Below are positions 1 through 64,000 of a stretch of 64,000 nt of DNA, piece after piece. Below the pieces are notes generated by a model that was not told the DNA's origin, made no database searches, and worked only from the letters and a program-made list of their open reading frames with translations. The position numbers and the translations under genes were made by a program. The DNA is from Nostoc sp. TCL26-01 (lineage in GTDB: Bacteria; Cyanobacteriota; Cyanobacteriia; Cyanobacteriales; Nostocaceae): assembly GCF_013393945.1 (NCBI RefSeq), contig NZ_CP040297.1, positions 4,062,001-4,126,000 on the forward strand, given 5' to 3'. Positions within the stretch are counted from its first letter, which is position 1. Every line of letters begins with the position of its first letter.

Positions 1-61
1 AACTTCTGAAGCTACTAGCCAAAATATCGAATAAGTTGAAATTAGCTAACCATTCATAAAA

Positions 62-162
62 TAGACATCTCCGAATATGAATGTAGTATTAGAGACGTTG
101 CACTGCAACGTCTCTAATACAAGTATTTTGGGCAATGCAGAATTAAATTCGGTCGATGTCTA
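62..162. repeat. nested inverted repeat (MITE-like)
   Basis: The core at 86-120 is a perfect 17-bp inverted repeat around a single C, with arms GTATTAGAGACGTTGCA. Outer arms TAGACATCTCCGAAT (62-76) and ATTCGGTCGATGTCTA (147-162) are also inverted complements with a few mismatches. This suggests a small fold-back element of about 100 bp. It could fold as RNA, but no T-run follows, so I do not call a terminator. Nothing else is visible in the first 270 bases. Confidence 0.6.
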
Positions 163-273
163 ATTATCGGTTGATTTAAATTATTCAACCGAGGCATTAG
201 AGTATTCTTCATTCAACATATTGAATGAGGGATTCTTGTCAATTTTTAGTGACTAAAAATCTAAAAATAAACA

Positions 274-1257
274 ATGAATGAACTAAATTCAACTTTACCA
301 CTAATCTCTGTAATTATACCAGCTTATAATTGCGAAAAAACTATCAAAGCCACAATAAATTCTGTTTTACAGCAAACTTTTGTAAATTTTGAATTAATTG
401 TCATTAATGATGGTTCTCAGGACTCAACTGTAGACGTTATTGCTAAAATTCAAGACCCCCGACTCAAAGTATTTTCTTTTGAAAATGCAGGCGGAAATGT
501 GAGTCGGAATCGGGGATTAAATTTGGCGGTAGGTAACTTCATCAGCTTTTTGGATGCCGATGATATCTGGACATCAGATAAATTGGAATCTCAGTTGACA
601 GCATTAAAGAAAAACCCAGAAGCGAAAGTTGCTTATAGCTGGACTAACTACATTGATGAAGATGGTAACTTTTTAGTGGCGGGGACACATACAACTGTCA
701 ATGGCAATGTCTACGCAGATTTACTAGTTAACAACTTTTTAGAAAATGGTTCCAACCCTTTAATTTCTAGAGAAGCTTTAATAGAATTGGGTGGTTTTGA
801 TGAATCTCTCAAGGCTGCTCAAGATTGGGATATGTGGTTGCGATTAGCTGCACATAATTCTTTTGTTGCTGTGCCTGTGGTACAAATATTGTATCGAGTT
901 AGCGGTAATTCATTATCTTCCAATCTTGTCAGGCAAGAAAAAGCCTGTTTACAAGTACTTGAACGAGCTTATAGAGCAGCGCCTAATATAGGTAATCATA
1001 TTTTGCATTTAAGCTTGGCTAACCTTTATAAATATCTAGCTTGTAAAGCTCTACAACAGCCATTTCAGAGAAAAAAAGGTGCAAATGCAGTCAAGTTCGT
1101 TTGGCACTACTTCCTTTATGATACTTCTAGATGGCAACGATTAAACTTAATCTTCAAGCTTTTTATCAAAGCTATGTTTATCATGATTTTGCCTGCGGAT
1201 ATATCTACAGTTTTACTTACTAAACCAAGAGTCAAAACTTTACAGCCACAGTTTTAA
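274..1257 (+). CDS. family 2 glycosyltransferase
   Basis: A 327-residue GT-A glycosyltransferase that would transfer a sugar from a nucleotide-sugar to a surface glycan or polysaccharide on the cytoplasmic side of the membrane. The N-terminus has the GT2 nucleotide-binding start (PLISVIIPAYNCEKTI, then VINDGSQDST). FLDADD near residue 94 supplies the DXD-type metal site, and GGFDESLKAAQDWDMWLRLA near residue 175 holds the acceptor/base region. The C-terminus is basic and hydrophobic and may lie against the membrane. A pseudopilin gene follows after 39 bases, and an HpsJ-like gene and another GT2 gene lie downstream, so an exopolysaccharide role is likely. Donor and acceptor cannot be told from sequence. 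Confidence 0.85.
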   Translation: MNELNSTLPLISVIIPAYNCEKTIKATINSVLQQTFVNFELIVINDGSQDSTVDVIAKIQDPRLKVFSFENAGGNVSRNRGLNLAVGNFISFLDADDIWTSDKLESQLTALKKNPEAKVAYSWTNYIDEDGNFLVAGTHTTVNGNVYADLLVNNFLENGSNPLISREALIELGGFDESLKAAQDWDMWLRLAAHNSFVAVPVVQILYRVSGNSLSSNLVRQEKACLQVLERAYRAAPNIGNHILHLSLANLYKYLACKALQQPFQRKKGANAVKFVWHYFLYDTSRWQRLNLIFKLFIKAMFIMILPADISTVLLTKPRVKTLQPQF

Positions 1258-1296
1258 CTAATATCTGGTAGTTAAAATTCTTCATTTATATATCAG

Positions 1297-1854
1297 GTGC
1301 ATCGATTATATTTCGTTCATAGAAAAGATATCTTAAAAAATTGCTCTACTGACGGTTTTTCTATCCCGGAAATATTAGCAGTTCTTTTAATGATTGGTAT
1401 ACTAGCCGCTATAGGATTACCCAGTTGGTTGGCTTCTCTAGAAATTCAGCGTCTCAATAAAGCGCAAAATGAAGTTTACAATGCCATGCGGCAAGCCCAA
1501 AGCCAAGCCAGCAAGGAAAAATTGTCTTGGCAAGCTAGCTTTCGTGAGCAAAATGGTGTGGTTCAATGGGCTGTTCATCCGATGAGTGTGAATCCTGCTG
1601 CTGCATACTGGAATGACTTAGATGCGAATGTGCGTCTAGATGACGAAACAACTTTACAGCAGTCTAGCGGTGTCAGGCGCATCCAGTTTGATTATCAAGG
1701 TAATGTCAGACAACCACCTTTAGGAAGGATTACTTTATCTGGTAAATATGGTGGCAAGGTCAAGCGTTGTGTGTATGTTTCCACTATTTTAGGAGCCGTA
1801 CGTACAGCAAAGGAGCGTAGTACAGCTAATAGTGGGGGTGATTATTGTTATTAG
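1297..1854 (+). CDS. GspH/FimT-type pseudopilin
   Basis: A 185-residue prepilin-like protein. After a basic leader of about 20 residues comes a type III (prepilin peptidase) signal, DG|FSIPEILAVLLMIGILAA. The cut would follow the glycine, with the conserved Glu at +5 and a single hydrophobic helix. The C-terminal domain has two cysteines near its end (KRCVYV and GDYCY), as in minor pilins. The start is GTG, chosen because it gives a normal leader. It lies just downstream of a GT2 gene. Pseudopilins accompany polysaccharide genes in the hormogonium (hps) locus of Nostoc, which is the inferred context here. Confidence 0.75.
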   Translation: MHRLYFVHRKDILKNCSTDGFSIPEILAVLLMIGILAAIGLPSWLASLEIQRLNKAQNEVYNAMRQAQSQASKEKLSWQASFREQNGVVQWAVHPMSVNPAAAYWNDLDANVRLDDETTLQQSSGVRRIQFDYQGNVRQPPLGRITLSGKYGGKVKRCVYVSTILGAVRTAKERSTANSGGDYCY

Positions 1855-2051
1855 GCAATAGTCAATGGTCAATGGTCAATAGTCATTATTTCTTCATTTT
1901 GAATTTTGAATTTTGAATTGATCCTCACTCCCTCACTCCCTCACTCAGCACGGGCTAAACGCCCCGCTTCCGCTAACAGCACTCACTACTCCTTAATCAA
2001 ATCAGATTGCTATAGTGAGTGTGATAATTAACTAAATTAAGCAGGATTTGT
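1855..2051. repeat. intergenic STRRs and dispersed repeat
   Basis: This gap holds short tandem repeats: TCAATGG/TCAATAG units at 1860-1885, TTTTGAA units at 1900-1918 and CTCCCTCACTCCCTCACTC at 1926-1944. At about 1944-1986 there is a unit containing GGGCTAAACGCCCCGCTTCC that recurs in inverted orientation at 37714-37754. Confidence 0.7.
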
Positions 2052-2735
2052 GTGCTGAAATCACTACAGGTTAATAGACAGCACTTAATTGTTTTTACGC
2101 GCTATCCAGAACCGGGGAAGACAAAAACTAGATTAATACCTACTTTGGGTGGTGTTGGGGCTGCTGATTTGCAACGGCGGATGACTGAACATACCCTGAT
2201 GCAAGTTAAAGAACTGCAAACAAAAGTTAGGGTATCTTCAGAAGTGAGGTTTGTGGGCGGAAATTTGCAACTAATGCAAGAGTGGTTGGGATTTGACTTA
2301 GTATACCAATCCCAAGGTGAAGGGGATCTGGGTTTACGGATGGCGCGATCGCTTAATGATGCGTTTCAAAATCATGCAGAACAAGTGGTTATAATAGGTA
2401 CAGACTGCCCAGGTGCAAATTCTCTGATTCTGGCTCAAGCTTTTGCACGAATGTCAAGTGTTGATTTAGTCATTGGCCCGGCGATTGATGGTGGTTATTA
2501 CTTAATTGGTTTGCGCCGCTTTATCTCAGAATTATTTGTAAATATTGACTGGGGAACCTCGCAAGTATTACAACAGACTGTAGATATTGCTACTCAACTT
2601 AATATCTCATCTATGTATTTGCCTATTTTGTCTGATGTTGATAGACCAGAGGATTTACTGATTTGGCAAAGAGTCTGGGAGACACTACCATTAAAATCAT
2701 ACTTGCGAGGGGATGGGGATTTTGGTAATGGATAA
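2052..2735 (+). CDS. TIGR04282-type glycosyltransferase (DUF2064)
   Basis: A 227-residue protein of the DUF2064/TIGR04282 family, GT-A-like enzymes annotated as arsenosugar-biosynthesis-type glycosyltransferases. Family marks are the N-terminal FTRYPEPGKTKTRLIP, GEGDLGLRMARSLNDAF near residue 92, IIGTDCPGAN near residue 115 and AIDGGYYLIGLR near residue 147. The GTG start is used because the family motif begins about 15 residues in. A cytosolic enzyme is expected. It is flanked by the pseudopilin and HpsJ-like genes. The substrate is not deducible; the arsenosugar label is a family name, not evidence of function here. Confidence 0.8.
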   Translation: MLKSLQVNRQHLIVFTRYPEPGKTKTRLIPTLGGVGAADLQRRMTEHTLMQVKELQTKVRVSSEVRFVGGNLQLMQEWLGFDLVYQSQGEGDLGLRMARSLNDAFQNHAEQVVIIGTDCPGANSLILAQAFARMSSVDLVIGPAIDGGYYLIGLRRFISELFVNIDWGTSQVLQQTVDIATQLNISSMYLPILSDVDRPEDLLIWQRVWETLPLKSYLRGDGDFGNG

Positions 2736-3012
2736 CACTTTAGCCTCTATTTTCCTGACAGTTAAAATGATATAAGTAAAATTATGATTTTCTTGTATTG
2801 AAAAACACTAAAACTTTTCTGGCGACACCTCAGAGAACCAATGCTACCGTAGTATAGTTTCAAACCCAGGGGGAAAATTTTTGTAACATGATGGCATTGA
2901 CTTTTTTGTGAGCCACATGGGTAGATTCATACAACAAGCAGTGTTACGGGAACAATATTCAAGTAACTTTAAATAGGACAATCACTCGAATTTAGTAAAA
3001 GTCTGGAAAACT

Positions 3013-3858
3013 ATGGTTAACCGCTTTGCCTCTGTAAATGCTGCCCTCATACTCAAAATTGTGGGTATCGTTTTAATTGTCTCGTTTTTACTCGATTTCC
3101 TGATTCTGTTATTGCCATTTCAACCCACAGATAGGTTATGGCAAATCAATCTAGCAACAGCACTTGTTGACAGGGGTATTGTGCCTTTGGTGGGAATAGG
3201 CGCATTATTTACTGGATACTGGATAGAAAGTGTTGGCGATAGCGATCGCTCGACAGGTTTTGATTTAAGATTCCCAGTATTGATACTTGCCAGTATCTTA
3301 GGGTTGATATTCTTGCTGATTTTTCCCTTACATCTCAATAATGTCCGCCAAGCTAGTGTACAAGCTGTCAACCAAATCAATCAAGAAGCACAAAACGCAG
3401 AAAATCAACTGCAAAGCCAGCTATCTCAATTTCAAGCTCAATTGAATAACGAGCAAGGAAAAGCCCAGTTAGAACAATTACGTAACCAAGCTAAAGCACA
3501 GTTTACGGAATTGTTGCAAAATGACCAGAAATATCAACAAGCTTTGAATAATCCCCAATTGCCAGCAGCACAAAAAGAATTGTTGAAGAAATTTAAAGCA
3601 AATCCTCAAGAATTGGATAAGTTTATTGCCCAGCAAACAGATCCCCAAGGACTTGCTAATCAAAGATTGAATCAAATTCGTCAACGCAAAGAAGACGCTG
3701 AGAAACAAGCTAAAGATAATGCTTGGAAATCTGGGTTAAGGATTGGTATTAGCAGTCTCATATTGTCAATTGGTTACATCATCATCGGTTGGTCAGGACT
3801 GAGAGGTATGGGTGCTTTTCAAGGTGGTGGACGCACTAAGAAAGTGCCAGCCCGTTAA
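3013..3858 (+). CDS. HpsJ-like membrane protein with coiled coil
   Basis: A 281-residue membrane protein. Two hydrophobic segments lie at about residues 10-35 and 55-72, a third at 88-106, then a long Gln/Ala/Asn-rich coiled coil (about 112-235), and a last membrane helix at 243-262 with a basic tail. This layout matches proteins annotated HpsJ in hormogonium polysaccharide loci of Nostocales, which fits the neighbouring glycosyltransferase and pseudopilin genes. I assign the family from layout and general similarity only. Its biochemical role is not known to me. The 277 bases upstream hold no other gene. Confidence 0.6.
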   Translation: MVNRFASVNAALILKIVGIVLIVSFLLDFLILLLPFQPTDRLWQINLATALVDRGIVPLVGIGALFTGYWIESVGDSDRSTGFDLRFPVLILASILGLIFLLIFPLHLNNVRQASVQAVNQINQEAQNAENQLQSQLSQFQAQLNNEQGKAQLEQLRNQAKAQFTELLQNDQKYQQALNNPQLPAAQKELLKKFKANPQELDKFIAQQTDPQGLANQRLNQIRQRKEDAEKQAKDNAWKSGLRIGISSLILSIGYIIIGWSGLRGMGAFQGGGRTKKVPAR

Positions 3859-3986
3859 TCCATGATTCATCAATAGGGCAGTAGTGCAAATCAAATAATC
3901 TTGAAAGTGCCTACTGCCTGTTTGTTGAACTCATCTGATAATCAAAAGATACTGAGTATTTAGCCAAATTACTATAAAACTAGGCA

Positions 3987-4919
3987 ATGTTCTCGATTTA
4001 CATATTGACTTATAACGAAGAAATAGATATTGCTGCCTGTATTGAGTCGGCGATGCTATCGGATGATATTATTGTTGTCGATTCTTGTAGCAGCGATCGC
4101 ACTTTGGAAATTGCCCATCGTTATCCCATCCGTGTTGTCGAACACGCTTTTGAAAGCCACGGCCGCCAACGCACTTGGATGCTAGAGTCGATCCCCCCTA
4201 AACATGAATGGGTATATATTCTCGAAGCAGATGAACGAATGACACCAGAATTGTTTGCTGAATGTGAACAAGCAATTCAAAATCCTGACTTCATCGGCTA
4301 TTATGTCGCCGAACGGGTGATTTTTATGAATCAGTGGATTCGCCGTAGCACTCAATACCCCCGTTACCAAATGCGTCTGTTCCGTCACGGTAAGGTTTGG
4401 TTTACAGATTATGGTCACACTGAGAGAGAAGTTTGCAATGGGGCTACCAGTTTTTTGAAAGAAACCTATCCCCATTACACTTGTAGTAAGGGCTTAAGTC
4501 GCTGGATTGAAAAACACAACCGTTACTCGACTGATGAAGCGAAGGAGACTTTACACCAATTAGAAAATGGCAAGGTGGAATGGCTAGATTTGTTCTTCGG
4601 TAAATCAGAAGTTGCCAGAAGACGGGCGTTAAAAGACTTATCTTTGAGACTACCTGCTAGGCCATTACTACGTTTTTTATATATGTACTTTATTTTAGGT
4701 GGTTGCCTAGACGGGCAAGCAGGGATGGCATGGTGTACACTACAAGCTTTCTATGAGTATCTGATTTTGCTGAAAGCTTGGGAAATGAAAAATATTCCTA
4801 CTCCTAGCCTAGAAGCACAGTTAGTTCCCAACCTACAAAGTAACTCAGAATCTCACCATACCACATCAGAAACCCCAAAATTCAGTGAGGGAGAGAAATC
4901 AATTCAAAATTCAAAATGA
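3987..4919 (+). CDS. family 2 glycosyltransferase, WaaE/KdtX-like
   Basis: A 310-residue GT2 enzyme of the type that adds glucose to LPS-core-like acceptors. It starts at once with the family signature FSIYILTYNEEIDIAACIES, then VVDSCSSDRT, LEADER near residue 82 (DXD region) and YPRYQMRLFRHGKVWF near residue 120. A hydrophobic stretch near residues 225-262 suggests membrane contact. The last codons (IQNSK) come from a 145-bp dispersed repeat that starts at 4896, so the original C-terminus has been replaced or extended by the repeat. Confidence 0.82.
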   Translation: MFSIYILTYNEEIDIAACIESAMLSDDIIVVDSCSSDRTLEIAHRYPIRVVEHAFESHGRQRTWMLESIPPKHEWVYILEADERMTPELFAECEQAIQNPDFIGYYVAERVIFMNQWIRRSTQYPRYQMRLFRHGKVWFTDYGHTEREVCNGATSFLKETYPHYTCSKGLSRWIEKHNRYSTDEAKETLHQLENGKVEWLDLFFGKSEVARRRALKDLSLRLPARPLLRFLYMYFILGGCLDGQAGMAWCTLQAFYEYLILLKAWEMKNIPTPSLEAQLVPNLQSNSESHHTTSETPKFSEGEKSIQNSK

Positions 4920-5040
4920 CGCGACGCTCCTGCGTCGCTAACGCTGCGCTATCGCGGACTCGCTCTAAGCGAAGCTATGCCGTTCGCGTTAGCGTCTCTG
5001 AAAGAGAAGGCTTTACGCTGCGCTAACAAAATTCAAAATG
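4896..5040. repeat. 145-bp dispersed repeat, copy 1
   Basis: The stretch is identical, base for base, to 42222-42366. It begins AAATCAATTCAAAATTCAAA, has a GC-rich core able to fold (CTCCTGCGTCGCTAACGC and related CGCTAACGCTGCGCTA units), and ends CAAAATTCAAAATG. It overlaps the last 24 bases of the preceding glycosyltransferase gene. A related but shorter unit (CGCTACGCGAACGTCGCTAA) is at about 58352-58371. Confidence 0.9.
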
Positions 5041-5467
5041 AAGAAATAATGACTAATGACTAATGACCAATGACTAATGACTAAAGTTAATATTTGTAAA
5101 CCCTGTTTTCAGAAAAATCTCTTTTACCTAGTCTGTTGTAAGTTAGAGACAGACTCAGCTGACGACTAAAATTAGCCAGCTTTTTCTAGATGAGCAGCTT
5201 TTAACTGAGTGCGATATTATTGGTAATAACTAAGAAATTTGCAACAATCATTTACAAGTTGTACAAAGAAAAGTAAAGTCCTGCCAGACAAAAATACTTT
5301 TTGTTTTGATGGGGATGTGTCTCAATTCGCTCTATGCTAGTAGTAACCGCACCCTAGCAAAAGTTTGTAGTAATTAGCTAACATTCCCCAAGCTTGGTAC
5401 TTGGGGTATTCATTGGTGGTATAAAAAACCACAAGAAACATCTTGCCAATTCAACATATTTACTGGA
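5041..5467. other. intergenic region with heptamer STRR
   Basis: A TAATGAC-type heptamer is repeated about five times at 5049-5083. The remaining bases up to the DUF502 gene are AT-rich and probably hold its promoter. No RNA gene or further ORF is supported. Confidence 0.5.
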
Positions 5468-6241
5468 ATGAGTACCAATAACGAAAGTTCCACTATCCTG
5501 AAAAAAGAGAGTAGAAGTTTGGGGATTGAGCGCTTAAAACAAGACTTAAAAAATGACTTAATTGCTGGGTTGCTGGTAGTCATTCCGCTAGCGACAACAA
5601 TTTGGTTGACAATTACCATCGCTAATTGGGTAATTGATTTTCTTACGCAAGTTCCCAAACAACTTAATCCCTTTGATGGACTAAATCCAATACTAGTAAG
5701 TATACTGAATTTAGCAGTGGGCTTTGCTGTACCACTACTAAGTATATTGGTAATTGGATTGATGGCGCGAAATATCGCTGGTAGGTGGTTGCTAGACTTT
5801 GGTGAGCGATTATTACAGGCGATTCCTTTAGCGGGACAGGTATATAAAACCCTCAAACAACTGTTAGAGACATTACTCAAAGATTCCAATGGGAAATTTC
5901 GCCGGGTGATTTTAGTCGAGTATCCGCGTCGAGGAATTTGGGCGATCGCCTTTGTTACAGGTGTGATGAGTAGCGAAATTCAATCCCAAATGTCTCGCCC
6001 GATGCTGAGTGTGTTTATTCCCACTACACCAAACCCAACTACAGGTTGGTATGCTGTGGTTCCCGAAGATGAAGTAGTCAACCTCTCTATGTCTGTAGAA
6101 GATGCCTTTAAAGTAATAGTCTCTGGCGGCATTGTTGCACCAAATCCACCTCTAACAACCTTGAAAATATCCCCAGAACATAATCTGAAAACAACAACCC
6201 AAAAGCTCAAACATCCAGCCATCTCCATCGAAGAAACCTAA
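5468..6241 (+). CDS. DUF502 family membrane protein
   Basis: A 257-residue DUF502 protein. Two transmembrane helices (about residues 30-55, GLLVVIPLATTIWLTITI, and 75-100, ILNLAVGFAVPLLSILVIGL) are followed by RNIAGRWLLDFGERLLQAIPLAGQVYKTLKQL and a soluble domain with VEYPRRGIWAIAFVTG and PTTPNPTTGWYAVVPE, both typical of the family. The length is slightly above usual because of a tail. It lies 109 bases upstream of nusB on the same strand, a pairing likely co-transcribed with nusB-ftsY. The molecular function of DUF502 is unknown to me. Confidence 0.85.
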   Translation: MSTNNESSTILKKESRSLGIERLKQDLKNDLIAGLLVVIPLATTIWLTITIANWVIDFLTQVPKQLNPFDGLNPILVSILNLAVGFAVPLLSILVIGLMARNIAGRWLLDFGERLLQAIPLAGQVYKTLKQLLETLLKDSNGKFRRVILVEYPRRGIWAIAFVTGVMSSEIQSQMSRPMLSVFIPTTPNPTTGWYAVVPEDEVVNLSMSVEDAFKVIVSGGIVAPNPPLTTLKISPEHNLKTTTQKLKHPAISIEET

Positions 6242-6350
6242 AAAAATCCGGTAAAGTCGCAGCCAAATAGATAAGATGGTTGTCTGGCTTGATCAAATAT
6301 TGATTAATTTGCCACCAAAAAATTAAATTAGTACTGAAATACTTACTTCT

Positions 6351-6995
6351 ATGCAAGACCGTAAACCACAGCAGATTGCTCGTGAACTGGCTCTTTTAAG
6401 CCTGAGTCAGTTACCAGTAAACCCGAAAAAATTAACAGAAGAACACCTACCCAAGTTAGTTCTAGCTACAGTGCGTACCTTGAGAGCAGAAGTACAAGAC
6501 ACTCTGGATAATGCGGCGGCTGAACTACAACGCAGTAACGATCGCCTATTAACCAGTCAAACTCGTGCTTCCGATTTAAATACTGCTCGGACTATGCTGC
6601 AAGAAGCAGTTGCTTACACGCAAACAGCAATTAATCAGCTAGGTGCAGCAGTGGAATTTCCGGAATTAATTCAGTTGGCAAATCAGGATCGGGAAGTTGG
6701 CAGATATGCTATCACCCTTGTCAAAACAGTCAGCGAAGAGCGTCGGATGATTGATGAGCAAATTTCTCAAGCTCTAGTAGACTGGCAAATGACACGCCTA
6801 GCCCAAATTGACCGTGATATTTTACGCATCGCTGTGGCAGAAATGTTATTTTTAAATCTGCCCAACAGTGTGGCAATTAACGAAGCGGTAGAATTAGCTA
6901 AACGCTACAGTGGCGATGAAGGTCATCGATTTATCAACGGTGTACTGCGCCGAGTCACAGAACAAAAAAAGGCAGAATTGATTCATAATTCGTAA
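6351..6995 (+). CDS. nusB: transcription antitermination factor NusB
   Basis: A 214-residue NusB, the RNA-binding protein that with NusE (S10) binds boxA and supports antitermination of rRNA operons. The N-terminal helix [19 protein letters not shown] and the C-terminal block ([45 protein letters not shown]) are diagnostic. It is longer than the roughly 140 residues of E. coli NusB because of a central helical insert (about residues 45-115), which is usual in cyanobacteria. It sits directly upstream of ftsY. Confidence 0.93.
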
Positions 6996-7201
6996 TGGGT
7001 TAGACACTATATTTTCTTTGTGTCTCTGTGTCTCTGTGGTAAAAAATCATTGGTTTAACCACAAAGGCACAAAGGAATTTAGCGTCAGCATTGAAATTTC
7101 AGGTGAGGATAACTGGGAGGTTTTTACACCAGGAAAGAGTACACAGTTAAATTAAACTTATAACTCATAACTCACCTAAATAACTACCACCGTTAGCTGC
7201 A
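6996..7201. repeat. intergenic repeat, GTGTCTC units with inverted partner
   Basis: TTTGTGTCTCTGTGTCTCTG at 7018-7037 and the following GTGGT are mirrored by ACCACAAAGGCACAAAGG at 7059-7076, forming a fold-back unit of a kind dispersed in cyanobacterial genomes. Its position after nusB could allow it to act as a transcription attenuator, but this is speculative. Confidence 0.5.
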
Positions 7202-8785
7202 ATGGTTTTTAATTGGTTCCGTCGTCCCGAAAACAATCCTTCAGATACTCCCCCGGATACACAGCAGGGAGAAACACCCCCAGCACCAGAACCTACCGCA
7301 ACGTCAACACCGACATCAGATGTTCCAGACTCTACATCTGACTTGTTGGCCTTTGCGAAAGCTGCTTATAAAAATATTCAAGAAAAACAAAAATCTTCAG
7401 AAGTAGAGACTACAACAGATTCAGCAACAGAAACTGTAGAGGGAGAAACTACTGAATCACCAGTTATCGACACGACGGAAACTACTGCACCACCAGAGGA
7501 AGAAGTAACAGAGGTAAAAGCTGAAGCTGAGTCAGTAGTCATGCCGACTACACCAGAAAATATAGAAATATCTCCAGAACCATTAGCCTCAGCATCTACG
7601 GAAACGTCAGATATATCACCAGAAACCTCACCAACGACATTATCCTTCCTCGAACGGGCAGTCGCAGAACGGGAAGCCAAGCAAGAACGGTTGATTGCTA
7701 GTGCAATTGAAGTACCAGAACCAGAAGTCATACAACCAACTGCTACAGCACAAACAGCCGAGGAAATTGGCGGATTGTCGTTTGATGAAGGGTTTGTTTG
7801 GTCAGCAGAAGTATTAGCATCTCAAGGTAGACGAGCAGAAGATATTTCTATTGAAGAGATTACTTGGCTGAAAAAACTCCGGCAAGGCTTAGATAAAACC
7901 CGGCGGAATATTCTCAACCAGTTGAAGGCAATTGTTGGACAAGGGCCTCTCAACCAAGCGGCTGTGTCAGAAATTGAGTCGCTACTTTTGCAAGCTGATG
8001 TGGGTGTAGAAGCGACAGATTATATTATCGATGCCCTCCAGAAAAAACTGCGCGACGAAGTTACCCCACCAGAAGAAGCGATCGCTTATTTGAAAAAAAT
8101 CTTGCGGGATATGCTAGACGCACCCCTCAAGACAACTCACACACCTAGCTTTGCTCCAGATAAAGATAGTCTGAATATTTGGTTAATCACGGGAGTCAAT
8201 GGCGCAGGTAAAACCACTACTATTGGTAAAATCTCTCACCTGGCACAAAAATCAGGCTATCGCTGCTTGATTGGTGCAGCCGATACATTCAGAGCTGCGG
8301 CGGTGGAACAGGTAAAAGTTTGGGGGAAAAGAAGTGGTGTAGAAGTAATTGCTAATCCTGGTAAAAATACAGACCCAGCCGCCGTTGTCTTTGATGCGAT
8401 CGCAGCTGCTCAATCTCGCAATACTGAATTATTACTGGTAGACACCGCCGGACGACTGCAAAATAAGAAAAACTTAATGGATGAACTCAGTAAAATCCGC
8501 CGGATTATTGATAAAAAAGCCCCTGATGCCAAAATAGAATCTCTCTTGGTTTTAGATGCCACTCTAGGTCAAAATGGCTTGCGACAAGCCGAAGTTTTCT
8601 CTCAAGCAGCCCAACTTAGTGGCGTAGTCTTAACCAAGCTTGATGGTACTGCTAAGGGTGGTGTTGCTTTGGCAGTTGTTCAGCAGCTAGGTTTACCCAT
8701 CCGCTTTATTGGTGCAGGGGAAGGCATTGAAGACTTACGTCCCTTTTCTAGCTACGAGTTTGTGGAAGCTTTGTTAAGTGGCTAG
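7202..8785 (+). CDS. ftsY: signal recognition particle receptor FtsY
   Basis: A 527-residue SRP receptor GTPase that docks SRP-ribosome complexes at the membrane. Residues 1-200 form a long acidic, Thr/Pro/Glu-rich A domain. The N domain follows (about 220-310, LKKLRQGLDKTRRNILNQL). The G domain has GVNGAGKTTTIGK (G1, near residue 333), AADTFRAAAVEQ (G2), DTAGRLQNKKNLMDEL (G3), TKLDGTAKGG (G4) and GAGEGIEDLRPF near the end. It follows nusB on the same strand, as is common in cyanobacteria. Confidence 0.96.
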   Translation: MVFNWFRRPENNPSDTPPDTQQGETPPAPEPTATSTPTSDVPDSTSDLLAFAKAAYKNIQEKQKSSEVETTTDSATETVEGETTESPVIDTTETTAPPEEEVTEVKAEAESVVMPTTPENIEISPEPLASASTETSDISPETSPTTLSFLERAVAEREAKQERLIASAIEVPEPEVIQPTATAQTAEEIGGLSFDEGFVWSAEVLASQGRRAEDISIEEITWLKKLRQGLDKTRRNILNQLKAIVGQGPLNQAAVSEIESLLLQADVGVEATDYIIDALQKKLRDEVTPPEEAIAYLKKILRDMLDAPLKTTHTPSFAPDKDSLNIWLITGVNGAGKTTTIGKISHLAQKSGYRCLIGAADTFRAAAVEQVKVWGKRSGVEVIANPGKNTDPAAVVFDAIAAAQSRNTELLLVDTAGRLQNKKNLMDELSKIRRIIDKKAPDAKIESLLVLDATLGQNGLRQAEVFSQAAQLSGVVLTKLDGTAKGGVALAVVQQLGLPIRFIGAGEGIEDLRPFSSYEFVEALLSG

Positions 8786-8815
8786 GGGAAGGAGGATATT
8801 TCGGGGAGGGGATTT

Positions 8816-8850
8816 TAGTATACTTTTTGACTTTTCAAACATTCTCTAAA
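8816..8850. repeat. single terminal-repeat unit of the GGATGTTTGAAAAG family
   Basis: Read on the minus strand, it closely matches the left end of the fold-back element at 20691 (shared core GTTTGAAAAGTCAAAAAGTA). It lies between the convergent ends of ftsY and moeA and overlaps the 3' end of moeA. No second arm is seen nearby, so it is a solo copy or a remnant. Confidence 0.6.
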
Positions 8851-10064
8851 ACTTCTACCTCCTCCCCTGGTGCAATTAATGTTCTACCCACAGGTAACAC
8901 AGCTAGAGCATTAGTTTGCGCCAGATTAATTAAATTACCAGAGCTATGACTCCCACCAGCCTGATGAAACTCGTATACTCCATCAACCAAATGTAAGCTT
9001 CCCCAAACATATACTTCGCGCTTACCGTCTGATCGCAATTCATCATGCGATCGCACTTTCACAAATCTTGGCTCCCAACCCTCAGCCAGTCCCCCTAATT
9101 TCCTTATCACTGGTTGCACAAATCGCCAAAACGTCACCAATACTGCCGCCGGATTTCCTGGTAAACCGAAATAGATGGGAGACTGAGGGAAGGTGGCGAC
9201 AGTGAGGGGTTTTCCGGGACGCATGGCTACGCTACGAATGTGAATTTCTGCGCCTAGTGCCGCTAGAATTTTGTCAATATAGTCATAATCGCCTACAGAA
9301 ACACCACCGGAAGAAATGACTATATCAGCATTATTGACATCATAATTAATGGTTTCTGTCAAGGCTGTGGGATGATCTTTGACGATACCTAGTAATATTG
9401 GTTCTGCACCAATTTGCCGCACCAAAGCAGCTAAAGCATATTGATTAGAATCAACAATTTGTCCTGGTTGTAAAGGCTGTTCCAGTGTTACCAACTCGTC
9501 TCCTGTAGAAAAAATCGCTATGCGAGGACGGCGGTAAACCTTGACTTGTGAACACTGTAAAGCTGCTAACACAGCAATTTCTGGTGCATTTAACCTAATA
9601 CCTGCTGGTAATAATTGTGTCCCTGCTTGATAATAAGCGGCTTTGCGTCTGACAAATTCCCCTGGTTTTGGTGTAGCCATAATCAACACGCGGTTATCTT
9701 CCCGGTGTGTTCTTTCTTGCATCACCACAGTATCCGCACCTTGAGGCATCATCGCCCCTGTAAATATTCGCGCGGCTTGTCCTGGTTGCAGTGTAGACTG
9801 TGGTTGATCACCTGCGGGAATTTCTGCGACAATTTCTAAACTAACTGGCTGTTCACCACTAGAATTTTGCACATCCTCATAACGTACCGCATAGCCATCC
9901 ATCGCCGAATTATCCCAATGGGGAAAATCTAGAGGACTAATTACAGGTGTAGCCAGAATGCGTCCATGTGCTGTAGATAAATCGACGATTTCTGTGTCTT
10001 GTTGACTATCTAACGGCTGGACTAAATTAAAAATAATCTCTGTGGCATCCCTGACTGATAACAT
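8835..10064 (-). CDS. moeA: molybdopterin molybdenumtransferase MoeA
   Basis: A 409-residue MoeA, which inserts molybdate into adenylated molybdopterin in molybdenum cofactor synthesis. Visible family marks: DFPHWDNSAMDGYAVR near residue 45, GAMMPQGADTVVMQER near 103, FSTGDELV near 185, the MoCF/MoaB-like loop SSGGVSVGDYDY near 250, RPGKPLTVA and GLPGNPAAVLVTF near 300. It converges on ftsY with a short gap. Molybdenum cofactor would serve nitrate reductase in these organisms. Confidence 0.95.
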   Translation of the reverse strand: MLSVRDATEIIFNLVQPLDSQQDTEIVDLSTAHGRILATPVISPLDFPHWDNSAMDGYAVRYEDVQNSSGEQPVSLEIVAEIPAGDQPQSTLQPGQAARIFTGAMMPQGADTVVMQERTHREDNRVLIMATPKPGEFVRRKAAYYQAGTQLLPAGIRLNAPEIAVLAALQCSQVKVYRRPRIAIFSTGDELVTLEQPLQPGQIVDSNQYALAALVRQIGAEPILLGIVKDHPTALTETINYDVNNADIVISSGGVSVGDYDYIDKILAALGAEIHIRSVAMRPGKPLTVATFPQSPIYFGLPGNPAAVLVTFWRFVQPVIRKLGGLAEGWEPRFVKVRSHDELRSDGKREVYVWGSLHLVDGVYEFHQAGGSHSSGNLINLAQTNALAVLPVGRTLIAPGEEVEVLENV

Positions 10065-10159
10065 AGCGATCGCTACTAAAATTTTATATACCTTGATTAA
10101 GCAAAAAGCACTTTATTCAGATTAATACCTTACTGAATAAGGTACAACTTATTAGGCTA

Positions 10160-11233
10160 TTATTGAGAAATAATATAATCTGCAAATCCTACAGTCTCTA
10201 CCACATCTTGATTTGTTACTTCTTGAATTATACCCGATATATCAATTGCAAAAAACTTAAACCCTAGTGAAGAAATCTCTTGAGTAAATGATGCTAAACC
10301 TCCAACAAATTCAAAAGTTCCTGGAACGAATTCCATCATAATTTTTACTTCATTGTTTAGTTTTACAACATCTAATAAGCTACGAAATATATAAGGTTCT
10401 GCTCCTTCTGCATCGATTTTGATAAAATTTGGTATGAAATTGTTATTTAGCAGATAAGCGTTAATATCGACCGCAGGAATTGAAATAGTGTTTCCGTCAT
10501 TAAGTGAATCCGTCCAATCTTCTTCATAAAGAGCAATATGACTACCTGCTGCATAACGTGTAAGTTGTTTAAATTCAACTACACCATCTTTGTCAAAAGC
10601 TGCTTTATTTTCTAAAGTAACTCTTGGCAAAATACCGTTAGAAACTATGGAGTCATTGAGATAAGCGAATGTCTGAGGATTTGCTTCAAATGCAACAACG
10701 TGACCTTCTGATCCCACTAAAAATGCCATAGTCAATGTGTGAAATCCCTGGTTAGCACCGATTTCTAGGCATTTCATTCCTGGTTTAATATTGGCTTTTA
10801 AGTAATTTACTATCCCTGTTTCATAAGCTTGACTGATGATTTGTGGTGTGACTAGAATACACCGACTGTCTAAAAAGATATGACAAGCCAAAGGATGTGG
10901 GGCAATTACTCGATTATTGCCTAAGTATGTAGCATTAAACTGATACCTATTTCTAGGTATATAAAATTCTGTAACTAAATTCGACTTTGTGAGAATATCA
11001 AGCTGTTGTTCTATGTTAATAAGTTTTTGTGGGATAGTATCAAGCTGTTGTTCTACATCTACAATTTTTTGCTGTATGGTAGGAAGCTGTTGTTCTACAT
11101 CTACAATTTTTTGCTGTATGGTAGGAAGCTGTTGTTCTACATCTACAATTTTTTGCTGTAGAGAATTCAATCCTAGCAAATTCTTGAGTGAGTGCTTAAC
11201 AGAACTTGGAAGTATCTTTTTTAGTAACAACAT
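10160..11233 (-). CDS. FkbM family methyltransferase with duplicated N-terminal heptads
   Basis: A 357-residue protein. Residues 1-25 are basic. About residues 26-85 form a coiled coil of 14-residue repeats (QQKIVDVEQQLPTI, three near-identical and one or two diverged). The FkbM SAM-dependent methyltransferase domain follows: KPGMKCLEIGANQGFHTLTM (motif I, near 150), VVAFEANPQTFAYL, and FIKIDAEGAEPYIFRSL near 270. FkbM enzymes O-methylate sugars or small molecules; the substrate here is unknown. The 42-bp DNA repeats encoding the heptads (about 11035-11160) are nearly identical, which suggests recent slippage expansion. Confidence 0.85.
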   Translation of the reverse strand: MLLLKKILPSSVKHSLKNLLGLNSLQQKIVDVEQQLPTIQQKIVDVEQQLPTIQQKIVDVEQQLDTIPQKLINIEQQLDILTKSNLVTEFYIPRNRYQFNATYLGNNRVIAPHPLACHIFLDSRCILVTPQIISQAYETGIVNYLKANIKPGMKCLEIGANQGFHTLTMAFLVGSEGHVVAFEANPQTFAYLNDSIVSNGILPRVTLENKAAFDKDGVVEFKQLTRYAAGSHIALYEEDWTDSLNDGNTISIPAVDINAYLLNNNFIPNFIKIDAEGAEPYIFRSLLDVVKLNNEVKIMMEFVPGTFEFVGGLASFTQEISSLGFKFFAIDISGIIQEVTNQDVVETVGFADYIISQ

Positions 11234-11342
11234 AGAAACCTTAATTATTTTTATTTTTTACAACAGAGTCCACCTCATACATCATCATAGTATTAAAGAT
11301 AAAAACAACAATTTTTTCAATGTAAATAAAATCCCTATTGTT

Positions 11343-11900
11343 ATGACGATCGCCCGAATTCCCAAAAAACATTATCCTAAAGCTGATACTTGGCGGCGTG
11401 GCTTGGCTTTGGGGTTAGATTTCCTTGGTGTTTGGTTAGTCAGTTCTTTGCTTGGCAGTAATAATCTGGGGATTCAAGTGACGCAAATTTTTGTCTTTAT
11501 TGTCGGTTGGCTAATTTTGCGAGTGCTGGTAGTCTACAACAATCAAGGGCAGAGTTTAGGGCGTTGGGCGTTTGATTTAAAAGTTTTAGAAGTGGAAGAC
11601 GGACAAGTTGTTGCCAGGATTCCCGAATTACAAGCACTCTTGAAACGAGAGGCTATAATTTGCTTTGGTGCTATTTTAGTGTCCATTGCTTTGGGCAATA
11701 TTAGGGCGAATCCCACTGCTATACTGCTAGTGATTCCCCTAGCGCTTGACTGTGGTGCTGCCTTCTCTGATACTCAGATGCAGCAGGCTTGGCATGACCG
11801 CTACGCCAAAACTTCTATTGTTTCGTCCCGTCGTGGCTATTCGCTGGATATAAAAGTTAAGCGACTAGTTGAAATTTTGCGGCGAAATGTGAGAAGATAG
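11343..11900 (+). CDS. RDD family membrane protein
   Basis: A 185-residue RDD-domain protein. I chose the ATG at 11343 (MTIARIPKKHYPKADT), since the frame upstream runs antisense through the FkbM gene. The RDD signature appears as DTWRRGLALGLDFLGVWLV, QSLGRWAFDLKVLEV and MQQAWHDRYAKTSIV. About three membrane helices are visible (23-45, 48-65, 106-135). Some RDD proteins are described as Na+/H+ antiporters, but the role here is unknown. It lies 43 bases upstream of rpmG. Confidence 0.85.
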   Translation: MTIARIPKKHYPKADTWRRGLALGLDFLGVWLVSSLLGSNNLGIQVTQIFVFIVGWLILRVLVVYNNQGQSLGRWAFDLKVLEVEDGQVVARIPELQALLKREAIICFGAILVSIALGNIRANPTAILLVIPLALDCGAAFSDTQMQQAWHDRYAKTSIVSSRRGYSLDIKVKRLVEILRRNVRR

Positions 11901-11943
11901 TCATTTGTGTTAATTCTCTTCAGGCTTTAGCGTTTGTAAGATT

Positions 11944-12138
11944 ATGGCTAAAAGTAAAGGTGTCCGTATTGTAGTGACACTAGAGTGTACTGAGTGTCGG
12001 ACAAATCCAGACAAGCGATCTCCAGGTGTTTCACGGTATACAACAACTAAGAACCGTCGGAACACAACCAACCGTTTAGAACTGAACAAGTTCTGTACCC
12101 ACTGTAATAAACATACTGTTCACAAGGAAATCAAGTAA
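11944..12138 (+). CDS. rpmG: 50S ribosomal protein L33
   Basis: A 64-residue zinc-binding (C+) form of L33. It starts [20 protein letters not shown] and has a second cysteine pair, [15 protein letters not shown]. The two CxxC pairs would bind zinc. It forms an operon with rpsR two bases downstream, the usual cyanobacterial L33-S18 pair. Confidence 0.97.
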
Positions 12139-12140
12139 AG

Positions 12141-12356
12141 ATGAGCTATTACCGTCGTCGTCTGTCTCCCATCAAGCCTGGAGAACCGATTGATTATAAA
12201 GATGTTGATTTATTGCGTAAGTTCATCACCGAACGTGGTAAGATTTTACCCCGACGGATTACTGGATTGACTGCTAAACAACAGCGAGACTTGACATTAG
12301 CAATTAAACGGGCGCGGATTGTGGCTTTACTGCCATTTATCAATGCAGAAGGCTAA
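12141..12356 (+). CDS. rpsR: 30S ribosomal protein S18
   Basis: A 71-residue S18. It has [39 protein letters not shown] and [20 protein letters not shown], the last being the signature near the C-terminus. It follows rpmG by two bases and is very likely co-translated with it. Confidence 0.97.
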
Positions 12357-12574
12357 AACCATTTTGAATTTGTGATTTCAGATTTTGGATTATGAGGAAA
12401 AGCTGTATTGCGTTCAACATTTAGCTTTGTCTATCTGAGTCCAAAATCTTAAATCTACATCAGAAAGTGTAAAATATACCACTGCATGAGAAATAGTTGG
12501 ATCAAGGATTTAACATGATAGATGAAATCCAAAATCCAGAATCAAAAATCTAAAATTACTAGAGTGCGAGAGTT

Positions 12575-14635
12575 GTGGAGAAGGGGACGCTAGTTGAATT
12601 TAGGGTTCAAGGCGATCGCCGTTTAGGCGTAGTAGATCGTCCAGACGGTAAGACCCGTTGGTTTGTGGTAGATGAACGCGGTCAACCCCACAGCCTCGCG
12701 CCTAGACAAATTACATATATAGTTAACGGTAGTACCTACAAGCCATCTGATATCAGTGGGTTTTTGCAGGAAATCCAGCCTTTCTTAGACCCTTCCAGTT
12801 TGGAAGTAGCTTGGGAATTACTGGTGGAGGATGGGGAAACAGTCACACCGGCTGCTATGGCTAACTTACTGTTTTCGGAATCAGCACCTGCTCCCTGTTA
12901 TGCTGCTCATTGCCTATTATCAGATGACAAGCTTTATTTTAAGCAAAAAGGTGATGCCTACGAGCCGAGAACGGCGGCTCAAGTAGCAGAACGCAAACAC
13001 CAGATAGAAGTAGAAGCCCTCAAAGCTAGAGGACAGCAAGAATTTTTAGTGCGTATAGAGCAAGCACTCCAAGGTGAAGCAGTAGAATGGTCACGCCATG
13101 ACCGTCAACGCCTAGAAGCATTGGAAAAATACGCAGCCTTACTGGCAGATATTGTCCGGGTAGGGCTAAACTTTGATTCTCTGGCACGTGCTTATCCCCC
13201 CCCGGCCACAGTTTTAGAAACAATGAATCTCTTGGGGCGAACTGCAACTCCCCAAGGAGCTTTTCAACTACTGGTAGACTTAGGATGGTGGAGTGCTAAT
13301 GAAAACTTGTTCCTGCGTCGTTCGTCTATCCCAATTCAGTTTCCTAACAAGGTATTAGAAGTGGCGCAACAGCGTTTGGATTTCCCGCCAACAGACTTAG
13401 ATGCAAATCGCCTCGATTTGACTCACCTGAAGGTTTATACGATTGATGACGAAAGCACCACAGAAATAGATGATGGTCTAAGTTGGGAAAAACTCCCAGA
13501 CGGTAAGGAACGGTTATGGGTGCATATTGCTGATCCGACACGCTACCTAGTGCCAGAAGATGATTTAGACTTAGAAGCTAGGAAACGGGGCAGTACAGTT
13601 TATTTGCCTACGGGGATGGTTCCCATGTTTCCAGAGTTGTTGGCAACTGGCCCGATGAGTTTAGTCCAAGGTAAAGTTTGTTGTGCTTTGAGCTTCGGTG
13701 TTGTCTTAGATATAACAGGGGCAGTAGCAGAATTCACGATTCATCCCAGTTCTATTAAACCTACCTATCGTCTCACCTATGAAGATGCAGATGAGATGTT
13801 GCAGTTAGGCGTACAAGCAGAACCGGAAATAGAAGCGATCGCGACCTGGGCTAAAAAGCGCAAATCTTGGCGCTACAATCAAGGAGCCATCAGCATCACC
13901 ATGCCGGAAGCGATGATTAAAGTAAAAGGTGACGATATCAGTATCGACATCCTAGAAGACTCCGCATCACGGCAGTTAGTCGCAGAAATGATGATTTTAG
14001 CTGGTGAAGTTGCCGCCCGTTACGGTCAAGTTAATAACATTCCCTTACCCTTTCGTGGTCAACCACAACCAGAATTACCCCCAGAAGACGAACTTCTCCA
14101 ATTACCACCAGGCTTTGTTCGCGCTTGTGCCATGCGTCGCTGTATGCCCAAGAGTGAAATGAGCATCACCCCAGTCCGCCACTCTGGTTTAGGATTAAAT
14201 ACTTATACCCAAGCCACCTCCCCGATTCGTCGTTACAGCGACTTACTCACCCACTTTCAACTCAAAGCCCACCTGCGGGGAGAAGCACCACCTTTTAGTG
14301 CCGAACAACTCAAAGAAGTAATGATGACTGTCACCAGCACCACCCAAGAAGTGACAATGGTGGAACGGCAAACCAATCGCTATTGGGCATTAGAATATCT
14401 CCGCCGTCATCCAGAGGAAATTTGGCAAGTGACGGTTTTAATGTGGCTACGAGAAGACAGCAACTTAGCACTGATATTGTTAGAAGATTTGGGCTTACAA
14501 TTACCAATGGTATTTAAGCGATCAGCTGCATTGGGTGAACAGATATTAGTCAAAGTGAGTTTTTCTGACCCACAAAAAGATGTGATCCAGTTCCAAGAGA
14601 TTATCTACCAAGAAGCCCAGACAGCAGCAAATTAG
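12575..14635 (+). CDS. RNase II/RNase R family exoribonuclease
   Basis: A 686-residue 3'-5' exoribonuclease of the RNB family. An N-terminal OB-like region (VEFRVQGDRRLGVVDRPDG) is followed by a helical part. The RNB catalytic domain starts near residue 285 (DLTHLKVYTIDDESTTEIDD, whose clustered aspartates bind Mg) and includes HIADPTRYLVPEDDLDLEA, GSTVYLPTGMVPMFPELL and, near residue 550, TQATSPIRRYSDLLTH. The start is GTG with GAGAG upstream. It is somewhat shorter than RNase R, with no clear C-terminal S1 extension. It follows rpmG-rpsR, an arrangement I recall from other cyanobacteria, where the gene is often named rnb or rnr. Confidence 0.9.
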   Translation: MEKGTLVEFRVQGDRRLGVVDRPDGKTRWFVVDERGQPHSLAPRQITYIVNGSTYKPSDISGFLQEIQPFLDPSSLEVAWELLVEDGETVTPAAMANLLFSESAPAPCYAAHCLLSDDKLYFKQKGDAYEPRTAAQVAERKHQIEVEALKARGQQEFLVRIEQALQGEAVEWSRHDRQRLEALEKYAALLADIVRVGLNFDSLARAYPPPATVLETMNLLGRTATPQGAFQLLVDLGWWSANENLFLRRSSIPIQFPNKVLEVAQQRLDFPPTDLDANRLDLTHLKVYTIDDESTTEIDDGLSWEKLPDGKERLWVHIADPTRYLVPEDDLDLEARKRGSTVYLPTGMVPMFPELLATGPMSLVQGKVCCALSFGVVLDITGAVAEFTIHPSSIKPTYRLTYEDADEMLQLGVQAEPEIEAIATWAKKRKSWRYNQGAISITMPEAMIKVKGDDISIDILEDSASRQLVAEMMILAGEVAARYGQVNNIPLPFRGQPQPELPPEDELLQLPPGFVRACAMRRCMPKSEMSITPVRHSGLGLNTYTQATSPIRRYSDLLTHFQLKAHLRGEAPPFSAEQLKEVMMTVTSTTQEVTMVERQTNRYWALEYLRRHPEEIWQVTVLMWLREDSNLALILLEDLGLQLPMVFKRSAALGEQILVKVSFSDPQKDVIQFQEIIYQEAQTAAN

Positions 14636-14954
14636 GGGTGTGGGGGTTTAGGGGGGCAAGGGTGTAACAAGCCCCGTTGGGGCGGGTGTAGGGGGAAGAA
14701 CTAGCCCCAACACCTTCAACTCCTACACCCTTACACCCCTAATGAACTTGAATATTCATTAAAGGTAAATGCTGACTACTGCGGAGGTTTTGCCGCATAC
14801 TACACAAAATAACATACAAGTCAAGAAAATAATTATTAAGTGTACGTTTGCCGATAGTTGATATTAGTAGATAAAGATTTAACTAAGCAATGCAATAATC
14901 TATACTAAGCGCAGATGGCTTGAGACAGATTATTAAATTGGAAAAGTTTTTCTA
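14636..14954. repeat. intergenic STRR with inverted partner
   Basis: G-rich repeats GGGGTGTGGGGGTTTAGGGG (from 14635) and GGGTGTAGGGGG at about 14684 face the complementary stretch CCTACACCCTTACACCCCTA at 14722-14741. The pair can fold as a long hairpin downstream of the exoribonuclease gene, plausibly a terminator. The rest, up to the PEP-CTERM gene, is AT-rich promoter-type sequence. Confidence 0.5.
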
Positions 14955-15521
14955 ATGAAATTAACTCAAAAGCTTTGTATCGTTACTACGGCTGGGGTAA
15001 TAATGAGCCTGGGTTTACTAGAAGCTGTCCCAGTCCATGCAGTTACACTCAACTTTGATTGGACTGGTAATGCTGGGTATTCAGCTAAAGGCTCATTTTC
15101 TTATGATGAAACTCAAGGTTACACAACCATAGATAATTCAAAGCTGCAATCTATTACAATCGCTTTTTTTGACCCAAGTAAAAAATTGTTGAATAGTTTT
15201 GCCCCAGTTATTAATGGCAGTATTGGTTATGATTTTTTAGACTTTAACTACGATACAGTCACGAAGTCTTTGTTTGGATATTTTGATGTAGGTCAAGATA
15301 ACGGACAAAGTACAGATTATTATCTGTTCGGGAATGTTAGTTTTGGCCTTAGTCTGAGAAATCCTACAGAGGGGACAATAGATCAGAGCAATGGATTAAA
15401 TAATATTACCTCTAAAACTCCAATACCTGAACCATTAACAACGAGTGGTACAATTTTTGCTGCGGCGATCGCCTGGGTGATGAAGCGTAGACAAGTTGCT
15501 ACTCAAAAAGCCAAAGCTTAA
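14955..15521 (+). CDS. PEP-CTERM sorting domain protein
   Basis: A 188-residue exported protein. It has a Sec signal peptide (MKLTQKLCIVTTAGVIMSLG... ending near VHAVT, residue 30), a central domain rich in aromatic, Gly and Ser residues (about 30-150), and a C-terminal sorting tail: TPIPEPLTTSGTIFAAAIA followed by a hydrophobic helix and a basic end (KRRQ). The tail predicts recognition by an exosortase, cutting and release to the cell surface. No exosortase is in this window. The function of the central domain is unknown. Confidence 0.85.
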   Translation: MKLTQKLCIVTTAGVIMSLGLLEAVPVHAVTLNFDWTGNAGYSAKGSFSYDETQGYTTIDNSKLQSITIAFFDPSKKLLNSFAPVINGSIGYDFLDFNYDTVTKSLFGYFDVGQDNGQSTDYYLFGNVSFGLSLRNPTEGTIDQSNGLNNITSKTPIPEPLTTSGTIFAAAIAWVMKRRQVATQKAKA

Positions 15522-15881
15522 TCACTGGACTGCTGACAAACATCCCTACCAACTAAATCAATTCGTAACAATGCTCCGCCCTGCTATATCCCTAACTTCT
15601 TTGAGAAGCTGGGGATTTTTGGCTGGCAATTATCGTGAATTTAAAAATCAAATAACCCTCTGTAATTAATCTATGAGAATAATTTTCTTAAACTTATAAT
15701 TGCAGATTTTGTCTTTATTTTTTCTCTCATGAGAGTTATAAAATAACGCTATTTATGATTACCAAATTGCGAAGAATGATTAAAAATTAATTTAATATAA
15801 AACACAATTTTAAAGTGTGAAATTGGTGGCAATTAGACCGATGATAAAGTCACAAGCAAAATTCAACCAGGGTATTTTAGC
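15522..15881. other. intergenic region with hairpin
   Basis: A hairpin of the common form TCCCTAACTTCTTTGAGAAG continuing CTGGGGA lies at about 15588-15614, with TTTTT just after, consistent with termination of the PEP-CTERM gene. The remainder is AT-rich leader of the amidohydrolase gene; no other gene is seen. Confidence 0.5.
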
Positions 15882-17336
15882 GTGAAATATCATCTGACAA
15901 AATATTATAAGCTGTTAGTTCTTTTTGTTTGTACGACGTTGTTTGTCTTTTTCGGTCAGATAGTTATTGCTCAGAGTAACTATAATCTAGGCACTCAAGG
16001 AAAACAAAAAGTAGAATTGATTGTCAGTAGCGATTTCATCGTGACGATGAACGAGGCACAACCAATTATTGAGAATGGAGCGATCGCTATTCAAAAAGGC
16101 AAAATTGTTGCCGTAGACACTCAGTACAAAATCATGGCAGCTTACAAAGCCGACAGGACGCTGCCAGGTGAGGGTATGGTAATGATGCCGGGTCTTGTTA
16201 ATGGTCACTCTCACTCAGCAATGGTTCTATTTCGCGGTCTTGCGGATGACTTGGCGTTGGAGGATTGGCTCCAGAATTATATCTTCCCCGCAGAAGGAAG
16301 ATTCGTTGACAAAAATTTTGTCCGCGTTGGCGAACAGCTTGCTTGTTGGGAGATGATACGCGGTGGTACAACAACCTTTGTGGATATGTACTTTGAGCCA
16401 GATGTGGCTGCCAATGTAGTGAATGAATGCGGCTTACGGGCTGTGATTGCGCCCTCCTCAATAGATTTTCCCAGTCCTGGTTTCCAAGGATGGGATGATG
16501 CCTTTGCCTCAGCGATCAATTTCCTGAAACAATGGAAAGGCAAGAATGAACGGATCATCCCGGCTATTGCTGCTCATGCTCCTTACACTGTCTCACCAGA
16601 TCATCTGAGCCAAGCTATTCGCGCTGCACGTCATTACGATGTTCCCCTGACGATTCACTTAGCAGAGACACAAACCGAAGTTAGAGATGTCCAGCAGCGT
16701 TATAACGCCACCCCAGTCCAACATCTAGAAAATCTCAGCTTCCTAGAACCCCGTGTATTTGCCGCACACGTCGTCTGGCCTAACGCCAGTGAAATTGCTC
16801 TGCTGGCTAAACGTGGTGTGGGTGTGATCCACAATCCTGACTCCAATTTAAAACTGGCTTCCGGCTTTGCACCGATTCCAGCGATGTTGAAAGCAGGAGT
16901 TAAGGTTGGTTTAGGTACAGATGGAGCCGCGTCGAACAACGTTCTGGATATGTGGAATGCAATTCGCCTCACTGCTCTCATCCATAAAGGGACTACCCTG
17001 AATCCCACTGCTGTACCAGCTAAGACAGTTTTGCGGATGGCAACACTTGGCGGAGCAGAAGCACTGGGCTTGTCAGATAAAATTGGTGCAATTAAGTTGG
17101 GGCTGCAAGCAGACGTAATTCAGGTGAAACTTAAAGAACCGCATATGCTGCCACTTTACAATGTCATCTCGCATTTAGTTTATGCAGCAGATGCCCAAGA
17201 TGTTGATACTGTGATTGTGAATGGGCAAGTTCTCATGCAGAAACGTCAGATGCTGACGCTTGATACTGAGAAGATTCGCCGTGAAGCTACTTCTATTGGC
17301 CAGAAAATTAAAGCTCAATTCCGACCCTCTAATTAA
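15882..17336 (+). CDS. exported amidohydrolase, MTA/SAH deaminase-like
   Basis: A 484-residue amidohydrolase-superfamily enzyme of the TrzN/MtaD/SsnA group. Metal ligands are visible: [13 protein letters not shown] near residue 107 (HxH), HAPYTVSP near 229, [11 protein letters not shown] near 257, [11 protein letters not shown] and GTDGAASNN near 346. Relatives deaminate methylthioadenosine, S-adenosylhomocysteine or related bases, but the substrate here cannot be fixed. Unlike most relatives, it has an N-terminal Sec-type signal (hydrophobic 10-28, ending VIAQS), so it should act in the periplasm. The gene overlaps the end of coaX by 8 bases, tail to tail. Confidence 0.85.
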
Positions 17337-18177
17337 TTACTATTTCTCTGATTCCCCAAAAAATCAGGTTTGGTTCCACTATTAAACTTGTGGCGATCGC
17401 TGGATATAATTCTTGCAGATAATGTAATAGTAAAAGGCGATCGCCTCCTTTCATCACTATCTTTCCTTGAGGAAACAAACGCCACCACTCCTCAACAAAA
17501 TCTCTAATTCCTGCCACTAAGGTATACATCACTCCACTTTGAATCGCTTGTGGGGTATTTAGTGCAAATCGTCGAGGTAAATCTGGAATTGTCTTTATTT
17601 CCACTTGCGGTAATTGTCCAGTTTTTTGACCTAAACTCGCCAATTGCAAACCTACACCCGGTAAAATTGCCCCGCCAACTAAACACTGATGAGTATCCGC
17701 AGCAGTAAAAGTTAATGCTGTCCCCGCATCAATTACTAACATCGGAAACCCCCAAGTTATCCCCGCACCCCACAAAGCCAACGCCCGATCAATTCCCAAT
17801 GTAGGATATATGTCTTTGAGGGGTATCTGATCTAACGTGATGACGCGAACATTAGGGTAGCTTTGCCAAAGTGCCGTTTGTTGCGGAACTACAGAGGCGA
17901 TGGTGAGGGACAGGGGGAGTGAGGGAGTGAGGGAGTGAGGGAGTGAGGGATGAGGAGAAAGAATTTTCCTCTTATCCCCTTGTTGCAAAATCTTCAGTAA
18001 TTCATCTAGTGTTCGAGACTCAGCCAATTCATGTACGACTGACTCAGGTAAATACTCAGTATCCCAAGTACAATTTAGAGTATTACCGAAAAATAAACCC
18101 CAATGCAGCCGGGAATTGCCAATTTCCAAGGCTAGCCATATAGTTTTTATGTGTCTGGGATAATTGTCTGATGTCAC
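17329..18177 (-). CDS. coaX: type III pantothenate kinase CoaX with an STRR-encoded insert
   Basis: A 282-residue CoaX, the ATP-dependent first step of coenzyme A synthesis. It shows [15 protein letters not shown] at the N-terminus (phosphate-binding DxGN-type loop with Glu in place of Asp), [23 protein letters not shown] near residue 140, [15 protein letters not shown] and the late block MKGGDRLLL. Residues about 75-93 ([17 protein letters not shown]) are encoded by a heptamer STRR (GGGAGTGA-type) at 17913-17950, an in-frame insertion before the conserved TIASVVP strand. The gene is divergent from flv3. Confidence 0.88.
17913..17950. repeat. heptamer STRR inside coaX
   Basis: About five units of GAGTGAG/GGGAGTG in tandem. 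The run keeps the coaX frame and adds a Ser/Pro/Leu/His-rich peptide. Confidence 0.85.
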
Positions 18178-18286
18178 ACTTTTGACTTTTTTAAGTTATC
18201 TATAGATTTTTTAATAAAACTTAACAAACAACCCATGTCACAATAGTAATAGAGGCATAAATACTCATTGTGTTAAGGAGAGAGTT

Positions 18287-20011
18287 ATGGTAGCACTCAC
18301 AGATAAAGCTGAAAAACGGCTCACCATACAAACTGGGGAGATTGCGGAAGATACGACAGCAATTCGCTCTTTAGATTGGGATCGCGATCGCTTTGATATT
18401 GAGTTCGGTTTGCAAAACGGGACTACATATAACTCATTTCTGATACGCGGTGAGCAGATTGCTCTAGTAGATACTTCCCATGAAAAGTTTCGTCAGCTTT
18501 ATTTAGATACGCTCACAGGATTAATCAATCCTCAAGATATCGATTATTTAATTGTCAGTCACACTGAACCAGACCACAGTGGTTTAGTCAGAGATTTGCT
18601 GCAAATGGCTCCCAATATTACCGTTGTGGCTTCTAAAGTAGCAATCCAATTTTTAGAAGATTTGGTACATCAACCATTTAAGCGGCAGATAGTCAAAAAT
18701 GGCGATCGCTTAGATTTAGGCAACGGTCACGAAATGGAGTTTGTCATCGCTCCTAATTTACACTGGCCTGACACCATCTTTAGCTTCGACCACAAAACCC
18801 AAACCCTCTACACCTGTGATGCTTTCGGAATGCACTATTGCGATGAGCGTACCTTCGATGAAGATTTAAAAACCATTGAAGCAGATTTTCACTATTATTA
18901 TGAGTGCTTGATGGGGCCGAATGCGCGATCTGTATTGTCTGCCCTCAAGCGGATGGGAGAATTACCCAGCGTGAAAATGATTGCCACTGGTCACGGGCCA
19001 TTACTTTACCACAACGTCGAGGAATTAATCGGACGTTACCGCAAGTGGAGTCAAAACCAAAGCAAGCCAGAAACAACCGTCGGCATATTCTACGTTTCTG
19101 AGTATGGGTATAGCGATCGCCTAGCCCAAGCAATCATCAATGGTATCAGCAAAACTGGTGTGGGGATAGAAATAGTAGATTTAGGTTCACCAGTCGATTT
19201 ACAAGAATTACGCGAACTAGTTGGACGTTGTGCGGGATTGGTAATTGGTACACCTCCCGCTTCCGGTGCAGCCAGTATTCAAGCCGCACTCAGCACCGTT
19301 TTAGGTTCTGCCAACGAAAAACAAGCGATCGGTATATTTGAAACTGGCGGTGGGGATGATGAACCGATAGATACTCTCCTGACTAAATTCCGTAACTTAG
19401 GTTTGACAACAGGTTTCCCCGCCATTCGCATCAAACAAACCCCTGGTGAAAACACTTATAAACAGTGTGAAGAAGCAGGTACAGACTTAGGTCAGTGGGT
19501 AACACGCGATCGCAGCATTAAAGCAATGAAGTCTTTAGGTGCTGATTTAGATAAAGCACTAGGTAGACTTAGTGGTGGTTTGTATATTATTACAGCCAAA
19601 AAAGGTGACGTATCCAGTGCCATGTTAGCTTCCTGGGTAGCACAAGCCAGCTTCAAACCTCTGGGATTCTCCATCGCAGTCGCCAAAGATCGGGCGATTG
19701 AATCATTAATGCAAGTAGGCGATCGCTTTGTCCTCAACGTCCTAGAAGAAAGCAATTACCAAAAACTCATGCGTCACTTCCTCAAACGGTTCGCCCCCGG
19801 TGCTGATCGTTTTGAAGGCATCCGCACCCAACCAGCCCAAAACGGCGCACCCATCCTCACCGATGCCCTAGCTTACATCGAGTGCGAAGTCGCCAGCCGC
19901 ATGGACTGCGGCGATCATTGGGCAGTCTACAGCACAGTCTACGCCGGCAGCGTTTCCAAACCAGAAGCATTGACAGCAGTCCACCACCGGAAGGTGGGAA
20001 ATCACTACTAA
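18287..20011 (+). CDS. flv3: flavodiiron protein, Flv3-type
   Basis: A 574-residue cyanobacterial flavodiiron protein that with Flv1 reduces O2 to water using electrons from the photosynthetic chain. Domains: metallo-beta-lactamase-like diiron domain (about 30-260), flavodoxin-like domain (about 270-410) and C-terminal flavin reductase domain (about 430-570). The diiron ligands are canonical: SHTEPDHSG (H, E, D, H), LHWPD, CDAFG and TGHGP. This identifies the Flv3-type subunit rather than Flv1. An AAGGAGAG ribosome site precedes the ATG. The partner-type gene lies at 29235 on the same strand, with about 9 kb of accessory DNA between. Confidence 0.92.
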   Translation: MVALTDKAEKRLTIQTGEIAEDTTAIRSLDWDRDRFDIEFGLQNGTTYNSFLIRGEQIALVDTSHEKFRQLYLDTLTGLINPQDIDYLIVSHTEPDHSGLVRDLLQMAPNITVVASKVAIQFLEDLVHQPFKRQIVKNGDRLDLGNGHEMEFVIAPNLHWPDTIFSFDHKTQTLYTCDAFGMHYCDERTFDEDLKTIEADFHYYYECLMGPNARSVLSALKRMGELPSVKMIATGHGPLLYHNVEELIGRYRKWSQNQSKPETTVGIFYVSEYGYSDRLAQAIINGISKTGVGIEIVDLGSPVDLQELRELVGRCAGLVIGTPPASGAASIQAALSTVLGSANEKQAIGIFETGGGDDEPIDTLLTKFRNLGLTTGFPAIRIKQTPGENTYKQCEEAGTDLGQWVTRDRSIKAMKSLGADLDKALGRLSGGLYIITAKKGDVSSAMLASWVAQASFKPLGFSIAVAKDRAIESLMQVGDRFVLNVLEESNYQKLMRHFLKRFAPGADRFEGIRTQPAQNGAPILTDALAYIECEVASRMDCGDHWAVYSTVYAGSVSKPEALTAVHHRKVGNHY

Positions 20012-20053
20012 AACTTTTTGCTACTCATCAGAGGACTTGTAAAAGATGAATGA

Positions 20054-20097
20054 ATAGCGATCGCACTTTTGAGTATGAGGGGAAGTGCGATCGCTAT
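20054..20097. terminator. hairpin built from two HIP1 sites after flv3
   Basis: ATAGCGATCGCACTT (20054-20068) pairs perfectly with AAGTGCGATCGCTAT (20083-20097) around a 14-base loop. It lies 43 bases after the flv3 stop and may terminate or stabilise that transcript. No clear T-run follows. Confidence 0.5.
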
Positions 20098-20239
20098 CAT
20101 GCTTTAAGACATATAGGAATCATATTTAATTTCTGTTGGCGTAGCCTGTGCTTACACAAAAAACTCAGTACACCTCTATTACTTCTTTTTCTGTTACCTG
20201 TTACCTGTTACCTATTCTGTTGAGTCAGGAGAAATTTTT

Positions 20240-20695
20240 ATGTTGACCTCTGAGACTAACAAAACATTATATGAACAAGATTTTTACTTATGGATACAAA
20301 CTACAGTTAAACTTTTGCAGGAAGGTAAACTCGAACAATTAGATATTGCGAATTTAATTGAAGAAATTGATAGTATGGGGCGGAGCGAAAAGAAAGAACT
20401 TAAAAATCGTCTAATCATTTTAATTGAACATTTATTAAAACTGCAATACTGGACAGAAGAAAAAGAGTACAATGCTAAAGAATGGCGTAATACTATTGTT
20501 GAGCAAAGACGACAAATAATTTATCTTTTAGAAGATAGTCCCAGTTTAAAATCTGTTGTAGAGGATGTATTACTAGATTGTTATACAGATGCGAGAAATG
20601 ATACTATCAGAAAATATCAGCTTCCCTCAGAATTGTTTCCAGCACAATCGCCTTTTTCTATAGTTCAGATTCTTGATGCAGATTTTATAGCTTAG
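20240..20695 (+). CDS. DUF29 family protein
   Basis: A 151-residue DUF29 protein. The family start LYEQDFYLWIQTTVKLLQEG is followed by LDIANLIEEIDSMGRSEKKELKNRL and IEHLLKLQYW, all characteristic of these mostly helical cyanobacterial proteins. The function is unknown. STRRs (TTACCTG units) lie at 20189-20213 just upstream, and the stop codon sits inside the left arm of a fold-back element. Confidence 0.88.
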   Translation: MLTSETNKTLYEQDFYLWIQTTVKLLQEGKLEQLDIANLIEEIDSMGRSEKKELKNRLIILIEHLLKLQYWTEEKEYNAKEWRNTIVEQRRQIIYLLEDSPSLKSVVEDVLLDCYTDARNDTIRKYQLPSELFPAQSPFSIVQILDADFIA

Positions 20696-20872
20696 AGGTT
20701 GTTTGAAAAGTCAAAAAGTATACTAGAAACCCCTCTCCAAACCTCTCCCCGAAACGGAGAGAGGCTTTGAAACCCTTATTTTCTTGTTCTCCTTCCCTAG
20801 TAGGGAAGGGGTTAGGGGTTAGGTTTTTGAGATTTTGATGTTACTCATGATACTTTTTAAACATCCTCTTAA
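20691..20872. repeat. fold-back (MITE-like) element
   Basis: The left end, CTTAGAGGTTGTTTGAAAAG, and the right end, TTTTTAAACATCCTCTTAA, are imperfect inverted repeats. The interior holds ACCCCTCTCC and GGGGTTAGGGGTTAGG tracts that also fold back. The same end sequence occurs at 8816-8850 and at both ends of 27917-28501. Confidence 0.65.
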
Positions 20873-20957
20873 TTTGAGAGCGATCGCTTTGTTGTTAGAT
20901 ATGCAGATAAAGACTGATAAAATTAATTCTGAATAATCCCAATATGGCGATATTTTA

Positions 20958-21169
20958 GTGAAACGTGACTCCATTTATTACCAAATTTTTAAGCGATTTC
21001 CAGGGTTAATATTTGAACTTGTTGATAACCGTCCTGCACAGGCGCAAAACTATAGATTTGAGTCAGTGGAGGTGAAAGAAACTACTTTTCGGATTGATGG
21101 TGTTTTCTTACCACCAGAAGGCGCAACACCCAGAGTTATCTTTTTTGCAGAAGTTCAATTTCAGAAAGA
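20958..21169 (+). CDS. Rpn/DUF2887 family nuclease-like protein, exon 1
   Basis: The first 70 codons plus two bases of a PD-(D/E)XK-superfamily Rpn/DUF2887 protein (GTG start, KRDSIYYQIFKRFPGLIFEL, then FRIDGVFLPP and FFAEVQFQK, the presumed nuclease core). The gene is cut by a group II intron after GA of the codon at 21168. Joining to 23515 restores GAT and gives ...VQFQKDEALYHRFF, the sequence expected for the family. The joined reading frame is 858 bases (285 residues). Without splicing, the frame runs into the intron and stops at 21204. Confidence 0.8.
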
Positions 21170-23514
21170 GTGCGGCTCGTTCTCAGCAGGAACCCCTAGA
21201 AACTAGGGATTTATGGCTAAGGTACATTCTGAAAAATCAAATTCAAAATGTATAACTGTTCATTTGATGTAGGTGAGCCAAGTACCCTAGAAAAGCAAGA
21301 CCTACCCTTGAGGAGACAAGTGACTCCCTATCTGCCCACAGTGACCATACTCGGAATGATGGAGGCTGAAGCTGGGAACAGGGCGCAATCAGTTGTAAAA
21401 CAAGCAGGTAACAACACTGGCGCTAACGGGGAGATGGCAAGGGTAAACAAGTCCTGAAAAAGTGTCTTAGGAATTAAGCTACAACCTGAACAACCAATGT
21501 AGACCACATCCTCTAGATTCTCACAGCATCATTCTTTTAATAGCTGTCATCTCCGAGAAGAGGATAGGCAAAGTGGACTGCCCAAAACCATCAAACAATC
21601 AAAAGAACGGAACGAGTAAAAACGATGTATTGGTCTGGGGAAAGGTCGAAAACCCCAGTAGGTAAGACGAGATACGGAACCCCAAAAACATCGGGTAGGA
21701 CAGAACGTAACTGTTGTGAGGTATTCAGAAAACGCTTGCTTAGAGTAAAGCATGGTTAGACACGATAGAAATATCAGTGAACTATGGAAATCACTACCCT
21801 GGAAGAAATTTCGGGCGAATCTTTTCCGCTTACAAAGAAGAGTGTTTAAAGCTGTTCTAGCTGGAGACAAGCGTAAAGCAATGTCCCTACAAAAGCTAAT
21901 CCTGAAATCTCGTGCGGCTAGGTTTCTGGCAATTCGTCAAGTAACACAGCTAAACGCTGGGAAAAAGACTGCGGGAATTGATGGTAAAACTGCCTTAACT
22001 TATGAGGAGAGATTTCACCTCGAACTGTCACTCAGACAGCCAAACTGGTATCACAACAAACTCAGACAGATACCAATACCCAAGAAAGACGGCTCCACCA
22101 GATACCTGAAAGTTCCAACTATTGCAGACAGGGCTTGGCAATGTCTAGCCAAATACGCATTAGAACCAGCGCACGAAGCCACCTTTCATGCCCAAAGCTA
22201 CGGATTTAGAACGGGGCGCTCTGCCCATGATGCCCAAAAACAGATTTTCCAAAATCTCAGTTCCCATGCAAACGGCATCAACAAAAGAATCCTTGAGCTT
22301 GACATAGAAAAGTGCTTCGACAGAATAAATCACTCAACCATCATGGAAAACCTGACTGCCCCAAAAGGGCTAAAACTGGGGATATTCCGATGCCTAAAAG
22401 CAGGAATCAACCCGGAATTTCCAGAACAAGGTACTTGTCAAGGTGGGGTAGTGAGTCCACTGTTAGCAAATATCGCTCTGAATGGTATAGAAGATATACA
22501 CAAATATCACGTCAAAAGAGGATGCAAAATTACAGCCAATACCCCCACAAAGGATATTGTCAATGCCTGTGTCCGATACGCCGATGATATGGTATTTTTC
22601 CTAAGACCTGAAGACAATGCAACTCTAATACTTGACCGCATCAGCCAATTCCTAGCAATAAGAGGGCTAAAAGTTAGCAAGAAAAAGACAAAGCTTACCG
22701 CTTCGACAGATGGTTTTGACTTTCTCGGTTGGCGATTCTACGTCCAACAAAACGGAAAATTTAAAAGTGTTCCCTCAGAGGAAAACTACAAAGCATTCCG
22801 CAACAAAGTCAAGAACATCGTCAATAGCTCGAATTATGGCGCTACTGTGAAAGCTCAAAAGCTTTCCCCAATAGTCAGAGGATGGCGAAATTACCATAAG
22901 TTCTGTAAGATGGACGGTGCTAAATGGAACCTCTATCACATACAATACAGAGCTTTTAAGGTGTTTAACCGGGAAACAAAACTTGACCACAAATCTAGTA
23001 AGAAGTTGCTAGACCAAGCGTTTCCACTGGTTCCTTACTCCGAAAACCGTCACACCAAAGTCAAAGGAAATAAATCCCCTTTTGATGGAGATTTAGTTTA
23101 CTGGAGTGAACGTAACAGTAAACTATACGACGGCATTACCTCGAAACTATTAAGGAAGCACAGCCATACTTGTGGGTATTGTGGTCACAAATTGACTTCA
23201 ATTGAACGAGTGCATCTACATCACTTAGACGGTAATCACGGCAACTGCAAGGTATCAAACCTCATGGTAGTACACGAAAGCTGCCACGATTACATCCACA
23301 TGGGCAAAAGGGAAAGGGAGCTACGTTCTACAACGCCAATTGGTCGGGAAGTTACCGAGGAATATCTAGAAAATCATCCTTGGTAAGCCAAAGCCAAGCG
23401 TGGCAAAGACAGAAACCTTAACCTTCAAGAATATCGGAAGCTGGATGAGGCGAAAGTCTCACGTCCAGATTTAACAGAGAGGGGCGGAGCGTCATAGCTC
23501 CCCTCGACTCTACC
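21170..23514 (+). mobile_element. group II intron
   Basis: A 2345-base group II intron. The 5' end is GTGCGG. An RNA region of about 580 bases (domains I-III) precedes the maturase ORF. After the ORF, domain V is seen at about 23441-23475 (GCTGGATGAGGCGAAAGTCT and ACGTCCAG stem around a GAAA tetraloop), and domain VI as the hairpin GAGGGGCGGAGC/GCTCCCCTC with a likely branch A near 23507. IBS1 GAAAGA (21164-21169) could pair with TCTTTT at 21533-21538 as EBS1. The 3' edge is set by reading frame and may be off by one base. Confidence 0.9.
21752..23386 (+). CDS. ltrA: group II intron reverse transcriptase/maturase with HNH domain
   Basis: A 544-residue intron-encoded protein that helps splicing and target-primed insertion. 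An N-terminal RT0-like part is followed by RT motifs: AGKKTAGIDGKTALT (near 70), RQIPIPKKDGSTRYLKVPTI, AHDAQKQIFQNL, LELDIEKCFDRINH, GTCQGGVVSPLLANIALN and the catalytic CVRYADDMVFF near 278. The maturase X region follows (SPIVRGWRNYHKFC). The C-terminal HNH endonuclease has HTCGYCGHKL, VHLHHLDGNHGNCKVSNL and HESCHDYIH. All motifs look intact, so the intron may still be mobile. Confidence 0.95.
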   Translation: MVRHDRNISELWKSLPWKKFRANLFRLQRRVFKAVLAGDKRKAMSLQKLILKSRAARFLAIRQVTQLNAGKKTAGIDGKTALTYEERFHLELSLRQPNWYHNKLRQIPIPKKDGSTRYLKVPTIADRAWQCLAKYALEPAHEATFHAQSYGFRTGRSAHDAQKQIFQNLSSHANGINKRILELDIEKCFDRINHSTIMENLTAPKGLKLGIFRCLKAGINPEFPEQGTCQGGVVSPLLANIALNGIEDIHKYHVKRGCKITANTPTKDIVNACVRYADDMVFFLRPEDNATLILDRISQFLAIRGLKVSKKKTKLTASTDGFDFLGWRFYVQQNGKFKSVPSEENYKAFRNKVKNIVNSSNYGATVKAQKLSPIVRGWRNYHKFCKMDGAKWNLYHIQYRAFKVFNRETKLDHKSSKKLLDQAFPLVPYSENRHTKVKGNKSPFDGDLVYWSERNSKLYDGITSKLLRKHSHTCGYCGHKLTSIERVHLHHLDGNHGNCKVSNLMVVHESCHDYIHMGKRERELRSTTPIGREVTEEYLENHPW

Positions 23515-24160
23515 TGAAGCTTTGTATCATCGCTTTTTTACCGAGTCGATGATGTATTTGAACCGCAATCAATCCCAATACGATGATTGGTACTGTGTGG
23601 TAATATTTCCATCACGCTCTTTAGAGCCAAACGATAAAAAAACTCATCGTCTGTTTTTAAACAGCGACCAAGTGCAGCGCATTTATTTGGATGAGTTAGG
23701 TACTGCTGATACTCTACCAATAGGTATCAATTTAATGCAGTTGACGACCGCCTCAGACAAAGCAATGGCAGAGCAAGCCAAGCAACTAATTCAACGGGTA
23801 AAATTAGAAGAAACAGGTAGACTACCGAAAACAGAAATCATAGATATTATTACAACAATTGCTGTTTACAAGTTTTCGTCTTTGAGTAGAGAGGAAGTAG
23901 AAGCTATGCTAGGACTGAATTTAGAGCAGACAAGAGTATATCAAGAAGCCAAAGCTGAAGGTCTAGAACAAGGTCTAGAACAAGGTCTAGAACAAGGTCT
24001 AGAACAAGGTCTAGAACAAGGTCGAAAACAAGGTCTAGAACAAAGGGAAGCTGAATTGTTGAAAGTTGCTGTCCCCCTGTTACTAAAAACTGGGATGAGT
24101 GTAGAACAGATTGCTCAACAATTTAATGTTGCTGTAGAATCTGTGGAGAAATACAGGTAA
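23515..24160 (+). CDS. Rpn/DUF2887 family nuclease-like protein, exon 2
   Basis: The continuation of the intron-split gene, from ALYHRFFTESMMYLNRNQ and WYCVVIFPSRSLEP to a helical C-terminal part. Members of this family are annotated as recombination-promoting nuclease/putative transposase. A tandem GLEQ run (GLEQ repeated five times, then GRKQGLEQ) at about 23959-24040 is encoded by 12-base repeats GGTCTAGAACAA and is typical of the family's tail. Taken alone, it lacks a good start codon, so production depends on intron splicing. Confidence 0.8.
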
Positions 24161-24320
24161 GATTACCTTTGATGAGTTTTAGCGATCGCATTTCATCTTA
24201 CCCCAATTGGTAAAGATAGCCACTAAAAGCGATCGCTAGCAAATTTAGCGCATCAGTAGTTTTACCAGTAGAATAGACACATAAAATTTTGCCGCTATTT
24301 GGCTTATTGATAGTGGATTT

Positions 24321-24731
24321 ATGATAACTGTGAGCTTGACTGCTGTAGCTACTGCGATCGCAACTACCCTGTGGACTAAAGCACAGGAGAAAATCGGCGA
24401 AAATATTGGTGATGCTTTCTGGGCTGCTCCTGGTAAGTTGAGAGAATTACTGCGCCGCAAGAATAAAGTCCCATCTCTTACCAGTAATGAACCACAACCA
24501 TTAGATTACGGTCAAGCAGTGCTGGAACTGACACAAGCCGCACAAGATCCCGAAATTGCTCAAGCAGTTTTAGAAGTTGAAGCAGCAGTTAATAATGATC
24601 AGTCTGAGGCTGCTAAGGAAATTAAAAATAAAGCCGAAGAAATCCAGTCACATCCGTCAGTTATTAATAATGGTGAGATTAAGAATTTGTTTTTTCAATC
24701 TCAATTTCATGGCCCAGTCACATTTAATTGA
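24321..24731 (+). CDS. N-terminal domain of a NACHT protein, ended by an in-frame TGA
   Basis: A 136-residue reading frame. It starts with a hydrophobic helix (MITVSLTAVATAIATTLW), then KAQEKIGENIGDAFWAAPGKL, a charged helical stretch and QAVLELTQAAQDPEIAQAVL, and ends HGPVTFN. This resembles the helical N-terminal region in front of cyanobacterial NACHT domains. The stop TGA at 24729 is in the same frame as the NACHT gene, which continues open from 24732. It may be a separate small protein, or the front of one 1154-residue protein cut by a nonsense codon. Confidence 0.65.
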   Translation: MITVSLTAVATAIATTLWTKAQEKIGENIGDAFWAAPGKLRELLRRKNKVPSLTSNEPQPLDYGQAVLELTQAAQDPEIAQAVLEVEAAVNNDQSEAAKEIKNKAEEIQSHPSVINNGEIKNLFFQSQFHGPVTFN

Positions 24732-24836
24732 CTACAGCCGTCCCCAGGGGAGGATGGGACAAAGTTAACTCCCGATGACTGGCGTGAAGTCTGTCGTGAA
24801 ATAATTGCAGAACGGCGTAAGCTGACAACAAATCCT

Positions 24837-27785
24837 TTGACATCAACTGAAGGAGTCGCACTGCAAGTTGATGATGTTTACGTACCACTGGGATTAGTTG
24901 AGCGTAAAAAACAGTCGAAGCCTCAAGATAATATTTCTCCAGAACAGGGTTCAGAACTGTACAAGGAGACGGAAATTACCAAAACTTATGAGCATAATGC
25001 TTTTTTGGAAGAAGTTCTCAAACAGAAGAACACGCCGAAAAGTCAAGGTAAGCGAATTGCCATTATTGGCGAACCAGGTGCAGGAAAAACAACATTATTA
25101 CAGCAGATTGCTGATTGGGTATCTCGTAAGATTCCCCAGTCGATTGTCATTTGGGTATCTTTAGCAGATTTACAAGAAAAACAAAAATTAGAGAAATATC
25201 TATTCGAGACTTGGCTAAGTGCTGCTGTGAAGAAAAAAGGGAAAGCTAAACCTACTCAGCAACAGGATGATGATTTTGTTACTCTGTTTAATCAAAATCA
25301 AGTGTGGCTGCTACTTGATGGATTAGATGAAATGTCTGCATCTAATCCTTTAACAGAAATTGCCCGCCAATTTCGGGAATCAGGGTTGATTTCTCAAGCG
25401 CGAATTGTGCTGACTTGTCGGGTTAATCTGTGGGATGGTAGTAGTAATGCACTTGATGATTTTGATATCTATCGCACTTTAGATTTTTCTTATCCAGAAC
25501 AGGTAGAGAAATTTATTCACAAATGGTTTGCTGCTATTCCCGACACTGGAAATCAGTTATGTATCGCGTTGCAAGAACCGGGTAAAGAAAGGATTCAGGA
25601 TTTAGTGAAAAATCCTCTGCGATTGACACTGCTGTGCTTTAATTGGCAATCAAAAGATGGCAAATTACCAGATACTCAAGCGGGACTCTATCAGCAATTT
25701 GTTGATGACTTCTACAAGTGGAAACAAGACGAATTTCCCATAACATCTCACCAAGAGCAACAACTCAATCTCAAGCTTGGGAAACTAGCTAAAGCAGCTA
25801 TAGACGAAAAAGAAATCCGTTTTCGCTTGCCGCAAGATTTTGTTAATTCCGTCTTTAAGGAACAAGAAGATGAGATGCTGCTGAACTTGGCACTAAATCG
25901 CGGCTGGCTGAACTGTATAGGCGTAGATGATAAAAAAGTTTATGCTTTCTTTCATGCTTCATTTCAAGAGTACTTTGCTGCTAAAGCAATTAATCACTGG
26001 CATTTCTTTTTAAAGCACGTTCCTCATGATCCGAGTCAACGAACTTATCGCATCTTTGAACCGCAGTGGAAGCAAACAATATTACTTTGGTTAGGACGAC
26101 CAGAAGAAGATATCAAACAGCAAAAGCAAGAGTTTATTGATGCTTTAGTTAGTTTCAAAGACGGATGTGAAAAATTTTATGAATATCGCGCCTATTTTTT
26201 AGCAGCCGCAGGCATTGTAGAGTTTAGAGATTATCTTAAAGCAGATAAAATAATCAAACAAATTGTCAACTGGACAATTAATAGTCGAAGTTCAATCCAA
26301 GAGGAAGCTAGTTCAGCACTGCAACAAACAGACCGTAAAAAAGCGATCGCGGCTTTGGTGCAACGGCTGCAATCACAGCGTGTGGATAACTACACCCGTA
26401 GGGAGGTAGCAGAAAGCTTAGGGAGAATCGACCCAGGAAATCCAGATGCGATCGCGGCTTTGGTGCAACTGCTGCAATCACAGGATGTGGATAACGACAC
26501 CCGTTGGCGGGTAACAGATAGCTTAGAGAAAATTGGTACAGGAAATCCAGATGCGATCGCGGCTTTGGTGCAACTGCTGCAATCACAGGATGTGGATAAC
26601 AACACCCGTAAGTGGGTAGCATATATCTTAGGGACAATCGACCCAGGAAATCCAGATGCGATCGCGGCTTTGGTGCAACTGCTGCAATCACAGGATGTGG
26701 ATAACAACACCCGTAAGTGGGTAGCAGAAAGCTTAGGGACAATCGGTAAAGGAAATCCAGATGCGATCTCGGCTTTGGTGCAACTGCTGCAATCACAGCG
26801 TGTGGATAACGACACCCGTAGGCAGGTAGCATATAGCTTAGGGACAATCGACCCAGGAAATCCAGATGCGATCGCGGCTTTGGTGCAACCGCTGCAATCA
26901 CAGGATGTGGATAACAACACCCGTAAGTGGGTAGCATATATCTTAGGGACAATCGACCCAGGAAATCCAGATGCGATCGCGGCTTTGGTGCAACCGCTGC
27001 AATCACAGGATGTGGATAACGACACTCGTAGGCAGGTAGCATATATCTTAGGGAAAATCGGTAAAGGAAATTCAGATGCGATCGCGGCTTTGGTGCAACT
27101 GCTGCAATCACAGGGTGTGGATAACGACACTCGTAGGCAGGTAGCATATAGCTTAGGGAAAATCGGTAAAGGAAATCCAGATGCGATCGCAGTTTTGGTG
27201 CAACTGCTGCAATCACAGGGTGTGGATAACGGCACTCGTAGGCAGGTAGCAGATAGCTTAAGGACAATCGACCCAGGAAATCCAGATGCGATCGCGGCTT
27301 TGGTGCAACTGCTGCAATCACAGGATGTGGATAACGACACCCGTAGTCGGGTAGCAGATAGCTTAGGGACAATCGGTACAGGAAATGCAGATGCGATCAC
27401 GGCTTTGGTGCAACTACTGCAATCACAGGATGTGGATAACTATACCCGTTGGCAGGTAGCATCTAGCTTAGGAAGAATCGGTACAGGAAATCCAGATGCG
27501 ATCACGGCTTTGGTGCAACTACTGCAATCACAGGATGTGGATAACTATACCCGTTGGCAGGTAGCAGATAGCTTAGGGAGAATTTTACAAGATAATAAAC
27601 ATCGCTTTGAGGTAGTTAAAACTTTAAGTGGTTATTGGCAACTCGATTATCAATACTACAATTTAGCCTGGAAATGCGCCCAGAATATGCCTTACCCCGA
27701 TTTCTATCAAGCTTGGCATCAGCATAATTTTGCCACTCGCACCATGCGAACCTTAAAGAAAATCCTTTTCACCAGAATCATTTAA
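24837..27785 (+). CDS. NACHT NTPase with twelve near-identical HEAT repeats
   Basis: A STAND-type ATPase of 982 residues from a TTG at 24837; the frame is open back to 24732. The NACHT domain has Walker A GEPGAGKTTLLQQ (near residue 79), Walker B WLLLDGLDEM (near 157), LTCRVNLWDGSS, and KNPLRLTLLCFNW plus FFHASFQEYFAAKA in the helical part. Residues about 505-924 are twelve 35-residue HEAT repeats (AALVQLLQSQDVDN type), then a short C-terminal cap. NACHT proteins of this kind are anti-phage sensors in known cases (bNACHT). No ATG or GTG exists in frame before Walker A, and the region from 24732 (KLTPDDWREVCREIIAERRK) looks like conserved coding sequence, so the true start is in doubt. Confidence 0.8.
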   Translation: MTSTEGVALQVDDVYVPLGLVERKKQSKPQDNISPEQGSELYKETEITKTYEHNAFLEEVLKQKNTPKSQGKRIAIIGEPGAGKTTLLQQIADWVSRKIPQSIVIWVSLADLQEKQKLEKYLFETWLSAAVKKKGKAKPTQQQDDDFVTLFNQNQVWLLLDGLDEMSASNPLTEIARQFRESGLISQARIVLTCRVNLWDGSSNALDDFDIYRTLDFSYPEQVEKFIHKWFAAIPDTGNQLCIALQEPGKERIQDLVKNPLRLTLLCFNWQSKDGKLPDTQAGLYQQFVDDFYKWKQDEFPITSHQEQQLNLKLGKLAKAAIDEKEIRFRLPQDFVNSVFKEQEDEMLLNLALNRGWLNCIGVDDKKVYAFFHASFQEYFAAKAINHWHFFLKHVPHDPSQRTYRIFEPQWKQTILLWLGRPEEDIKQQKQEFIDALVSFKDGCEKFYEYRAYFLAAAGIVEFRDYLKADKIIKQIVNWTINSRSSIQEEASSALQQTDRKKAIAALVQRLQSQRVDNYTRREVAESLGRIDPGNPDAIAALVQLLQSQDVDNDTRWRVTDSLEKIGTGNPDAIAALVQLLQSQDVDNNTRKWVAYILGTIDPGNPDAIAALVQLLQSQDVDNNTRKWVAESLGTIGKGNPDAISALVQLLQSQRVDNDTRRQVAYSLGTIDPGNPDAIAALVQPLQSQDVDNNTRKWVAYILGTIDPGNPDAIAALVQPLQSQDVDNDTRRQVAYILGKIGKGNSDAIAALVQLLQSQGVDNDTRRQVAYSLGKIGKGNPDAIAVLVQLLQSQGVDNGTRRQVADSLRTIDPGNPDAIAALVQLLQSQDVDNDTRSRVADSLGTIGTGNADAITALVQLLQSQDVDNYTRWQVASSLGRIGTGNPDAITALVQLLQSQDVDNYTRWQVADSLGRILQDNKHRFEVVKTLSGYWQLDYQYYNLAWKCAQNMPYPDFYQAWHQHNFATRTMRTLKKILFTRII
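26343..27605. repeat. 105-bp tandem repeat array encoding HEAT units
   Basis: Twelve consecutive 105-base units. Most contain GATGCGATCGCGGCTTTGG, so most carry a HIP1 octamer, followed by CAACTGCTGCAATCACAGGA. Units differ at few positions (RRQ/KWV/WQV and GTIDPG/GKIGKG variants). Confidence 0.95.
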
Positions 27786-28006
27786 ACACTTTTGCAGCAG
27801 CGACGTTACAAATAGTTATTTAACGCGATGTGCGACTTATTCTTGAAACCCCTTTCCATAGCTTGCTTCCCGCAGAGTACTTCTCTCCTGCAAGGCTACT
27901 GTGTACACACAAGTCTTTTAGAGGATGTTTGAAAAGTGGTTGACTGTGATTTTAAGCACTAGTTGATCCCCCCTAACCCCCCTTAAAAAGTCCCCCTTTT
28001 GAAGGG

Positions 28007-28212
28007 CAGGGCTGTTTCATTCCCCAAAGAGCTTTAAAAATCAAGGGTTCTAGCGATGAAAAATTAGTTATTTTGTTACCGACGTGCCGATGAAACCAAC
28101 TATTTTACTGATATTTCAGTGCTTAAATGTTCATCTCTTCGTCACGCTTACTGACAATTTTCTTGCTAACCATCTTGACAAATCCTGTTTGAAATGGAAT
28201 GAAACAGCCCTG
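28007..28212. mobile_element. 206-bp MITE, copy 1
   Basis: Bounded by perfect 17-bp terminal inverted repeats CAGGGCTGTTTCATTCC and GGAATGAAACAGCCCTG. The 11-mer CTTTTGAAGGG stands directly before it (27996-28006) and after it (28213-28223), as a target duplication would. There is no coding capacity. Confidence 0.9.
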
Positions 28213-28223
28213 CTTTTGAAGGG

Positions 28224-28429
28224 CAGGGCTGTTTCATTCCCCAAAGAGCTTTAAAAATCAAGGGTTCTAGCGATGAAAAATTAGTTATTTTGTTACCGAC
28301 GTGCCGATGAAACCAACTATTTTACTGATATTTCAGTGCTTAAATGTTCATCTCTTCGTCACGCTTACTGACAATTTTCTTGCTAACCATCTTGACAAAT
28401 CCTGTTTGAAATGGAATGAAACAGCCCTG
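28224..28429. mobile_element. 206-bp MITE, copy 2
   Basis: Identical to copy 1 and separated from it by one CTTTTGAAGGG. A third CTTTTGAAGGG follows at 28430-28440. The unit therefore repeats with a period of 217 bases. Confidence 0.9.
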
Positions 28430-28508
28430 CTTTTGAAGGGGGATTTAGGGGGATCTGAAAGTATTTGATAGATAATTAAGGACTTTTCAAACATCCTCTT
28501 AGAGTTAG

Positions 28509-28588
28509 TCGATACATTCACAACGTCAGGCGATACATTCACAACGTCAGGCGATACATTCACAACGTCAGGCAATACATTCACAATG
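28509..28588. repeat. 21-bp tandem repeat
   Basis: About four units of GATACATTCACAACGTCAGG(C), the last one diverged. No gene is assigned; the opposite strand reads as VNVSPDV repeats, but I see no support for translation. Confidence 0.8.
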
Positions 28589-28593
28589 TTGAT

Positions 28594-28666
28594 GCAGTTT
28601 TAGGTTGGGTTGACGCAAGGAAACCCAACATCATCAAGATTTTTTTGGGTTGCGCTACTTAACCCA
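28594..28666. repeat. dispersed GGTTGGGTTGACGC repeat
   Basis: TTAGGTTGGGTTGACGCAAG followed by GAAACCCAAC and TTTTGGGTTGCGCTACTTAA is a form common between cyanobacterial genes. It coincides with the point where the VapC-like reading frame at 28655 loses its family sequence. Confidence 0.55.
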
Positions 28667-28780
28667 GCCTTGTATCTTAACTGTTGTAGCTATTTGTTGC
28701 TTTTGTATTGCACTGCGATCGCTAGAGTTTAAAATAAAACGATAAAGCCAAATATTGGAATCTACAAAGCATCGTGTCAC
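28655..28780 (-). pseudogene. truncated VapC-like PIN toxin
   Basis: A 41-codon frame starting GTG with TRCFVDSNIWLYRFI, which matches the first strand and catalytic Asp of PIN-domain toxins (usual length about 130-150). It begins one base after the stop of the antitoxin-like gene, the normal operon order. The family sequence ends after about 25 residues, next to a dispersed repeat. It is likely inactive. Confidence 0.6.
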
Positions 28781-28781
28781 C

Positions 28782-29015
28782 TCACCAGCGTTCATTTGCT
28801 TCTTCTCTGGTAAGTTGTTTGAAATCGGCAATCTGGATAGGATTTGCAGTTAGCTGCGCTATGATACCCGTTGGTGGAAAACGTTTCTTTTTTGACGAGG
28901 GCTTTAATATCACAATTTTCACTATTTCGGCGTTGTGTATCTCATCTTGATACTCAACAGGAATTTCGATTGTACCGTTATTGACTTTAGCGTTAAATTG
29001 TATGTCTGTAGTCAT
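28782..29015 (-). CDS. antitoxin-like protein, partner of a broken VapC
   Basis: A 77-residue protein (start taken at the ATG, MTTDIQFNAKVNNGTIEIPV). The N-terminal half reads like a small beta-rich VapB/AbrB-type DNA-binding antitoxin (NGTIEIPVEYQDEI), and the C-terminal half (IADFKQLTREEANERW) like the toxin-neutralising tail. Its stop is followed after one base by the start of the VapC fragment. With the toxin broken, it is an orphan. Confidence 0.6.
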   Translation of the reverse strand: MTTDIQFNAKVNNGTIEIPVEYQDEIHNAEIVKIVILKPSSKKKRFPPTGIIAQLTANPIQIADFKQLTREEANERW

Positions 29016-29074
29016 AGGTGACAAAACTTTTAAAAATCGGTCTAAATCTATCTGAGCTTATTTTAAACTTCAAC

Positions 29075-29170
29075 TCACCATCCAGCATGGGCAAGTGCCT
29101 CATAAGTATCAGCTTCTTCCAGATAGGGATAAGCTTTGAGGATATCCTTATTGCTGTGTCCAGATGCCAT
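29075..29170 (-). pseudogene. C-terminal remnant of a DUF433 antitoxin-like gene
   Basis: A 31-codon frame reading ASGHSNKDILKAYPYLEEAD followed by TYEALAHAGW. This fits the C-terminal half of DUF433 proteins (complete relatives have about 75-80 residues, compare 51570-51815). The N-terminal half and any DUF5615 partner are missing. It lies just before flv1. Confidence 0.5.
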
Positions 29171-29234
29171 ATTCCGGCACATAAATGCGTAGAATTAAAA
29201 ATAAATACTTAAAAAAAGAAGTTATTCAAAAACT

Positions 29235-30947
29235 ATGCCCCAAACTAAACCCCGCGACGTACAAATCCTGCCCATTGGCACAGATACAACAGTCCTGCGA
29301 TCGCGCAGTTGGACAAGACTCAGATTTGAGATTGAGTATGCTTTAGCCAAGGGAACGACAGCTAATTCTTATTTAATTCAAGGCGATAAAATTGCCTTGA
29401 TTGACCCGCCTGGAGAAACTTTTACCCAAATTTATCTAGATGCTTTGCAAAAACGGCTAGATTTAAAAACTATAGATTATGTGATTCTCGGTCACATTAA
29501 TCCTAACCGAGCAGCTACCTTAAAAACTTTGTGGGAACTAGCACCCCAAATTACCTTTGTTTGTTCTAACCCTGGTGCAATCAATTTGCGAGGCGCATTA
29601 GAAAATCCTGATTTACCAATATTGATTATGCGGGGAGACGAAACCCTCGATTTAGGCAAGGGACATAATTTGCAATTTGTGCCTACTCCCAACCCCCGCT
29701 ACGCCGACGAACTCTGCACCTATGATCCCCAAACAGAGATTCTTTACTCAGATAAACTATTTGGGGCGCATATCTGCGGGGATCAAGTATTTGATGAAGG
29801 TTGGGAAACTATCAACGAAGACCGCCGTTATTATTATGATTGCTTGATGGCTCCCCATGCCCGGCAAGTGGAAACTGCCTTAGATAAATTGGCAGATTTA
29901 CCAGTACGCCTATATGCCACGGGACACGGCCCCTTGGTGCGTTACGGCTTAATCGATCTGACTCATGCCTATCGGGAATGGAGTCAACAGCAGACATCAG
30001 CAGACTTGACAGTAGCCTTGATTTATGCTTCAGCCTATGGGAATACAGCAACCTTAGCTCAAGCGATCGCTCGTGGGATTACAAAAGCTGGTGTAGCGGT
30101 AGAATCAATTAACTGCGAATTTGCCGCCCCAGAGGAAATCCAAGCAGCAATAGAAAAATCGGCTGGCTTTGTCATTGGTTCGCCTACGCTGGGCGGTCAT
30201 GCACCCACACCAGTACAAACAGCTTTAGGTATTGTCTTATCGACTGCGACTAACAATAAACTAGCTGGGGTGTTTGGTTCCTTTGGTTGGAGTGGTGAAG
30301 CCGTTGATTTAATCGAAGGTAAGTTAAAAGACGCTGGTTATCGCTTTGGTTTTGATGCCATCCGCGTCAAATTTAAGCCCAACGAAGTCACACTGCAACT
30401 ATGCGAAGAAGCGGGAACCGATTTTGCCCAAGCATTGAAGAAAGCCAGGAAAGTCCGCACTCAAAGTCTCCCGGCTACTAGTGTAGAACAAGCCGTGGGT
30501 AGAATTGTCGGTTCCCTATGTGTTGTCACAGCCAAGCAAGGGGAAATATCTAGCGCCATGTTAGCCTCGTGGGTAGCACAAGCCAGCTTTAATCCCCCTG
30601 GTTTAACCATTGCTGTTGCCAAAGACCGCGCCGTAGAAACACTGACACACTCTGGTAACAAATTCGTACTCAACATTCTCAAAGAAGGCAGTCACTTAGG
30701 CTTGATGAAGCAATTCCTCAAACCCTTTGCCCCAGCCGAAGACAGATTTGCTAATGTCACCACCGCAGCAGCCGAAAATGGTAGCCCTGTACTTGAAGAT
30801 GCCCTTGCATACTTAGAGTGTTCAGTCCAAAACCGGATGGAATCTGGCGATCATTGGTTAGTTTATGCCACTGTTGAAAATGGCAAAGTCCTCAATCAAG
30901 ATGGCGTGACAGCAGTGCATCATCGCAAATCCGGCAATCATTATTAA
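29235..30947 (+). CDS. flv1: flavodiiron protein, Flv1-type
   Basis: A 570-residue flavodiiron protein with the same three-domain layout as the gene at 18287. The diiron site is altered: the H-x-E-x-D-H motif reads GHINPNRA, the next His is replaced (NPRYADE), and the Asp position reads SDKLFG. Only TGHGP is kept. This substitution pattern is known for Flv1, which works with Flv3 in oxygen photoreduction. The flavodoxin-like (ALIYASAYGNTATLAQAI) and flavin reductase (AMLASWVAQASFNPPGLTIA) domains look normal. Confidence 0.9.
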   Translation: MPQTKPRDVQILPIGTDTTVLRSRSWTRLRFEIEYALAKGTTANSYLIQGDKIALIDPPGETFTQIYLDALQKRLDLKTIDYVILGHINPNRAATLKTLWELAPQITFVCSNPGAINLRGALENPDLPILIMRGDETLDLGKGHNLQFVPTPNPRYADELCTYDPQTEILYSDKLFGAHICGDQVFDEGWETINEDRRYYYDCLMAPHARQVETALDKLADLPVRLYATGHGPLVRYGLIDLTHAYREWSQQQTSADLTVALIYASAYGNTATLAQAIARGITKAGVAVESINCEFAAPEEIQAAIEKSAGFVIGSPTLGGHAPTPVQTALGIVLSTATNNKLAGVFGSFGWSGEAVDLIEGKLKDAGYRFGFDAIRVKFKPNEVTLQLCEEAGTDFAQALKKARKVRTQSLPATSVEQAVGRIVGSLCVVTAKQGEISSAMLASWVAQASFNPPGLTIAVAKDRAVETLTHSGNKFVLNILKEGSHLGLMKQFLKPFAPAEDRFANVTTAAAENGSPVLEDALAYLECSVQNRMESGDHWLVYATVENGKVLNQDGVTAVHHRKSGNHY

Positions 30948-31097
30948 ATTGGTATGAGGTAGAAATTTTCAGAACAAAGCCATATATCAAGGGAGTTTCA
31001 ATTCTGTTTCCTGTTCCCTGTTCCCTACTGTGTGAGGCGATACAACCCTGAAAACTTGGAAAAAATCTAGCTTACGTAATTACGAACTTGCTGACAG
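30948..31097. other. short gap with STRR
   Basis: TTCCTGTTCCCTGTTCCCTA at 31005-31026 is a heptamer repeat. No gene is seen. Confidence 0.5.
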
Positions 31098-31853
31098 TTA
31101 ATAACAGTTCGTAGCTGAAGCAGCAAGTACCTTTGTCAAATCGCTAGCAAATGTAGCTGTATATTTGATGGGTGAAGCAGTACAAGTCATCGGATTTTTA
31201 TCAGGACGGCGGGGAGTCCAGGCTGAATCAGCTTGCAAAGTTAAAGTTTTGCTTGTACTATTCCATGACAGGTTAGTCACAATCAAAGAGTTAGTTTTAC
31301 CAGTACTAGCTCTTTTAGCAGATACATAGCTGGCACTCAAAATGTTGCCATTCGCAGGATTAATCTGAGCCAAAACTGCAACTTTTGCGCCGCCACCATT
31401 GCCATAACTAGTCAGCCAACCTTTACTAGCAAAGCGCCGAAAATCATTACCAGTTTGGGTTCCTGTGGAAGAGAAAACACCATATAAAGCGCTTCCCCCA
31501 TCCCAATACAAACCGTAACCTGTCCCATCATCATTTGTTGTTTCGTAATCACTACGACACCATGTTTTCACACCATTATCAAAACGAATAATGCGCGGAT
31601 CTTTATTGACAGATGATACCTGCTGATAACCGATATAAATAGTTGTTCGCCCCATCAATACCTTGGGGCCATTTTTAGCTTTGATGCTCGACTCACTATC
31701 ATTGCAACTGAATGTCACACTCTTACCATTTAAACCAACAGATGATTTAATCACCGTTTGAGCAACAACTGAATGAGTAGCTAAATCAGCTGTTAATACT
31801 GCTGTTAAAGACAAACAAGCCAGATATTTAGAAAATTGGCGATATTTAATCAT
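31098..31853 (-). CDS. exported protein of unknown function
   Basis: A protein of 251 residues. I take the ATG at 31853, which has AGGA upstream, over an earlier TTG. It has a Sec signal peptide (MIKYRQFSKYLACLSLTAVL..., ending near SVVAQ). The mature part is rich in Gly, Ser, Thr and Lys, with cysteines at CNDSES, WCRSDYE, MTCTAS and the C-terminal NCY, which could form two disulphides. It should be periplasmic or secreted. I do not recognise the family. Confidence 0.6.
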   Translation of the reverse strand: MIKYRQFSKYLACLSLTAVLTADLATHSVVAQTVIKSSVGLNGKSVTFSCNDSESSIKAKNGPKVLMGRTTIYIGYQQVSSVNKDPRIIRFDNGVKTWCRSDYETTNDDGTGYGLYWDGGSALYGVFSSTGTQTGNDFRRFASKGWLTSYGNGGGAKVAVLAQINPANGNILSASYVSAKRASTGKTNSLIVTNLSWNSTSKTLTLQADSAWTPRRPDKNPMTCTASPIKYTATFASDLTKVLAASATNCY

Positions 31854-32242
31854 TGAATCTGTCCTAGTGATTTTCAAAAAAGAATTCAGGAGTCACGAGC
31901 AAACATTAAGCATATATTTTGCCGCACCATGATATTTTGACCCCTAAAATTGGCAGTGTAAAACAACACTTTAGCATAGGATTTTTTAAATGCAAATTTT
32001 AGATTTAATTGTCTGTAATGCTTTTAAGATAAAGTTATTTTAGTATTAAGGAAAATATTTGATTTAGTATAAATACGTATTTTATAGTGATTATGGTAGT
32101 TAGTACTGAAAATGTTAGTAAACTAACACAAATAGTTTAATATCTTCTTAATGAACGGTTAATAATAAAAATACTCACAAACTCACGTGATTTTAGAGTC
32201 AAGTTATGATGATATAACTACCGTAAAAAGGATAATTTCGTT
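31854..32242. other. divergent intergenic region
   Basis: About 390 bases of AT-rich DNA between two divergent genes for exported proteins, presumably carrying both promoters. I see no repeat, ORF or RNA gene. Confidence 0.4.
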
Positions 32243-32719
32243 ATGTTAAGACCACAGTTTTTTCTCTTCATGGGAATTAGCATTTTGAGTATTACTAGTA
32301 CAATTGCAGTCCAAGCTAAAATTGAGCCATTACAAATAATGAACACTTCGGCTCAAGTTAATAATACAGCCAGTTCACACACTATTAGAGGAAAACTGAT
32401 TGCGTATGGCACTGATACTACATCTGTTGCTTGTAACCAAATTAAAGTGAAGGCAGAAATATGGCATAACGTTACTGGAGGAGCAGCTATTCCAAAGGTA
32501 GAGTTAGCCTCTACAAACGCACAAGGTAGCATCTTAGGTGACGGCTGCACTTATTCCCTAACGTTCAATTATTCACCTTCACTCGAACTGCCTAAGTCCT
32601 CTGAGTATCGCGTTTCAGCAGAAACCCCAACGATTAAAAGTCAATTTGGTGATTTTAGTGCTGGGTATAGTAATGTTATCAGCAATCCATTTCCAGAACA
32701 GTTTGACATGACAATCTAA
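32243..32719 (+). CDS. exported protein of unknown function
   Basis: A 158-residue protein with a signal peptide (MLRPQFFLFMGISILSITST, ending near VQAKI). The mature domain appears beta-rich (HTIRGKLIAYGTDTTSVACN; YSLTFNYSPSLELPKSSEYR) with two cysteines, consistent with a small immunoglobulin-like fold. AAAAGGATAA precedes the start. The family is not recognised. Confidence 0.6.
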   Translation: MLRPQFFLFMGISILSITSTIAVQAKIEPLQIMNTSAQVNNTASSHTIRGKLIAYGTDTTSVACNQIKVKAEIWHNVTGGAAIPKVELASTNAQGSILGDGCTYSLTFNYSPSLELPKSSEYRVSAETPTIKSQFGDFSAGYSNVISNPFPEQFDMTI

Positions 32720-33057
32720 GTAAAAATCGGTGAACCAATCAAGTTCAAGACACTCGCTATGCTAACATGAATACAAAGATCCCCATCCTCTTCAAAAAGT
32801 TGGGGATATAATAGGTAATTTATAATTATCAAGTAACCCTTAAATTGTCGGGTGTGTTATGGCAACGTTTAACGCACTGATAGACATAGTGCGTTACGGC
32901 TAATTCTTACTCTCTCAAACTCCTAAATTCTTGCACAGCCGTAACACACCCTACTGGCTGATTTTTACAAATCAAATAGAACTACTATAAAATTCCTATA
33001 TCTAGCAATTACAATAAAAACCTAACCTTGCTTGTCCAATATCCTTTAAATTATAAT
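32720..33057. repeat. intergenic hairpin and GTGCGTTA repeat, copy 1
   Basis: A hairpin ATCCCCATC...GTTGGGGAT at about 32779-32808 may terminate the preceding gene. At about 32833-32956 lies a unit with GGTGTGTTATGGCAACGTTT, a GCACTGATAGACATAGTGC stem and closing GTAACACACCCTAC. It is related to the unit at 34342-34474. Confidence 0.6.
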
Positions 33058-33939
33058 TTATCGCCAAAAAATGTACTGTTTTTGATTTTCAGACAGATTT
33101 TTACTAATTGTGAACAAATCTTTTTCAGCAAGAGAAGATTTGCAATAAAATGGGTGTTTTGGTGTTCTAGATGTGTAGTCAAAAAATATCGAAAATCTCT
33201 CTGAAGATACTGGTAACTTACCTTTATGAAAGATATTTGCCGTATCAGCAAAAACAACTGTACCTGCAATGCCTGTACAGGATTTCCAGTTAGCTGAAGA
33301 TATCACTTGTTGCATAATTTCATCTGTGATGTAGTTATCGTCATATCTTAAAGATTCAGCAATAGATGAGGTGAACAACTTAGGAATATATTGAAATGGC
33401 CCGCTATCTTCATTGACATCATTAAGATAAACAATCACTTTGAACATTTTTCGATCTTCTTTGTCTAAATGCCATAGTCTTGATTTTTTCTGAACTGGAC
33501 TAATGATATCTCTACGAAAATAAGCACCATGATAGGCTACTGGTAGACCAAGATAATTTTCTACAATATTCAGCAACCGTTGTTGCAGTCCCCACATAAA
33601 GATTTCCGAATGTTCGATGATTTGCTCGGAAGTGGCATGAATTGTAAATTCGTCTTTGCTTGTGGGAAGAGTATTGGAAATTTTTGGGAGCAATTTTTGT
33701 GCAGATTGGAGCATTTCTGGAGTTGAGGGAATTGATAGTTCTGCTAATGAAGTAGTAACAATACCTTCCTGTTGGAGAGTGTTAATTAAGTTGAGATCAT
33801 TCGCTGAAATCACAGGTAGTTGATTGATGTGATGTATGATTGCCGTTTGATACGCAAGTGCGGCTGGATTGCTCACCACAGGTAAACGATATAATTTTCT
33901 GATGATTTCATTACGAACCTTTTTAGCAATAGTTTTCAT
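33058..33939 (-). CDS. phytanoyl-CoA dioxygenase-like (PhyH) oxygenase
   Basis: A 293-residue protein (start at MKTIAKKVRN, preceded by GGGGA). It shows the Fe(II)/2-oxoglutarate facial triad: WHLDKED near residue 160 (HxD) and IFHKGKLP near 238 (distal His), with SSERFSIFFDY giving the 2OG-binding Arg. The MFKVIVYLNDVNEDSGPFQY strand is typical of PhyH proteins. The substrate is unknown and there is no biosynthetic neighbour. It is alone between two repeat-bearing gaps. Confidence 0.75.
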   Translation of the reverse strand: MKTIAKKVRNEIIRKLYRLPVVSNPAALAYQTAIIHHINQLPVISANDLNLINTLQQEGIVTTSLAELSIPSTPEMLQSAQKLLPKISNTLPTSKDEFTIHATSEQIIEHSEIFMWGLQQRLLNIVENYLGLPVAYHGAYFRRDIISPVQKKSRLWHLDKEDRKMFKVIVYLNDVNEDSGPFQYIPKLFTSSIAESLRYDDNYITDEIMQQVISSANWKSCTGIAGTVVFADTANIFHKGKLPVSSERFSIFFDYTSRTPKHPFYCKSSLAEKDLFTISKNLSENQKQYIFWR

Positions 33940-33957
33940 GATGATGACAATCCCCAT

Positions 33958-34564
33958 GATATGCAGTTAATTTGCAGCTAAATTAGCTGAGAAAATATGC
34001 TTTTTGAACCTATCTAAAACACCAAATATGGCTGAACTAGAAATTCATAATCATAATTAAACCAATGTAGATATTTATGAGCATTGGTTTCATCAAGATT
34101 ACTCATATATGGTGTTTTAACCCGATATATAGAGCAAATGCTTGTAGTTTGGCTGTTTGCCAATAAATTTCCAATAATAATATCGGCTTGTAGATTTTTA
34201 TAGGAGCCATATTGGCAGTAATATCAAGTGATAAAATTATGTTGCTGAGGAAAATAGTTTGTATTTGAATAAAAAATTAAATTTTGAATGTTTTGTGTTG
34301 AAATGATGTATTTTCCCGGCGTTGAGAGGTGATTTATAAAGTAAACCTTGAATTGTCAGGTGCGTTATGGCAACGCTTAACGCACCGAGAAACATGGTGC
34401 GTAAACAGTGAACAGTGTTTATTAACTGGTAACTGATAACTGATAACTGTTAACTGATTTGTAACACACCCTACCTTAATATTTACTGTATTTAATTTTG
34501 CGGAAAGTTGCCTGCGCGGGTTTCCCGCGCCCGGCAAACTTTTCAAGACGAATTTTGAATTGAT
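33958..34564. repeat. long intergenic region with two dispersed repeats
   Basis: The first 380 bases are AT-rich and hold nothing I can name. At 34342-34474 is a second copy of the GTGCGTTATGGCAACG repeat, with AACTGATAACTGATAACTG STRRs inside. At 34495-34562 is a hairpin unit (AAGTTGCCTGCGCGGGTTTC, then CCGGCAAACTTTTCAAGACG) that recurs at 58245-58325. Confidence 0.6.
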
Positions 34565-35959
34565 TCATTCTCTATCAACTGGCATATCCAACCAATTGCT
34601 TAATTCTTGAGCTAACCATTCTAACTCTGCTGCTGATTTTATCCCAGTATTCATCCCTAGCTGATATTTTTGTATTCCTGCCCAAATATATAGTTGTGCT
34701 GGGGTTTGGGTTTGAGTCCCATCTGCATCTTTGCTCAAATGTGGTTGTATGTAAACTAACTTGGTAATACTGTCTCTAGGCGAGGGGCGGGGGCGATGGA
34801 ATTTAAAGCCAAATAATTCACGGGTGAGGCTAATTTGTTGACTATGCAAACGTAGTCGAACACTGCCGAATAAACGCATCAGTAAAGTGTAGACCATTAA
34901 ATAACCAACACCCCAAAAAGGCAGTGAGAACAAAGGTAGGGGGAGTCCTACTAGGGCAGATGTGGAGATGGCATTGATAGTCCAATATAGGATAAAAGAA
35001 TTCCAAGCGATCGCAAATAAACCGGTAAACACCATTCCCGGTTGAGAACCAACTGGAGGGATAAAAATTTCTAAGCTATCCTCATTCTTCGTGAGGTGAA
35101 TTTTACTACCAGCTGGTTTGCCAATCGTGAGAGTACTAGTTGTACTTGTTAACTCAGGCTGATCTAAAGCTGTCAATGCTGCTTGTGCGGAATCCAACCG
35201 ACGCTCTAAACTCGGTTCAATCATCAAATTTAGCCAGTTTGTCAAACCCGAACTCAGAGAAACTACCGATGCAAACTGGATGCGAAAATCCTTTTGGGGT
35301 AAATCGGCTGGGTGAGAACCTGTAACTAAATAAATCAATGTTGCACCCAAACTGTAAAGATCAGAAGCGGGTACTGTGCGTCCACCAAACTGTTCTGGCG
35401 GCATATAACCGTAGGTTCCAACAACAGTTCTGGTTCCGCCTTCTGTATGTAAGGCTGTTTGAACTGAGCCAAAATCTACTAAATAAACTTGACCAACACT
35501 ATGACCAGAACGCTCTCCCAGCAAAATATTGCTAGGCTTAATATCACGGTGGATCACAGGCGGATATAATCCATGTAGATATATGAGAATCTCTAAAATC
35601 GCTCTGGCTATTTGTTGCACATCAGATTCACTAAAAGTGCGGCCAGACTGGATATATTGCTCTAAGGTTGGAGACGGGATATAACTCTGTACTAAAGCAA
35701 ATCCTTTAATTGTGGGAGAATTTACCTCAAAATAGTCTAAATAACGAGGGATACTGGGATGTGATAAAGATTTTAGAGTTTCAGCTTCACGCTCAAACAG
35801 TTTGAGATCATCCCATTCAAAATCACTACTAAAAGCCAGCAACTTGACAATTACCAATTCATCAGTGACAACATCCTTAGCTAGTAGCGTCCGTCGCCCT
35901 GCTGTTTTCCCCAATTGCTTGTGCATCTCGTAGCGAGCGTGGAAAATTTCTCCGATCAT
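34565..35959 (-). CDS. serine/threonine protein kinase with membrane C-terminus
   Basis: A 464-residue Hanks-type kinase. The kinase domain spans about residues 10-260: catalytic HRDIKPSNILLG, metal-binding VDFGSV, activation segment end YGYMPPEQFGG and DLYSLGATLIYLVTG. The glycine loop is weak (HKQLGKTAGRRTLLAK), but the Lys in VIVKLL is present. After a linker, two membrane helices follow (about 310-330, 340-365), then a cytosolic tail with a PH-like or beta domain (SVRLRLHSQQISLTRELFGF). Its targets are unknown. It is divergent from cbiT. Confidence 0.88.
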   Translation of the reverse strand: MIGEIFHARYEMHKQLGKTAGRRTLLAKDVVTDELVIVKLLAFSSDFEWDDLKLFEREAETLKSLSHPSIPRYLDYFEVNSPTIKGFALVQSYIPSPTLEQYIQSGRTFSESDVQQIARAILEILIYLHGLYPPVIHRDIKPSNILLGERSGHSVGQVYLVDFGSVQTALHTEGGTRTVVGTYGYMPPEQFGGRTVPASDLYSLGATLIYLVTGSHPADLPQKDFRIQFASVVSLSSGLTNWLNLMIEPSLERRLDSAQAALTALDQPELTSTTSTLTIGKPAGSKIHLTKNEDSLEIFIPPVGSQPGMVFTGLFAIAWNSFILYWTINAISTSALVGLPLPLFSLPFWGVGYLMVYTLLMRLFGSVRLRLHSQQISLTRELFGFKFHRPRPSPRDSITKLVYIQPHLSKDADGTQTQTPAQLYIWAGIQKYQLGMNTGIKSAAELEWLAQELSNWLDMPVDRE

Positions 35960-36029
35960 GATGATGGTTAATAACGCTACGTTGTAAAAAACTGGATTGA
36001 CTATATCTTAAATATAATCGTGTATTCCT

Positions 36030-36632
36030 ATGCCTTCCCAACTTTGGCCTTATGTTACTCCTGGTATTCCCGATGAGTTATTCGAGCATTTACCGGGAAT
36101 TCCCCTTAGTCAACGAGAAATTAGACTGTTGCTGATTTCTCAGCTACGTTTAGAAGCTGATTCAGTTGTGTGGGACATTGGTGCGGGTACAGGGACAATC
36201 CCTGTAGAAGTGGGACTACTTTGTCCTCAAGGACAGATTATTGCCATAGAACGAGATGAAGAAGTCGCTAATTTAATTAAACGCAATTGCGATCGCTTCG
36301 ATGTGAAAAATGTGGAAATCGTGGAAGGTAGCGCCCCAGAGTGTTTACATGAGATCGCAGTTGCTCCCCATCGAGTTTGTATTGAGGGAGGACGACCCAT
36401 ACAAGATATCTTGCAGGCAGTGTGGGAGTATTTGCCCTCATCAGGTAGGGTAATTGCCACAGCCAGCAATCTCGAAAGCTTGTATGCTATTTCCCAGAGC
36501 TTTTCTCAATTACAAGCGAGAAATATCGAAGTTGTTCAATCTGCTGTCAATCGCTTAGAAACCAGGGGATTTTCTCAAACCTTCGCGGCAGTTGATCCTA
36601 TTTTTATCCTCAGTGGTGAGAAACTAGACTAG
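36030..36632 (+). CDS. cbiT: precorrin-6B C15-methyltransferase CbiT
   Basis: A 200-residue SAM-dependent methyltransferase of corrin (B12) synthesis that methylates C15 and decarboxylates the precorrin intermediate. It starts WPYVTPGIPDELFEHLPGIP and has LSQREIRLLLISQLRL, the SAM loop WDIGAGTGTIPVEVGLL near residue 50, IAIERDEEVANLIKRN and FVE-type strands (VEIVEGSAPECL). The PGIPD start is typical of CbiT. Other cobalamin genes are not in this window. Confidence 0.88.
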   Translation: MPSQLWPYVTPGIPDELFEHLPGIPLSQREIRLLLISQLRLEADSVVWDIGAGTGTIPVEVGLLCPQGQIIAIERDEEVANLIKRNCDRFDVKNVEIVEGSAPECLHEIAVAPHRVCIEGGRPIQDILQAVWEYLPSSGRVIATASNLESLYAISQSFSQLQARNIEVVQSAVNRLETRGFSQTFAAVDPIFILSGEKLD

Positions 36633-36704
36633 GGACTGGGGACTAGGGACTGGGGACTGGGAACTAGAAAACGAGTAATGAATTATATTGATCTTATTCT
36701 TACA

Positions 36705-36806
36705 TTTAATACCCAATACCCAATCCCCCAATACCCAATCCCCAATCCCCAATCCCCAATCCCCCAATCCCCAATCCCCAATACCCAATCCCCACTCCCA
36801 AATACT
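36705..36806. repeat. CCCAATA/CCCAATC heptamer STRR before cdsA
   Basis: About a dozen units of CCCAATA, CCCAATC and CCCCAATC in tandem. An upstream in-frame ATG at 36688 would translate them into Pro/Asn/Ser repeats; I regard this as non-coding. Confidence 0.85.
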
Positions 36807-36810
36807 TCAT

Positions 36811-37701
36811 ATGCCTTGGTCTCGGATTATTAGCGGAATTGTTGCGATCGCCCTTGCTTTAGTTGCTGTCTTGTTGGGGGGTTGGTACTTCACCATCTTG
36901 CTTGCAGTTGTTGTCTTTTTGGGACAGCAGGAATATTTTAATTTAGTACGAACTAGAGGCATTTTGCCGGCAGCAAAAACTACTATCTTCCTCAGTCTCG
37001 TTTTGCTGGCTATTTGTACCCTGGATGGCAATTTAGCTGATGCTGTCATGCCGATCGCCGGCACTATTATTTGTTTTTATCTCCTATTTCAGCCGAAAAT
37101 GGCAACGATCGCTGATGTCTCAGCATCGATTATGGGGTTATTTTATGTGGGCTATTTGCCTAGTTTTTGGGTCAGGCTACGCGCTATAGGTACTACAGCA
37201 GTCAGTAATCTGCCCTTGGGTGGATACTGGCCTACCGCCTGGAAAGACATTCTAGAAGAACAAAATTTTGTCTCTCTACCACTAGGCTTGAAAATGACAG
37301 CACTGACTTTTTTTTGCATTTGGGCAGCAGATATTGGCGCTTATACCATAGGTAAATTCTTTGGTAAAACTCGCCTGTCTGATATCAGCCCCAAGAAAAC
37401 AGTCGAAGGTGCGGTTTTTGGGATCAGTGCTAGTTTGGTTGTTGCTCTGGTTGGTGCTTATTATCTGGAATTACCCAAATTTTTCTTTACTGGTATGACA
37501 CTAGGTTTACTGATTGGTTTGGCGAGTCTTTTAGGCGATCTCACTGAATCGATGCTCAAGCGTGATGCTGGAGTCAAGGATTCAGGACAATTAATTCCCG
37601 GTCATGGTGGTATCCTAGACCGCACTGATAGTTACATCTTCACAGCCCCGCTAGTATTCTATTTTGTCACTCTGATCTTGCCACTTTTAAGTAAGTTGTG
37701 A
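36811..37701 (+). CDS. cdsA: phosphatidate cytidylyltransferase CdsA
   Basis: A 296-residue integral membrane enzyme that makes CDP-diacylglycerol from phosphatidate and CTP. I chose the ATG at 36811 ([20 protein letters not shown]), which starts directly at the first membrane helix. Seven to eight hydrophobic segments are seen. The C-terminal signature reads [20 protein letters not shown] followed by [19 protein letters not shown], the CdsA consensus. It is downstream of cbiT on the same strand. Confidence 0.93.
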
Positions 37702-37879
37702 GTGCTGAGTGCTGAGTGCTGTTAGCGGAAGCGGGGCGTTTAGCCCGTGCTGAGTGCTGAGTTGTGAGTGCTGAGTGCTGAGTGCTGAGTTGTGAGTGAT
37801 GGAGTGAGTTAAGAAGTTTTTCTCCTCTGCCCCTCTGCCCCTCTGCCCATCCCCCCATCCTCTTCCCACTCCCCATATC
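37702..37879. repeat. intergenic STRR and inverted dispersed repeat
   Basis: GAGTGCT heptamers in tandem (37699-37720 and 37750-37796) flank an inverted copy of the unit at 1944-1986 (GGAAGCGGGGCGTTTAGCCC). C-rich CTGCCCCT repeats follow at about 37828-37848. Confidence 0.8.
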
Positions 37880-38593
37880 TTACGGGTTGACATTGACTCG
37901 TCCACGGCACACCAATTTACCGGGGATCAAGGTGAGTTCTTGGATATCGACATCGGAACCAAGATCCAAGTTGTAGGTATCGATCCCGTCTAACAGCGCT
38001 ACTGCGTTTTGCTTTACTTGGATTTTTGATAGTTGCAACTCATGCCCACTCAGCAATTCTATGTGTAAGCAAATTTCTAGGGGTGTAGGTTCAGTTGTAG
38101 GTGTTAGGATAGCATTCAGTTTGATTTGATGGTTGTCCAGAATTATCTCTTGCCAAAAAATAGGCTTGGATTTTGGGACGTATTCTGGTAAAAGTTTATC
38201 CAGTACATCATTTAAAGCAGTAGACAATAGCTCAGAAGATAAAGAACTATTTAGATCCTTTGCTTCTATGAGCAATTCGCCACTTACAGGTACTACCTGC
38301 AACAGTTGCAGTGGCTGCCCTTTAAGTACTTGGCCAATATTGACTTGAATATTCTCTGCTGCGAGTTTAATTTGTGTAATATGGAGGCCTTGATAGATCG
38401 CGTGATTAGCAAATATAGACACCCCAGGAATGGAACCGGAGAGCAGTTGCTTGTCGCTAGCCTGAATCTCTACATCGAGTTGAGAGACTTGGCTGACTTG
38501 CGATCGCAGCCACAACTTGATGGCTGTTGTCAGGATGTTGGTAATGATGCGGATTTTGCTTAAATTTCTGGTTTGTGAATTATTGTCTGGCAT
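37880..38593 (-). CDS. DUF2993 family protein
   Basis: A 237-residue DUF2993 protein. It starts with a charged N-terminus (LSKIRIITNILTTAIKLWLRSQ, an amphipathic helix) and has VEIQASDKQLLSGSIPGVSI, GELLIEAKDLNSSLSSELLS and LTPTTEPTPLEICLHI, all family-type. Related actinobacterial LmeA is a periplasmic lipid-linked enzyme, but the cyanobacterial role is unknown. It converges on cdsA. Confidence 0.8.
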   Translation of the reverse strand: MPDNNSQTRNLSKIRIITNILTTAIKLWLRSQVSQVSQLDVEIQASDKQLLSGSIPGVSIFANHAIYQGLHITQIKLAAENIQVNIGQVLKGQPLQLLQVVPVSGELLIEAKDLNSSLSSELLSTALNDVLDKLLPEYVPKSKPIFWQEIILDNHQIKLNAILTPTTEPTPLEICLHIELLSGHELQLSKIQVKQNAVALLDGIDTYNLDLGSDVDIQELTLIPGKLVCRGRVNVNP

Positions 38594-38886
38594 TTAACCA
38601 CTGGTTAATGGGTATTTACTCAGTATGAAACTGAACTTAAATCAGCATTAACTGTAACATTTATGGCTACCATCTATGAAATGTCAATATTATGATTGTG
38701 ATGAGGACTGACGGACTTGACATAGATCAACCCGAAAAAGGGTGTTGACTAGGCAAAAGTCGATGTTCAAAATCGAGTTTTTTGGGACTTTAGACCCTTG
38801 AGCATTGATAAATAAGAGTCAGCAATCTCTAAAAGTACGTCAGTTTTGACTATATAAATCCTTAAAGTAGTATCAGTAATTTCTAC
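38594..38886. other. divergent intergenic region
   Basis: About 290 bases between divergent genes. No repeat or ORF is evident; it should carry promoters for both sides. Confidence 0.4.
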
Positions 38887-39681
38887 ATGGAGGCACGGTT
38901 ACAAAAAGTTCTTTCTCAATGGGGTATTGCCTCACGTCGAGAAGCTGAAGAAATGATTCGGCGATCGCGGGTGCGGATTAATGGCGTTTTGGCGCAACTA
39001 GGTCAAAAAGTTAACCCTGACAGAGATATAATTACTGTTGATGGTAAATCAGTATCTGCCCAACAGCATCCTCATCTGACATATTTATTGCTGAATAAAC
39101 CTGTCGGCGTAGTTTCTACCTGCTACGATCCTCAAGGCAGAAAAACTGTGTTAGATTTACTGCCAGAGAAATTACGTAAAGGTTTAGGGCTTCATCCAGT
39201 TGGTCGGCTAGACGCTGATTCTACAGGAGCATTAATACTGACAAATGACGGAGATTTGACGTTCAAGCTGACTCATCCACGTCATAGTATTCCCAAGACT
39301 TATCAAGTTTTAGTTCAAGGCCATCCCCCTGAAGCCGTGTTAGCAATGTGGCGACAGGGTGTGCTGTTAGACGGGAGAAAAACCCGTCCAGCCAAGGTAA
39401 GCTTCCTAGAAAGTCTCGCTGATCAAAGTCGCTTAGAAATTGTCTTACAGGAGGGAAGAAATCGCCAAATTCGCCGCATCGCCCAACAGCTAGGATATCC
39501 AGTCACTGAGTTACATCGCAGTGCGATCGGTTCAATTCAATTACAACCACCACAAAAACCCCCGTTACCCACAGGGAACTATCGTGTTCTCCAAGATGAC
39601 GAAATTCGCTGTTTGCAAGAACAGGTAAAGGACGTACCTATTAAAGATTCAGCTGAGGTAAGGAGTGTAGAAAAGTCATGA
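38887..39681 (+). CDS. RsuA/RluB-type rRNA pseudouridine synthase
   Basis: A 264-residue pseudouridine synthase. An N-terminal S4 RNA-binding domain (RLQKVLSQWGIASRREAEEMIRR..., residues 1-60) precedes the catalytic domain with YLLLNKPVGVVSTCYDPQGR, the catalytic-Asp motif VGRLDADSTGALILTNDG near residue 107, and LQEGRNRQIRRIAQQLGYPV. It modifies a uridine in rRNA; the exact site is not known. The stop overlaps the start of the next gene (ATGA), showing translational coupling. Confidence 0.92.
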   Translation: MEARLQKVLSQWGIASRREAEEMIRRSRVRINGVLAQLGQKVNPDRDIITVDGKSVSAQQHPHLTYLLLNKPVGVVSTCYDPQGRKTVLDLLPEKLRKGLGLHPVGRLDADSTGALILTNDGDLTFKLTHPRHSIPKTYQVLVQGHPPEAVLAMWRQGVLLDGRKTRPAKVSFLESLADQSRLEIVLQEGRNRQIRRIAQQLGYPVTELHRSAIGSIQLQPPQKPPLPTGNYRVLQDDEIRCLQEQVKDVPIKDSAEVRSVEKS

Positions 39682-40487
39682 AATGGCTAAAAAGAAAGCA
39701 GAATGAGCCACCAAAAATTTCCCTAGACCAACAAAGAGCCGAGAAGTTAGCAGAACTAGGCGCACAACTGTGGACTGCGCGTCAAGAAAAAGGTCTATCC
39801 TTGGAAGAAATGGTCGCTATGACCAAAATTCCCCGGCGGCTATTACAAGCCATTGAAGCAGGCAATCTCCAAGATTTGCCAGAACCAATTTATATTCAAG
39901 GTTTAGTCAGGCAATTTGCTGATGCACTTGGCTTTAAAGGTACAGAATTTGCTAGTCATTTTCCTGTAGATTCTCAGCCAATAAACTCTCAGTCTGTGGG
40001 TCAAACTAAATCAATTGGTTTGCTGCGTCCTATTCATCTTTATGTACTTTACATATTTGTCATTATCTGCTCTGTCAGCAGTCTATCTCAGTTATTGAAT
40101 AATGCTGATTTACGGGGAGATAATCAAGACGCTCCACTACCGATAGATCAAGAAACTATTGTCAACTCTCAACACACTCAACCACAACAATCAAATAAAA
40201 TCCAACCAGTCAGCGATCGCCTCAGCAGCGATAAACGTAATCAATCAGTGCAGATTGGTGTCACTCTCAAAGCATCATCCTGGATTCGCGTCATAGCTGA
40301 TGGTAAAACCGAGTTTGAAGGTACTTTACCAGAAGGCACTCACCGAGTTTGGAAAGCCCAAGAACAGCTAACGGTAAAAACCACTAATGCTGGTGGTGTA
40401 CTGATGAGTGTAAATCAGCAAGCAGCCAAGGAAATGGGAGAACCAGGACAGGAGGAAGAGGTGAAGATTGCAGCCGCTAAACCATAA
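39678..40487 (+). CDS. RodZ-like protein (HTH_25, DUF4115)
   Basis: A 269-residue RodZ-type protein. The N-terminal helix-turn-helix (LGAQLWTARQEKGLSLEEMV, then IPRRLLQAIEAGNLQDLP) matches the family. One membrane helix follows (about 117-137, LYVLYIFVIICSVSSL), a disordered Gln/Asn/Ser linker, and a C-terminal DUF4115 domain (KASSWIRVIADGKTEFEGTL). In rods, RodZ tethers MreB. It overlaps the upstream pseudouridine synthase gene by 4 bases. Confidence 0.85.
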   Translation: MKWLKRKQNEPPKISLDQQRAEKLAELGAQLWTARQEKGLSLEEMVAMTKIPRRLLQAIEAGNLQDLPEPIYIQGLVRQFADALGFKGTEFASHFPVDSQPINSQSVGQTKSIGLLRPIHLYVLYIFVIICSVSSLSQLLNNADLRGDNQDAPLPIDQETIVNSQHTQPQQSNKIQPVSDRLSSDKRNQSVQIGVTLKASSWIRVIADGKTEFEGTLPEGTHRVWKAQEQLTVKTTNAGGVLMSVNQQAAKEMGEPGQEEEVKIAAAKP

Positions 40488-40615
40488 AAATGTCAGGGTA
40501 TGGGGGTATAGGGGTGTAGATGGGTGTAGGGGTATAGGGGTGTAGGTGCTTAAAAACATTACACTTCTACACCCTGATACCCAAAAATTATCTTGGCCTA
40601 ATGACGAATTACGAA
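40488..40615. repeat. STRR with inverted partner between convergent genes
   Basis: GGGGTATAGGGGTGTAG-type units at 40505-40551 face TACACCCTGATACCC at about 40568-40582, allowing a hairpin that may terminate the rodZ-like and malQ transcripts. Confidence 0.5.
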
Positions 40616-42130
40616 TTAGTCGTGTTTCCCCTGCGGGGCGCGTCCGTAGAGTTTAGTGAGAACTTTTAGGCGATCGCTTAATTCATCACTCAACCCTGCG
40701 GAATGGTAACGCCACTCCCAATTACCCTCAGCCACACTAGGAAAGTTCATCCGCGCTTCATTACCTAAACCCAAAATATCTTGCAACGGAATAATTGCTT
40801 GATTGGCAATAGAACTTAAAGCCAGCCTAATTAAATCCCAATGGATACCTTGGGGATCAATGCAACCTAAATAAAGCGAAAGATTTTGCTTCTCGTAATC
40901 ATTAGCTGTATTAAACCAGCCCACAGTTGTGTCATTATCGTGAGTGCCGGTGTAGACAACAAAATTACGAGCATAATTGAAAGGTAAAAACGGATTTCCA
41001 GGATCAGAACCAAAGGCGAACTGTAAAACCTTCATCCCTGGAAATTCGTACTTATCTCGTAATGCTTCCACCTCTGGTGTAATGATCCCCAAATCTTCAG
41101 CTAAGACAGGTAACTTCCCTAACTTTTGTCTAATCGTATCAAATAACTCTTCTCCCGGCGCTGTCACCCATTCACCATTGATAGCAGTTTCTTCCCCCTG
41201 CGGTACAGCCCAGAAAGCTTCAAAACCCCGAAAGTGATCAATGCGAATCACATCTACATAATCTAGCATCGCCTCAAAACGCTGCACCCACCACTTAAAG
41301 TCCTGTTGCTGCAATTTTTCCCAGTTATAAACTGGATTGCCCCACAACTGACCGGTAGCACTAAAATAATCGGGTGGAACCCCAGCCATCAGTGCAACTT
41401 CTCCCGTCTCTTCATCCAAGCAAAAGATATCTGGATTTGCCCAGACATCTGCGCTATCATGAGCCACATAAATCGGAATATCGCCAATAATATCGATCCC
41501 CCGCATATTGGCGTAACTCTTCAAATCAGACCACTGGCGGAAAAACTCATACTGGATGAACTTATAATAAAAAATCTCCTCAGTGAGTTGACGCTGCACT
41601 TGCTCTAAGGCTTCTGGTTCACGCTTGGCTAACTCTGGTTCCCAAGTATGCCAACTGGCGCTATCTTGAGAATCTTTGAGCGCCATAAATAAGGCATAAT
41701 CATCTAACCAATAGGCTTTAGTTTCACAAAACCCAGCAAATTCTTTCTGCTGTATCGATGATGCTTTGGTTTTGAAATTCTCACAAGCTTTTTTGAGTAA
41801 CTGAATCTTTGTCGGTGCAACTTTGTCAAAATCTACTTTGTGGGTGTCAAAGTCTGGTAAATTGGCAAAATCTGATTCAGTTAGCAAACCTTCATCCAGT
41901 AATTTGTCTGGACTAATGAGCAAATGATTACCAGCGATCGCCGAATATGACATATAAGGCGAATTACCGTATCCAGTCGGCCCCAACGGTAACACTTGCC
42001 AATATTGTTGATAGCTTTTTTCAAGAAAATCGATAAATTTGTAGGCTTCTAAACCTAAATCCCCAATACCATATCGACTGGGAAACGAGGTGGGATGCAG
42101 CAAAACGCCACTTGATCTACGAAAAGGCAT
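40616..42130 (-). CDS. malQ: 4-alpha-glucanotransferase MalQ
   Basis: A 504-residue GH77 enzyme (amylomaltase) of glycogen/maltodextrin turnover. It starts RSSGVLLHPTSFPSRYGIGD and has YWQVLPLGPTGYGNSPYMSYS, IDIIGDIPIYVAHDSADVWA, VIRIDHFRGFEAFWAVP (nucleophile Asp), VLAEDLGIITPEVEALR (acid/base Glu) and YTGTHDNDTTVGW (third catalytic Asp). The length is normal for the family. Confidence 0.96.
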   Translation of the reverse strand: MPFRRSSGVLLHPTSFPSRYGIGDLGLEAYKFIDFLEKSYQQYWQVLPLGPTGYGNSPYMSYSAIAGNHLLISPDKLLDEGLLTESDFANLPDFDTHKVDFDKVAPTKIQLLKKACENFKTKASSIQQKEFAGFCETKAYWLDDYALFMALKDSQDSASWHTWEPELAKREPEALEQVQRQLTEEIFYYKFIQYEFFRQWSDLKSYANMRGIDIIGDIPIYVAHDSADVWANPDIFCLDEETGEVALMAGVPPDYFSATGQLWGNPVYNWEKLQQQDFKWWVQRFEAMLDYVDVIRIDHFRGFEAFWAVPQGEETAINGEWVTAPGEELFDTIRQKLGKLPVLAEDLGIITPEVEALRDKYEFPGMKVLQFAFGSDPGNPFLPFNYARNFVVYTGTHDNDTTVGWFNTANDYEKQNLSLYLGCIDPQGIHWDLIRLALSSIANQAIIPLQDILGLGNEARMNFPSVAEGNWEWRYHSAGLSDELSDRLKVLTKLYGRAPQGKHD

Positions 42131-42496
42131 ATTTTTGACATTCAGGAGGAAGCGATCCCATCGAATCTATCACGCCAAGGCTACCTTGGAAAGCTATCGG
42201 TAGAGAGGGAGTGAGGGAGACAAATCAATTCAAAATTCAAAATGACGCGACGCTCCTGCGTCGCTAACGCTGCGCTATCGCGGACTCGCTCTAAGCGAAG
42301 CTATGCCGTTCGCGTTAGCGTCTCTGAAAGAGAAGGCTTTACGCTGCGCTAACAAAATTCAAAATGGAAGAAGGGGACAAGGGACAGGTGACAGGGTAGA
42401 GGTGACAGGTGACAGGTGATAGGGGACAAGTTTGAAAGTCTCTGACCATTGACCATTGACCATTGACCACTGACCATTGACCATTGACTATTAACT
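42131..42496. repeat. intergenic region: 145-bp repeat copy 2 and STRRs
   Basis: 42222-42366 is identical to 4896-5040. It is followed by GACAGGTGACAGG-type repeats (42382-42430) and TGACCATTGACCATTGACCA heptamers (about 42442-42490), which run up to the NUDIX gene. The malQ promoter should lie in the first 90 bases. Confidence 0.9.
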
Positions 42497-42928
42497 ATGA
42501 CTTACAAAAATCCTGCACCGACGGTTGATATTATTATTGAATTGGTAGACCGACCTCATAGGCCGATTGTTTTGATTGAACGACATAATCCGCCTTTGGG
42601 TTGGGCTATTCCTGGAGGTTTTGTCGATTATGGGGAAGCGGTGGAAGTAGCGGCGAGGCGGGAAGCAGAGGAAGAAACAGAGTTAAAAGTGGAATTAATC
42701 GAACAATTTTTGGTATATTCTGATCCCAGCCGTGACCCGCGTCAGCATACTATTAGTATTGTCTTTTTGGCAACCGCTACAGGAGAACCGAAAGCGGGAG
42801 ATGATGCTAAAAGTGTAGGTATTTTTGAACCTTGGCAAGTACCTAGCAACTTATGCTTTGATCACGATCGCATTCTGCAAGACTATTGGCGATATCGTCA
42901 TTATGGGATACGTCCCAGGTTGGGTTAG
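42497..42928 (+). CDS. NUDIX hydrolase
   Basis: A 143-residue NUDIX enzyme. The Nudix box [20 protein letters not shown] followed by ETEL matches the catalytic consensus (GX5EX7REUXEEXGU, with the late Gly replaced). [14 protein letters not shown] precedes it. Such proteins hydrolyse nucleoside-diphosphate compounds, with ADP-ribose pyrophosphatase-like ones most similar in style. The substrate is uncertain. Confidence 0.9.
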
Positions 42929-43002
42929 AAAGAAGTTTACAAGCGATCGCCTTTGCGGTAAAAGTTAGTAAATCAGCAGTATTGTGAGAAAAAGTGATAT
43001 CT

Positions 43003-43401
43003 ATGACTCATCAAGTTATTCGTACCGATCAAGCACCTGCTCCCGTTGGCCCTTACAATCAAGCGATCGCTGCTAGTGGTAAGATGATATTTGTTGCTGG
43101 ACAGATTGCGATCGATCCCCAAGTAGGTGATGTTGTCCACAGAGATGATATAAAAAAGCAAACTGAGCAAGTATTCGCTAACCTCAAAGCCATCTTGACA
43201 GCCGCCGGGGCGAGTTGGCAAAATGTCGTCAAAACTAGTGTATTTCTCTCTGACATGAACAATTTTGCCGCCATGAATGCAGTTTACGCCCAGTATTTTG
43301 ACGAAGCCACAGCCCCAGCCCGCGCTTGTGTAGAAGTCTCACGCTTACCTAAAGATGTGCTAGTAGAAATTGATTGTATTGCCGTAATTCCTGAATCTTA
43401 G
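43003..43401 (+). CDS. ridA: RidA/YjgF family enamine deaminase
   Basis: A 132-residue RidA protein that hydrolyses reactive enamine/imine intermediates from PLP enzymes. It starts [20 protein letters not shown] (ATG at 43003 rather than the GTG at 42994) and has [15 protein letters not shown], the [20 protein letters not shown] helix, [20 protein letters not shown] with the substrate-binding Arg. Confidence 0.93.
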
Positions 43402-43457
43402 GAATATACTCAAGCTCATGTTTAGATATAAAGCAGAAAACTAAAAGTGTAAATCTT

Positions 43458-43679
43458 ATGTCTAGCTATCAGGAAGTATTACAACAAGCTAAAAGTTTAA
43501 CCCCTGAAGAACAAGTTCGATTAATTGAAGATTTATCTAGTTTAATTAGTCAAAGGGTGACGATGACATCTCAGCCAAAGCGTAGCATTTTAGAATTGCG
43601 TGGGTTGGGTAAAGAAGTTTGGAATGGTATTGATGCTCAAGAATATATCAATCAGGAACGTGATTCATGGAATGGCTAG
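43458..43679 (+). CDS. antitoxin of a VapBC-type module
   Basis: A 73-residue protein (YQEVLQQAKSLTPEEQVRLIEDLSSLI..., ending KEVWNGIDAQEYINQERDSWNG). The helical N-terminus and conserved LRGLGKEVW...D tail are those of small cyanobacterial antitoxins found beside PIN toxins. It overlaps the toxin gene by 13 bases, which argues for coupled translation. Confidence 0.8.
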   Translation: MSSYQEVLQQAKSLTPEEQVRLIEDLSSLISQRVTMTSQPKRSILELRGLGKEVWNGIDAQEYINQERDSWNG

Positions 43680-44110
43680 TCCAGTTACATGATCAAATTG
43701 TGGGATTGGATACTGCACCACTTATTTATTTTATTGAAGAAAATCCTAATTATTTGGATATTACAGATGTTTTCTTTGAAGCAATGTTTCGTGGTGAATT
43801 TAGTGTTGTCACATCAGTTTTGACTATCACTGAAGTCTTAGTCTATCCCTTGCGGCAAGGAAACACGACATTAGCTCAACAATATCGTGATATTCTGTTC
43901 AACTCCCAAGAATTGACAACTATCGAAGTTTTTCCAGATATAGCGGAAACTGCTGCTCAACTAAGAGCAAATTACAACTTAAGAACCCCAGATGCTATTC
44001 AGATTGCTGCTGCTATTCGTGGAGGTGCATCGTTTTTCTTGACTAATGATGCGCGTTTACCATCGCTACCAGGTTTATCAATGTTAGTGTTAGAGCAATT
44101 GATAGTTTAA
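43667..44110 (+). CDS. VapC-type PIN domain toxin
   Basis: A 147-residue PIN-domain ribonuclease. The acidic residues are visible: IVGLDTAPLIYFIEE (first Asp), TITEVLVYPLR (Glu), NLRTPDAIQIAAAI (Asp) and FFLTNDARLPSLPG (last Asp). It appears complete. Together with the gene just upstream it forms an intact type II toxin-antitoxin pair at the edge of the accessory island. Confidence 0.88.
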   Translation: MEWLVQLHDQIVGLDTAPLIYFIEENPNYLDITDVFFEAMFRGEFSVVTSVLTITEVLVYPLRQGNTTLAQQYRDILFNSQELTTIEVFPDIAETAAQLRANYNLRTPDAIQIAAAIRGGASFFLTNDARLPSLPGLSMLVLEQLIV

Positions 44111-44232
44111 TGGTTTTTCAGATTTTCCAGTAGGATATAATTTGAAGTAAAGTTGTAAAATGAACTGGTCATCATTTTAATTTTTATCGTGCTAAACTAC
44201 AGAAATTATTTGACAATGACTGCTTTTTCCTG

Positions 44233-44484
44233 TCACCATATTCTGCCAAGATTTAACACAAAACCCTTTAAAACATCTTCCCCTGAAACTGTGTTAGGCG
44301 ACTCTAATACTTCAACTTCCCAATTCATTAATTGTTGATTGATTCTACCATTCCTATTTCCCGTTTCTCCCCCCGTAGGTGGCATAATAATTAATTCTCC
44401 CTTAGCCGTGCGTTCAAATCTCAATTCGCGGTTTGCTTGACATAAATTAAAAAACTGCTCATCTGTCAAGTCCAAGACGGATTG
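44233..44484 (-). pseudogene. Uma2-family gene, internally deleted and interrupted by a transposon
   Basis: The 3' part of a Uma2 (DUF820, PD-(D/E)XK-like) gene. LDLTDEQFFNLCQANRELRF and MPPTGGETGNRN match the intact paralogue at 50052-50627. About 100 central residues, including the nuclease core, are missing before EVEVLESPNTVSGEDVLKGF. The first eight codons (MNALTVNL) lie beyond the transposon at 48653-48676. Removing the transposon and one target copy gives a continuous 91-residue frame, so the internal deletion came before or apart from the insertion. Confidence 0.85.
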
Positions 44485-44550
44485 GGTATTGAGCCGAGAT
44501 ACGTGTAATTTTCGGCAAGATGGTCTGGAAACAGTTGCTGTGTCTATGTT

Positions 44551-45009
44551 TCAGCGATTTTGACTCTTCTGTTTATAAGACTTGCCGCACATCGGACAAA
44601 ATTTATACTTCAAAGACACAACTAACTCACCACAGTGAGCGCAACTCGTCTGCAACTGCATACCGCACAGATAACAAAACTTAGCCCTAACTTGACTCCA
44701 GAGAGGATCGGGATTCGCCCCAGGAGTCCAGCAATGCGGGCAAAACTTAACTGCACTGACAGGCTTAACGGATTCACCCCTTTCAACAGCTTCCAGATAT
44801 TCCTGGGGAATGCCTAAGCCACCAGCAAGACCACGCAGCGTTTTATGATTGAGTCTGGTGGTTAATCCTCGTTCAATCTTCCCAATAGACCGAGAATGAA
44901 TTCCCGCAGCAATAGCCAACTCAAACTGAGTCATCCCAACAGATGTTCTAATGCGCTTGATATAGTCAGCCAGGGATTCTTGGGGTCGAGGCAGTTTTAA
45001 AGTATCCAT
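44551..45009 (-). CDS. XRE-type HTH regulator with zinc ribbons
   Basis: A 152-residue protein. A Cro/C1 helix-turn-helix occupies residues 10-75 (ADYIKRIRTSVGMTQFELAI, then IHSRSIGKIERGLTTRLN). The second half has four CxxC knuckles (CPHC, CYLC, CAHC, CPMC), consistent with two zinc ribbons. It is a transposon passenger, divergent from the recombinase gene, and may regulate the element. I know no name for this combination. Confidence 0.75.
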   Translation of the reverse strand: MDTLKLPRPQESLADYIKRIRTSVGMTQFELAIAAGIHSRSIGKIERGLTTRLNHKTLRGLAGGLGIPQEYLEAVERGESVKPVSAVKFCPHCWTPGANPDPLWSQVRAKFCYLCGMQLQTSCAHCGELVVSLKYKFCPMCGKSYKQKSQNR

Positions 45010-45087
45010 AAGAGGATGTCTTGCTTCATGCCTAAAAGATATATGATTGAGTCAGAAAAAACCTTGAGAGAATCACACAAATTGAAG

Positions 45088-45996
45088 TGAAACAGACAGT
45101 AACATTAGCCACTGTCGTAGTTGAATTTTTAGAACGTCCTGGGTTGGCATTCAGTACCAAGGAGACATATTCTCTGACCTTGGGATTGTTACTGCAAGAG
45201 TATGGAAGTTGGGCCAATTGAAATTATCAGTCGTCAAACATTAGTCGAGTATTTAAATACCCTGACACATTTAAAATATACAACTCACAACAAGCATCAA
45301 GCGATACTACAAAGCCTATTTAACTTTGCCATAGAACAAGGATACATAAAATCCAACCCCATTCGGGGAATCAAACAGCGTCCACCTTCACGAGAAAAAG
45401 GTGAACATCGCACAGATGAAATTATACGGTTCTTAACTCCATCACAGTTAGAAATACTGTATAACGCTGTAGCCGATGACCCCCGCCTTAACGCGATTGT
45501 GCATTTATTACATCACACAGGATGTAGAATTGGTGAGCTTTTGGCACTAAATCTAGAATCGGTAGACCTCCTTAATTGGAAATTTCAAGTATTGGGAAAA
45601 GGAAATAAACAAAGGTGGTGTTTCTACAACGAAGCTACGGCGATAGCACTAAATAAATATATAAATTACGACCGACATAAACAATCACTCGCCTTATTTA
45701 CAGCACAGCATCCAGTGACGATGAAAATCAGTAGAATGAGCTACCGAACACTGCATGATTACTGGCGAGAAATTACCAATAAACACTCACTCCTTCAAGG
45801 TGTTCGTATTCATGATTTACGACATACATTTGCCACAGAGCGCGTAGGCATAATTAGTATTGAACAACTGCGTGCATTGATGGGTCATGAAAGTATCCAA
45901 ACAACTTTACGCTATCAAAAAGTTACATCACAAAAAGCAGAAGAAGCTGCACGTCTTGCCTTCAATCTGTTGACTAAAGTTGATAAATTAGACTGA
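45088..45996 (+). pseudogene. tyrosine recombinase (TnpI/XerC-like), frameshifted
   Basis: The C-terminal part is a clear tyrosine recombinase: HHTGCRIGELLALN (first Arg), VLGKGNKQRW (Lys), HDLRHTFATERVG (HxxR), LRALMGHESIQTTLRYQKVT (His and Tyr nucleophile). The frame open from ATG 45202 lacks a full SAM-like N-domain. The missing part (KQTVTLATVVVEFLERPGLA...LLLQEYGSWAN) is in another frame starting at GTG 45088 and overlaps near 45205-45225. One extra base in the TGGG at about 45209-45212 would explain the break. The downstream ATG could still yield a 264-residue protein with the whole catalytic domain. Confidence 0.75.
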
Positions 45997-46173
45997 TATT
46001 CCTGGAACTATTCTCTTCAAAAATTAAAGCAAGCGAGATAGTAAGCAACCATATTTTGATGACAATTATCGCTGTTTACCACAAAGAATATAAAATACTA
46101 TGGGGTTGAACAGTGAGGGATCAACCGTTATCTAGTTATTTTGGGCATTTTGTATGTTGCAAATATCACTTGA
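45997..46173. other. gap between recombinase and transposase genes
   Basis: 177 bases inside the transposon. In TnpI-type elements the internal resolution site lies near tnpI, so this gap or 45010-45087 is where it could be. I cannot identify core recombinase-binding repeats by eye. Confidence 0.3.
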
Positions 46174-48588
46174 ATGACCTTAATTGACCGGACTGCATAT
46201 CCTAAATTCAAACAATTTCCCAGCCCGAAAGAGCTTGCAGAGCTTTATACCCCACAAAGCGCAGAAATCAAGTTTGCAAAGTCCAAAACTAAGAGCCACG
46301 AAGGATTTCTTAGTTTTATGGTCATGCTAAAATCCTTCCAACGACTTGGTTATTTTCCCCACCCCGAATTAGTACCGATTGCGGTTACCCGTCATATACG
46401 GTCGTGTTTAAAGTTACAAGATTGGGTAAAAGCAGTCCCATCTGAACGCCAACGCTACACTTATCTTCAGGCGATTCGGGATTACCTGAAAGTCAAACAG
46501 TATGATAAAACAGGTCAAAGATTAATAGCCGCATTAGTTGCAGAAGCTGCTGAGGTAAAAGACCATCCTGCTGATTTAATCAATGTAGCCATTGAAGAAT
46601 TAGTTAAAGAACGATACGAGTTACCAGCATTTAGCACCCTTGACCGATTAATTCGCCACATTCGTTCAATGGTCAATAATCGCTTGTTTGCACTTTGTTC
46701 TGAGGGGCTTTCCATCAATGAGCAGATTTATTTAGACCAATTACTGGTGGTTACAGATAATGAGGTAGATGAAAATGCTACTCTTAATTTACTAAAATCG
46801 CCACCGAAAAGTGCCAAACTTAGTGGGATAAAACTCCTACAAAGTAAGTTTGATATTCTTATGACCTTTGGTGATGCCAAGCGACTGCTGCAAAGTATTG
46901 CCAGAACTAAAGTTAGACATTTTGCGTCCCAGGCTAGGGCTTTGGATATCTCAGAATTTCAAGATATCAATTTACCCAAACGTCGGACATTGCTGTTATG
47001 TCTATTGTACGAGGCACAGGTGAAAACCCGTGATTATCTTGTCGATATGTTCATTAAACGTATCCTCAAGATTCAAAATAATGCTAAACAGCGATTGCAG
47101 GAATTACGCGATAAACATTTAACTGAAACATCAGAGTTATTGGCTACCTTGGGGCAAGTATTAAAAGCATCGACAAAAGCCAAAGAAACTCAGGATAATG
47201 CTGTTTTTGGAGAACAGGTGCAATCAATTTTGGATGAACATGGTGGTACAGAATTGTTGCTGCAAAAGTTGGATGAGATTGCGGCGTATAACACCAACAA
47301 CCATTTACCGTTGATGTGGCGGTTTTATTCTGCCAATCGGAAAGCACTTTTTAGTTTGGTACGTTCTTTAGATATTCTCTCTACTTCTGCTGATGAATCA
47401 GTAATTAAAGCATTAAAGTTCGTGTTAGACCATGAACACAAACGTGCTAAGTATTTACCTAATGAGATTGATTTAGATTTTATTAGTAGTAACTGGCGTG
47501 CGCTAGTTGTAGAAGAAATTGATGGCACTGAGGTTTTGGTTCGTCAGCAGTTAGAAATTTGCATCTTTTCAAACCTGGCGACTGAATTTAAAACAGGAGA
47601 TGCTTGTGTTGTAGGTTCAGAAAGTTATGCCGATTTCCGCGAACAATTATTGAGTCATGCTGAATGTGAACCATTGATAGAGTCATACTGTCGCTTACTT
47701 GAATTTCCTGCTAACCCGGATGATTTTGTTAAACACCTACAGGATAAATTAACGATTGTCGCTGACGCTGTAGATAAGATTTGTGCGGTTGATAAACAAT
47801 TCACTATCAATAAAGATGGAGAACCTGTACTTAAAAGAATTCCATCCCTAGCTCAAACGCATGAAGTGGAAGAATTAGAATCAAAAATTCGGGCTTTAAT
47901 GCCGGAACGTAGTATCTTAGAAATCCTTTGTAATGTTGAGCATTGGTTGAACTGGACAAGGCATTTTGGTCTGTTTTCAGGAAGCGAACCCAAAATATCT
48001 GAGCCTGCTGAACGTTATATTTTTACTACGTTTAGCTATGGCTGTAATCTTGGCCCAAATCAGATGGCTCGTCATTCCCAAGGTGCAGTGACTTCTCACA
48101 TGATTTCTTATACAAACCGTCGCCATATTAGTGCTGCCAAAATTGAAGCGGCAATTCGGGATATTATCAATACGTACAACCGTTTTAGTTTACCGTCTTG
48201 TTGGGGTACAGGGAAGAAGGCTGCTGCTGACGGAAGCAAGTTTGAGATATACGAGAATAATTTACACAGCGAGTATCACATCCGCTACGGTGGTTATGGT
48301 GGTATTGCTTATCACCATGTCTCTGATAAATATATTGCTTTGTTTACCCACTTTATCACCTGTGGTGTGTGGGAGGCTGTCTATATTTTGGATGGGTTGT
48401 TGAAAAATCTCTCAGATATTCAACCGGATACTTTGCACGCAGATACTCAAGGTCAATCTGGGCCTGTGTTTGCTATTTCCTACCTTCTTGGTATCAAAAG
48501 ATACGGTGATTATGTGGTGAATTTACATAATATTCCCCAACCATTGGAAGCTGCTATTAATCTTCCACCAGAAATCTTTGAAATGTAG
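46174..48588 (+). CDS. tnpA: Tn3-family transposase, probably missing its last catalytic residue
   Basis: An 804-residue transposase; the usual length is about 960-1000. The N-terminus is DUF4158-like (FPSPKELAELYTPQSAEIKF; FLSFMVMLKSFQRLGYFPHP). The catalytic part has SLPSCWGTGKKAAADGSKFE (first Asp) and DTLHADTQGQSGPVFAISYL (second Asp). The sequence then jumps from LLGI to KRYGDYVVNLHNIPQPLEAA, which resembles the extreme C-terminus. About 150-190 residues with the catalytic Glu appear deleted in frame. It ends 11 bases before the right TIR. Its activity is doubtful. Confidence 0.82.
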   Translation: MTLIDRTAYPKFKQFPSPKELAELYTPQSAEIKFAKSKTKSHEGFLSFMVMLKSFQRLGYFPHPELVPIAVTRHIRSCLKLQDWVKAVPSERQRYTYLQAIRDYLKVKQYDKTGQRLIAALVAEAAEVKDHPADLINVAIEELVKERYELPAFSTLDRLIRHIRSMVNNRLFALCSEGLSINEQIYLDQLLVVTDNEVDENATLNLLKSPPKSAKLSGIKLLQSKFDILMTFGDAKRLLQSIARTKVRHFASQARALDISEFQDINLPKRRTLLLCLLYEAQVKTRDYLVDMFIKRILKIQNNAKQRLQELRDKHLTETSELLATLGQVLKASTKAKETQDNAVFGEQVQSILDEHGGTELLLQKLDEIAAYNTNNHLPLMWRFYSANRKALFSLVRSLDILSTSADESVIKALKFVLDHEHKRAKYLPNEIDLDFISSNWRALVVEEIDGTEVLVRQQLEICIFSNLATEFKTGDACVVGSESYADFREQLLSHAECEPLIESYCRLLEFPANPDDFVKHLQDKLTIVADAVDKICAVDKQFTINKDGEPVLKRIPSLAQTHEVEELESKIRALMPERSILEILCNVEHWLNWTRHFGLFSGSEPKISEPAERYIFTTFSYGCNLGPNQMARHSQGAVTSHMISYTNRRHISAAKIEAAIRDIINTYNRFSLPSCWGTGKKAAADGSKFEIYENNLHSEYHIRYGGYGGIAYHHVSDKYIALFTHFITCGVWEAVYILDGLLKNLSDIQPDTLHADTQGQSGPVFAISYLLGIKRYGDYVVNLHNIPQPLEAAINLPPEIFEM

Positions 48589-48652
48589 ATATAGTAACGG
48601 TTTCCAGACCATCTTGCAGGTTTTTACACGTATCTCGGCTCAATACCGATTG

Positions 48653-48676
48653 CAGATTGACTGTTAAAGCATTCAT
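48653..48676 (-). pseudogene. 5' fragment of the interrupted Uma2 gene
   Basis: Codes for MNALTVNL, identical to the start of the Uma2 gene at 50052-50627. It is separated from the rest (44233-44484) by the transposon. The 70 or so bases upstream also match the upstream region of the 50052 gene. Confidence 0.8.
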
Positions 48677-48733
48677 ACTGATATTGCCACTAGAAAAATT
48701 AAGTAAGTCAATACCCCTAGTCTACAAACTATT

Positions 48734-48916
48734 CTAGACATTATCCTCAGCGCTATCCCAAACTGCATCTAGTGATGTTTGACTGACTTGAAGCCAAAAT
48801 TCATTTTCATCATCAGGAAGCAGCGTTACTAGCACTCTTGTTCCTTCTGGTAATTCCGCAAACTCTAGCAGTTCTATCTTTCCTTGTCGAACAGTAGCCC
48901 AAAGCGTTTTTAGCAT
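48734..48916 (-). CDS. small antitoxin-like protein
   Basis: A 60-residue protein (start MLKTLWATVRQGKIELLEFA, ATG preferred over an upstream TTG). The ELPEGTRVLVTLLPDDENEF pattern is that of short beta-rich VapB/DUF104-like antitoxins common in cyanobacteria, which usually end slightly further (…WDxAEDDVY). The toxin partner expected downstream is absent; the interrupted Uma2 gene stands there instead. It is likely an orphan. Confidence 0.6.
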   Translation of the reverse strand: MLKTLWATVRQGKIELLEFAELPEGTRVLVTLLPDDENEFWLQVSQTSLDAVWDSAEDNV

Positions 48917-48937
48917 ATATTTCAACTTGTTTGTATA

Positions 48938-49279
48938 TCAAGCTGGTGCAAAATCTGTAAACTTTCTCACATCGGGAGGCTGAAAAGCAAGCACAATATC
49001 ATTGCTAGTTACGCCCAATCTGATTAATTCAGTCGCTATTCCCTCCTCTGTAAAATCTTCCTCTATGTAAATTTTTTCATTCTTAATCCGGATATGAACA
49101 TGAGTATATTTAAGTCTTTTGCTACCTTGCCAATCTACTGTTAACCAGAGATAATGATCATGAATTTCATCAAATACTAAACAAGTTTCTGAATGAGTAT
49201 CAGGTGATTGGCGAGATAAATGATCATATTCGGTAAGCACCTGTTTAATTAACTGCCGATATTCTGCTACTTTTTCCAT
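48938..49279 (-). CDS. XisI family protein
   Basis: A 113-residue XisI-like protein: [20 protein letters not shown], then [40 protein letters not shown] and [20 protein letters not shown]. XisI and XisH were defined as factors controlling excision of the fdxN element in Anabaena, but many copies occur away from any such element. The start overlaps the end of the XisH gene by 13 bases, so the two are co-expressed. Confidence 0.93.
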
Positions 49280-49683
49280 AAAGTAATCTCCTCTTTTTCA
49301 TTATTGAAAATAATAAACTTAATCTGATGTAGTTCTACTACTGCTTGAATAGATTTTCGTTGAAAGAATGTATCAAAAATTGTATCTCTAATTGCTAAAT
49401 ATATCTCATAGTTCTTATTGGCTAATTGCAAGATGTCTCTGTATAGAATATATTGACCTAGGGCATTTTGAAAATCTTTCATAAGAGAAGGACTAATAAA
49501 ACTCTTAATTTCAACAACTATTTTTTGTCCTTTTTGTTCTGCTAATATAGCTTTTTCAGCAAATAAATCAGCATAAAGTTCCGCATCTTCATACTGCAAA
49601 AAATAAGGATCAGCTGTAATTGTCCAGGCATCTTTAATTAAGGCATTTTTAACAGCATCATGGTAAATATCCTTAGCTGGCAT
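49267..49683 (-). CDS. XisH family protein
   Basis: A 138-residue XisH-like protein with an endonuclease-like core: [40 protein letters not shown] followed by KSF (E-x-K motif of PD-(D/E)XK folds), and [16 protein letters not shown]. It is complete and overlaps xisI. Its biochemical role is not established. No fdxN element recombinase (XisF) is in the window. Confidence 0.93.
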
Positions 49684-49826
49684 TTCATTCTGGTAATATG
49701 AGTTAGATAAATTATACTAATTGTGCGAAGCGAATACTAAAACATCGCACTCTCCACATCCCTAAAAGCGATACCTCCGGTAAGCTGCGAAGATAGCCTG
49801 TTTGTTGATCGCCTTTTTATTTTAAA

Positions 49827-49965
49827 TTAAGCAGACATCAAACGTTGTCGTGGTTCAGGAATTAGACGACCAAATTCTTGAGCAGTTTCAATCCATTCCT
49901 GCATAATAATTTCTACATTTTGTAGTGCTACTTCACAGATCAGTAGACCAAAGAATGATGGAAAG
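49827..49965 (-). pseudogene. C-terminal remnant of a HicB-like antitoxin
   Basis: The frame reads EVALQNVEIIMQEWIETAQE followed by FGRLIPEPRQRLMSA and a stop, the typical C-terminal half of HicB-family antitoxins. Upstream the frame stays open, but the sequence no longer resembles the HicB beta strands, and no start or HicA toxin is found. It falls in the 370-base gap between xisH and the Uma2 gene, the rest of which shows nothing else. Confidence 0.55.
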
Positions 49966-50051
49966 CATTCAAGAAGACAATAAGCAATATTAATTAAATT
50001 TGGTGTTTATTAAACTACACAAATTCTTTAACAATGGCTGCCTTTTTTCTG

Positions 50052-50627
50052 TCACCACACTAAACCAAGATTTAATACAAAACTCTTTAAAACATCTTCC
50101 CCTGACACTGTGGTAGGAGACTCCAATACTTCAACCTCTTTTCCTTGCCTATAAATCTCCACTTGTCGAGATTTGCGATTAATTAACCAACCTAAACGCA
50201 CACCATTATCTAAATATTCCCTCATCTTTTCCTGAGCAACTTTTAAACTATCATTTGGCGAAAGTAACTCAATGACAAAATCGGGACAAAGTGGTATAAA
50301 TTTTGTCTTTTCTTCCTGAGTTAGTGCATTCCAGCGTTCTAGTCTCAGCCAAGAAGCATCAGGGGAACGGTCTGCGCCGTTAGGAAGTTTAAAACCTGTC
50401 GAGGAATCAAAAGCTATTCCCAGTTTATCTTGCTCATTCCAGATCCAAAGTTGAGCAGTTATCCCAGCGTTACGATTTCCGGTTTCTCCCCCCGTAGGTG
50501 GCATAATAATCAATTCTCCCTTAGCCGTGCGTTCAAATCTCAAATCGCGGTTTGCTTGACATAAATTAAAAAACTGCTCATCTGTCAAGTCCAAGACGGA
50601 TTGCAGATTGACTGTTAAAGCATTCAT
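50052..50627 (-). CDS. Uma2 family (DUF820) nuclease-like protein
   Basis: A 191-residue Uma2 protein (start MNALTVNLQSVLDLTDEQFF; an upstream TTG is disregarded). The PD-(D/E)XK-type core is visible: RSPDASWLRLERWNAL, then PLCPDFVIELLSPNDSLKVA and LGWLINRKSRQVEIYRQGKE. The family is hugely expanded in cyanobacteria and its function is not settled. It is the intact paralogue of the broken gene at 44233-44484/48653-48676. Confidence 0.9.
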   Translation of the reverse strand: MNALTVNLQSVLDLTDEQFFNLCQANRDLRFERTAKGELIIMPPTGGETGNRNAGITAQLWIWNEQDKLGIAFDSSTGFKLPNGADRSPDASWLRLERWNALTQEEKTKFIPLCPDFVIELLSPNDSLKVAQEKMREYLDNGVRLGWLINRKSRQVEIYRQGKEVEVLESPTTVSGEDVLKSFVLNLGLVW

Positions 50628-50756
50628 ACTGATATTGCCACTAGGAAAAATTAAGTAAGTCAATACCCATAATCTACAAAATTATTATATCTTTTGTGGG
50701 CTATGGTATAGCTATGCTCCCAATACTCATGCTAGTTTGTATTAATATCTATTCTT

Positions 50757-51068
50757 CTAAACCAATGTCATGACTTGCTCATATTCTTCTTTATGGCTTT
50801 GCAAAGCATCCCAAACATCTACTTTTTGCTGAAGATTGAGCCAAAGTCTAGGGCCATTTCCTAATGCTTTACCAAGACGGATTGCTATGTCTACTGTAAT
50901 CGAGCTTTGACAATTAATAATTTCATTAACTATTTGATTAGATACTCCTAAAATTTCTGAAAATTTCGTAGTGTCAATATCTAACTCATCTAGAATATCT
51001 GCAATTACTTCCCCAGGATGTATTGGTCTGACTAATCGAGTATCAGTAATATCTTGCCAATTATCCAT
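50757..51068 (-). CDS. higA: HigA family antitoxin
   Basis: A 103-residue HigA: RPIHPGEVIADILDELDIDT, FSEILGVSNQIVNEIINCQS (helix-turn-helix) and IRLGKALGNGPRLWLNLQQK. HigA neutralises the RelE-like mRNase HigB and represses the operon. The higB gene, normally just upstream on the same strand, is reduced to a 19-codon tail, so this antitoxin is probably an orphan. Confidence 0.9.
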   Translation of the reverse strand: MDNWQDITDTRLVRPIHPGEVIADILDELDIDTTKFSEILGVSNQIVNEIINCQSSITVDIAIRLGKALGNGPRLWLNLQQKVDVWDALQSHKEEYEQVMTLV

Positions 51069-51143
51069 AATTAATACTCATTAGTTGATAATTTATTTAA
51101 CTGTATCGATGTCTAGCCATTTTAGACGATATTAACACAGGAG

Positions 51144-51203
51144 TTAATGATAATCCTCAAGATTGATATCATAAGCATCACCATCTGCAATAGTAAAGTA
51201 ACC
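51144..51203 (-). pseudogene. C-terminal remnant of a HigB-like toxin
   Basis: A frame of 19 residues, GYFTIADGDAYDINLEDYH, then stop. The GDAYD...xDYH ending is typical of HigB/RelE-like toxins. It stands 75 bases upstream of higA, where higB should be. The rest of higB has been lost, with the DUF5615 gene now next to it. Confidence 0.55.
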
Positions 51204-51216
51204 TTATTTTCAGTAT

Positions 51217-51573
51217 TCAATTATCAAGTTTGCGAATGCGGATTGTTGTTGATGTGATAACAGTAAACGCTCCCATTAATTCAGCATTGTGTTGATTAAT
51301 TGCATTGGCAATAATCTCTGTTTTGCTGATTGTAGATAAGCCTGCTAATCGAATTAATACAACACCTGATACGATACGACGTAAGCGGAAAACTAACTCA
51401 CCAAAATCTTTGTCAGATGTTAATAATATTGCTTCTTCTTGATTGGCTAAATCCAACACTACGTCATCTGAAATTCCCCGTTCCATTTCAGCAACGTACC
51501 ACACTAAATGGCTATCTTGACGCAAACGCTCAACAATCTGCCAATCTAAATTCTCGTCTGCTAGAAATTTCAA
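51217..51573 (-). CDS. DUF5615 PIN-like toxin
   Basis: A 118-residue protein: MKFLADENLDWQIVERLRQD, then AEMERGISDDVVLDLANQEE and LLTSDKDFGELVFRLR. These give the conserved Asp residues of the DUF5615 PIN-like family (DENL, SDDVV, SDKDF). Its start overlaps the stop of the DUF433 gene by 4 bases. The pair is a putative type II toxin-antitoxin module. Confidence 0.9.
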   Translation of the reverse strand: MKFLADENLDWQIVERLRQDSHLVWYVAEMERGISDDVVLDLANQEEAILLTSDKDFGELVFRLRRIVSGVVLIRLAGLSTISKTEIIANAINQHNAELMGAFTVITSTTIRIRKLDN

Positions 51574-51815
51574 GAAGCGTTCTCAACAATAGGATAAATG
51601 ACATCATATCGTAAAGCCTCAACGGCAAATGCTAAAGCTGCTTGAATTGATTCGCGTGTGAGTCGCGGATGTGATTCTAAAATTTGGTCTGGGGTTTCAC
51701 CAGCAGCTAACTTTTCTAGAATTAACTCAACAGTGATGCGTGTACCAACAATCACAGGTTTTCCCATCATCACTTTTGGATCGGATACAACCATTTGTTT
51801 AAGCTGCTTTTGCAT
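51570..51815 (-). CDS. DUF433 antitoxin
   Basis: An 81-residue DUF433 protein: VVSDPKVMMGKPVIVGTRIT, VELILEKLAAGETPDQILES and HPRLTRESIQAALAFAVEAL. It has a winged-helix-like fold and is expected to neutralise the DUF5615 partner. It appears intact, unlike the remnant at 29075-29170. Confidence 0.9.
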   Translation of the reverse strand: MQKQLKQMVVSDPKVMMGKPVIVGTRITVELILEKLAAGETPDQILESHPRLTRESIQAALAFAVEALRYDVIYPIVENAS

Positions 51816-51842
51816 GATTTTGGCTGATATATTTCTTATTTT

Positions 51843-53645
51843 TCAACTAAATAAGCTATAAACTGCACTAATTTTTTCACCCGATACATCTTGAGGCTGT
51901 TTTTCATGCCCATCTCTGATATAGAGCTTGTTGTCATACCAAACAGGCTCTTTTCCTGCTTGAATTTCAATCATTAATACTGTGTGGTCATGATATGTAA
52001 TAGGTGTTAACGCTGTATTTACACTAGTTTTTAAGGATTCAGGTAATTTTGAGTCTCTAATTTTTCGACTTATGTTCAGTATATATTCATCGAGTTTTAT
52101 ACCTTGAAGTGTTGCTTCTCGCTCTAGTCCTACGATACCAAATGGAAAGAATTTAGGAGCAGAAATTTTATCAAGTTCTTCAATTAGCTTGGTATCTTTC
52201 TCTGTATCAGATATTCCTAAAAATATATAGCCTTTTTTTCCTTTACCGAGATTTGCCATAGCTGCAATATTTTGGCAAATTTTCTCAAAACAATTGTTAT
52301 CAAAAATTCGATTAGAAGGATTTAACGAGAACAGTCCTTGTTTAAAATCATAATTTGGAGCTTCTGTTTTTGATCTCCTTAAGTAGTTCTCTAAATCTAT
52401 AGCATAAGAGCCACTACTACGTATTGTAGATGTTGACAATTTAAAATAATTTTGAATTAGTCCTTTCGTAAGACCAATATTTCTTGTTCTTTTATCAGAT
52501 GTAATACTAGCGCTTACTTCTATTTTTGTCATAAGTCCCATTACAGCGCTAAAAATTGCTTGATAATCAAAAGGTTCTTTAGATTCTTGAATTATTAGGT
52601 CATAAAAAGCCATAAATAATGTATAAAACGGCTCCTTAACTGGGTTACTAACTCCTCCGTCACGACTAAGAATCTTTCTGAGAAAGTTTTTATCATTTGC
52701 TGAGTCTATTAATGAGACTGAATTAACAGAATTTTTGATTTGTGATAATATAGCTTTAATATCTTTTTTAAGGTTATCTGTCCCATAGCGTGTAACTGCT
52801 AATTCTATTTCATCTGATTTATCTGTATCTCCCTTGCCATAATAAGCATCAAAGTTCTCCTTTCTTGCGGGAAAAGGTTTTCCTAAAGCTATAGAAAGTA
52901 TTATATCTGCTAAGAGTTGTTCATCTGCACTCTCCCTTAAATCAGAGTTACTTATAATACCTTGACGACACCAAAATGTATCTTCTGCAAGAACTCCATA
53001 TCCTAAATCTATAGATTTAGAATCAATACTAATCTCAGGCATTTCTGAAAGAGGAACAATTTCTCTTGATACATCACCTCGAATTTCAGAAGCTAATAAT
53101 CTAACTAATTCTGCAAAATTACTTGTAACTCCAGCAGATCTTACTTCTTGAGCAGACAAGTGTTTTCCATTGGAATTAATTCTATTAAAAACATCTTCAA
53201 TTTCTTTATTACTATTAGCCTCGTATATAGTAACAGCTAATGAATATTCTAAAAAATCTATACATTCTTGAGCATTTAATAAATTTTCTATACTTGTTTG
53301 TACTCGTTTAAATACGTCTTGATTACTTAGTTCATTAGCTAATGGATGCTTTGTAACATCAAAAAACTTAGTATGAATTGAAAATTGGTTTTCGATAAAG
53401 CCAAAAATAGAATTTAATCGTTGCATTCCGTCAATAATTTCATACATATCTCTTCCATCTTTTTTAAATTTTCCAAACAAAATTAGTGGAATAGGATATT
53501 TTAAAAGAATACTTTCTATTAAAGACGCTTTCTCTGCTTTAGCCCATACAAGTTTACGTTGGTATCTACGATTAACAATAAGATTATTCTCTCTATAAAG
53601 TCGATATAATTCCAATATACTTATTCCTTTAGGTGTAATACTCAT
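51843..53645 (-). CDS. DUF262-AlbA_2 fusion protein, defence candidate
   Basis: A 600-residue protein. Residues about 1-190 are a DUF262 (ParB/GmrS-like NTPase) domain: IVNRRYQRKLVWAKAEKASL, PLILFGKF, YEIIDGMQRLNSIFGFIENQ (DGxQR motif with Met for Gln) and FNRINSNGKHLSAQEVRSAG. A helical middle follows (about 200-420). Residues about 430-600 look like a Schlafen AlbA_2 domain: APNYDFKQGLFSL, ICQNIAAMANLGKGKKGYIF and LGISD, ending VWYDNKLYIRDGHEKQP. The HNH (DUF1524) partner usual for GmrSD/SspE is absent. Low GC and island location suggest transfer. Confidence 0.75.
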   Translation of the reverse strand: MSITPKGISILELYRLYRENNLIVNRRYQRKLVWAKAEKASLIESILLKYPIPLILFGKFKKDGRDMYEIIDGMQRLNSIFGFIENQFSIHTKFFDVTKHPLANELSNQDVFKRVQTSIENLLNAQECIDFLEYSLAVTIYEANSNKEIEDVFNRINSNGKHLSAQEVRSAGVTSNFAELVRLLASEIRGDVSREIVPLSEMPEISIDSKSIDLGYGVLAEDTFWCRQGIISNSDLRESADEQLLADIILSIALGKPFPARKENFDAYYGKGDTDKSDEIELAVTRYGTDNLKKDIKAILSQIKNSVNSVSLIDSANDKNFLRKILSRDGGVSNPVKEPFYTLFMAFYDLIIQESKEPFDYQAIFSAVMGLMTKIEVSASITSDKRTRNIGLTKGLIQNYFKLSTSTIRSSGSYAIDLENYLRRSKTEAPNYDFKQGLFSLNPSNRIFDNNCFEKICQNIAAMANLGKGKKGYIFLGISDTEKDTKLIEELDKISAPKFFPFGIVGLEREATLQGIKLDEYILNISRKIRDSKLPESLKTSVNTALTPITYHDHTVLMIEIQAGKEPVWYDNKLYIRDGHEKQPQDVSGEKISAVYSLFS

Positions 53646-53729
53646 AGTGTATTGTTAATTATTTTTATTATTTTGCAACTCTTATAAATGATAAAGGTGG
53701 ACAAATCGCCCACCCTTATCATTTACAAC

Positions 53730-56700
53730 CTATTCTATGCCTTCGATGCGGTCTTCGACTTCTTGGTACAACTCGCGGAGGCGATCTAGATTCTCCTCGC
53801 TAGTGTCCCAATAACCGCGACCATTTACTTCTAACAAGGTGGATACCATCTTGCGGAAGGAATGGGGGTTGAGGTTCATCAAGCGTTTTTGCATTTCTGC
53901 ATCTTTGATGAAGGTTTCGTTGGCATCTTCGTAAATCCAGTTGTCTACAGCGCCGGCTGTAGCACTCCAACCCATTGTGTTTACCAACCGCTTGGAGAGT
54001 TCGCGGACACCTTCGTAACCGTGAGACAGCATACCTTCATACCACTTGGGATTTAACAATTTGGTACGGGCATCTAGGCGGACGGTTTCGGATAATGTGC
54101 GGACTTGGGCGTTGGCTGTGGTAGTGTCTGCGATGTAAGATGCTGGGGTTTTGCCATCACCGCGCAGACTGGCGACAAGTTTGGTGGGATCTGAGTCGAA
54201 GTAGTGGGAAACGTCTGTCAAACTGATCTCCGAGGAGTCGAGATTTTGGAAAGTTGCATCAGCAGTTTTTAAGGTACTTTCAAAAATCTGTCGGGATTCG
54301 TCCATGATTCCGGGGTTATCGGAATTGAAGGAGAAGGATTTGCGTTTGAGGTACATTTCTTGTAACTCGGCTTCGCTGTCCCAAGTGCTGTTTTCTACTG
54401 CTAAGTTGATGTTTGAGGAGTAGGAACCGGAAGCGTTGGAGAAAACACGGGTGGCTGCTTGTCTGAGATTAATTCCCATGTCTTCAGCTTGTTGCAGAGC
54501 GTGTTTGCGGACAAAGTTCATCTCTAATGGTTCGTCTGCTTCCGCCGCCATTTTCACACCTTGATCAAGCAGGTTCATTTGGTTGATGAACAAGTCGCGG
54601 AATACACCAGAACAGTTGATGACTACATCAATTCTGGGTCTTCCTAACTCTTCTAAGGGAATTAACTCCAACTTGTTCACCCGTCCCAAGGCATCGGGAA
54701 CGGGACGGACACCCACCATCCACATGATTTGGGCTAGGGATTCGCCGTAGGTTTTGATGTTATCGGTTCCCCAGAGGACACAGGCGATGGTTTCGGGCCA
54801 ATTACCACCGTTTTCGGCTTTATTCCGTGCCAGTAGCCGATCAACAACAATTTTAGCTGATTGGACGGCGGCGGCGGTGGGGATGGATTGGGGGTCGAGG
54901 GCGTGGATGTTTTTACCTGTGGGTAATACATCAGGGTTACGGATGGGATCGCCACCGGGGCCAGGGAGGATGTACTCGCCTTCTAGGCCTTTGAGTAATG
55001 CGCCGAGTTCGTTGTCTGCACAAACTTGTTGCAAGCAAAACTCTAAGTACTCGAACAAGGGTTTGAGGGCTGCGGTGTCAACTTTGGGATAACCTGCTTG
55101 ATGCAGTGCTTCTACCCAAGGTTCCTTTTTGCCCATGTTGAAGAAGTTGAGTTTGGAAACTAGGGAAACTCGTCCTTCAGCATTGGTTTGTTCTTCTACT
55201 AAGCCACGAACGGCGGCGCGGGTAGCTAGGGTGATGTCTTGTAGGAGTTGGACATCTTCTAGGACACCTTTGTCGCTGTTTTGGTAAATTTCGTCAATGT
55301 CCCGGCCGATGCTGTTGGCGATGATACGGGGTAGGCTTTGGACTTCTTCTTCTTGACGATCTAGGCTGGCAATGTTGACAAGAGTAGCGATCGCTTCTTC
55401 TGCACTTGGAGGTTTACCAATGACGTGTAAGCCACAAGGTAACAACCGCGATTCGATTTCCATCAGCTTGCGGTACACACTACCGACGATATTATCCCGT
55501 TCTTCCGGGGTCATATCTTTGGCATCAGTTTCCGGCAAGTTGATATCTTTATCCAGGTTGACGATGCGGCATTTATCCATGATTGTGTTGACGATGGGTA
55601 TACCGCGACCGCTATCTTTTAAGGTTTGGTAAGAAGCAATTAATTCGCTGAGTTCCTTTAAACCTTTATACAAACCTGCGTTTTCTGCGGGTGGTGTGAG
55701 GTAGGAAATTGTCTCCGCGTAACTGCGACGCTTGGCAATTGTGGCTTCGCTGGGGTTGTTAGCTGCGTAGTAGTATAGGTTGGGAATATTACCAATTAAG
55801 TTATCTGGGTAACATTCACCAGACATCCCCATTTGCTTACCTGGCATAAATTCTAATGAGCCATGAGTACCAAAATGTAGTACTGCATCAGCACCCCAAA
55901 TTCTCTCTAGATATGTATAGTAAGCGGCAAAGCCGTGGTGAGGGCTAGCAGAACGGGAGAACAACAACCGCATGGGGTCGCCTTCGTAGCCAAAAGTTGG
56001 TTGTACACCAATGAAGACGTTACCGAATTGCTTACCATAAACCAGTAAGTTTTGTCCATCGCTGTTGAGATTTCCTGGTGGTGGGCCCCAGTTTTCTTCT
56101 AGGCGTGTGGAATATGGTGTGAGTGCCTCATATTCTGGCACTGACATTTTGTAGGCGATGTTGAGTTCGGGACTAGCGTACTGTGCTTGTGCGTCGTGGA
56201 TGACTTGTTCCATCAACTCTTTGGCATTTGCTGGCAAGTCTTGCACATCGTAGCCGTTGTTTCTCAACGCCTGCATGACTTCGTAGATGGAACCAAATAC
56301 ATCTAAGTATGCAGCAGTTCCCACGTTACCTTTATCAGGGGGGAAACTGAAGACGGTGATAGCAACCTTTTTATTCAGCTTGGGTTTGCGACGTAGGTTA
56401 GCCCATTTTAAAGCCCGTTGGGCTACAGCTTCGATGCGATCTTGGAGGGCGATCGCTTTCCCTGTGGCCCCATCCCTACCTGATAAGATAATCGGCTCGA
56501 TCGCTCCATCCAATTCCGGAATAGCGATTTGTAAAGCTACTTGAATCGGATGTAACCCCAAGTCGCTATCTAACCACTCTTCTGTGGTTTGGAAAACTAA
56601 GGGTAAGGCCACCATGTAAGGACGGTTCAGGCGTTTGAGGGCATCAATTGCTTTAGGATGGTCTTGTCTGGCTGGCCCCCCGACTAGAGCAAAACCTGTT

Positions 56701-57719
56701 AGAGATATCACCGCATCTACTAACGGCGTATTGGTGGTGGGTTCGTAGAAATAAGCATCCACTGGCTTGGAGAAATCCAAACCACCGGCAAACACAGCCA
56801 ATACCCTAGCCCCTAATGCTTCCAACTCCTGCACCATCGCCACATAATGTGCATCATCACCTGTAACTAGGTGGGTGCGTTGTAATACCAAGCCAATACA
56901 AGGCGCTAGGGGATCTTTTAAGTCACTGGCAATATCTTTACGGGCTGTGTACCAGTTGAGGTATTCTCTCACATCCTCAAACATGGTTGTGGCTAAAGGA
57001 TGCCAAATTCCCATATCGGGATACACCACTGGTGCTTGATATTCCACTTGAGATGCGGAATTTTGTTTTTCTACACCTTTAAATACATATTTATCAGCTA
57101 GCATCAGCAAGAAGTTTTCCAGGTTTTCTGGAGAACCACCCAACCAATACTGAAAGCTCAACATAAAATTGCGAGCGTCTTGTGCCTTCTCCATTGGTAG
57201 ATACTTCAGCACTTGCGGTAAAGTTCGCAACAACTTCAGCATCCCATCTTGGAATCCCGCACCGGATTTTTCTTTGCGTTTTCGCATGAATTGAGCGATC
57301 GCACTCTTGGACTGTCCCAACTGTGCTAAGGAAAAGCTGCCCATTTTGTTTAGGCGCATCACCTCTGGCATTGAGGGAAAGACAACGGCAACGTCCAAGC
57401 TATCGCGGTGTGGTTCTACGGCTGCAACTACTTTCTGTGCTAAGTCTTCGATGAAAATCAACGAGGCGATAAAAATATTGGCACTGGCAATATCCCTTTG
57501 GAACTCTTCGTAGTTCTGGGGATCTCTCAGTTCCTCAATTAAATACCCACTGATTTCAATCGCCAGGTTAGGATTGTTCGAGTTTATCGTGCGAACAGCT
57601 TGCGACAATGCGCTCTGGTACTGGGACTCAAGCACGACATAGACCACCTTAATTAAATTACGTCCGCGCAGGTTATCAGGCGCAATGTGTCTAATGGTGG
57701 ACTTGACGTGGGTGAACAT
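53730..57719 (-). CDS. chlH: magnesium chelatase subunit H
   Basis: A 1329-residue ChlH, the porphyrin-binding subunit of Mg-chelatase, the first committed step of chlorophyll synthesis, acting with ChlI and ChlD. Typical blocks: [100 protein letters not shown]-type sequence and the late [20 protein letters not shown]. Full length. AGGAAGC precedes the ATG. ChlI and ChlD are not in the window. Confidence 0.98.
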
Positions 57720-58467
57720 GCTTCCTCGGCTCCTTTGATGCGTGTTCTCTACTAAGAATTCTCTAGCGATCGCTGCCGCTAAAGGTTTGTGATTTTGTTC
57801 GGCAATATCAGTTTTTTATCAGAAAAACCTTACCCAATGGGCATTTTGTCTTCTATCTGACACAAATCGATATAAAAATCGCAAACTTTGTTAACAGACA
57901 TTAATAAATAATACGAGTAAATGCTCGCACTATGTAACGAAAAATTAATACTTTCCTTGTAGTGGCTGAAAATACAGTTAAAAAATCTAGACTTACGCAC
58001 TCAACCAAGAAACCCTTCTGAGGGTGGTCAATAGTCAATAGTCAAGGGGAGCCAGCCGCTTGCGGGGGTTTCCACGGCAGTTCGCTCAAGTCGGGAAACC
58101 CGCCCACGCGACTGCCTTCCCGTTGTGCGGACTGGCGTTCAAAATCAAGTTTTTTTGGACTGTTGAATCTTACGGGTGATACCAATTCACTAAAAATCTG
58201 ATACAGATCCAAACACGGAAACCGTTGTAAAATCAGAGTCTCTTAATTTTGAATTTTGCGAAAAGTTCTGTAGGCAAGTTTCCCGCCGTAGGAAACTTTT
58301 CAAGACGAATTTTGAATTTTGAATTGCTATGACGCTCCTTCTCCCAAGGAGAGACGCTACGCGAACGTCGCTAACGCTGGGTGATAGCAAATATGCTCAT
58401 GGGATTTTTCTTTCCCTGCCTCCCCTACTCAACAAAGCGATTGTATATTTTTTTAGTTGGAAGTCTC
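57720..58467. repeat. chlH upstream region and dispersed repeats
   Basis: The first 250 bases are the AT-rich chlH promoter/leader. STRR GGTCAATAGTCAATAGTCAA is at about 58025. A GC-rich fold-back unit (GCCAGCCGCTTGCGGGGGTT...GCCTTCCCG) spans about 58050-58125. A unit at 58245-58325 (GGCAAGTTTCCCGCC, then AACTTTTCAAGACGAATTTT) is related to 34495-34562. A shorter relative of the 145-bp repeat lies at about 58345-58380. Confidence 0.6.
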
Positions 58468-59073
58468 TTATTGACCTTCTTGCACCATCCAAACTAACAT
58501 TCCTAATAGTGTTTCCACTGGAGGCACTGTATAATCATGCAAATCAATCCTCAGTATTTGCCCTTGTAGCTGCAAAAATCGCCAAGCCGTGCCACTGCTA
58601 ACGCTGCCATAAATTGTTTTAATAGGTATATTATTTATTTCATTGAATTTTTGTGCGGCAATCATTTCTGCTGCACATTGACCTAAACCAGGTTTTAAAT
58701 CACCTTTTTTCGCTGCAATAATCACAATAACAGGAGCTTCAATAAATATTTGTTCGGATGAGTTGCTAATTAAAAAATCACAAGTTCCACTCAAACCTAA
58801 ATCTGGTGCAACTGTAAAATCTTCACCAGAAAACAAGCTGACTTTGCGTTCGAGAATTTTTCTAACTTCTAAAAGAATAGGACTAATAATTAACTCTGAA
58901 CGAGCTTTTTCTGAACCTGTTGCAGTTGCTATTGGTAATCCTTCACTTAATGCTTCTTGAAGGTAAATACTAGGTTCTATGGATTTTGTTTCGGGCAGAA
59001 ATCGACCATTTTCAACTATAGTTAAGTTAAAGTCGCGTTTGACTTTAGCAAGAGAGAAGTCACTATAAGACAT
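58468..59073 (-). CDS. PD-(D/E)XK-like conserved hypothetical protein
   Basis: A 201-residue protein. The centre reads APDLGLSGTCDFLISNSSEQ, then IFIEAPVIVIIAAKKGDLKP and LGQCAAEMIAAQKF. The spaced Asp, Glu and Lys (D...E-A-P...AAKKGD) resemble a PD-(D/E)XK nuclease core, but I cannot prove activity. A family of this type is frequent in cyanobacteria; I know no function for it. It is on the same strand as the Rpn-like gene upstream. Confidence 0.6.
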   Translation of the reverse strand: MSYSDFSLAKVKRDFNLTIVENGRFLPETKSIEPSIYLQEALSEGLPIATATGSEKARSELIISPILLEVRKILERKVSLFSGEDFTVAPDLGLSGTCDFLISNSSEQIFIEAPVIVIIAAKKGDLKPGLGQCAAEMIAAQKFNEINNIPIKTIYGSVSSGTAWRFLQLQGQILRIDLHDYTVPPVETLLGMLVWMVQEGQ

Positions 59074-59112
59074 TGCAAAATATCTTGATTAATCATGGAT
59101 TTGCCGATAATA

Positions 59113-59307
59113 TTACTGCGTTTGAGTGTCTTCTGTTTGAGCCTGTAATTTTTGCACCTGTTCCATAGTTAAACCTGTGACATCAACAATTATTTCCAGA
59201 CTAATACCCTTATTAATCATTTTGATGGCAATCTCTTGAGTGTTTTGTTGAATCCCCTGCTCAAGCCCTTCTTGTAAAATGTCTTGATAAATTACAGATT
59301 CGCGCAT
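59113..59307 (-). pseudogene. duplicated 3' end of the Rpn-family gene
   Basis: A 64-codon frame almost identical to the last 61 codons of the gene just upstream (shared MRESVIYQDILQEG, then MINKGISLEIIVDVTGLTM). It differs by four extra codons (LEQG) and a few substitutions. It results from a tandem duplication with a period of about 200 bases and has no nuclease domain. It could be translated, but function is doubtful. Confidence 0.75.
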
Positions 59308-59311
59308 AATA

Positions 59312-60082
59312 TCACTGAGCTTGAGTGTCTTCTGCTTGAGCTTGTAATTTTTGCACCTGTGCCATAGTTAAACCTGTGACATCAACAATTATTTCCAGAC
59401 TAATACCCTTATTAATCATTTTGATGGCAATCTCTTGAGTGTTTTGTTGAATCCCTTCTTGCAAAATGTCTTGATAAATTACAGATTCGCGCATAATATC
59501 ACTCCGCAAAATTCTTTTAATCAGGTCTTTATTTAATACTAGCCCAGATAACACTGCGGTTGAAGCCGCAACATTACTGCGGATGCGGGTGTCCTTGATT
59601 GCTTCAATAATTTGAGCGACTTCTTCTAAGGTTCGCGTTTTATCATCGGTTTGACTTAAAGTTGCAAACGGTAGCAAACCTGGAGAATTGAGAAATATTT
59701 CCGTTGGTTGTTCCCAAAGTCGAATTACATCGAACCTGTGCCAGCTATTTTCTAAGACAAATTCCGTTTGATAAACTAGCTCAGAATCGCTTGGTTGTAA
59801 ATAAATTACTACCTGACGCATTTTTTTATCAGGAAATTTTCTATATCCCCGTAAACGATAATCACACATCCGAAAGGGAATATCGGCTTTTGGGCGAGTT
59901 TGAAATTCTAGATGGAGGATGATTTCATCGGACTGCAACAAAATTAGTGCGTCGGCACGTATTGGTTCGAGTGATAATTCAGATGGACTAAGTTCAGTGA
60001 GTGTAATTGGTTGATTGAGTAACCAAGTTGCAAAGTCAGTGGAAAATGATTCGGCCAGAAATTTACAGACGTTATCAAACAT
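59312..60082 (-). CDS. Rpn family nuclease/putative transposase
   Basis: A 256-residue Rpn-type protein. The nuclease core shows EPIRADALILLQSDEIILHL followed by EFQTRP (D...ExQ motif) and DIPFRMCDYRLRGYRKFPDK. The helical C-terminal tail (EGIQQNTQEIAIKMINKGIS) is characteristic. Rpn proteins are described as recombination-promoting nucleases. The start is a few dozen bases from the divergent LpxB-like gene. Confidence 0.85.
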   Translation of the reverse strand: MFDNVCKFLAESFSTDFATWLLNQPITLTELSPSELSLEPIRADALILLQSDEIILHLEFQTRPKADIPFRMCDYRLRGYRKFPDKKMRQVVIYLQPSDSELVYQTEFVLENSWHRFDVIRLWEQPTEIFLNSPGLLPFATLSQTDDKTRTLEEVAQIIEAIKDTRIRSNVAASTAVLSGLVLNKDLIKRILRSDIMRESVIYQDILQEGIQQNTQEIAIKMINKGISLEIIVDVTGLTMAQVQKLQAQAEDTQAQ

Positions 60083-60149
60083 AGTCTGTCATTATATCAG
60101 TAACGTCGTGTCTATTTGATGACTTAATTTCACTCTTAATTATTAACTT

Positions 60150-61421
60150 ATGAGTCCAGTAGATGTTCTCATTCTTTCTAATGGCCCTGGTGAGGTAACA
60201 ACCTGGGTGCGTCCTGTGGTGAAAGCATTGCGGGAAAAGTTAGGTGATGATCGTGAACAGGTGAGAATTTCCGTAGTTTTATCACCTTGTCCTCATGCTA
60301 GTGGCAAAGAAGCAGCGATCGCACTCTCGTACCCAGAAGTTGATAGAGTACAAGCAGCAGAGCATTTTTGGCAATTTTTGCTGTGGGGAAAAACTTTCGA
60401 TAATTGGGATTGGCGCAGTCAAGGTGTAGTTGTTTTCTTAGGTGGTGATCAATTTTTCCCTGTAGTTATTGGCAAAAAACTCGGATACCGGACAGTAGTT
60501 TACGCCGAATGGGAGGCTCGTTGGCACAACTTAATTGATCGCTTTGGCATAATGAAAGCAGAAGCAGCAGCCAAAGTATCACCCAAATACGCCCACAAAT
60601 TTACCGTCGTCGGCGACCTAATGCAAGCAGCCCAGTCCCCAATACCCAATACCCAGTCCCAAGTCCCCACTCCCCACTCCCCAATCATCGGTATTTTACC
60701 CGGATCAAAAGCAGCAAAATTAACCCAAGGTGTACCATTATTTTTAGCGATCGCAGAATATATTCACACTCAAAAACCCCAGACAAAATTTATCATTCCT
60801 GTAGCCCCAACTTTGGATTTACAGACTTTAGTTAGTTTTGGGGATGCTCAAAAAAACCCTTTTGTGGACACATTTAAATTTTCTGGTGCTTCTTTAACTG
60901 TTTGTGAACAAAACAATCAACAACCAATCATTAAAACTGGTACTGGGGTAAATATAGAGCTACGGCAAGAAAATCCTGCTTATGAAATATTGGCTCAATG
61001 TAGTATCTGCATAACCACCGTTGGCGCTAATACAGCTGAGTTGGGTGCTTTGGGTGTGCCAATGCTGGTTTTACTCCCTACTCAACAACTTGATGCGATG
61101 CGTTCTTGGGATGGTTTACCGGGATTGTTAGCAAATTTGCCGGGAGTTGGTTCTACATTTGCCAAGATAATTAACTGGTTTTTCCTCAGACGTAAAGGTT
61201 TATTAGCTTGGCCAAATATCTGGGCGAGAGAAGAAATAGTACCAGAACTTGTCGGTAAATTACAAGCTCAAGAAGTGGGAGAAATGGTTTTGGATTTTTT
61301 AAATCATCCAGAAAAATTGGCCAATATCAAAGCAAAGTTACGCAGTGTTAGAGGTGAAAGTGGTGCAGAAGAAAAGATCGCTAGTTTAGTTAAAGAAGAG
61401 ACAGAAAGTTTCGGGATTTAA
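60150..61421 (+). CDS. lipid-A-disaccharide synthase-related glycosyltransferase
   Basis: A 423-residue protein of the LpxB-related cyanobacterial family. It starts MSPVDVLILSNGPGEVTTWV and has VVFLGGDQFFPVVIGKKLGY near residue 93, IGILPGSKAAKLTQGVPLFL near 180, a late ICITTVGANTAELGALGVPM near 290 (sugar-nucleotide-binding region) and LPGVGSTFAKIINWFFLRRK. Membrane-surface enzyme. Residues about 168-180 ([16 protein letters not shown]) are encoded by a heptamer STRR at 60636-60683, an in-frame insertion. Its real substrate is not known to me. Confidence 0.85.
   Translation: MSPVDVLILSNGPGEVTTWVRPVVKALREKLGDDREQVRISVVLSPCPHASGKEAAIALSYPEVDRVQAAEHFWQFLLWGKTFDNWDWRSQGVVVFLGGDQFFPVVIGKKLGYRTVVYAEWEARWHNLIDRFGIMKAEAAAKVSPKYAHKFTVVGDLMQAAQSPIPNTQSQVPTPHSPIIGILPGSKAAKLTQGVPLFLAIAEYIHTQKPQTKFIIPVAPTLDLQTLVSFGDAQKNPFVDTFKFSGASLTVCEQNNQQPIIKTGTGVNIELRQENPAYEILAQCSICITTVGANTAELGALGVPMLVLLPTQQLDAMRSWDGLPGLLANLPGVGSTFAKIINWFFLRRKGLLAWPNIWAREEIVPELVGKLQAQEVGEMVLDFLNHPEKLANIKAKLRSVRGESGAEEKIASLVKEETESFGI
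60636..60683. repeat. heptamer STRR inside the LpxB-like gene
   Basis: Tandem CCCAATA/CCCAGTC/CCCCACT units, in frame with the gene. They are similar to the units before cdsA. Confidence 0.8.
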
Positions 61422-61626
61422 CAAAACAAACTTTTAACCTTCCAGCGAGTAAATAAATATTACGCTAGTTGGATTTTTGTAAACTTTGTGAGTGATTTTA
61501 TTTGGTTACTTATGCTGATTGAAAATCACTCAGTCAGTTCGTCGTCAGCAACTGTTATCTTAATTTTTGAAATACTTTAAGTGCTGACTACAAACATTGA
61601 CAAGTTACTAGTCGGCGATGTCTTGA

Positions 61627-61806
61627 TTAGGAAACTACATCAGCGTAACTAGTAATAGCAGGTGTAGACTCTGGCGATCGCATAACAGGTATCTTGGGTG
61701 TTTTACTCTGAGGTTTTGCCATCAAAACTGTTGATAACAGTTTTGGTAGAACTAGACAAGCAACAGTGTTGACTACAGTTAAGAGGATACCATCCATCAA
61801 GCTCAT
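61627..61806 (-). CDS. small hydrophobic protein, paralogue A
   Basis: A 59-residue ORF: MSLMDGILLTVVNTVACLVL followed by PKLLSTVLMAK and a polar tail. AGAGGCGG lies upstream of the ATG. The hydrophobic first 30 residues predict one membrane helix. A diverged copy of the same sequence lies at 62258-62506, which supports that it is real. The family is not recognised. Confidence 0.6.
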   Translation of the reverse strand: MSLMDGILLTVVNTVACLVLPKLLSTVLMAKPQSKTPKIPVMRSPESTPAITSYADVVS

Positions 61807-62008
61807 AGATAACCGCCTCTTTCTAAAAGAACTCTGTTATCTAGTGTGAAACATAATTTGTTTTATTAGTCACATTTGATAATTTGAATTTCTTTTGAAT
61901 GATATAAGTTTAATATATATATATTTTTATTAAGATAAAATATTCAATTATCTACATTCTGAAGATATAAAGATTGTATCTCAAATTGAGGATAATTTTC
62001 TCATTGAG

Positions 62009-62037
62009 ATTCCCGACTTTTAGGAGAAGTCGGGAAT
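62009..62037. terminator. hairpin ATTCCCGACTT/AAGTCGGGAAT
   Basis: A perfect 11-bp stem with a 7-base loop, then AGAGTTTTT. It could terminate transcription on the plus strand. The motif is also a common dispersed hairpin in cyanobacteria. Confidence 0.5.
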
Positions 62038-62093
62038 AGAGTTTTTCACTGATGAAATTCCCCACCAAAGTAGAACAAAAAACTAGACATGGT

Positions 62094-62222
62094 AACCCGA
62101 ATTTCTCACGAAGTTGATAAAACCGAAGTCCAGAGGCTGTAGGGGCGGGTTCATGAGATATTCGTGAATGATTGAAGCATATTTGTGAACCTGCTCCTAC
62201 CGTTTTATGAGAAATGCAGGGT
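62094..62222. repeat. fold-back repeat with nested inverted arms
   Basis: The outer arms ACCCGAATTTCTCA and TGAGAAATGCAGGGT and the inner arms GTAGGGGCGGGTTCA (about 62140-62154) and TGAACCTGCTCCTAC (about 62186-62200) are inverted complements with few mismatches. It looks like a small MITE. The rest of 61807-62257 shows nothing else. Confidence 0.65.
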
Positions 62223-62257
62223 AAGAGTTATGCAGAGATTAGTATGGAAACTGCCCA

Positions 62258-62506
62258 TCAATTTGGCGAACACTGAGAACAAAAATGCGGACTAAATTTA
62301 CAATACTGACTACCTGTTATGGCGTAAGCAGTACAGTAGGGAAAACTGGTAATTTCGATTCTCGCTGCATGAGATTTTAGACCCTGGGATAATCGTTTGG
62401 TATGTTTGACTCTGGGAGGGTCAAGAATCACGGATAGAAGCTTAGGAAATACCAAACAGGCAACTATGTTGATGAGAGTTAGGAAAAAGGCATCAAGTAA
62501 AGCTAT
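62258..62506 (-). pseudogene. diverged paralogue B of the small hydrophobic protein
   Basis: The frame reads IALLDAFFLTLINIVACLVF followed by PKLLSVILDP, aligned with MSLMDGILLTVVNTVACLVLPKLLS of paralogue A. The start position has ATA instead of ATG and a stop lies two codons upstream, so the normal start seems lost. The C-terminus runs on longer than in A without similarity. Probably decaying. Confidence 0.5.
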
Positions 62507-62760
62507 AGGTGATCACCCCCGTGAATAACTAGGTGGCTACTGTAAGCAATTGCCAATTTTCATTGACAACTACAGGAACACCAAAATCATCAGTTTTGGT
62601 TTATATAAATTAACTTTAGCATAAGTTTTTATCAATACTATCAGTAAGGTTAGGAAACTGTATATACCTGAGATGGTGTAGAGATGGAAAAGAGCTATCC
62701 TAACGTAGTAACAGCATCAATTAAGACAAAGACAATTGATAAAATCTGAGGTGATAAGCA

Positions 62761-64000
62761 ATGGTAAACAGTGAACAAGGATCAGCTTTACTCGTCAATA
62801 TTACAAAGCAAGAAAGTCAGGAAATACAAGGCTTAGTAGACTATACAAACGTAGAATCCATACCAGAAATTTGGCCGATCGCTGCCCAACAATTTGGTGA
62901 GACGATCGCTCTCTATAGTCCTCATGCTCAACCAGAAATAGAGATTACTTTTAGTCAGTTAGCAGAAAAAATCCAGCTATTTGCGGCAGGATTGCAAGCA
63001 TCAGGAGTACAAGCAGGCGATCGCATTTCCCTCGTCTCTGATAATAGCCCCCGGTGGTTCATTGCCGACCAAGGAATTATGACAGCTGGCGCTGTCGATG
63101 CGGTACGCAGTTCCCAAGCCGAACGAGAAGAATTAATATTTATCCTGGCTAACAGTGGTAGCACCGCCTTAGTCGTGGAAGATTTAAAAACATTTAATAA
63201 ACTCAAAGATCGACTCCACGATTTACCCATTCACCTGGTAGTCTTACTTTCCGACGAAACACCACCAACAGAAGCAACCCCAAAAGTTCTCAACTTTCTC
63301 CAGTTAATCGAAATTGGTCAAAACCATACCTTTGTCCCAGTCAAACAAAACCGCGACAAACTAGCAACATTAATTTACACTTCTGGGACTACAGGCAAAC
63401 CCAAAGGTGTCATGCTCAGTTACAGCAATTTGCTACACCAAATCACCACATTCCGAGTAGTAGTTCAACCAAAAGTAGGTGATACAGCCCTGAGTATTTT
63501 ACCCAGTTGGCACAGCTATGAAAGGACAGTTGAGTATTACTTACTGTCTCAAGGTTGCACACAAATTTATACTAATTTGCGTTCTGTCAAAGGAGACTTG
63601 AGACAATACAAACCCAATTACATGGTAGCTGTCCCCCGTTTATGGGAATCCATCTATGAAGGTGTACAGAAGCAGTTCCGCGAACAACCAGCCAATAAGC
63701 AACGCCTAATTCAGTTTTTGCTAAGTGCGAGTGAAAGATATATCAAAGCCCGGAGAATTTCCCAAGGATTGAGTTTAGATCATCTCCATGCGTCATCTGT
63801 AGAGCGTTTTGCTGCTGGTATCCTCGCCTCTGCTTTGTTCCCTCTCCATGCTTTAGGAGAAAGATTAGTTTATGCCAAAGTGAGAGAAGCTACAGGTGGC
63901 AAAATCAAGCAAGTAATTAGCGGTGGTGGTGCGCTACCCAGACACATAGACACCTTTTTTGAAATTATTGGTGTGCAGATTTTGCAAGGTTACGGTTTAA
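62761..64000 (+). CDS. AMP-dependent acyl-ACP/CoA synthetase, 5' part
   Basis: The first 413 residues of an ANL-superfamily ligase; the gene runs past the window edge. It has FSQLAEKIQLFAAGLQASGV, RISLVSDNSPRWFIADQGIM, the AMP-binding P-loop-like TLIYTSGTTGKPKGVMLSYS near residue 202, LSILPSWHSYERTVEYYLLS and IKQVISGGGALPRHIDTFFE near 384. This style fits the cyanobacterial Aas/long-chain fatty acid activating enzyme that recycles free fatty acids. The start MVNSEQGSALLVN is taken at the ATG preceded by GAGGTG. Confidence 0.9.
   Translation, partial: MVNSEQGSALLVNITKQESQEIQGLVDYTNVESIPEIWPIAAQQFGETIALYSPHAQPEIEITFSQLAEKIQLFAAGLQASGVQAGDRISLVSDNSPRWFIADQGIMTAGAVDAVRSSQAEREELIFILANSGSTALVVEDLKTFNKLKDRLHDLPIHLVVLLSDETPPTEATPKVLNFLQLIEIGQNHTFVPVKQNRDKLATLIYTSGTTGKPKGVMLSYSNLLHQITTFRVVVQPKVGDTALSILPSWHSYERTVEYYLLSQGCTQIYTNLRSVKGDLRQYKPNYMVAVPRLWESIYEGVQKQFREQPANKQRLIQFLLSASERYIKARRISQGLSLDHLHASSVERFAAGILASALFPLHALGERLVYAKVREATGGKIKQVISGGGALPRHIDTFFEIIGVQILQGYGL

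What the first reader, a model, noticed from the sequence alone, without database searches (positions are those of the whole stretch)
24321..27785. NACHT-HEAT gene split by one in-frame TGA in a leaky context
The 136-codon ORF and the NACHT-HEAT ORF share one frame, parted only by TGA at 24729. Downstream of the stop, the sequence from 24732 on (KLTPDDWREVCREIIAERRK) looks conserved and coding. No ATG or GTG is available in that frame before the Walker A motif; the only early option is TTG inside NPLTSTEG. The stop is followed by CTA (TGA C...), a context reported as weak for termination. So the gene is a fresh pseudogene, is read through, or makes two products from one message. NACHT proteins are known phage sensors, so a switchable split would be notable.
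Basis: partly seen in the sequence, partly recalled or inferred. Interest (0 to 1): 0.72.

Follow-up and report, generated by a model that had tools for sequence, protein, structure and literature searches.

The report
Leaky stop in bacterial immune genes
In many cyanobacteria an immune-sensor gene carries a conserved stop codon followed by a conserved RNA knot, which most likely lets a few ribosomes read on, so that one message makes many free effector proteins and a few copies fused to the sensor that would trigger them.

Summary
In detail: ORF 24321-24731 and the NACHT-HEAT frame (to 27785) share one frame, parted only by TGA-CTA-CAG. It is not a fresh pseudogene. Of 67 distinct relatives holding both parts, 66 have them in one frame and 64 have a single TGA between them. 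In 75 distinct loci with any in-frame downstream ORF the stop is TGA in 75, +4 is C in 75 and +11/+12 are CG in 75, whether a NACHT or an NB-ARC sensor follows. Eight nucleotides after the stop lies a covarying pseudoknot: 96% of cells paired in 67 sequences; 8.8 of 10 pairs against 5.3 after synonymous randomisation in 127. The peptide beyond the knot evolves as protein in that frame (dN/dS 0.30), yet no start codon is shared and 5 of 73 loci have none before Walker A. A covariance model finds three strong copies in this genome and hits in 114 of 208 family genomes. Sister loci without the element mostly give the sensor its own ATG and its own copy of the effector's amyloid-like motif. Best reading: programmed UGA readthrough makes free effector plus a minor effector-sensor fusion. 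No experiment has tested it.

The parts
24321..24731 (+). Small ORF, 136 aa: predicted helical, effector-like domain (Bell-like by layout only) with a C-terminal low-confidence tail that ends at the TGA
   Evidence: 24 relatives; AlphaFold2, mean pLDDT 73: helices within residues 6-119, residues 118-136 under 50; dN/dS 0.34; 73 sequences, 1704 pairs with pS under 0.6
24729..24731 (+). In-frame TGA, inferred readthrough site
   Evidence: (75/75 TGA, no condition put on the stop codon)
24732..24739 (+). 8-nt spacer CTACAGCC; +4 is C in 75/75
24740..24744 (+). Pseudoknot stem S1, 5' arm (GTCCC)
   Evidence: 109 of 127 sequences have all five S1 pairs, through 18 different arm pairs
24748..24752 (+). 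Pseudoknot stem S2, 5' arm (GGGAG)
   Evidence: 93.7% of cells paired, two of five pairs with changes on both sides
24756..24760 (+). Pseudoknot stem S1, 3' arm (GGGAC)
   Evidence: 98.2% of cells paired, three of five pairs with changes on both sides
24761..24768 (+). Loop 3, conserved AAAGTYAA
24769..24773 (+). Pseudoknot stem S2, 3' arm (CTCCC)
24729..24774 (+). Whole element as matched by covariance model R1 (66.4 bits; the other two strong hits of the genome are C1:785831-785873 minus and C1:5668046-5668088 plus, 60.4 bits each; next best 18.3)
   Evidence: 150 of 2414 candidates scored
24774..24836 (+). Coding stretch between the element and the first possible start codon; evolves as protein in the readthrough frame
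   Evidence: 48 relatives, codons 16-34: dN/dS 0.30; other frames 0.68 and 1.75
24732..27785 (+). Sensor half: NACHT (residues 108-267 of this half), HEAT array, C-terminal NCC-H domain
26343..27583 (+). HEAT array, 11.8 copies of a 105-bp unit (90% matches)

Best explanation
The TGA at 24729 is a programmed readthrough site. Most ribosomes stop there and release a small helical effector protein whose C-terminus is an amyloid-like tail. A minority, helped by the UGA-C(UA) context and by an H-type pseudoknot that starts 8 nt downstream, decode UGA with a near-cognate tRNA (which one is not known; tRNA-Trp is a guess) and make an effector-tail-NACHT-HEAT fusion. The fusion is the sensor: on recognising a trigger its NACHT part oligomerises, brings the tails together, and these template the excess free effector, which then acts (inferred: membrane damage and cell death). 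Shown by sequence: conserved in-frame TGA, covarying pseudoknot, protein-like evolution after the stop, no shared start codon, no SelB. Inferred: that readthrough happens and its rate; more loosely (about 0.55): the amyloid templating, the trigger and the killing.
For: 66 of 67 distinct loci with both parts in one frame, 64 with a single TGA. TGA, +4 C and +11/12 CG in 75/75 (loci found by protein similarity, no condition on the stop). Named genomes: 62 of 73 loci have an in-frame ORF of more than 75 codons behind the stop, all 62 TGA, 61 with C...CG (overlaps with the first set). Phylum sample: 8 of 19 loci looked at, all 8 TGA-C. Pseudoknot: 96.0% of 670 cells paired, 5 pairs and 63 cells with changes on both sides, 0 of 500 shuffles as high on these, sliding by 1-3 columns gives 30-58%; RNAalifold finds S1 by itself; 8.80 of 10 pairs against 5.29 +/- 0.10, maximum 5.59, in 200 synonymous randomisations. 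Synonymous difference in codons 1-15 is 0.12 against 0.34 in codons 16-34, whose dN/dS is 0.30. No shared start codon. The element also precedes NB-ARC-TPR, NB-ARC-APAF1_C, AAA, protein kinase and PsbP-like ORFs. Sister loci lacking the element: 8 of 10 rows picked have a sensor with its own ATG and motif; the 75 element loci have the motif pattern before the stop in 57 and after it in 0. UGA-CUA and structure about 8 nt 3' of the stop mark viral readthrough signals (PMC3542737, PMC4178896, passages). SelB: 0 of 20 genomes over cut-off.
Against: No peptide, ribosome-profiling or reporter data. Most loci are related by descent, so the counts are not independent events. One covariation measure is weak: further pair types, 148 of 500 shuffles as high; in the wider set pairs with changes on both sides are matched by 297 and further types by 29 of 500. 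Minimum-energy folding, which cannot show pseudoknots, gives other folds in many sequences; pairing of the stop itself with AAGUYA-type loop bases also fits but without covariation. Ten of 127 junctions pair at 6 or fewer of the 10 positions: four Okeania, L242, L243, L245, L251, L305, L306. One model hit has TAG (L329) and one TGA-A (L334). Some downstream ORFs are cut short (e.g. L027, L057, L079, L310, L331). Relatives of the sensor exist without the junction: 20 of 20 fetched sensor loci lacking the small ORF and the own paralogue L005. That +4 C is the leakiest context in bacteria is not shown by the passages read: one cites +4A for E. coli and +4C for yeast. 18 of 75 upstream tails lack the motif pattern. 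The effector has no PDB look-alike and no Pfam, NCBIfam or PADLOC family.
Confidence: 0.82

Rival explanations
1. Two separate proteins: the pseudoknot is a coupling or entry signal, and after termination ribosomes re-initiate for the sensor at a non-standard codon near the stop.
For: The window element holds a Shine-Dalgarno-like GGGGAGG; a record can annotate such a locus as two CDSs, e.g. the Tolypothrix plasmid.
Against: Among 48 type-A loci codon 1 after the stop is CTA (40), CCA (5), CTG (2) or CCG (1); the most shared ATG/GTG/TTG position occurs in 27 of 73 loci and 5 of 73 have none before Walker A. Re-initiation would not need one frame, yet 66 of 67 loci with both parts keep it. Two-gene sister loci do have an ATG 20-27 nt after the stop (8 rows).
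Confidence: 0.11
2. The ribosome jumps the stop (in-frame stop hop or bypass) instead of decoding it.
For: The product would be almost the same; a review notes that in-frame stop hopping could explain some supposed readthrough (PMC5009743, passage).
Against: The last sense codon recurs in frame within ten codons after the stop in 0 of 75 loci, so no matched landing codon; the same passage knows of no natural case.
Confidence: 0.04
3. Selenocysteine insertion or a reassigned UGA, with the RNA structure acting like a SECIS element.
For: Bacterial SECIS elements lie just 3' of UGA (recalled).
Against: SelB is under cut-off in 20 of 20 genomes including this one, while 2 of 14 control genomes pass; TGA ends other long frames (20 of 96). 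tRNA-Sec and suppressor tRNAs were not searched.
Confidence: 0.01
4. Pseudogene or sequencing error.
For: A single stop in an otherwise open frame.
Against: Same stop in dozens of genomes; purifying selection on both sides of it.
Confidence: 0.01

Closest known systems
Viral type II and type III readthrough signals (alphavirus UGA-CUA/CGG with 3' stem-loop; murine leukaemia virus gag-pol UAG with compact pseudoknot); PMC3542737 and PMC4178896, passages seen
   Same: UGA followed by CUA; 8-nt spacer; compact H-type pseudoknot; a minor C-terminally extended product from one message
   Different: Bacterial chromosomal and plasmid genes; UGA-C combined with a pseudoknot; no homology claimed; joins an effector to a sensor; readthrough not measured
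Bacterial amyloid signalling sequence (BASS) systems: Bell effector gene next to an NLR gene, sharing a motif (PMC7889193, PMC8086366, passages seen)
   Same: Small helical effector with a C-terminal motif next to a NACHT or NB-ARC sensor; some sister loci found here have the two-gene, two-motif layout
   Different: Here the sensor has no motif and no start codon of its own; it would get both by readthrough. The words stop codon and readthrough occur 0 times in either paper's main text
bNACHT / bacterial NLR-related defence proteins (e.g. bNACHT25, PMC12169576, seen in a search listing only)
   Same: NACHT STAND NTPase
   Different: Those are single ORFs (recalled); here an N-terminal effector half is parted by a stop

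Membership tests
Programmed stop-codon readthrough signal | Two ORFs in one frame parted by one conserved stop | tested here: met
   (66 of 67 in frame, 64 with a single TGA)
Programmed stop-codon readthrough signal | Leaky stop context kept in evolution | tested here: met
   TGA-C in 75/75; UGAC and UGA-CUA are named leaky in PMC3542737, mainly for eukaryotes and their viruses; leakiness in cyanobacteria untested
Programmed stop-codon readthrough signal | 3' RNA structure about 8 nt after the stop | tested here: met
   ten of 127 junctions pair at 6 or fewer of 10 positions
Programmed stop-codon readthrough signal | Downstream region under protein-level selection in the same frame, without its own start | tested here: met
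Programmed stop-codon readthrough signal | Extended product seen by experiment | not testable with these tools
   no reads, no peptides
BASS / Bell-NLR amyloid signalosome | Small helical effector domain next to an NLR | tested here: met
BASS / Bell-NLR amyloid signalosome | Match to a BASS or Bell profile | not testable with these tools
   profiles not held; Pfam, NCBIfam and PADLOC have no hit for the small ORF
BASS / Bell-NLR amyloid signalosome | Same motif at effector C-terminus and sensor N-terminus as separate genes | tested here: not met
   0 of 75 element loci carry the motif pattern in the 80 residues after the stop; so not a classic two-gene BASS pair, though it may work like one
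Selenoprotein | SelB present | tested here: not met
Known Rfam family | Match at the junction | tested here: not met
   three sub-threshold matches, none at the junction

The most novel reading that the evidence does not exclude
The element is the first known family of bacterial readthrough pseudoknots: a portable RNA joint, spread through one class of Cyanobacteriota, that has been recombined between unrelated effectors and unrelated sensors or enzymes and sets their ratio from one message. Because UGA is read by RF2, any drop in RF2 activity or in termination during infection would raise the fusion and arm the system, so translation fidelity itself may be an input.
Probability: 0.5. Interest if true: 0.95.

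Novelty: new variant of a known kind. Interest (0 to 1): 0.9.

Why it matters
Programmed readthrough with a stimulatory pseudoknot is known to me from viruses of eukaryotes; a conserved bacterial element of this kind, in immune-type genes, did not appear in the listings of six paper searches (the top 15-20 rows of each were seen, and the library lacks most subscription journals). It would explain how an NLR lacking its own amyloid motif can still seed its effector, gives a simple answer to how a low sensor to effector ratio is fixed, and means that many cyanobacterial loci are annotated as a hypothetical protein plus a truncated sensor. It is directly testable with a dual reporter in E. coli.

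Tried and rejected
Pseudogene, sequencing error, selenocysteine and stop hopping were considered (see rivals). A stem that pairs the stop codon itself (UGACU with AGUYA) fits 97.6% of cells but shows no covariation and is left open. A longer hairpin seen in minimum-energy folds of type-A loci was dropped because it does not extend to the NB-ARC loci; this was judged by eye. Fold search of the small ORF against the PDB gave nothing (best E 2.1). Rfam gave nothing at the junction. A viral-contig scan with a strict junction pattern found 0 (exact match only, so weak evidence). A pattern search of the own genome with one mismatch allowed gave 22 hits, three of them exact, against 65 for the reversed control pattern; the covariance model settled which matter.

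Limits of the counts. The 126 of 127 TGA count is not independent: named and distant loci entered that pool only if they had TGA, C and CG, and model R1 itself contains the TGA; the counts without such a condition are those. The 75 loci are in frame by definition; one search gives the frame count without that condition. Loci L257-L290, L311-L315 and L317-L320 were fetched but not picked up by the script and are in no count. R1 used 42 of 51 chosen junctions; nine were left out beforehand (four Okeania, L220, L242, L243, L245, L251). Region fetches were a choice of hits from the printed parts of the lists. The ten rows of the two-gene comparison were picked by me from loci without the element; L246-L249 and L252-L255 were not run through it. 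The output was cut in the middle; those loci are covered. One search was an empty placeholder script.
Full report
Observation. The window holds an ATG-started ORF of 136 codons (24321-24731) whose stop TGA is followed by CTACAG; the same frame then runs without a stop to 27785. Pfam finds NACHT, a HEAT array and a C-terminal NCC-H domain in the second half and nothing in the first. TTG 24837 is the first ATG/GTG/TTG-type start after the stop.

The split is conserved. The small ORF was searched in 217 genomes of the family (144 with a match) and the start of the sensor half likewise (145 of 217). In the printed lists the open frames around small-ORF matches are mostly about 130-170 codons (two exceptions, L088 and L111, are fused but have lost the NACHT part), and those around sensor matches mostly several hundred to over a thousand. 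Among loci L001-L131, 67 distinct ones match both parts: 66 have them in one frame, and 64 have exactly one stop between them, TGA. The exceptions are L106 (other frame), L013 (three stops, sensor with its own ATG) and L036 (an extra TAA inside the small ORF). Of 83 distinct small-ORF loci, 75 have an in-frame downstream ORF of more than 75 codons, whatever it encodes: TGA in 75 of 75, +4 C in 75, +11/+12 CG in 75, consensus TGA-CTA-CAG-TCG. L038, in frame but with its own ATG and motif, was left out of the 75, as were L013, L033, L036, L080, L081, L082 and L106. The window's own genome has three such junctions; the other two precede an NB-ARC-TPR sensor (Pfam run on one of them, L003; L002 looks the same).

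Not every relative of the sensor uses the junction: 20 fetched sensor loci with no small-ORF match (L112-L131) have other N-termini, four of them open in frame far upstream and 16 behind an ordinary upstream stop, and the own paralogue L005 is one long ORF with another N-terminus.

Named genomes. A scan of one genome for each of 84,980 species gave 73 loci, among them Nostoc, Anabaena, Fischerella, Cylindrospermum, Calothrix, Scytonema, Brasilonema, Tolypothrix, Dolichospermum, Aphanizomenon, Okeania, a Xenococcaceae MAG, Oscillatoria and Phormidium. Of the 73, 62 have an in-frame ORF of more than 75 codons behind the stop; all 62 are TGA and 61 show the C...CG junction (the exception L163 is the L038 locus again). 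Many of these genomes are also behind the G handles, so counts must not be added. In a sample of 386 genomes over the phylum 47 have a small-ORF match; of 19 of those loci looked at, 8 have the in-frame ORF and all 8 are TGA-C; several others end in TAA or TAG (L246-L249, L252, L253, L255).

RNA element. A MAFFT alignment of 67 distinct junctions supports an H-type pseudoknot: S1 pairs columns 12-16 with 28-32, S2 pairs 20-24 with 41-45, the spacer after the stop is 8 nt, loop 3 is AAAGTYAA. Of 670 cells 96.0% pair; five pairs have changes on both sides in 63 cells, against 20.5 in shuffles, with 0 of 500 shuffles as high; sliding the partners by one to three columns gives 30-58%. Against this, the number of further pair types is matched by 148 of 500 shuffles. 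RNAalifold, which cannot draw pseudoknots, finds S1 unprompted. In a wider set of 42 sequences S1 keeps 97.6% of 210 cells and 38 double-change cells against 13.7 (0 of 500), though the number of pairs with double changes is matched by 297 of 500 shuffles. In 127 distinct junctions the mean is 8.80 of 10 pairs; re-drawing synonymous codons, with the same scoring, gives 5.29, standard deviation 0.10, maximum 5.59 in 200 runs, so the protein alone does not explain the pairing. All five S1 pairs stand in 109 of 127, through 18 different arm pairs. Ten junctions pair at 6 or fewer positions: four Okeania, L242, L243, L245, L251, L305, L306. The window junction forms all ten pairs (read).

Is the stretch after the stop translated? 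Among 48 type-A loci, codons 16-34 after the stop have dN/dS 0.30 in the readthrough frame and 0.68 and 1.75 in the other two, while codons 1-15 have a synonymous difference of only 0.12 against 0.34, as expected where an RNA element overlaps code. The small ORF is under purifying selection too (dN/dS 0.34; 73 sequences, only the 1704 pairs with pS under 0.6 used). A separate start is unlikely: of 73 loci in which Walker A could be located, 5 have no ATG, GTG or TTG between the stop and Walker A, and the most shared start position occurs in 27. Hopping is unlikely as well: the last sense codon recurs in frame within ten codons in 0 of 75.

A portable joint. Covariance model R1 scores 66, 60 and 60 bits at three places of the own genome and 18 at the next. 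It hits 114 of 208 family genomes at E up to 0.01 and 30 of 373 genomes drawn over the phylum at E up to 0.001: 17 in the family, ten in other families of the order, three elsewhere in the class, none outside the class. Twenty hits chosen because no small-ORF match was printed there all sit at TGA-C; 19 of 20 have at least 127 in-frame codons behind the stop. Upstream parts include a second type of small ORF and, in L306, a different one, neither in Pfam. Downstream parts include NB-ARC-TPR (L293, L309), NB-ARC-APAF1_C (L251), NACHT (L301, L304, L325), AAA (L308), protein kinase (L291) and, on a Tolypothrix plasmid, a PsbP-like protein that the record annotates as a separate CDS. Of 16 hits read closely, 14 are TGA-C, one TAG-C (L329) and one TGA-A (L334); in four the downstream ORF is 32-108 codons long.

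Why the split? The small protein is predicted as helical with a low-confidence tail, with no PDB look-alike. Its tails resemble the bacterial amyloid signalling motifs that Bell-type effectors share with neighbouring NLRs (PMC7889193 and PMC8086366, passages; the likeness is my judgement, the profiles were not at hand). A natural comparison supports this. In loci without the element (L013, L038, L106, L206, L225, L226; L154 and L163 are L013 and L038 again) the sensor has its own ATG 20-27 nt after the stop and carries the K-A-KIG motif itself; in the 75 element loci the motif pattern lies before the stop in 57 and after it in none. L221 has a separate ORF without the motif and L217 none, so the rule holds in 8 of the 10 rows picked. 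L106 and the element locus L078 carry the same type of NACHT sensor in the two layouts (compare). Readthrough would thus do by recoding what other loci do by duplicating the motif.

Mechanism. UGA followed by CUA or CGG, and RNA structure beginning about 8 nt after the stop, mark viral type II readthrough; the murine leukaemia virus signal is a compact pseudoknot after an 8-nt spacer (PMC3542737, PMC4178896, passages). Readthrough is most frequent at UGA in bacteria (PMC5289835, passages); the same text cites +4A, not +4C, for tRNA-Trp misreading in E. coli, so the role of +4C here is open. Selenocysteine is unlikely: SelB is under cut-off in 20 of 20 genomes while 2 of 14 controls pass. The step from readthrough to amyloid templating and cell death is inference.

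Literature. Six searches listed no report of readthrough in bacterial NLR genes or of this element among the rows shown; PMC12261475 and PMC8195603 were searched for the words and do not use them. The original BASS paper was not read. Verdict: a conserved, very probably functional recoding element; a new variant of a known kind, in a new setting.

Noticed in passing
window 20958-21206, 21752-23386, 23522-24160: A group II intron reverse transcriptase/maturase ORF sits between two pieces of one DUF2887 gene (profile positions 1-69 before it, 72-200 after it), which suggests an intron inserted in that gene.
   Followed up: partly
window 23958-24043: In the second DUF2887 piece a 12-bp unit is repeated 7.2 times (EQGL repeats).
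   Followed up: no
window 26343-27583: The HEAT array has 11.8 units of 105 bp at 90% matches, with nine GCGATCGC sites; such alike units suggest recent expansion of the sensing part.
   Followed up: no
window 18287-20011 and 29235-30947: Two flavodiiron-type proteins (ODP lactamase, flavodoxin, flavin reductase domains) flank the region.
   Followed up: no
L088 and L111: Small ORF fused without a stop to the later part of a sensor whose NACHT domain is missing: probably decayed loci.
   Followed up: partly
L332 1504-1794, and L333: The element is followed in frame by a 97-aa ORF with no Pfam match, ending in DDSDS.
   Followed up: no
L329: The one junction read here with TAG in place of TGA; its upstream ORF (278 codons) looks like a hydrolase by eye, not tested.
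   Followed up: no
L212, L213, L214, L216: Okeania junctions keep TGA-C and CG but do not form the pseudoknot at the usual positions; by eye they may use two consecutive short hairpins.
   Followed up: partly
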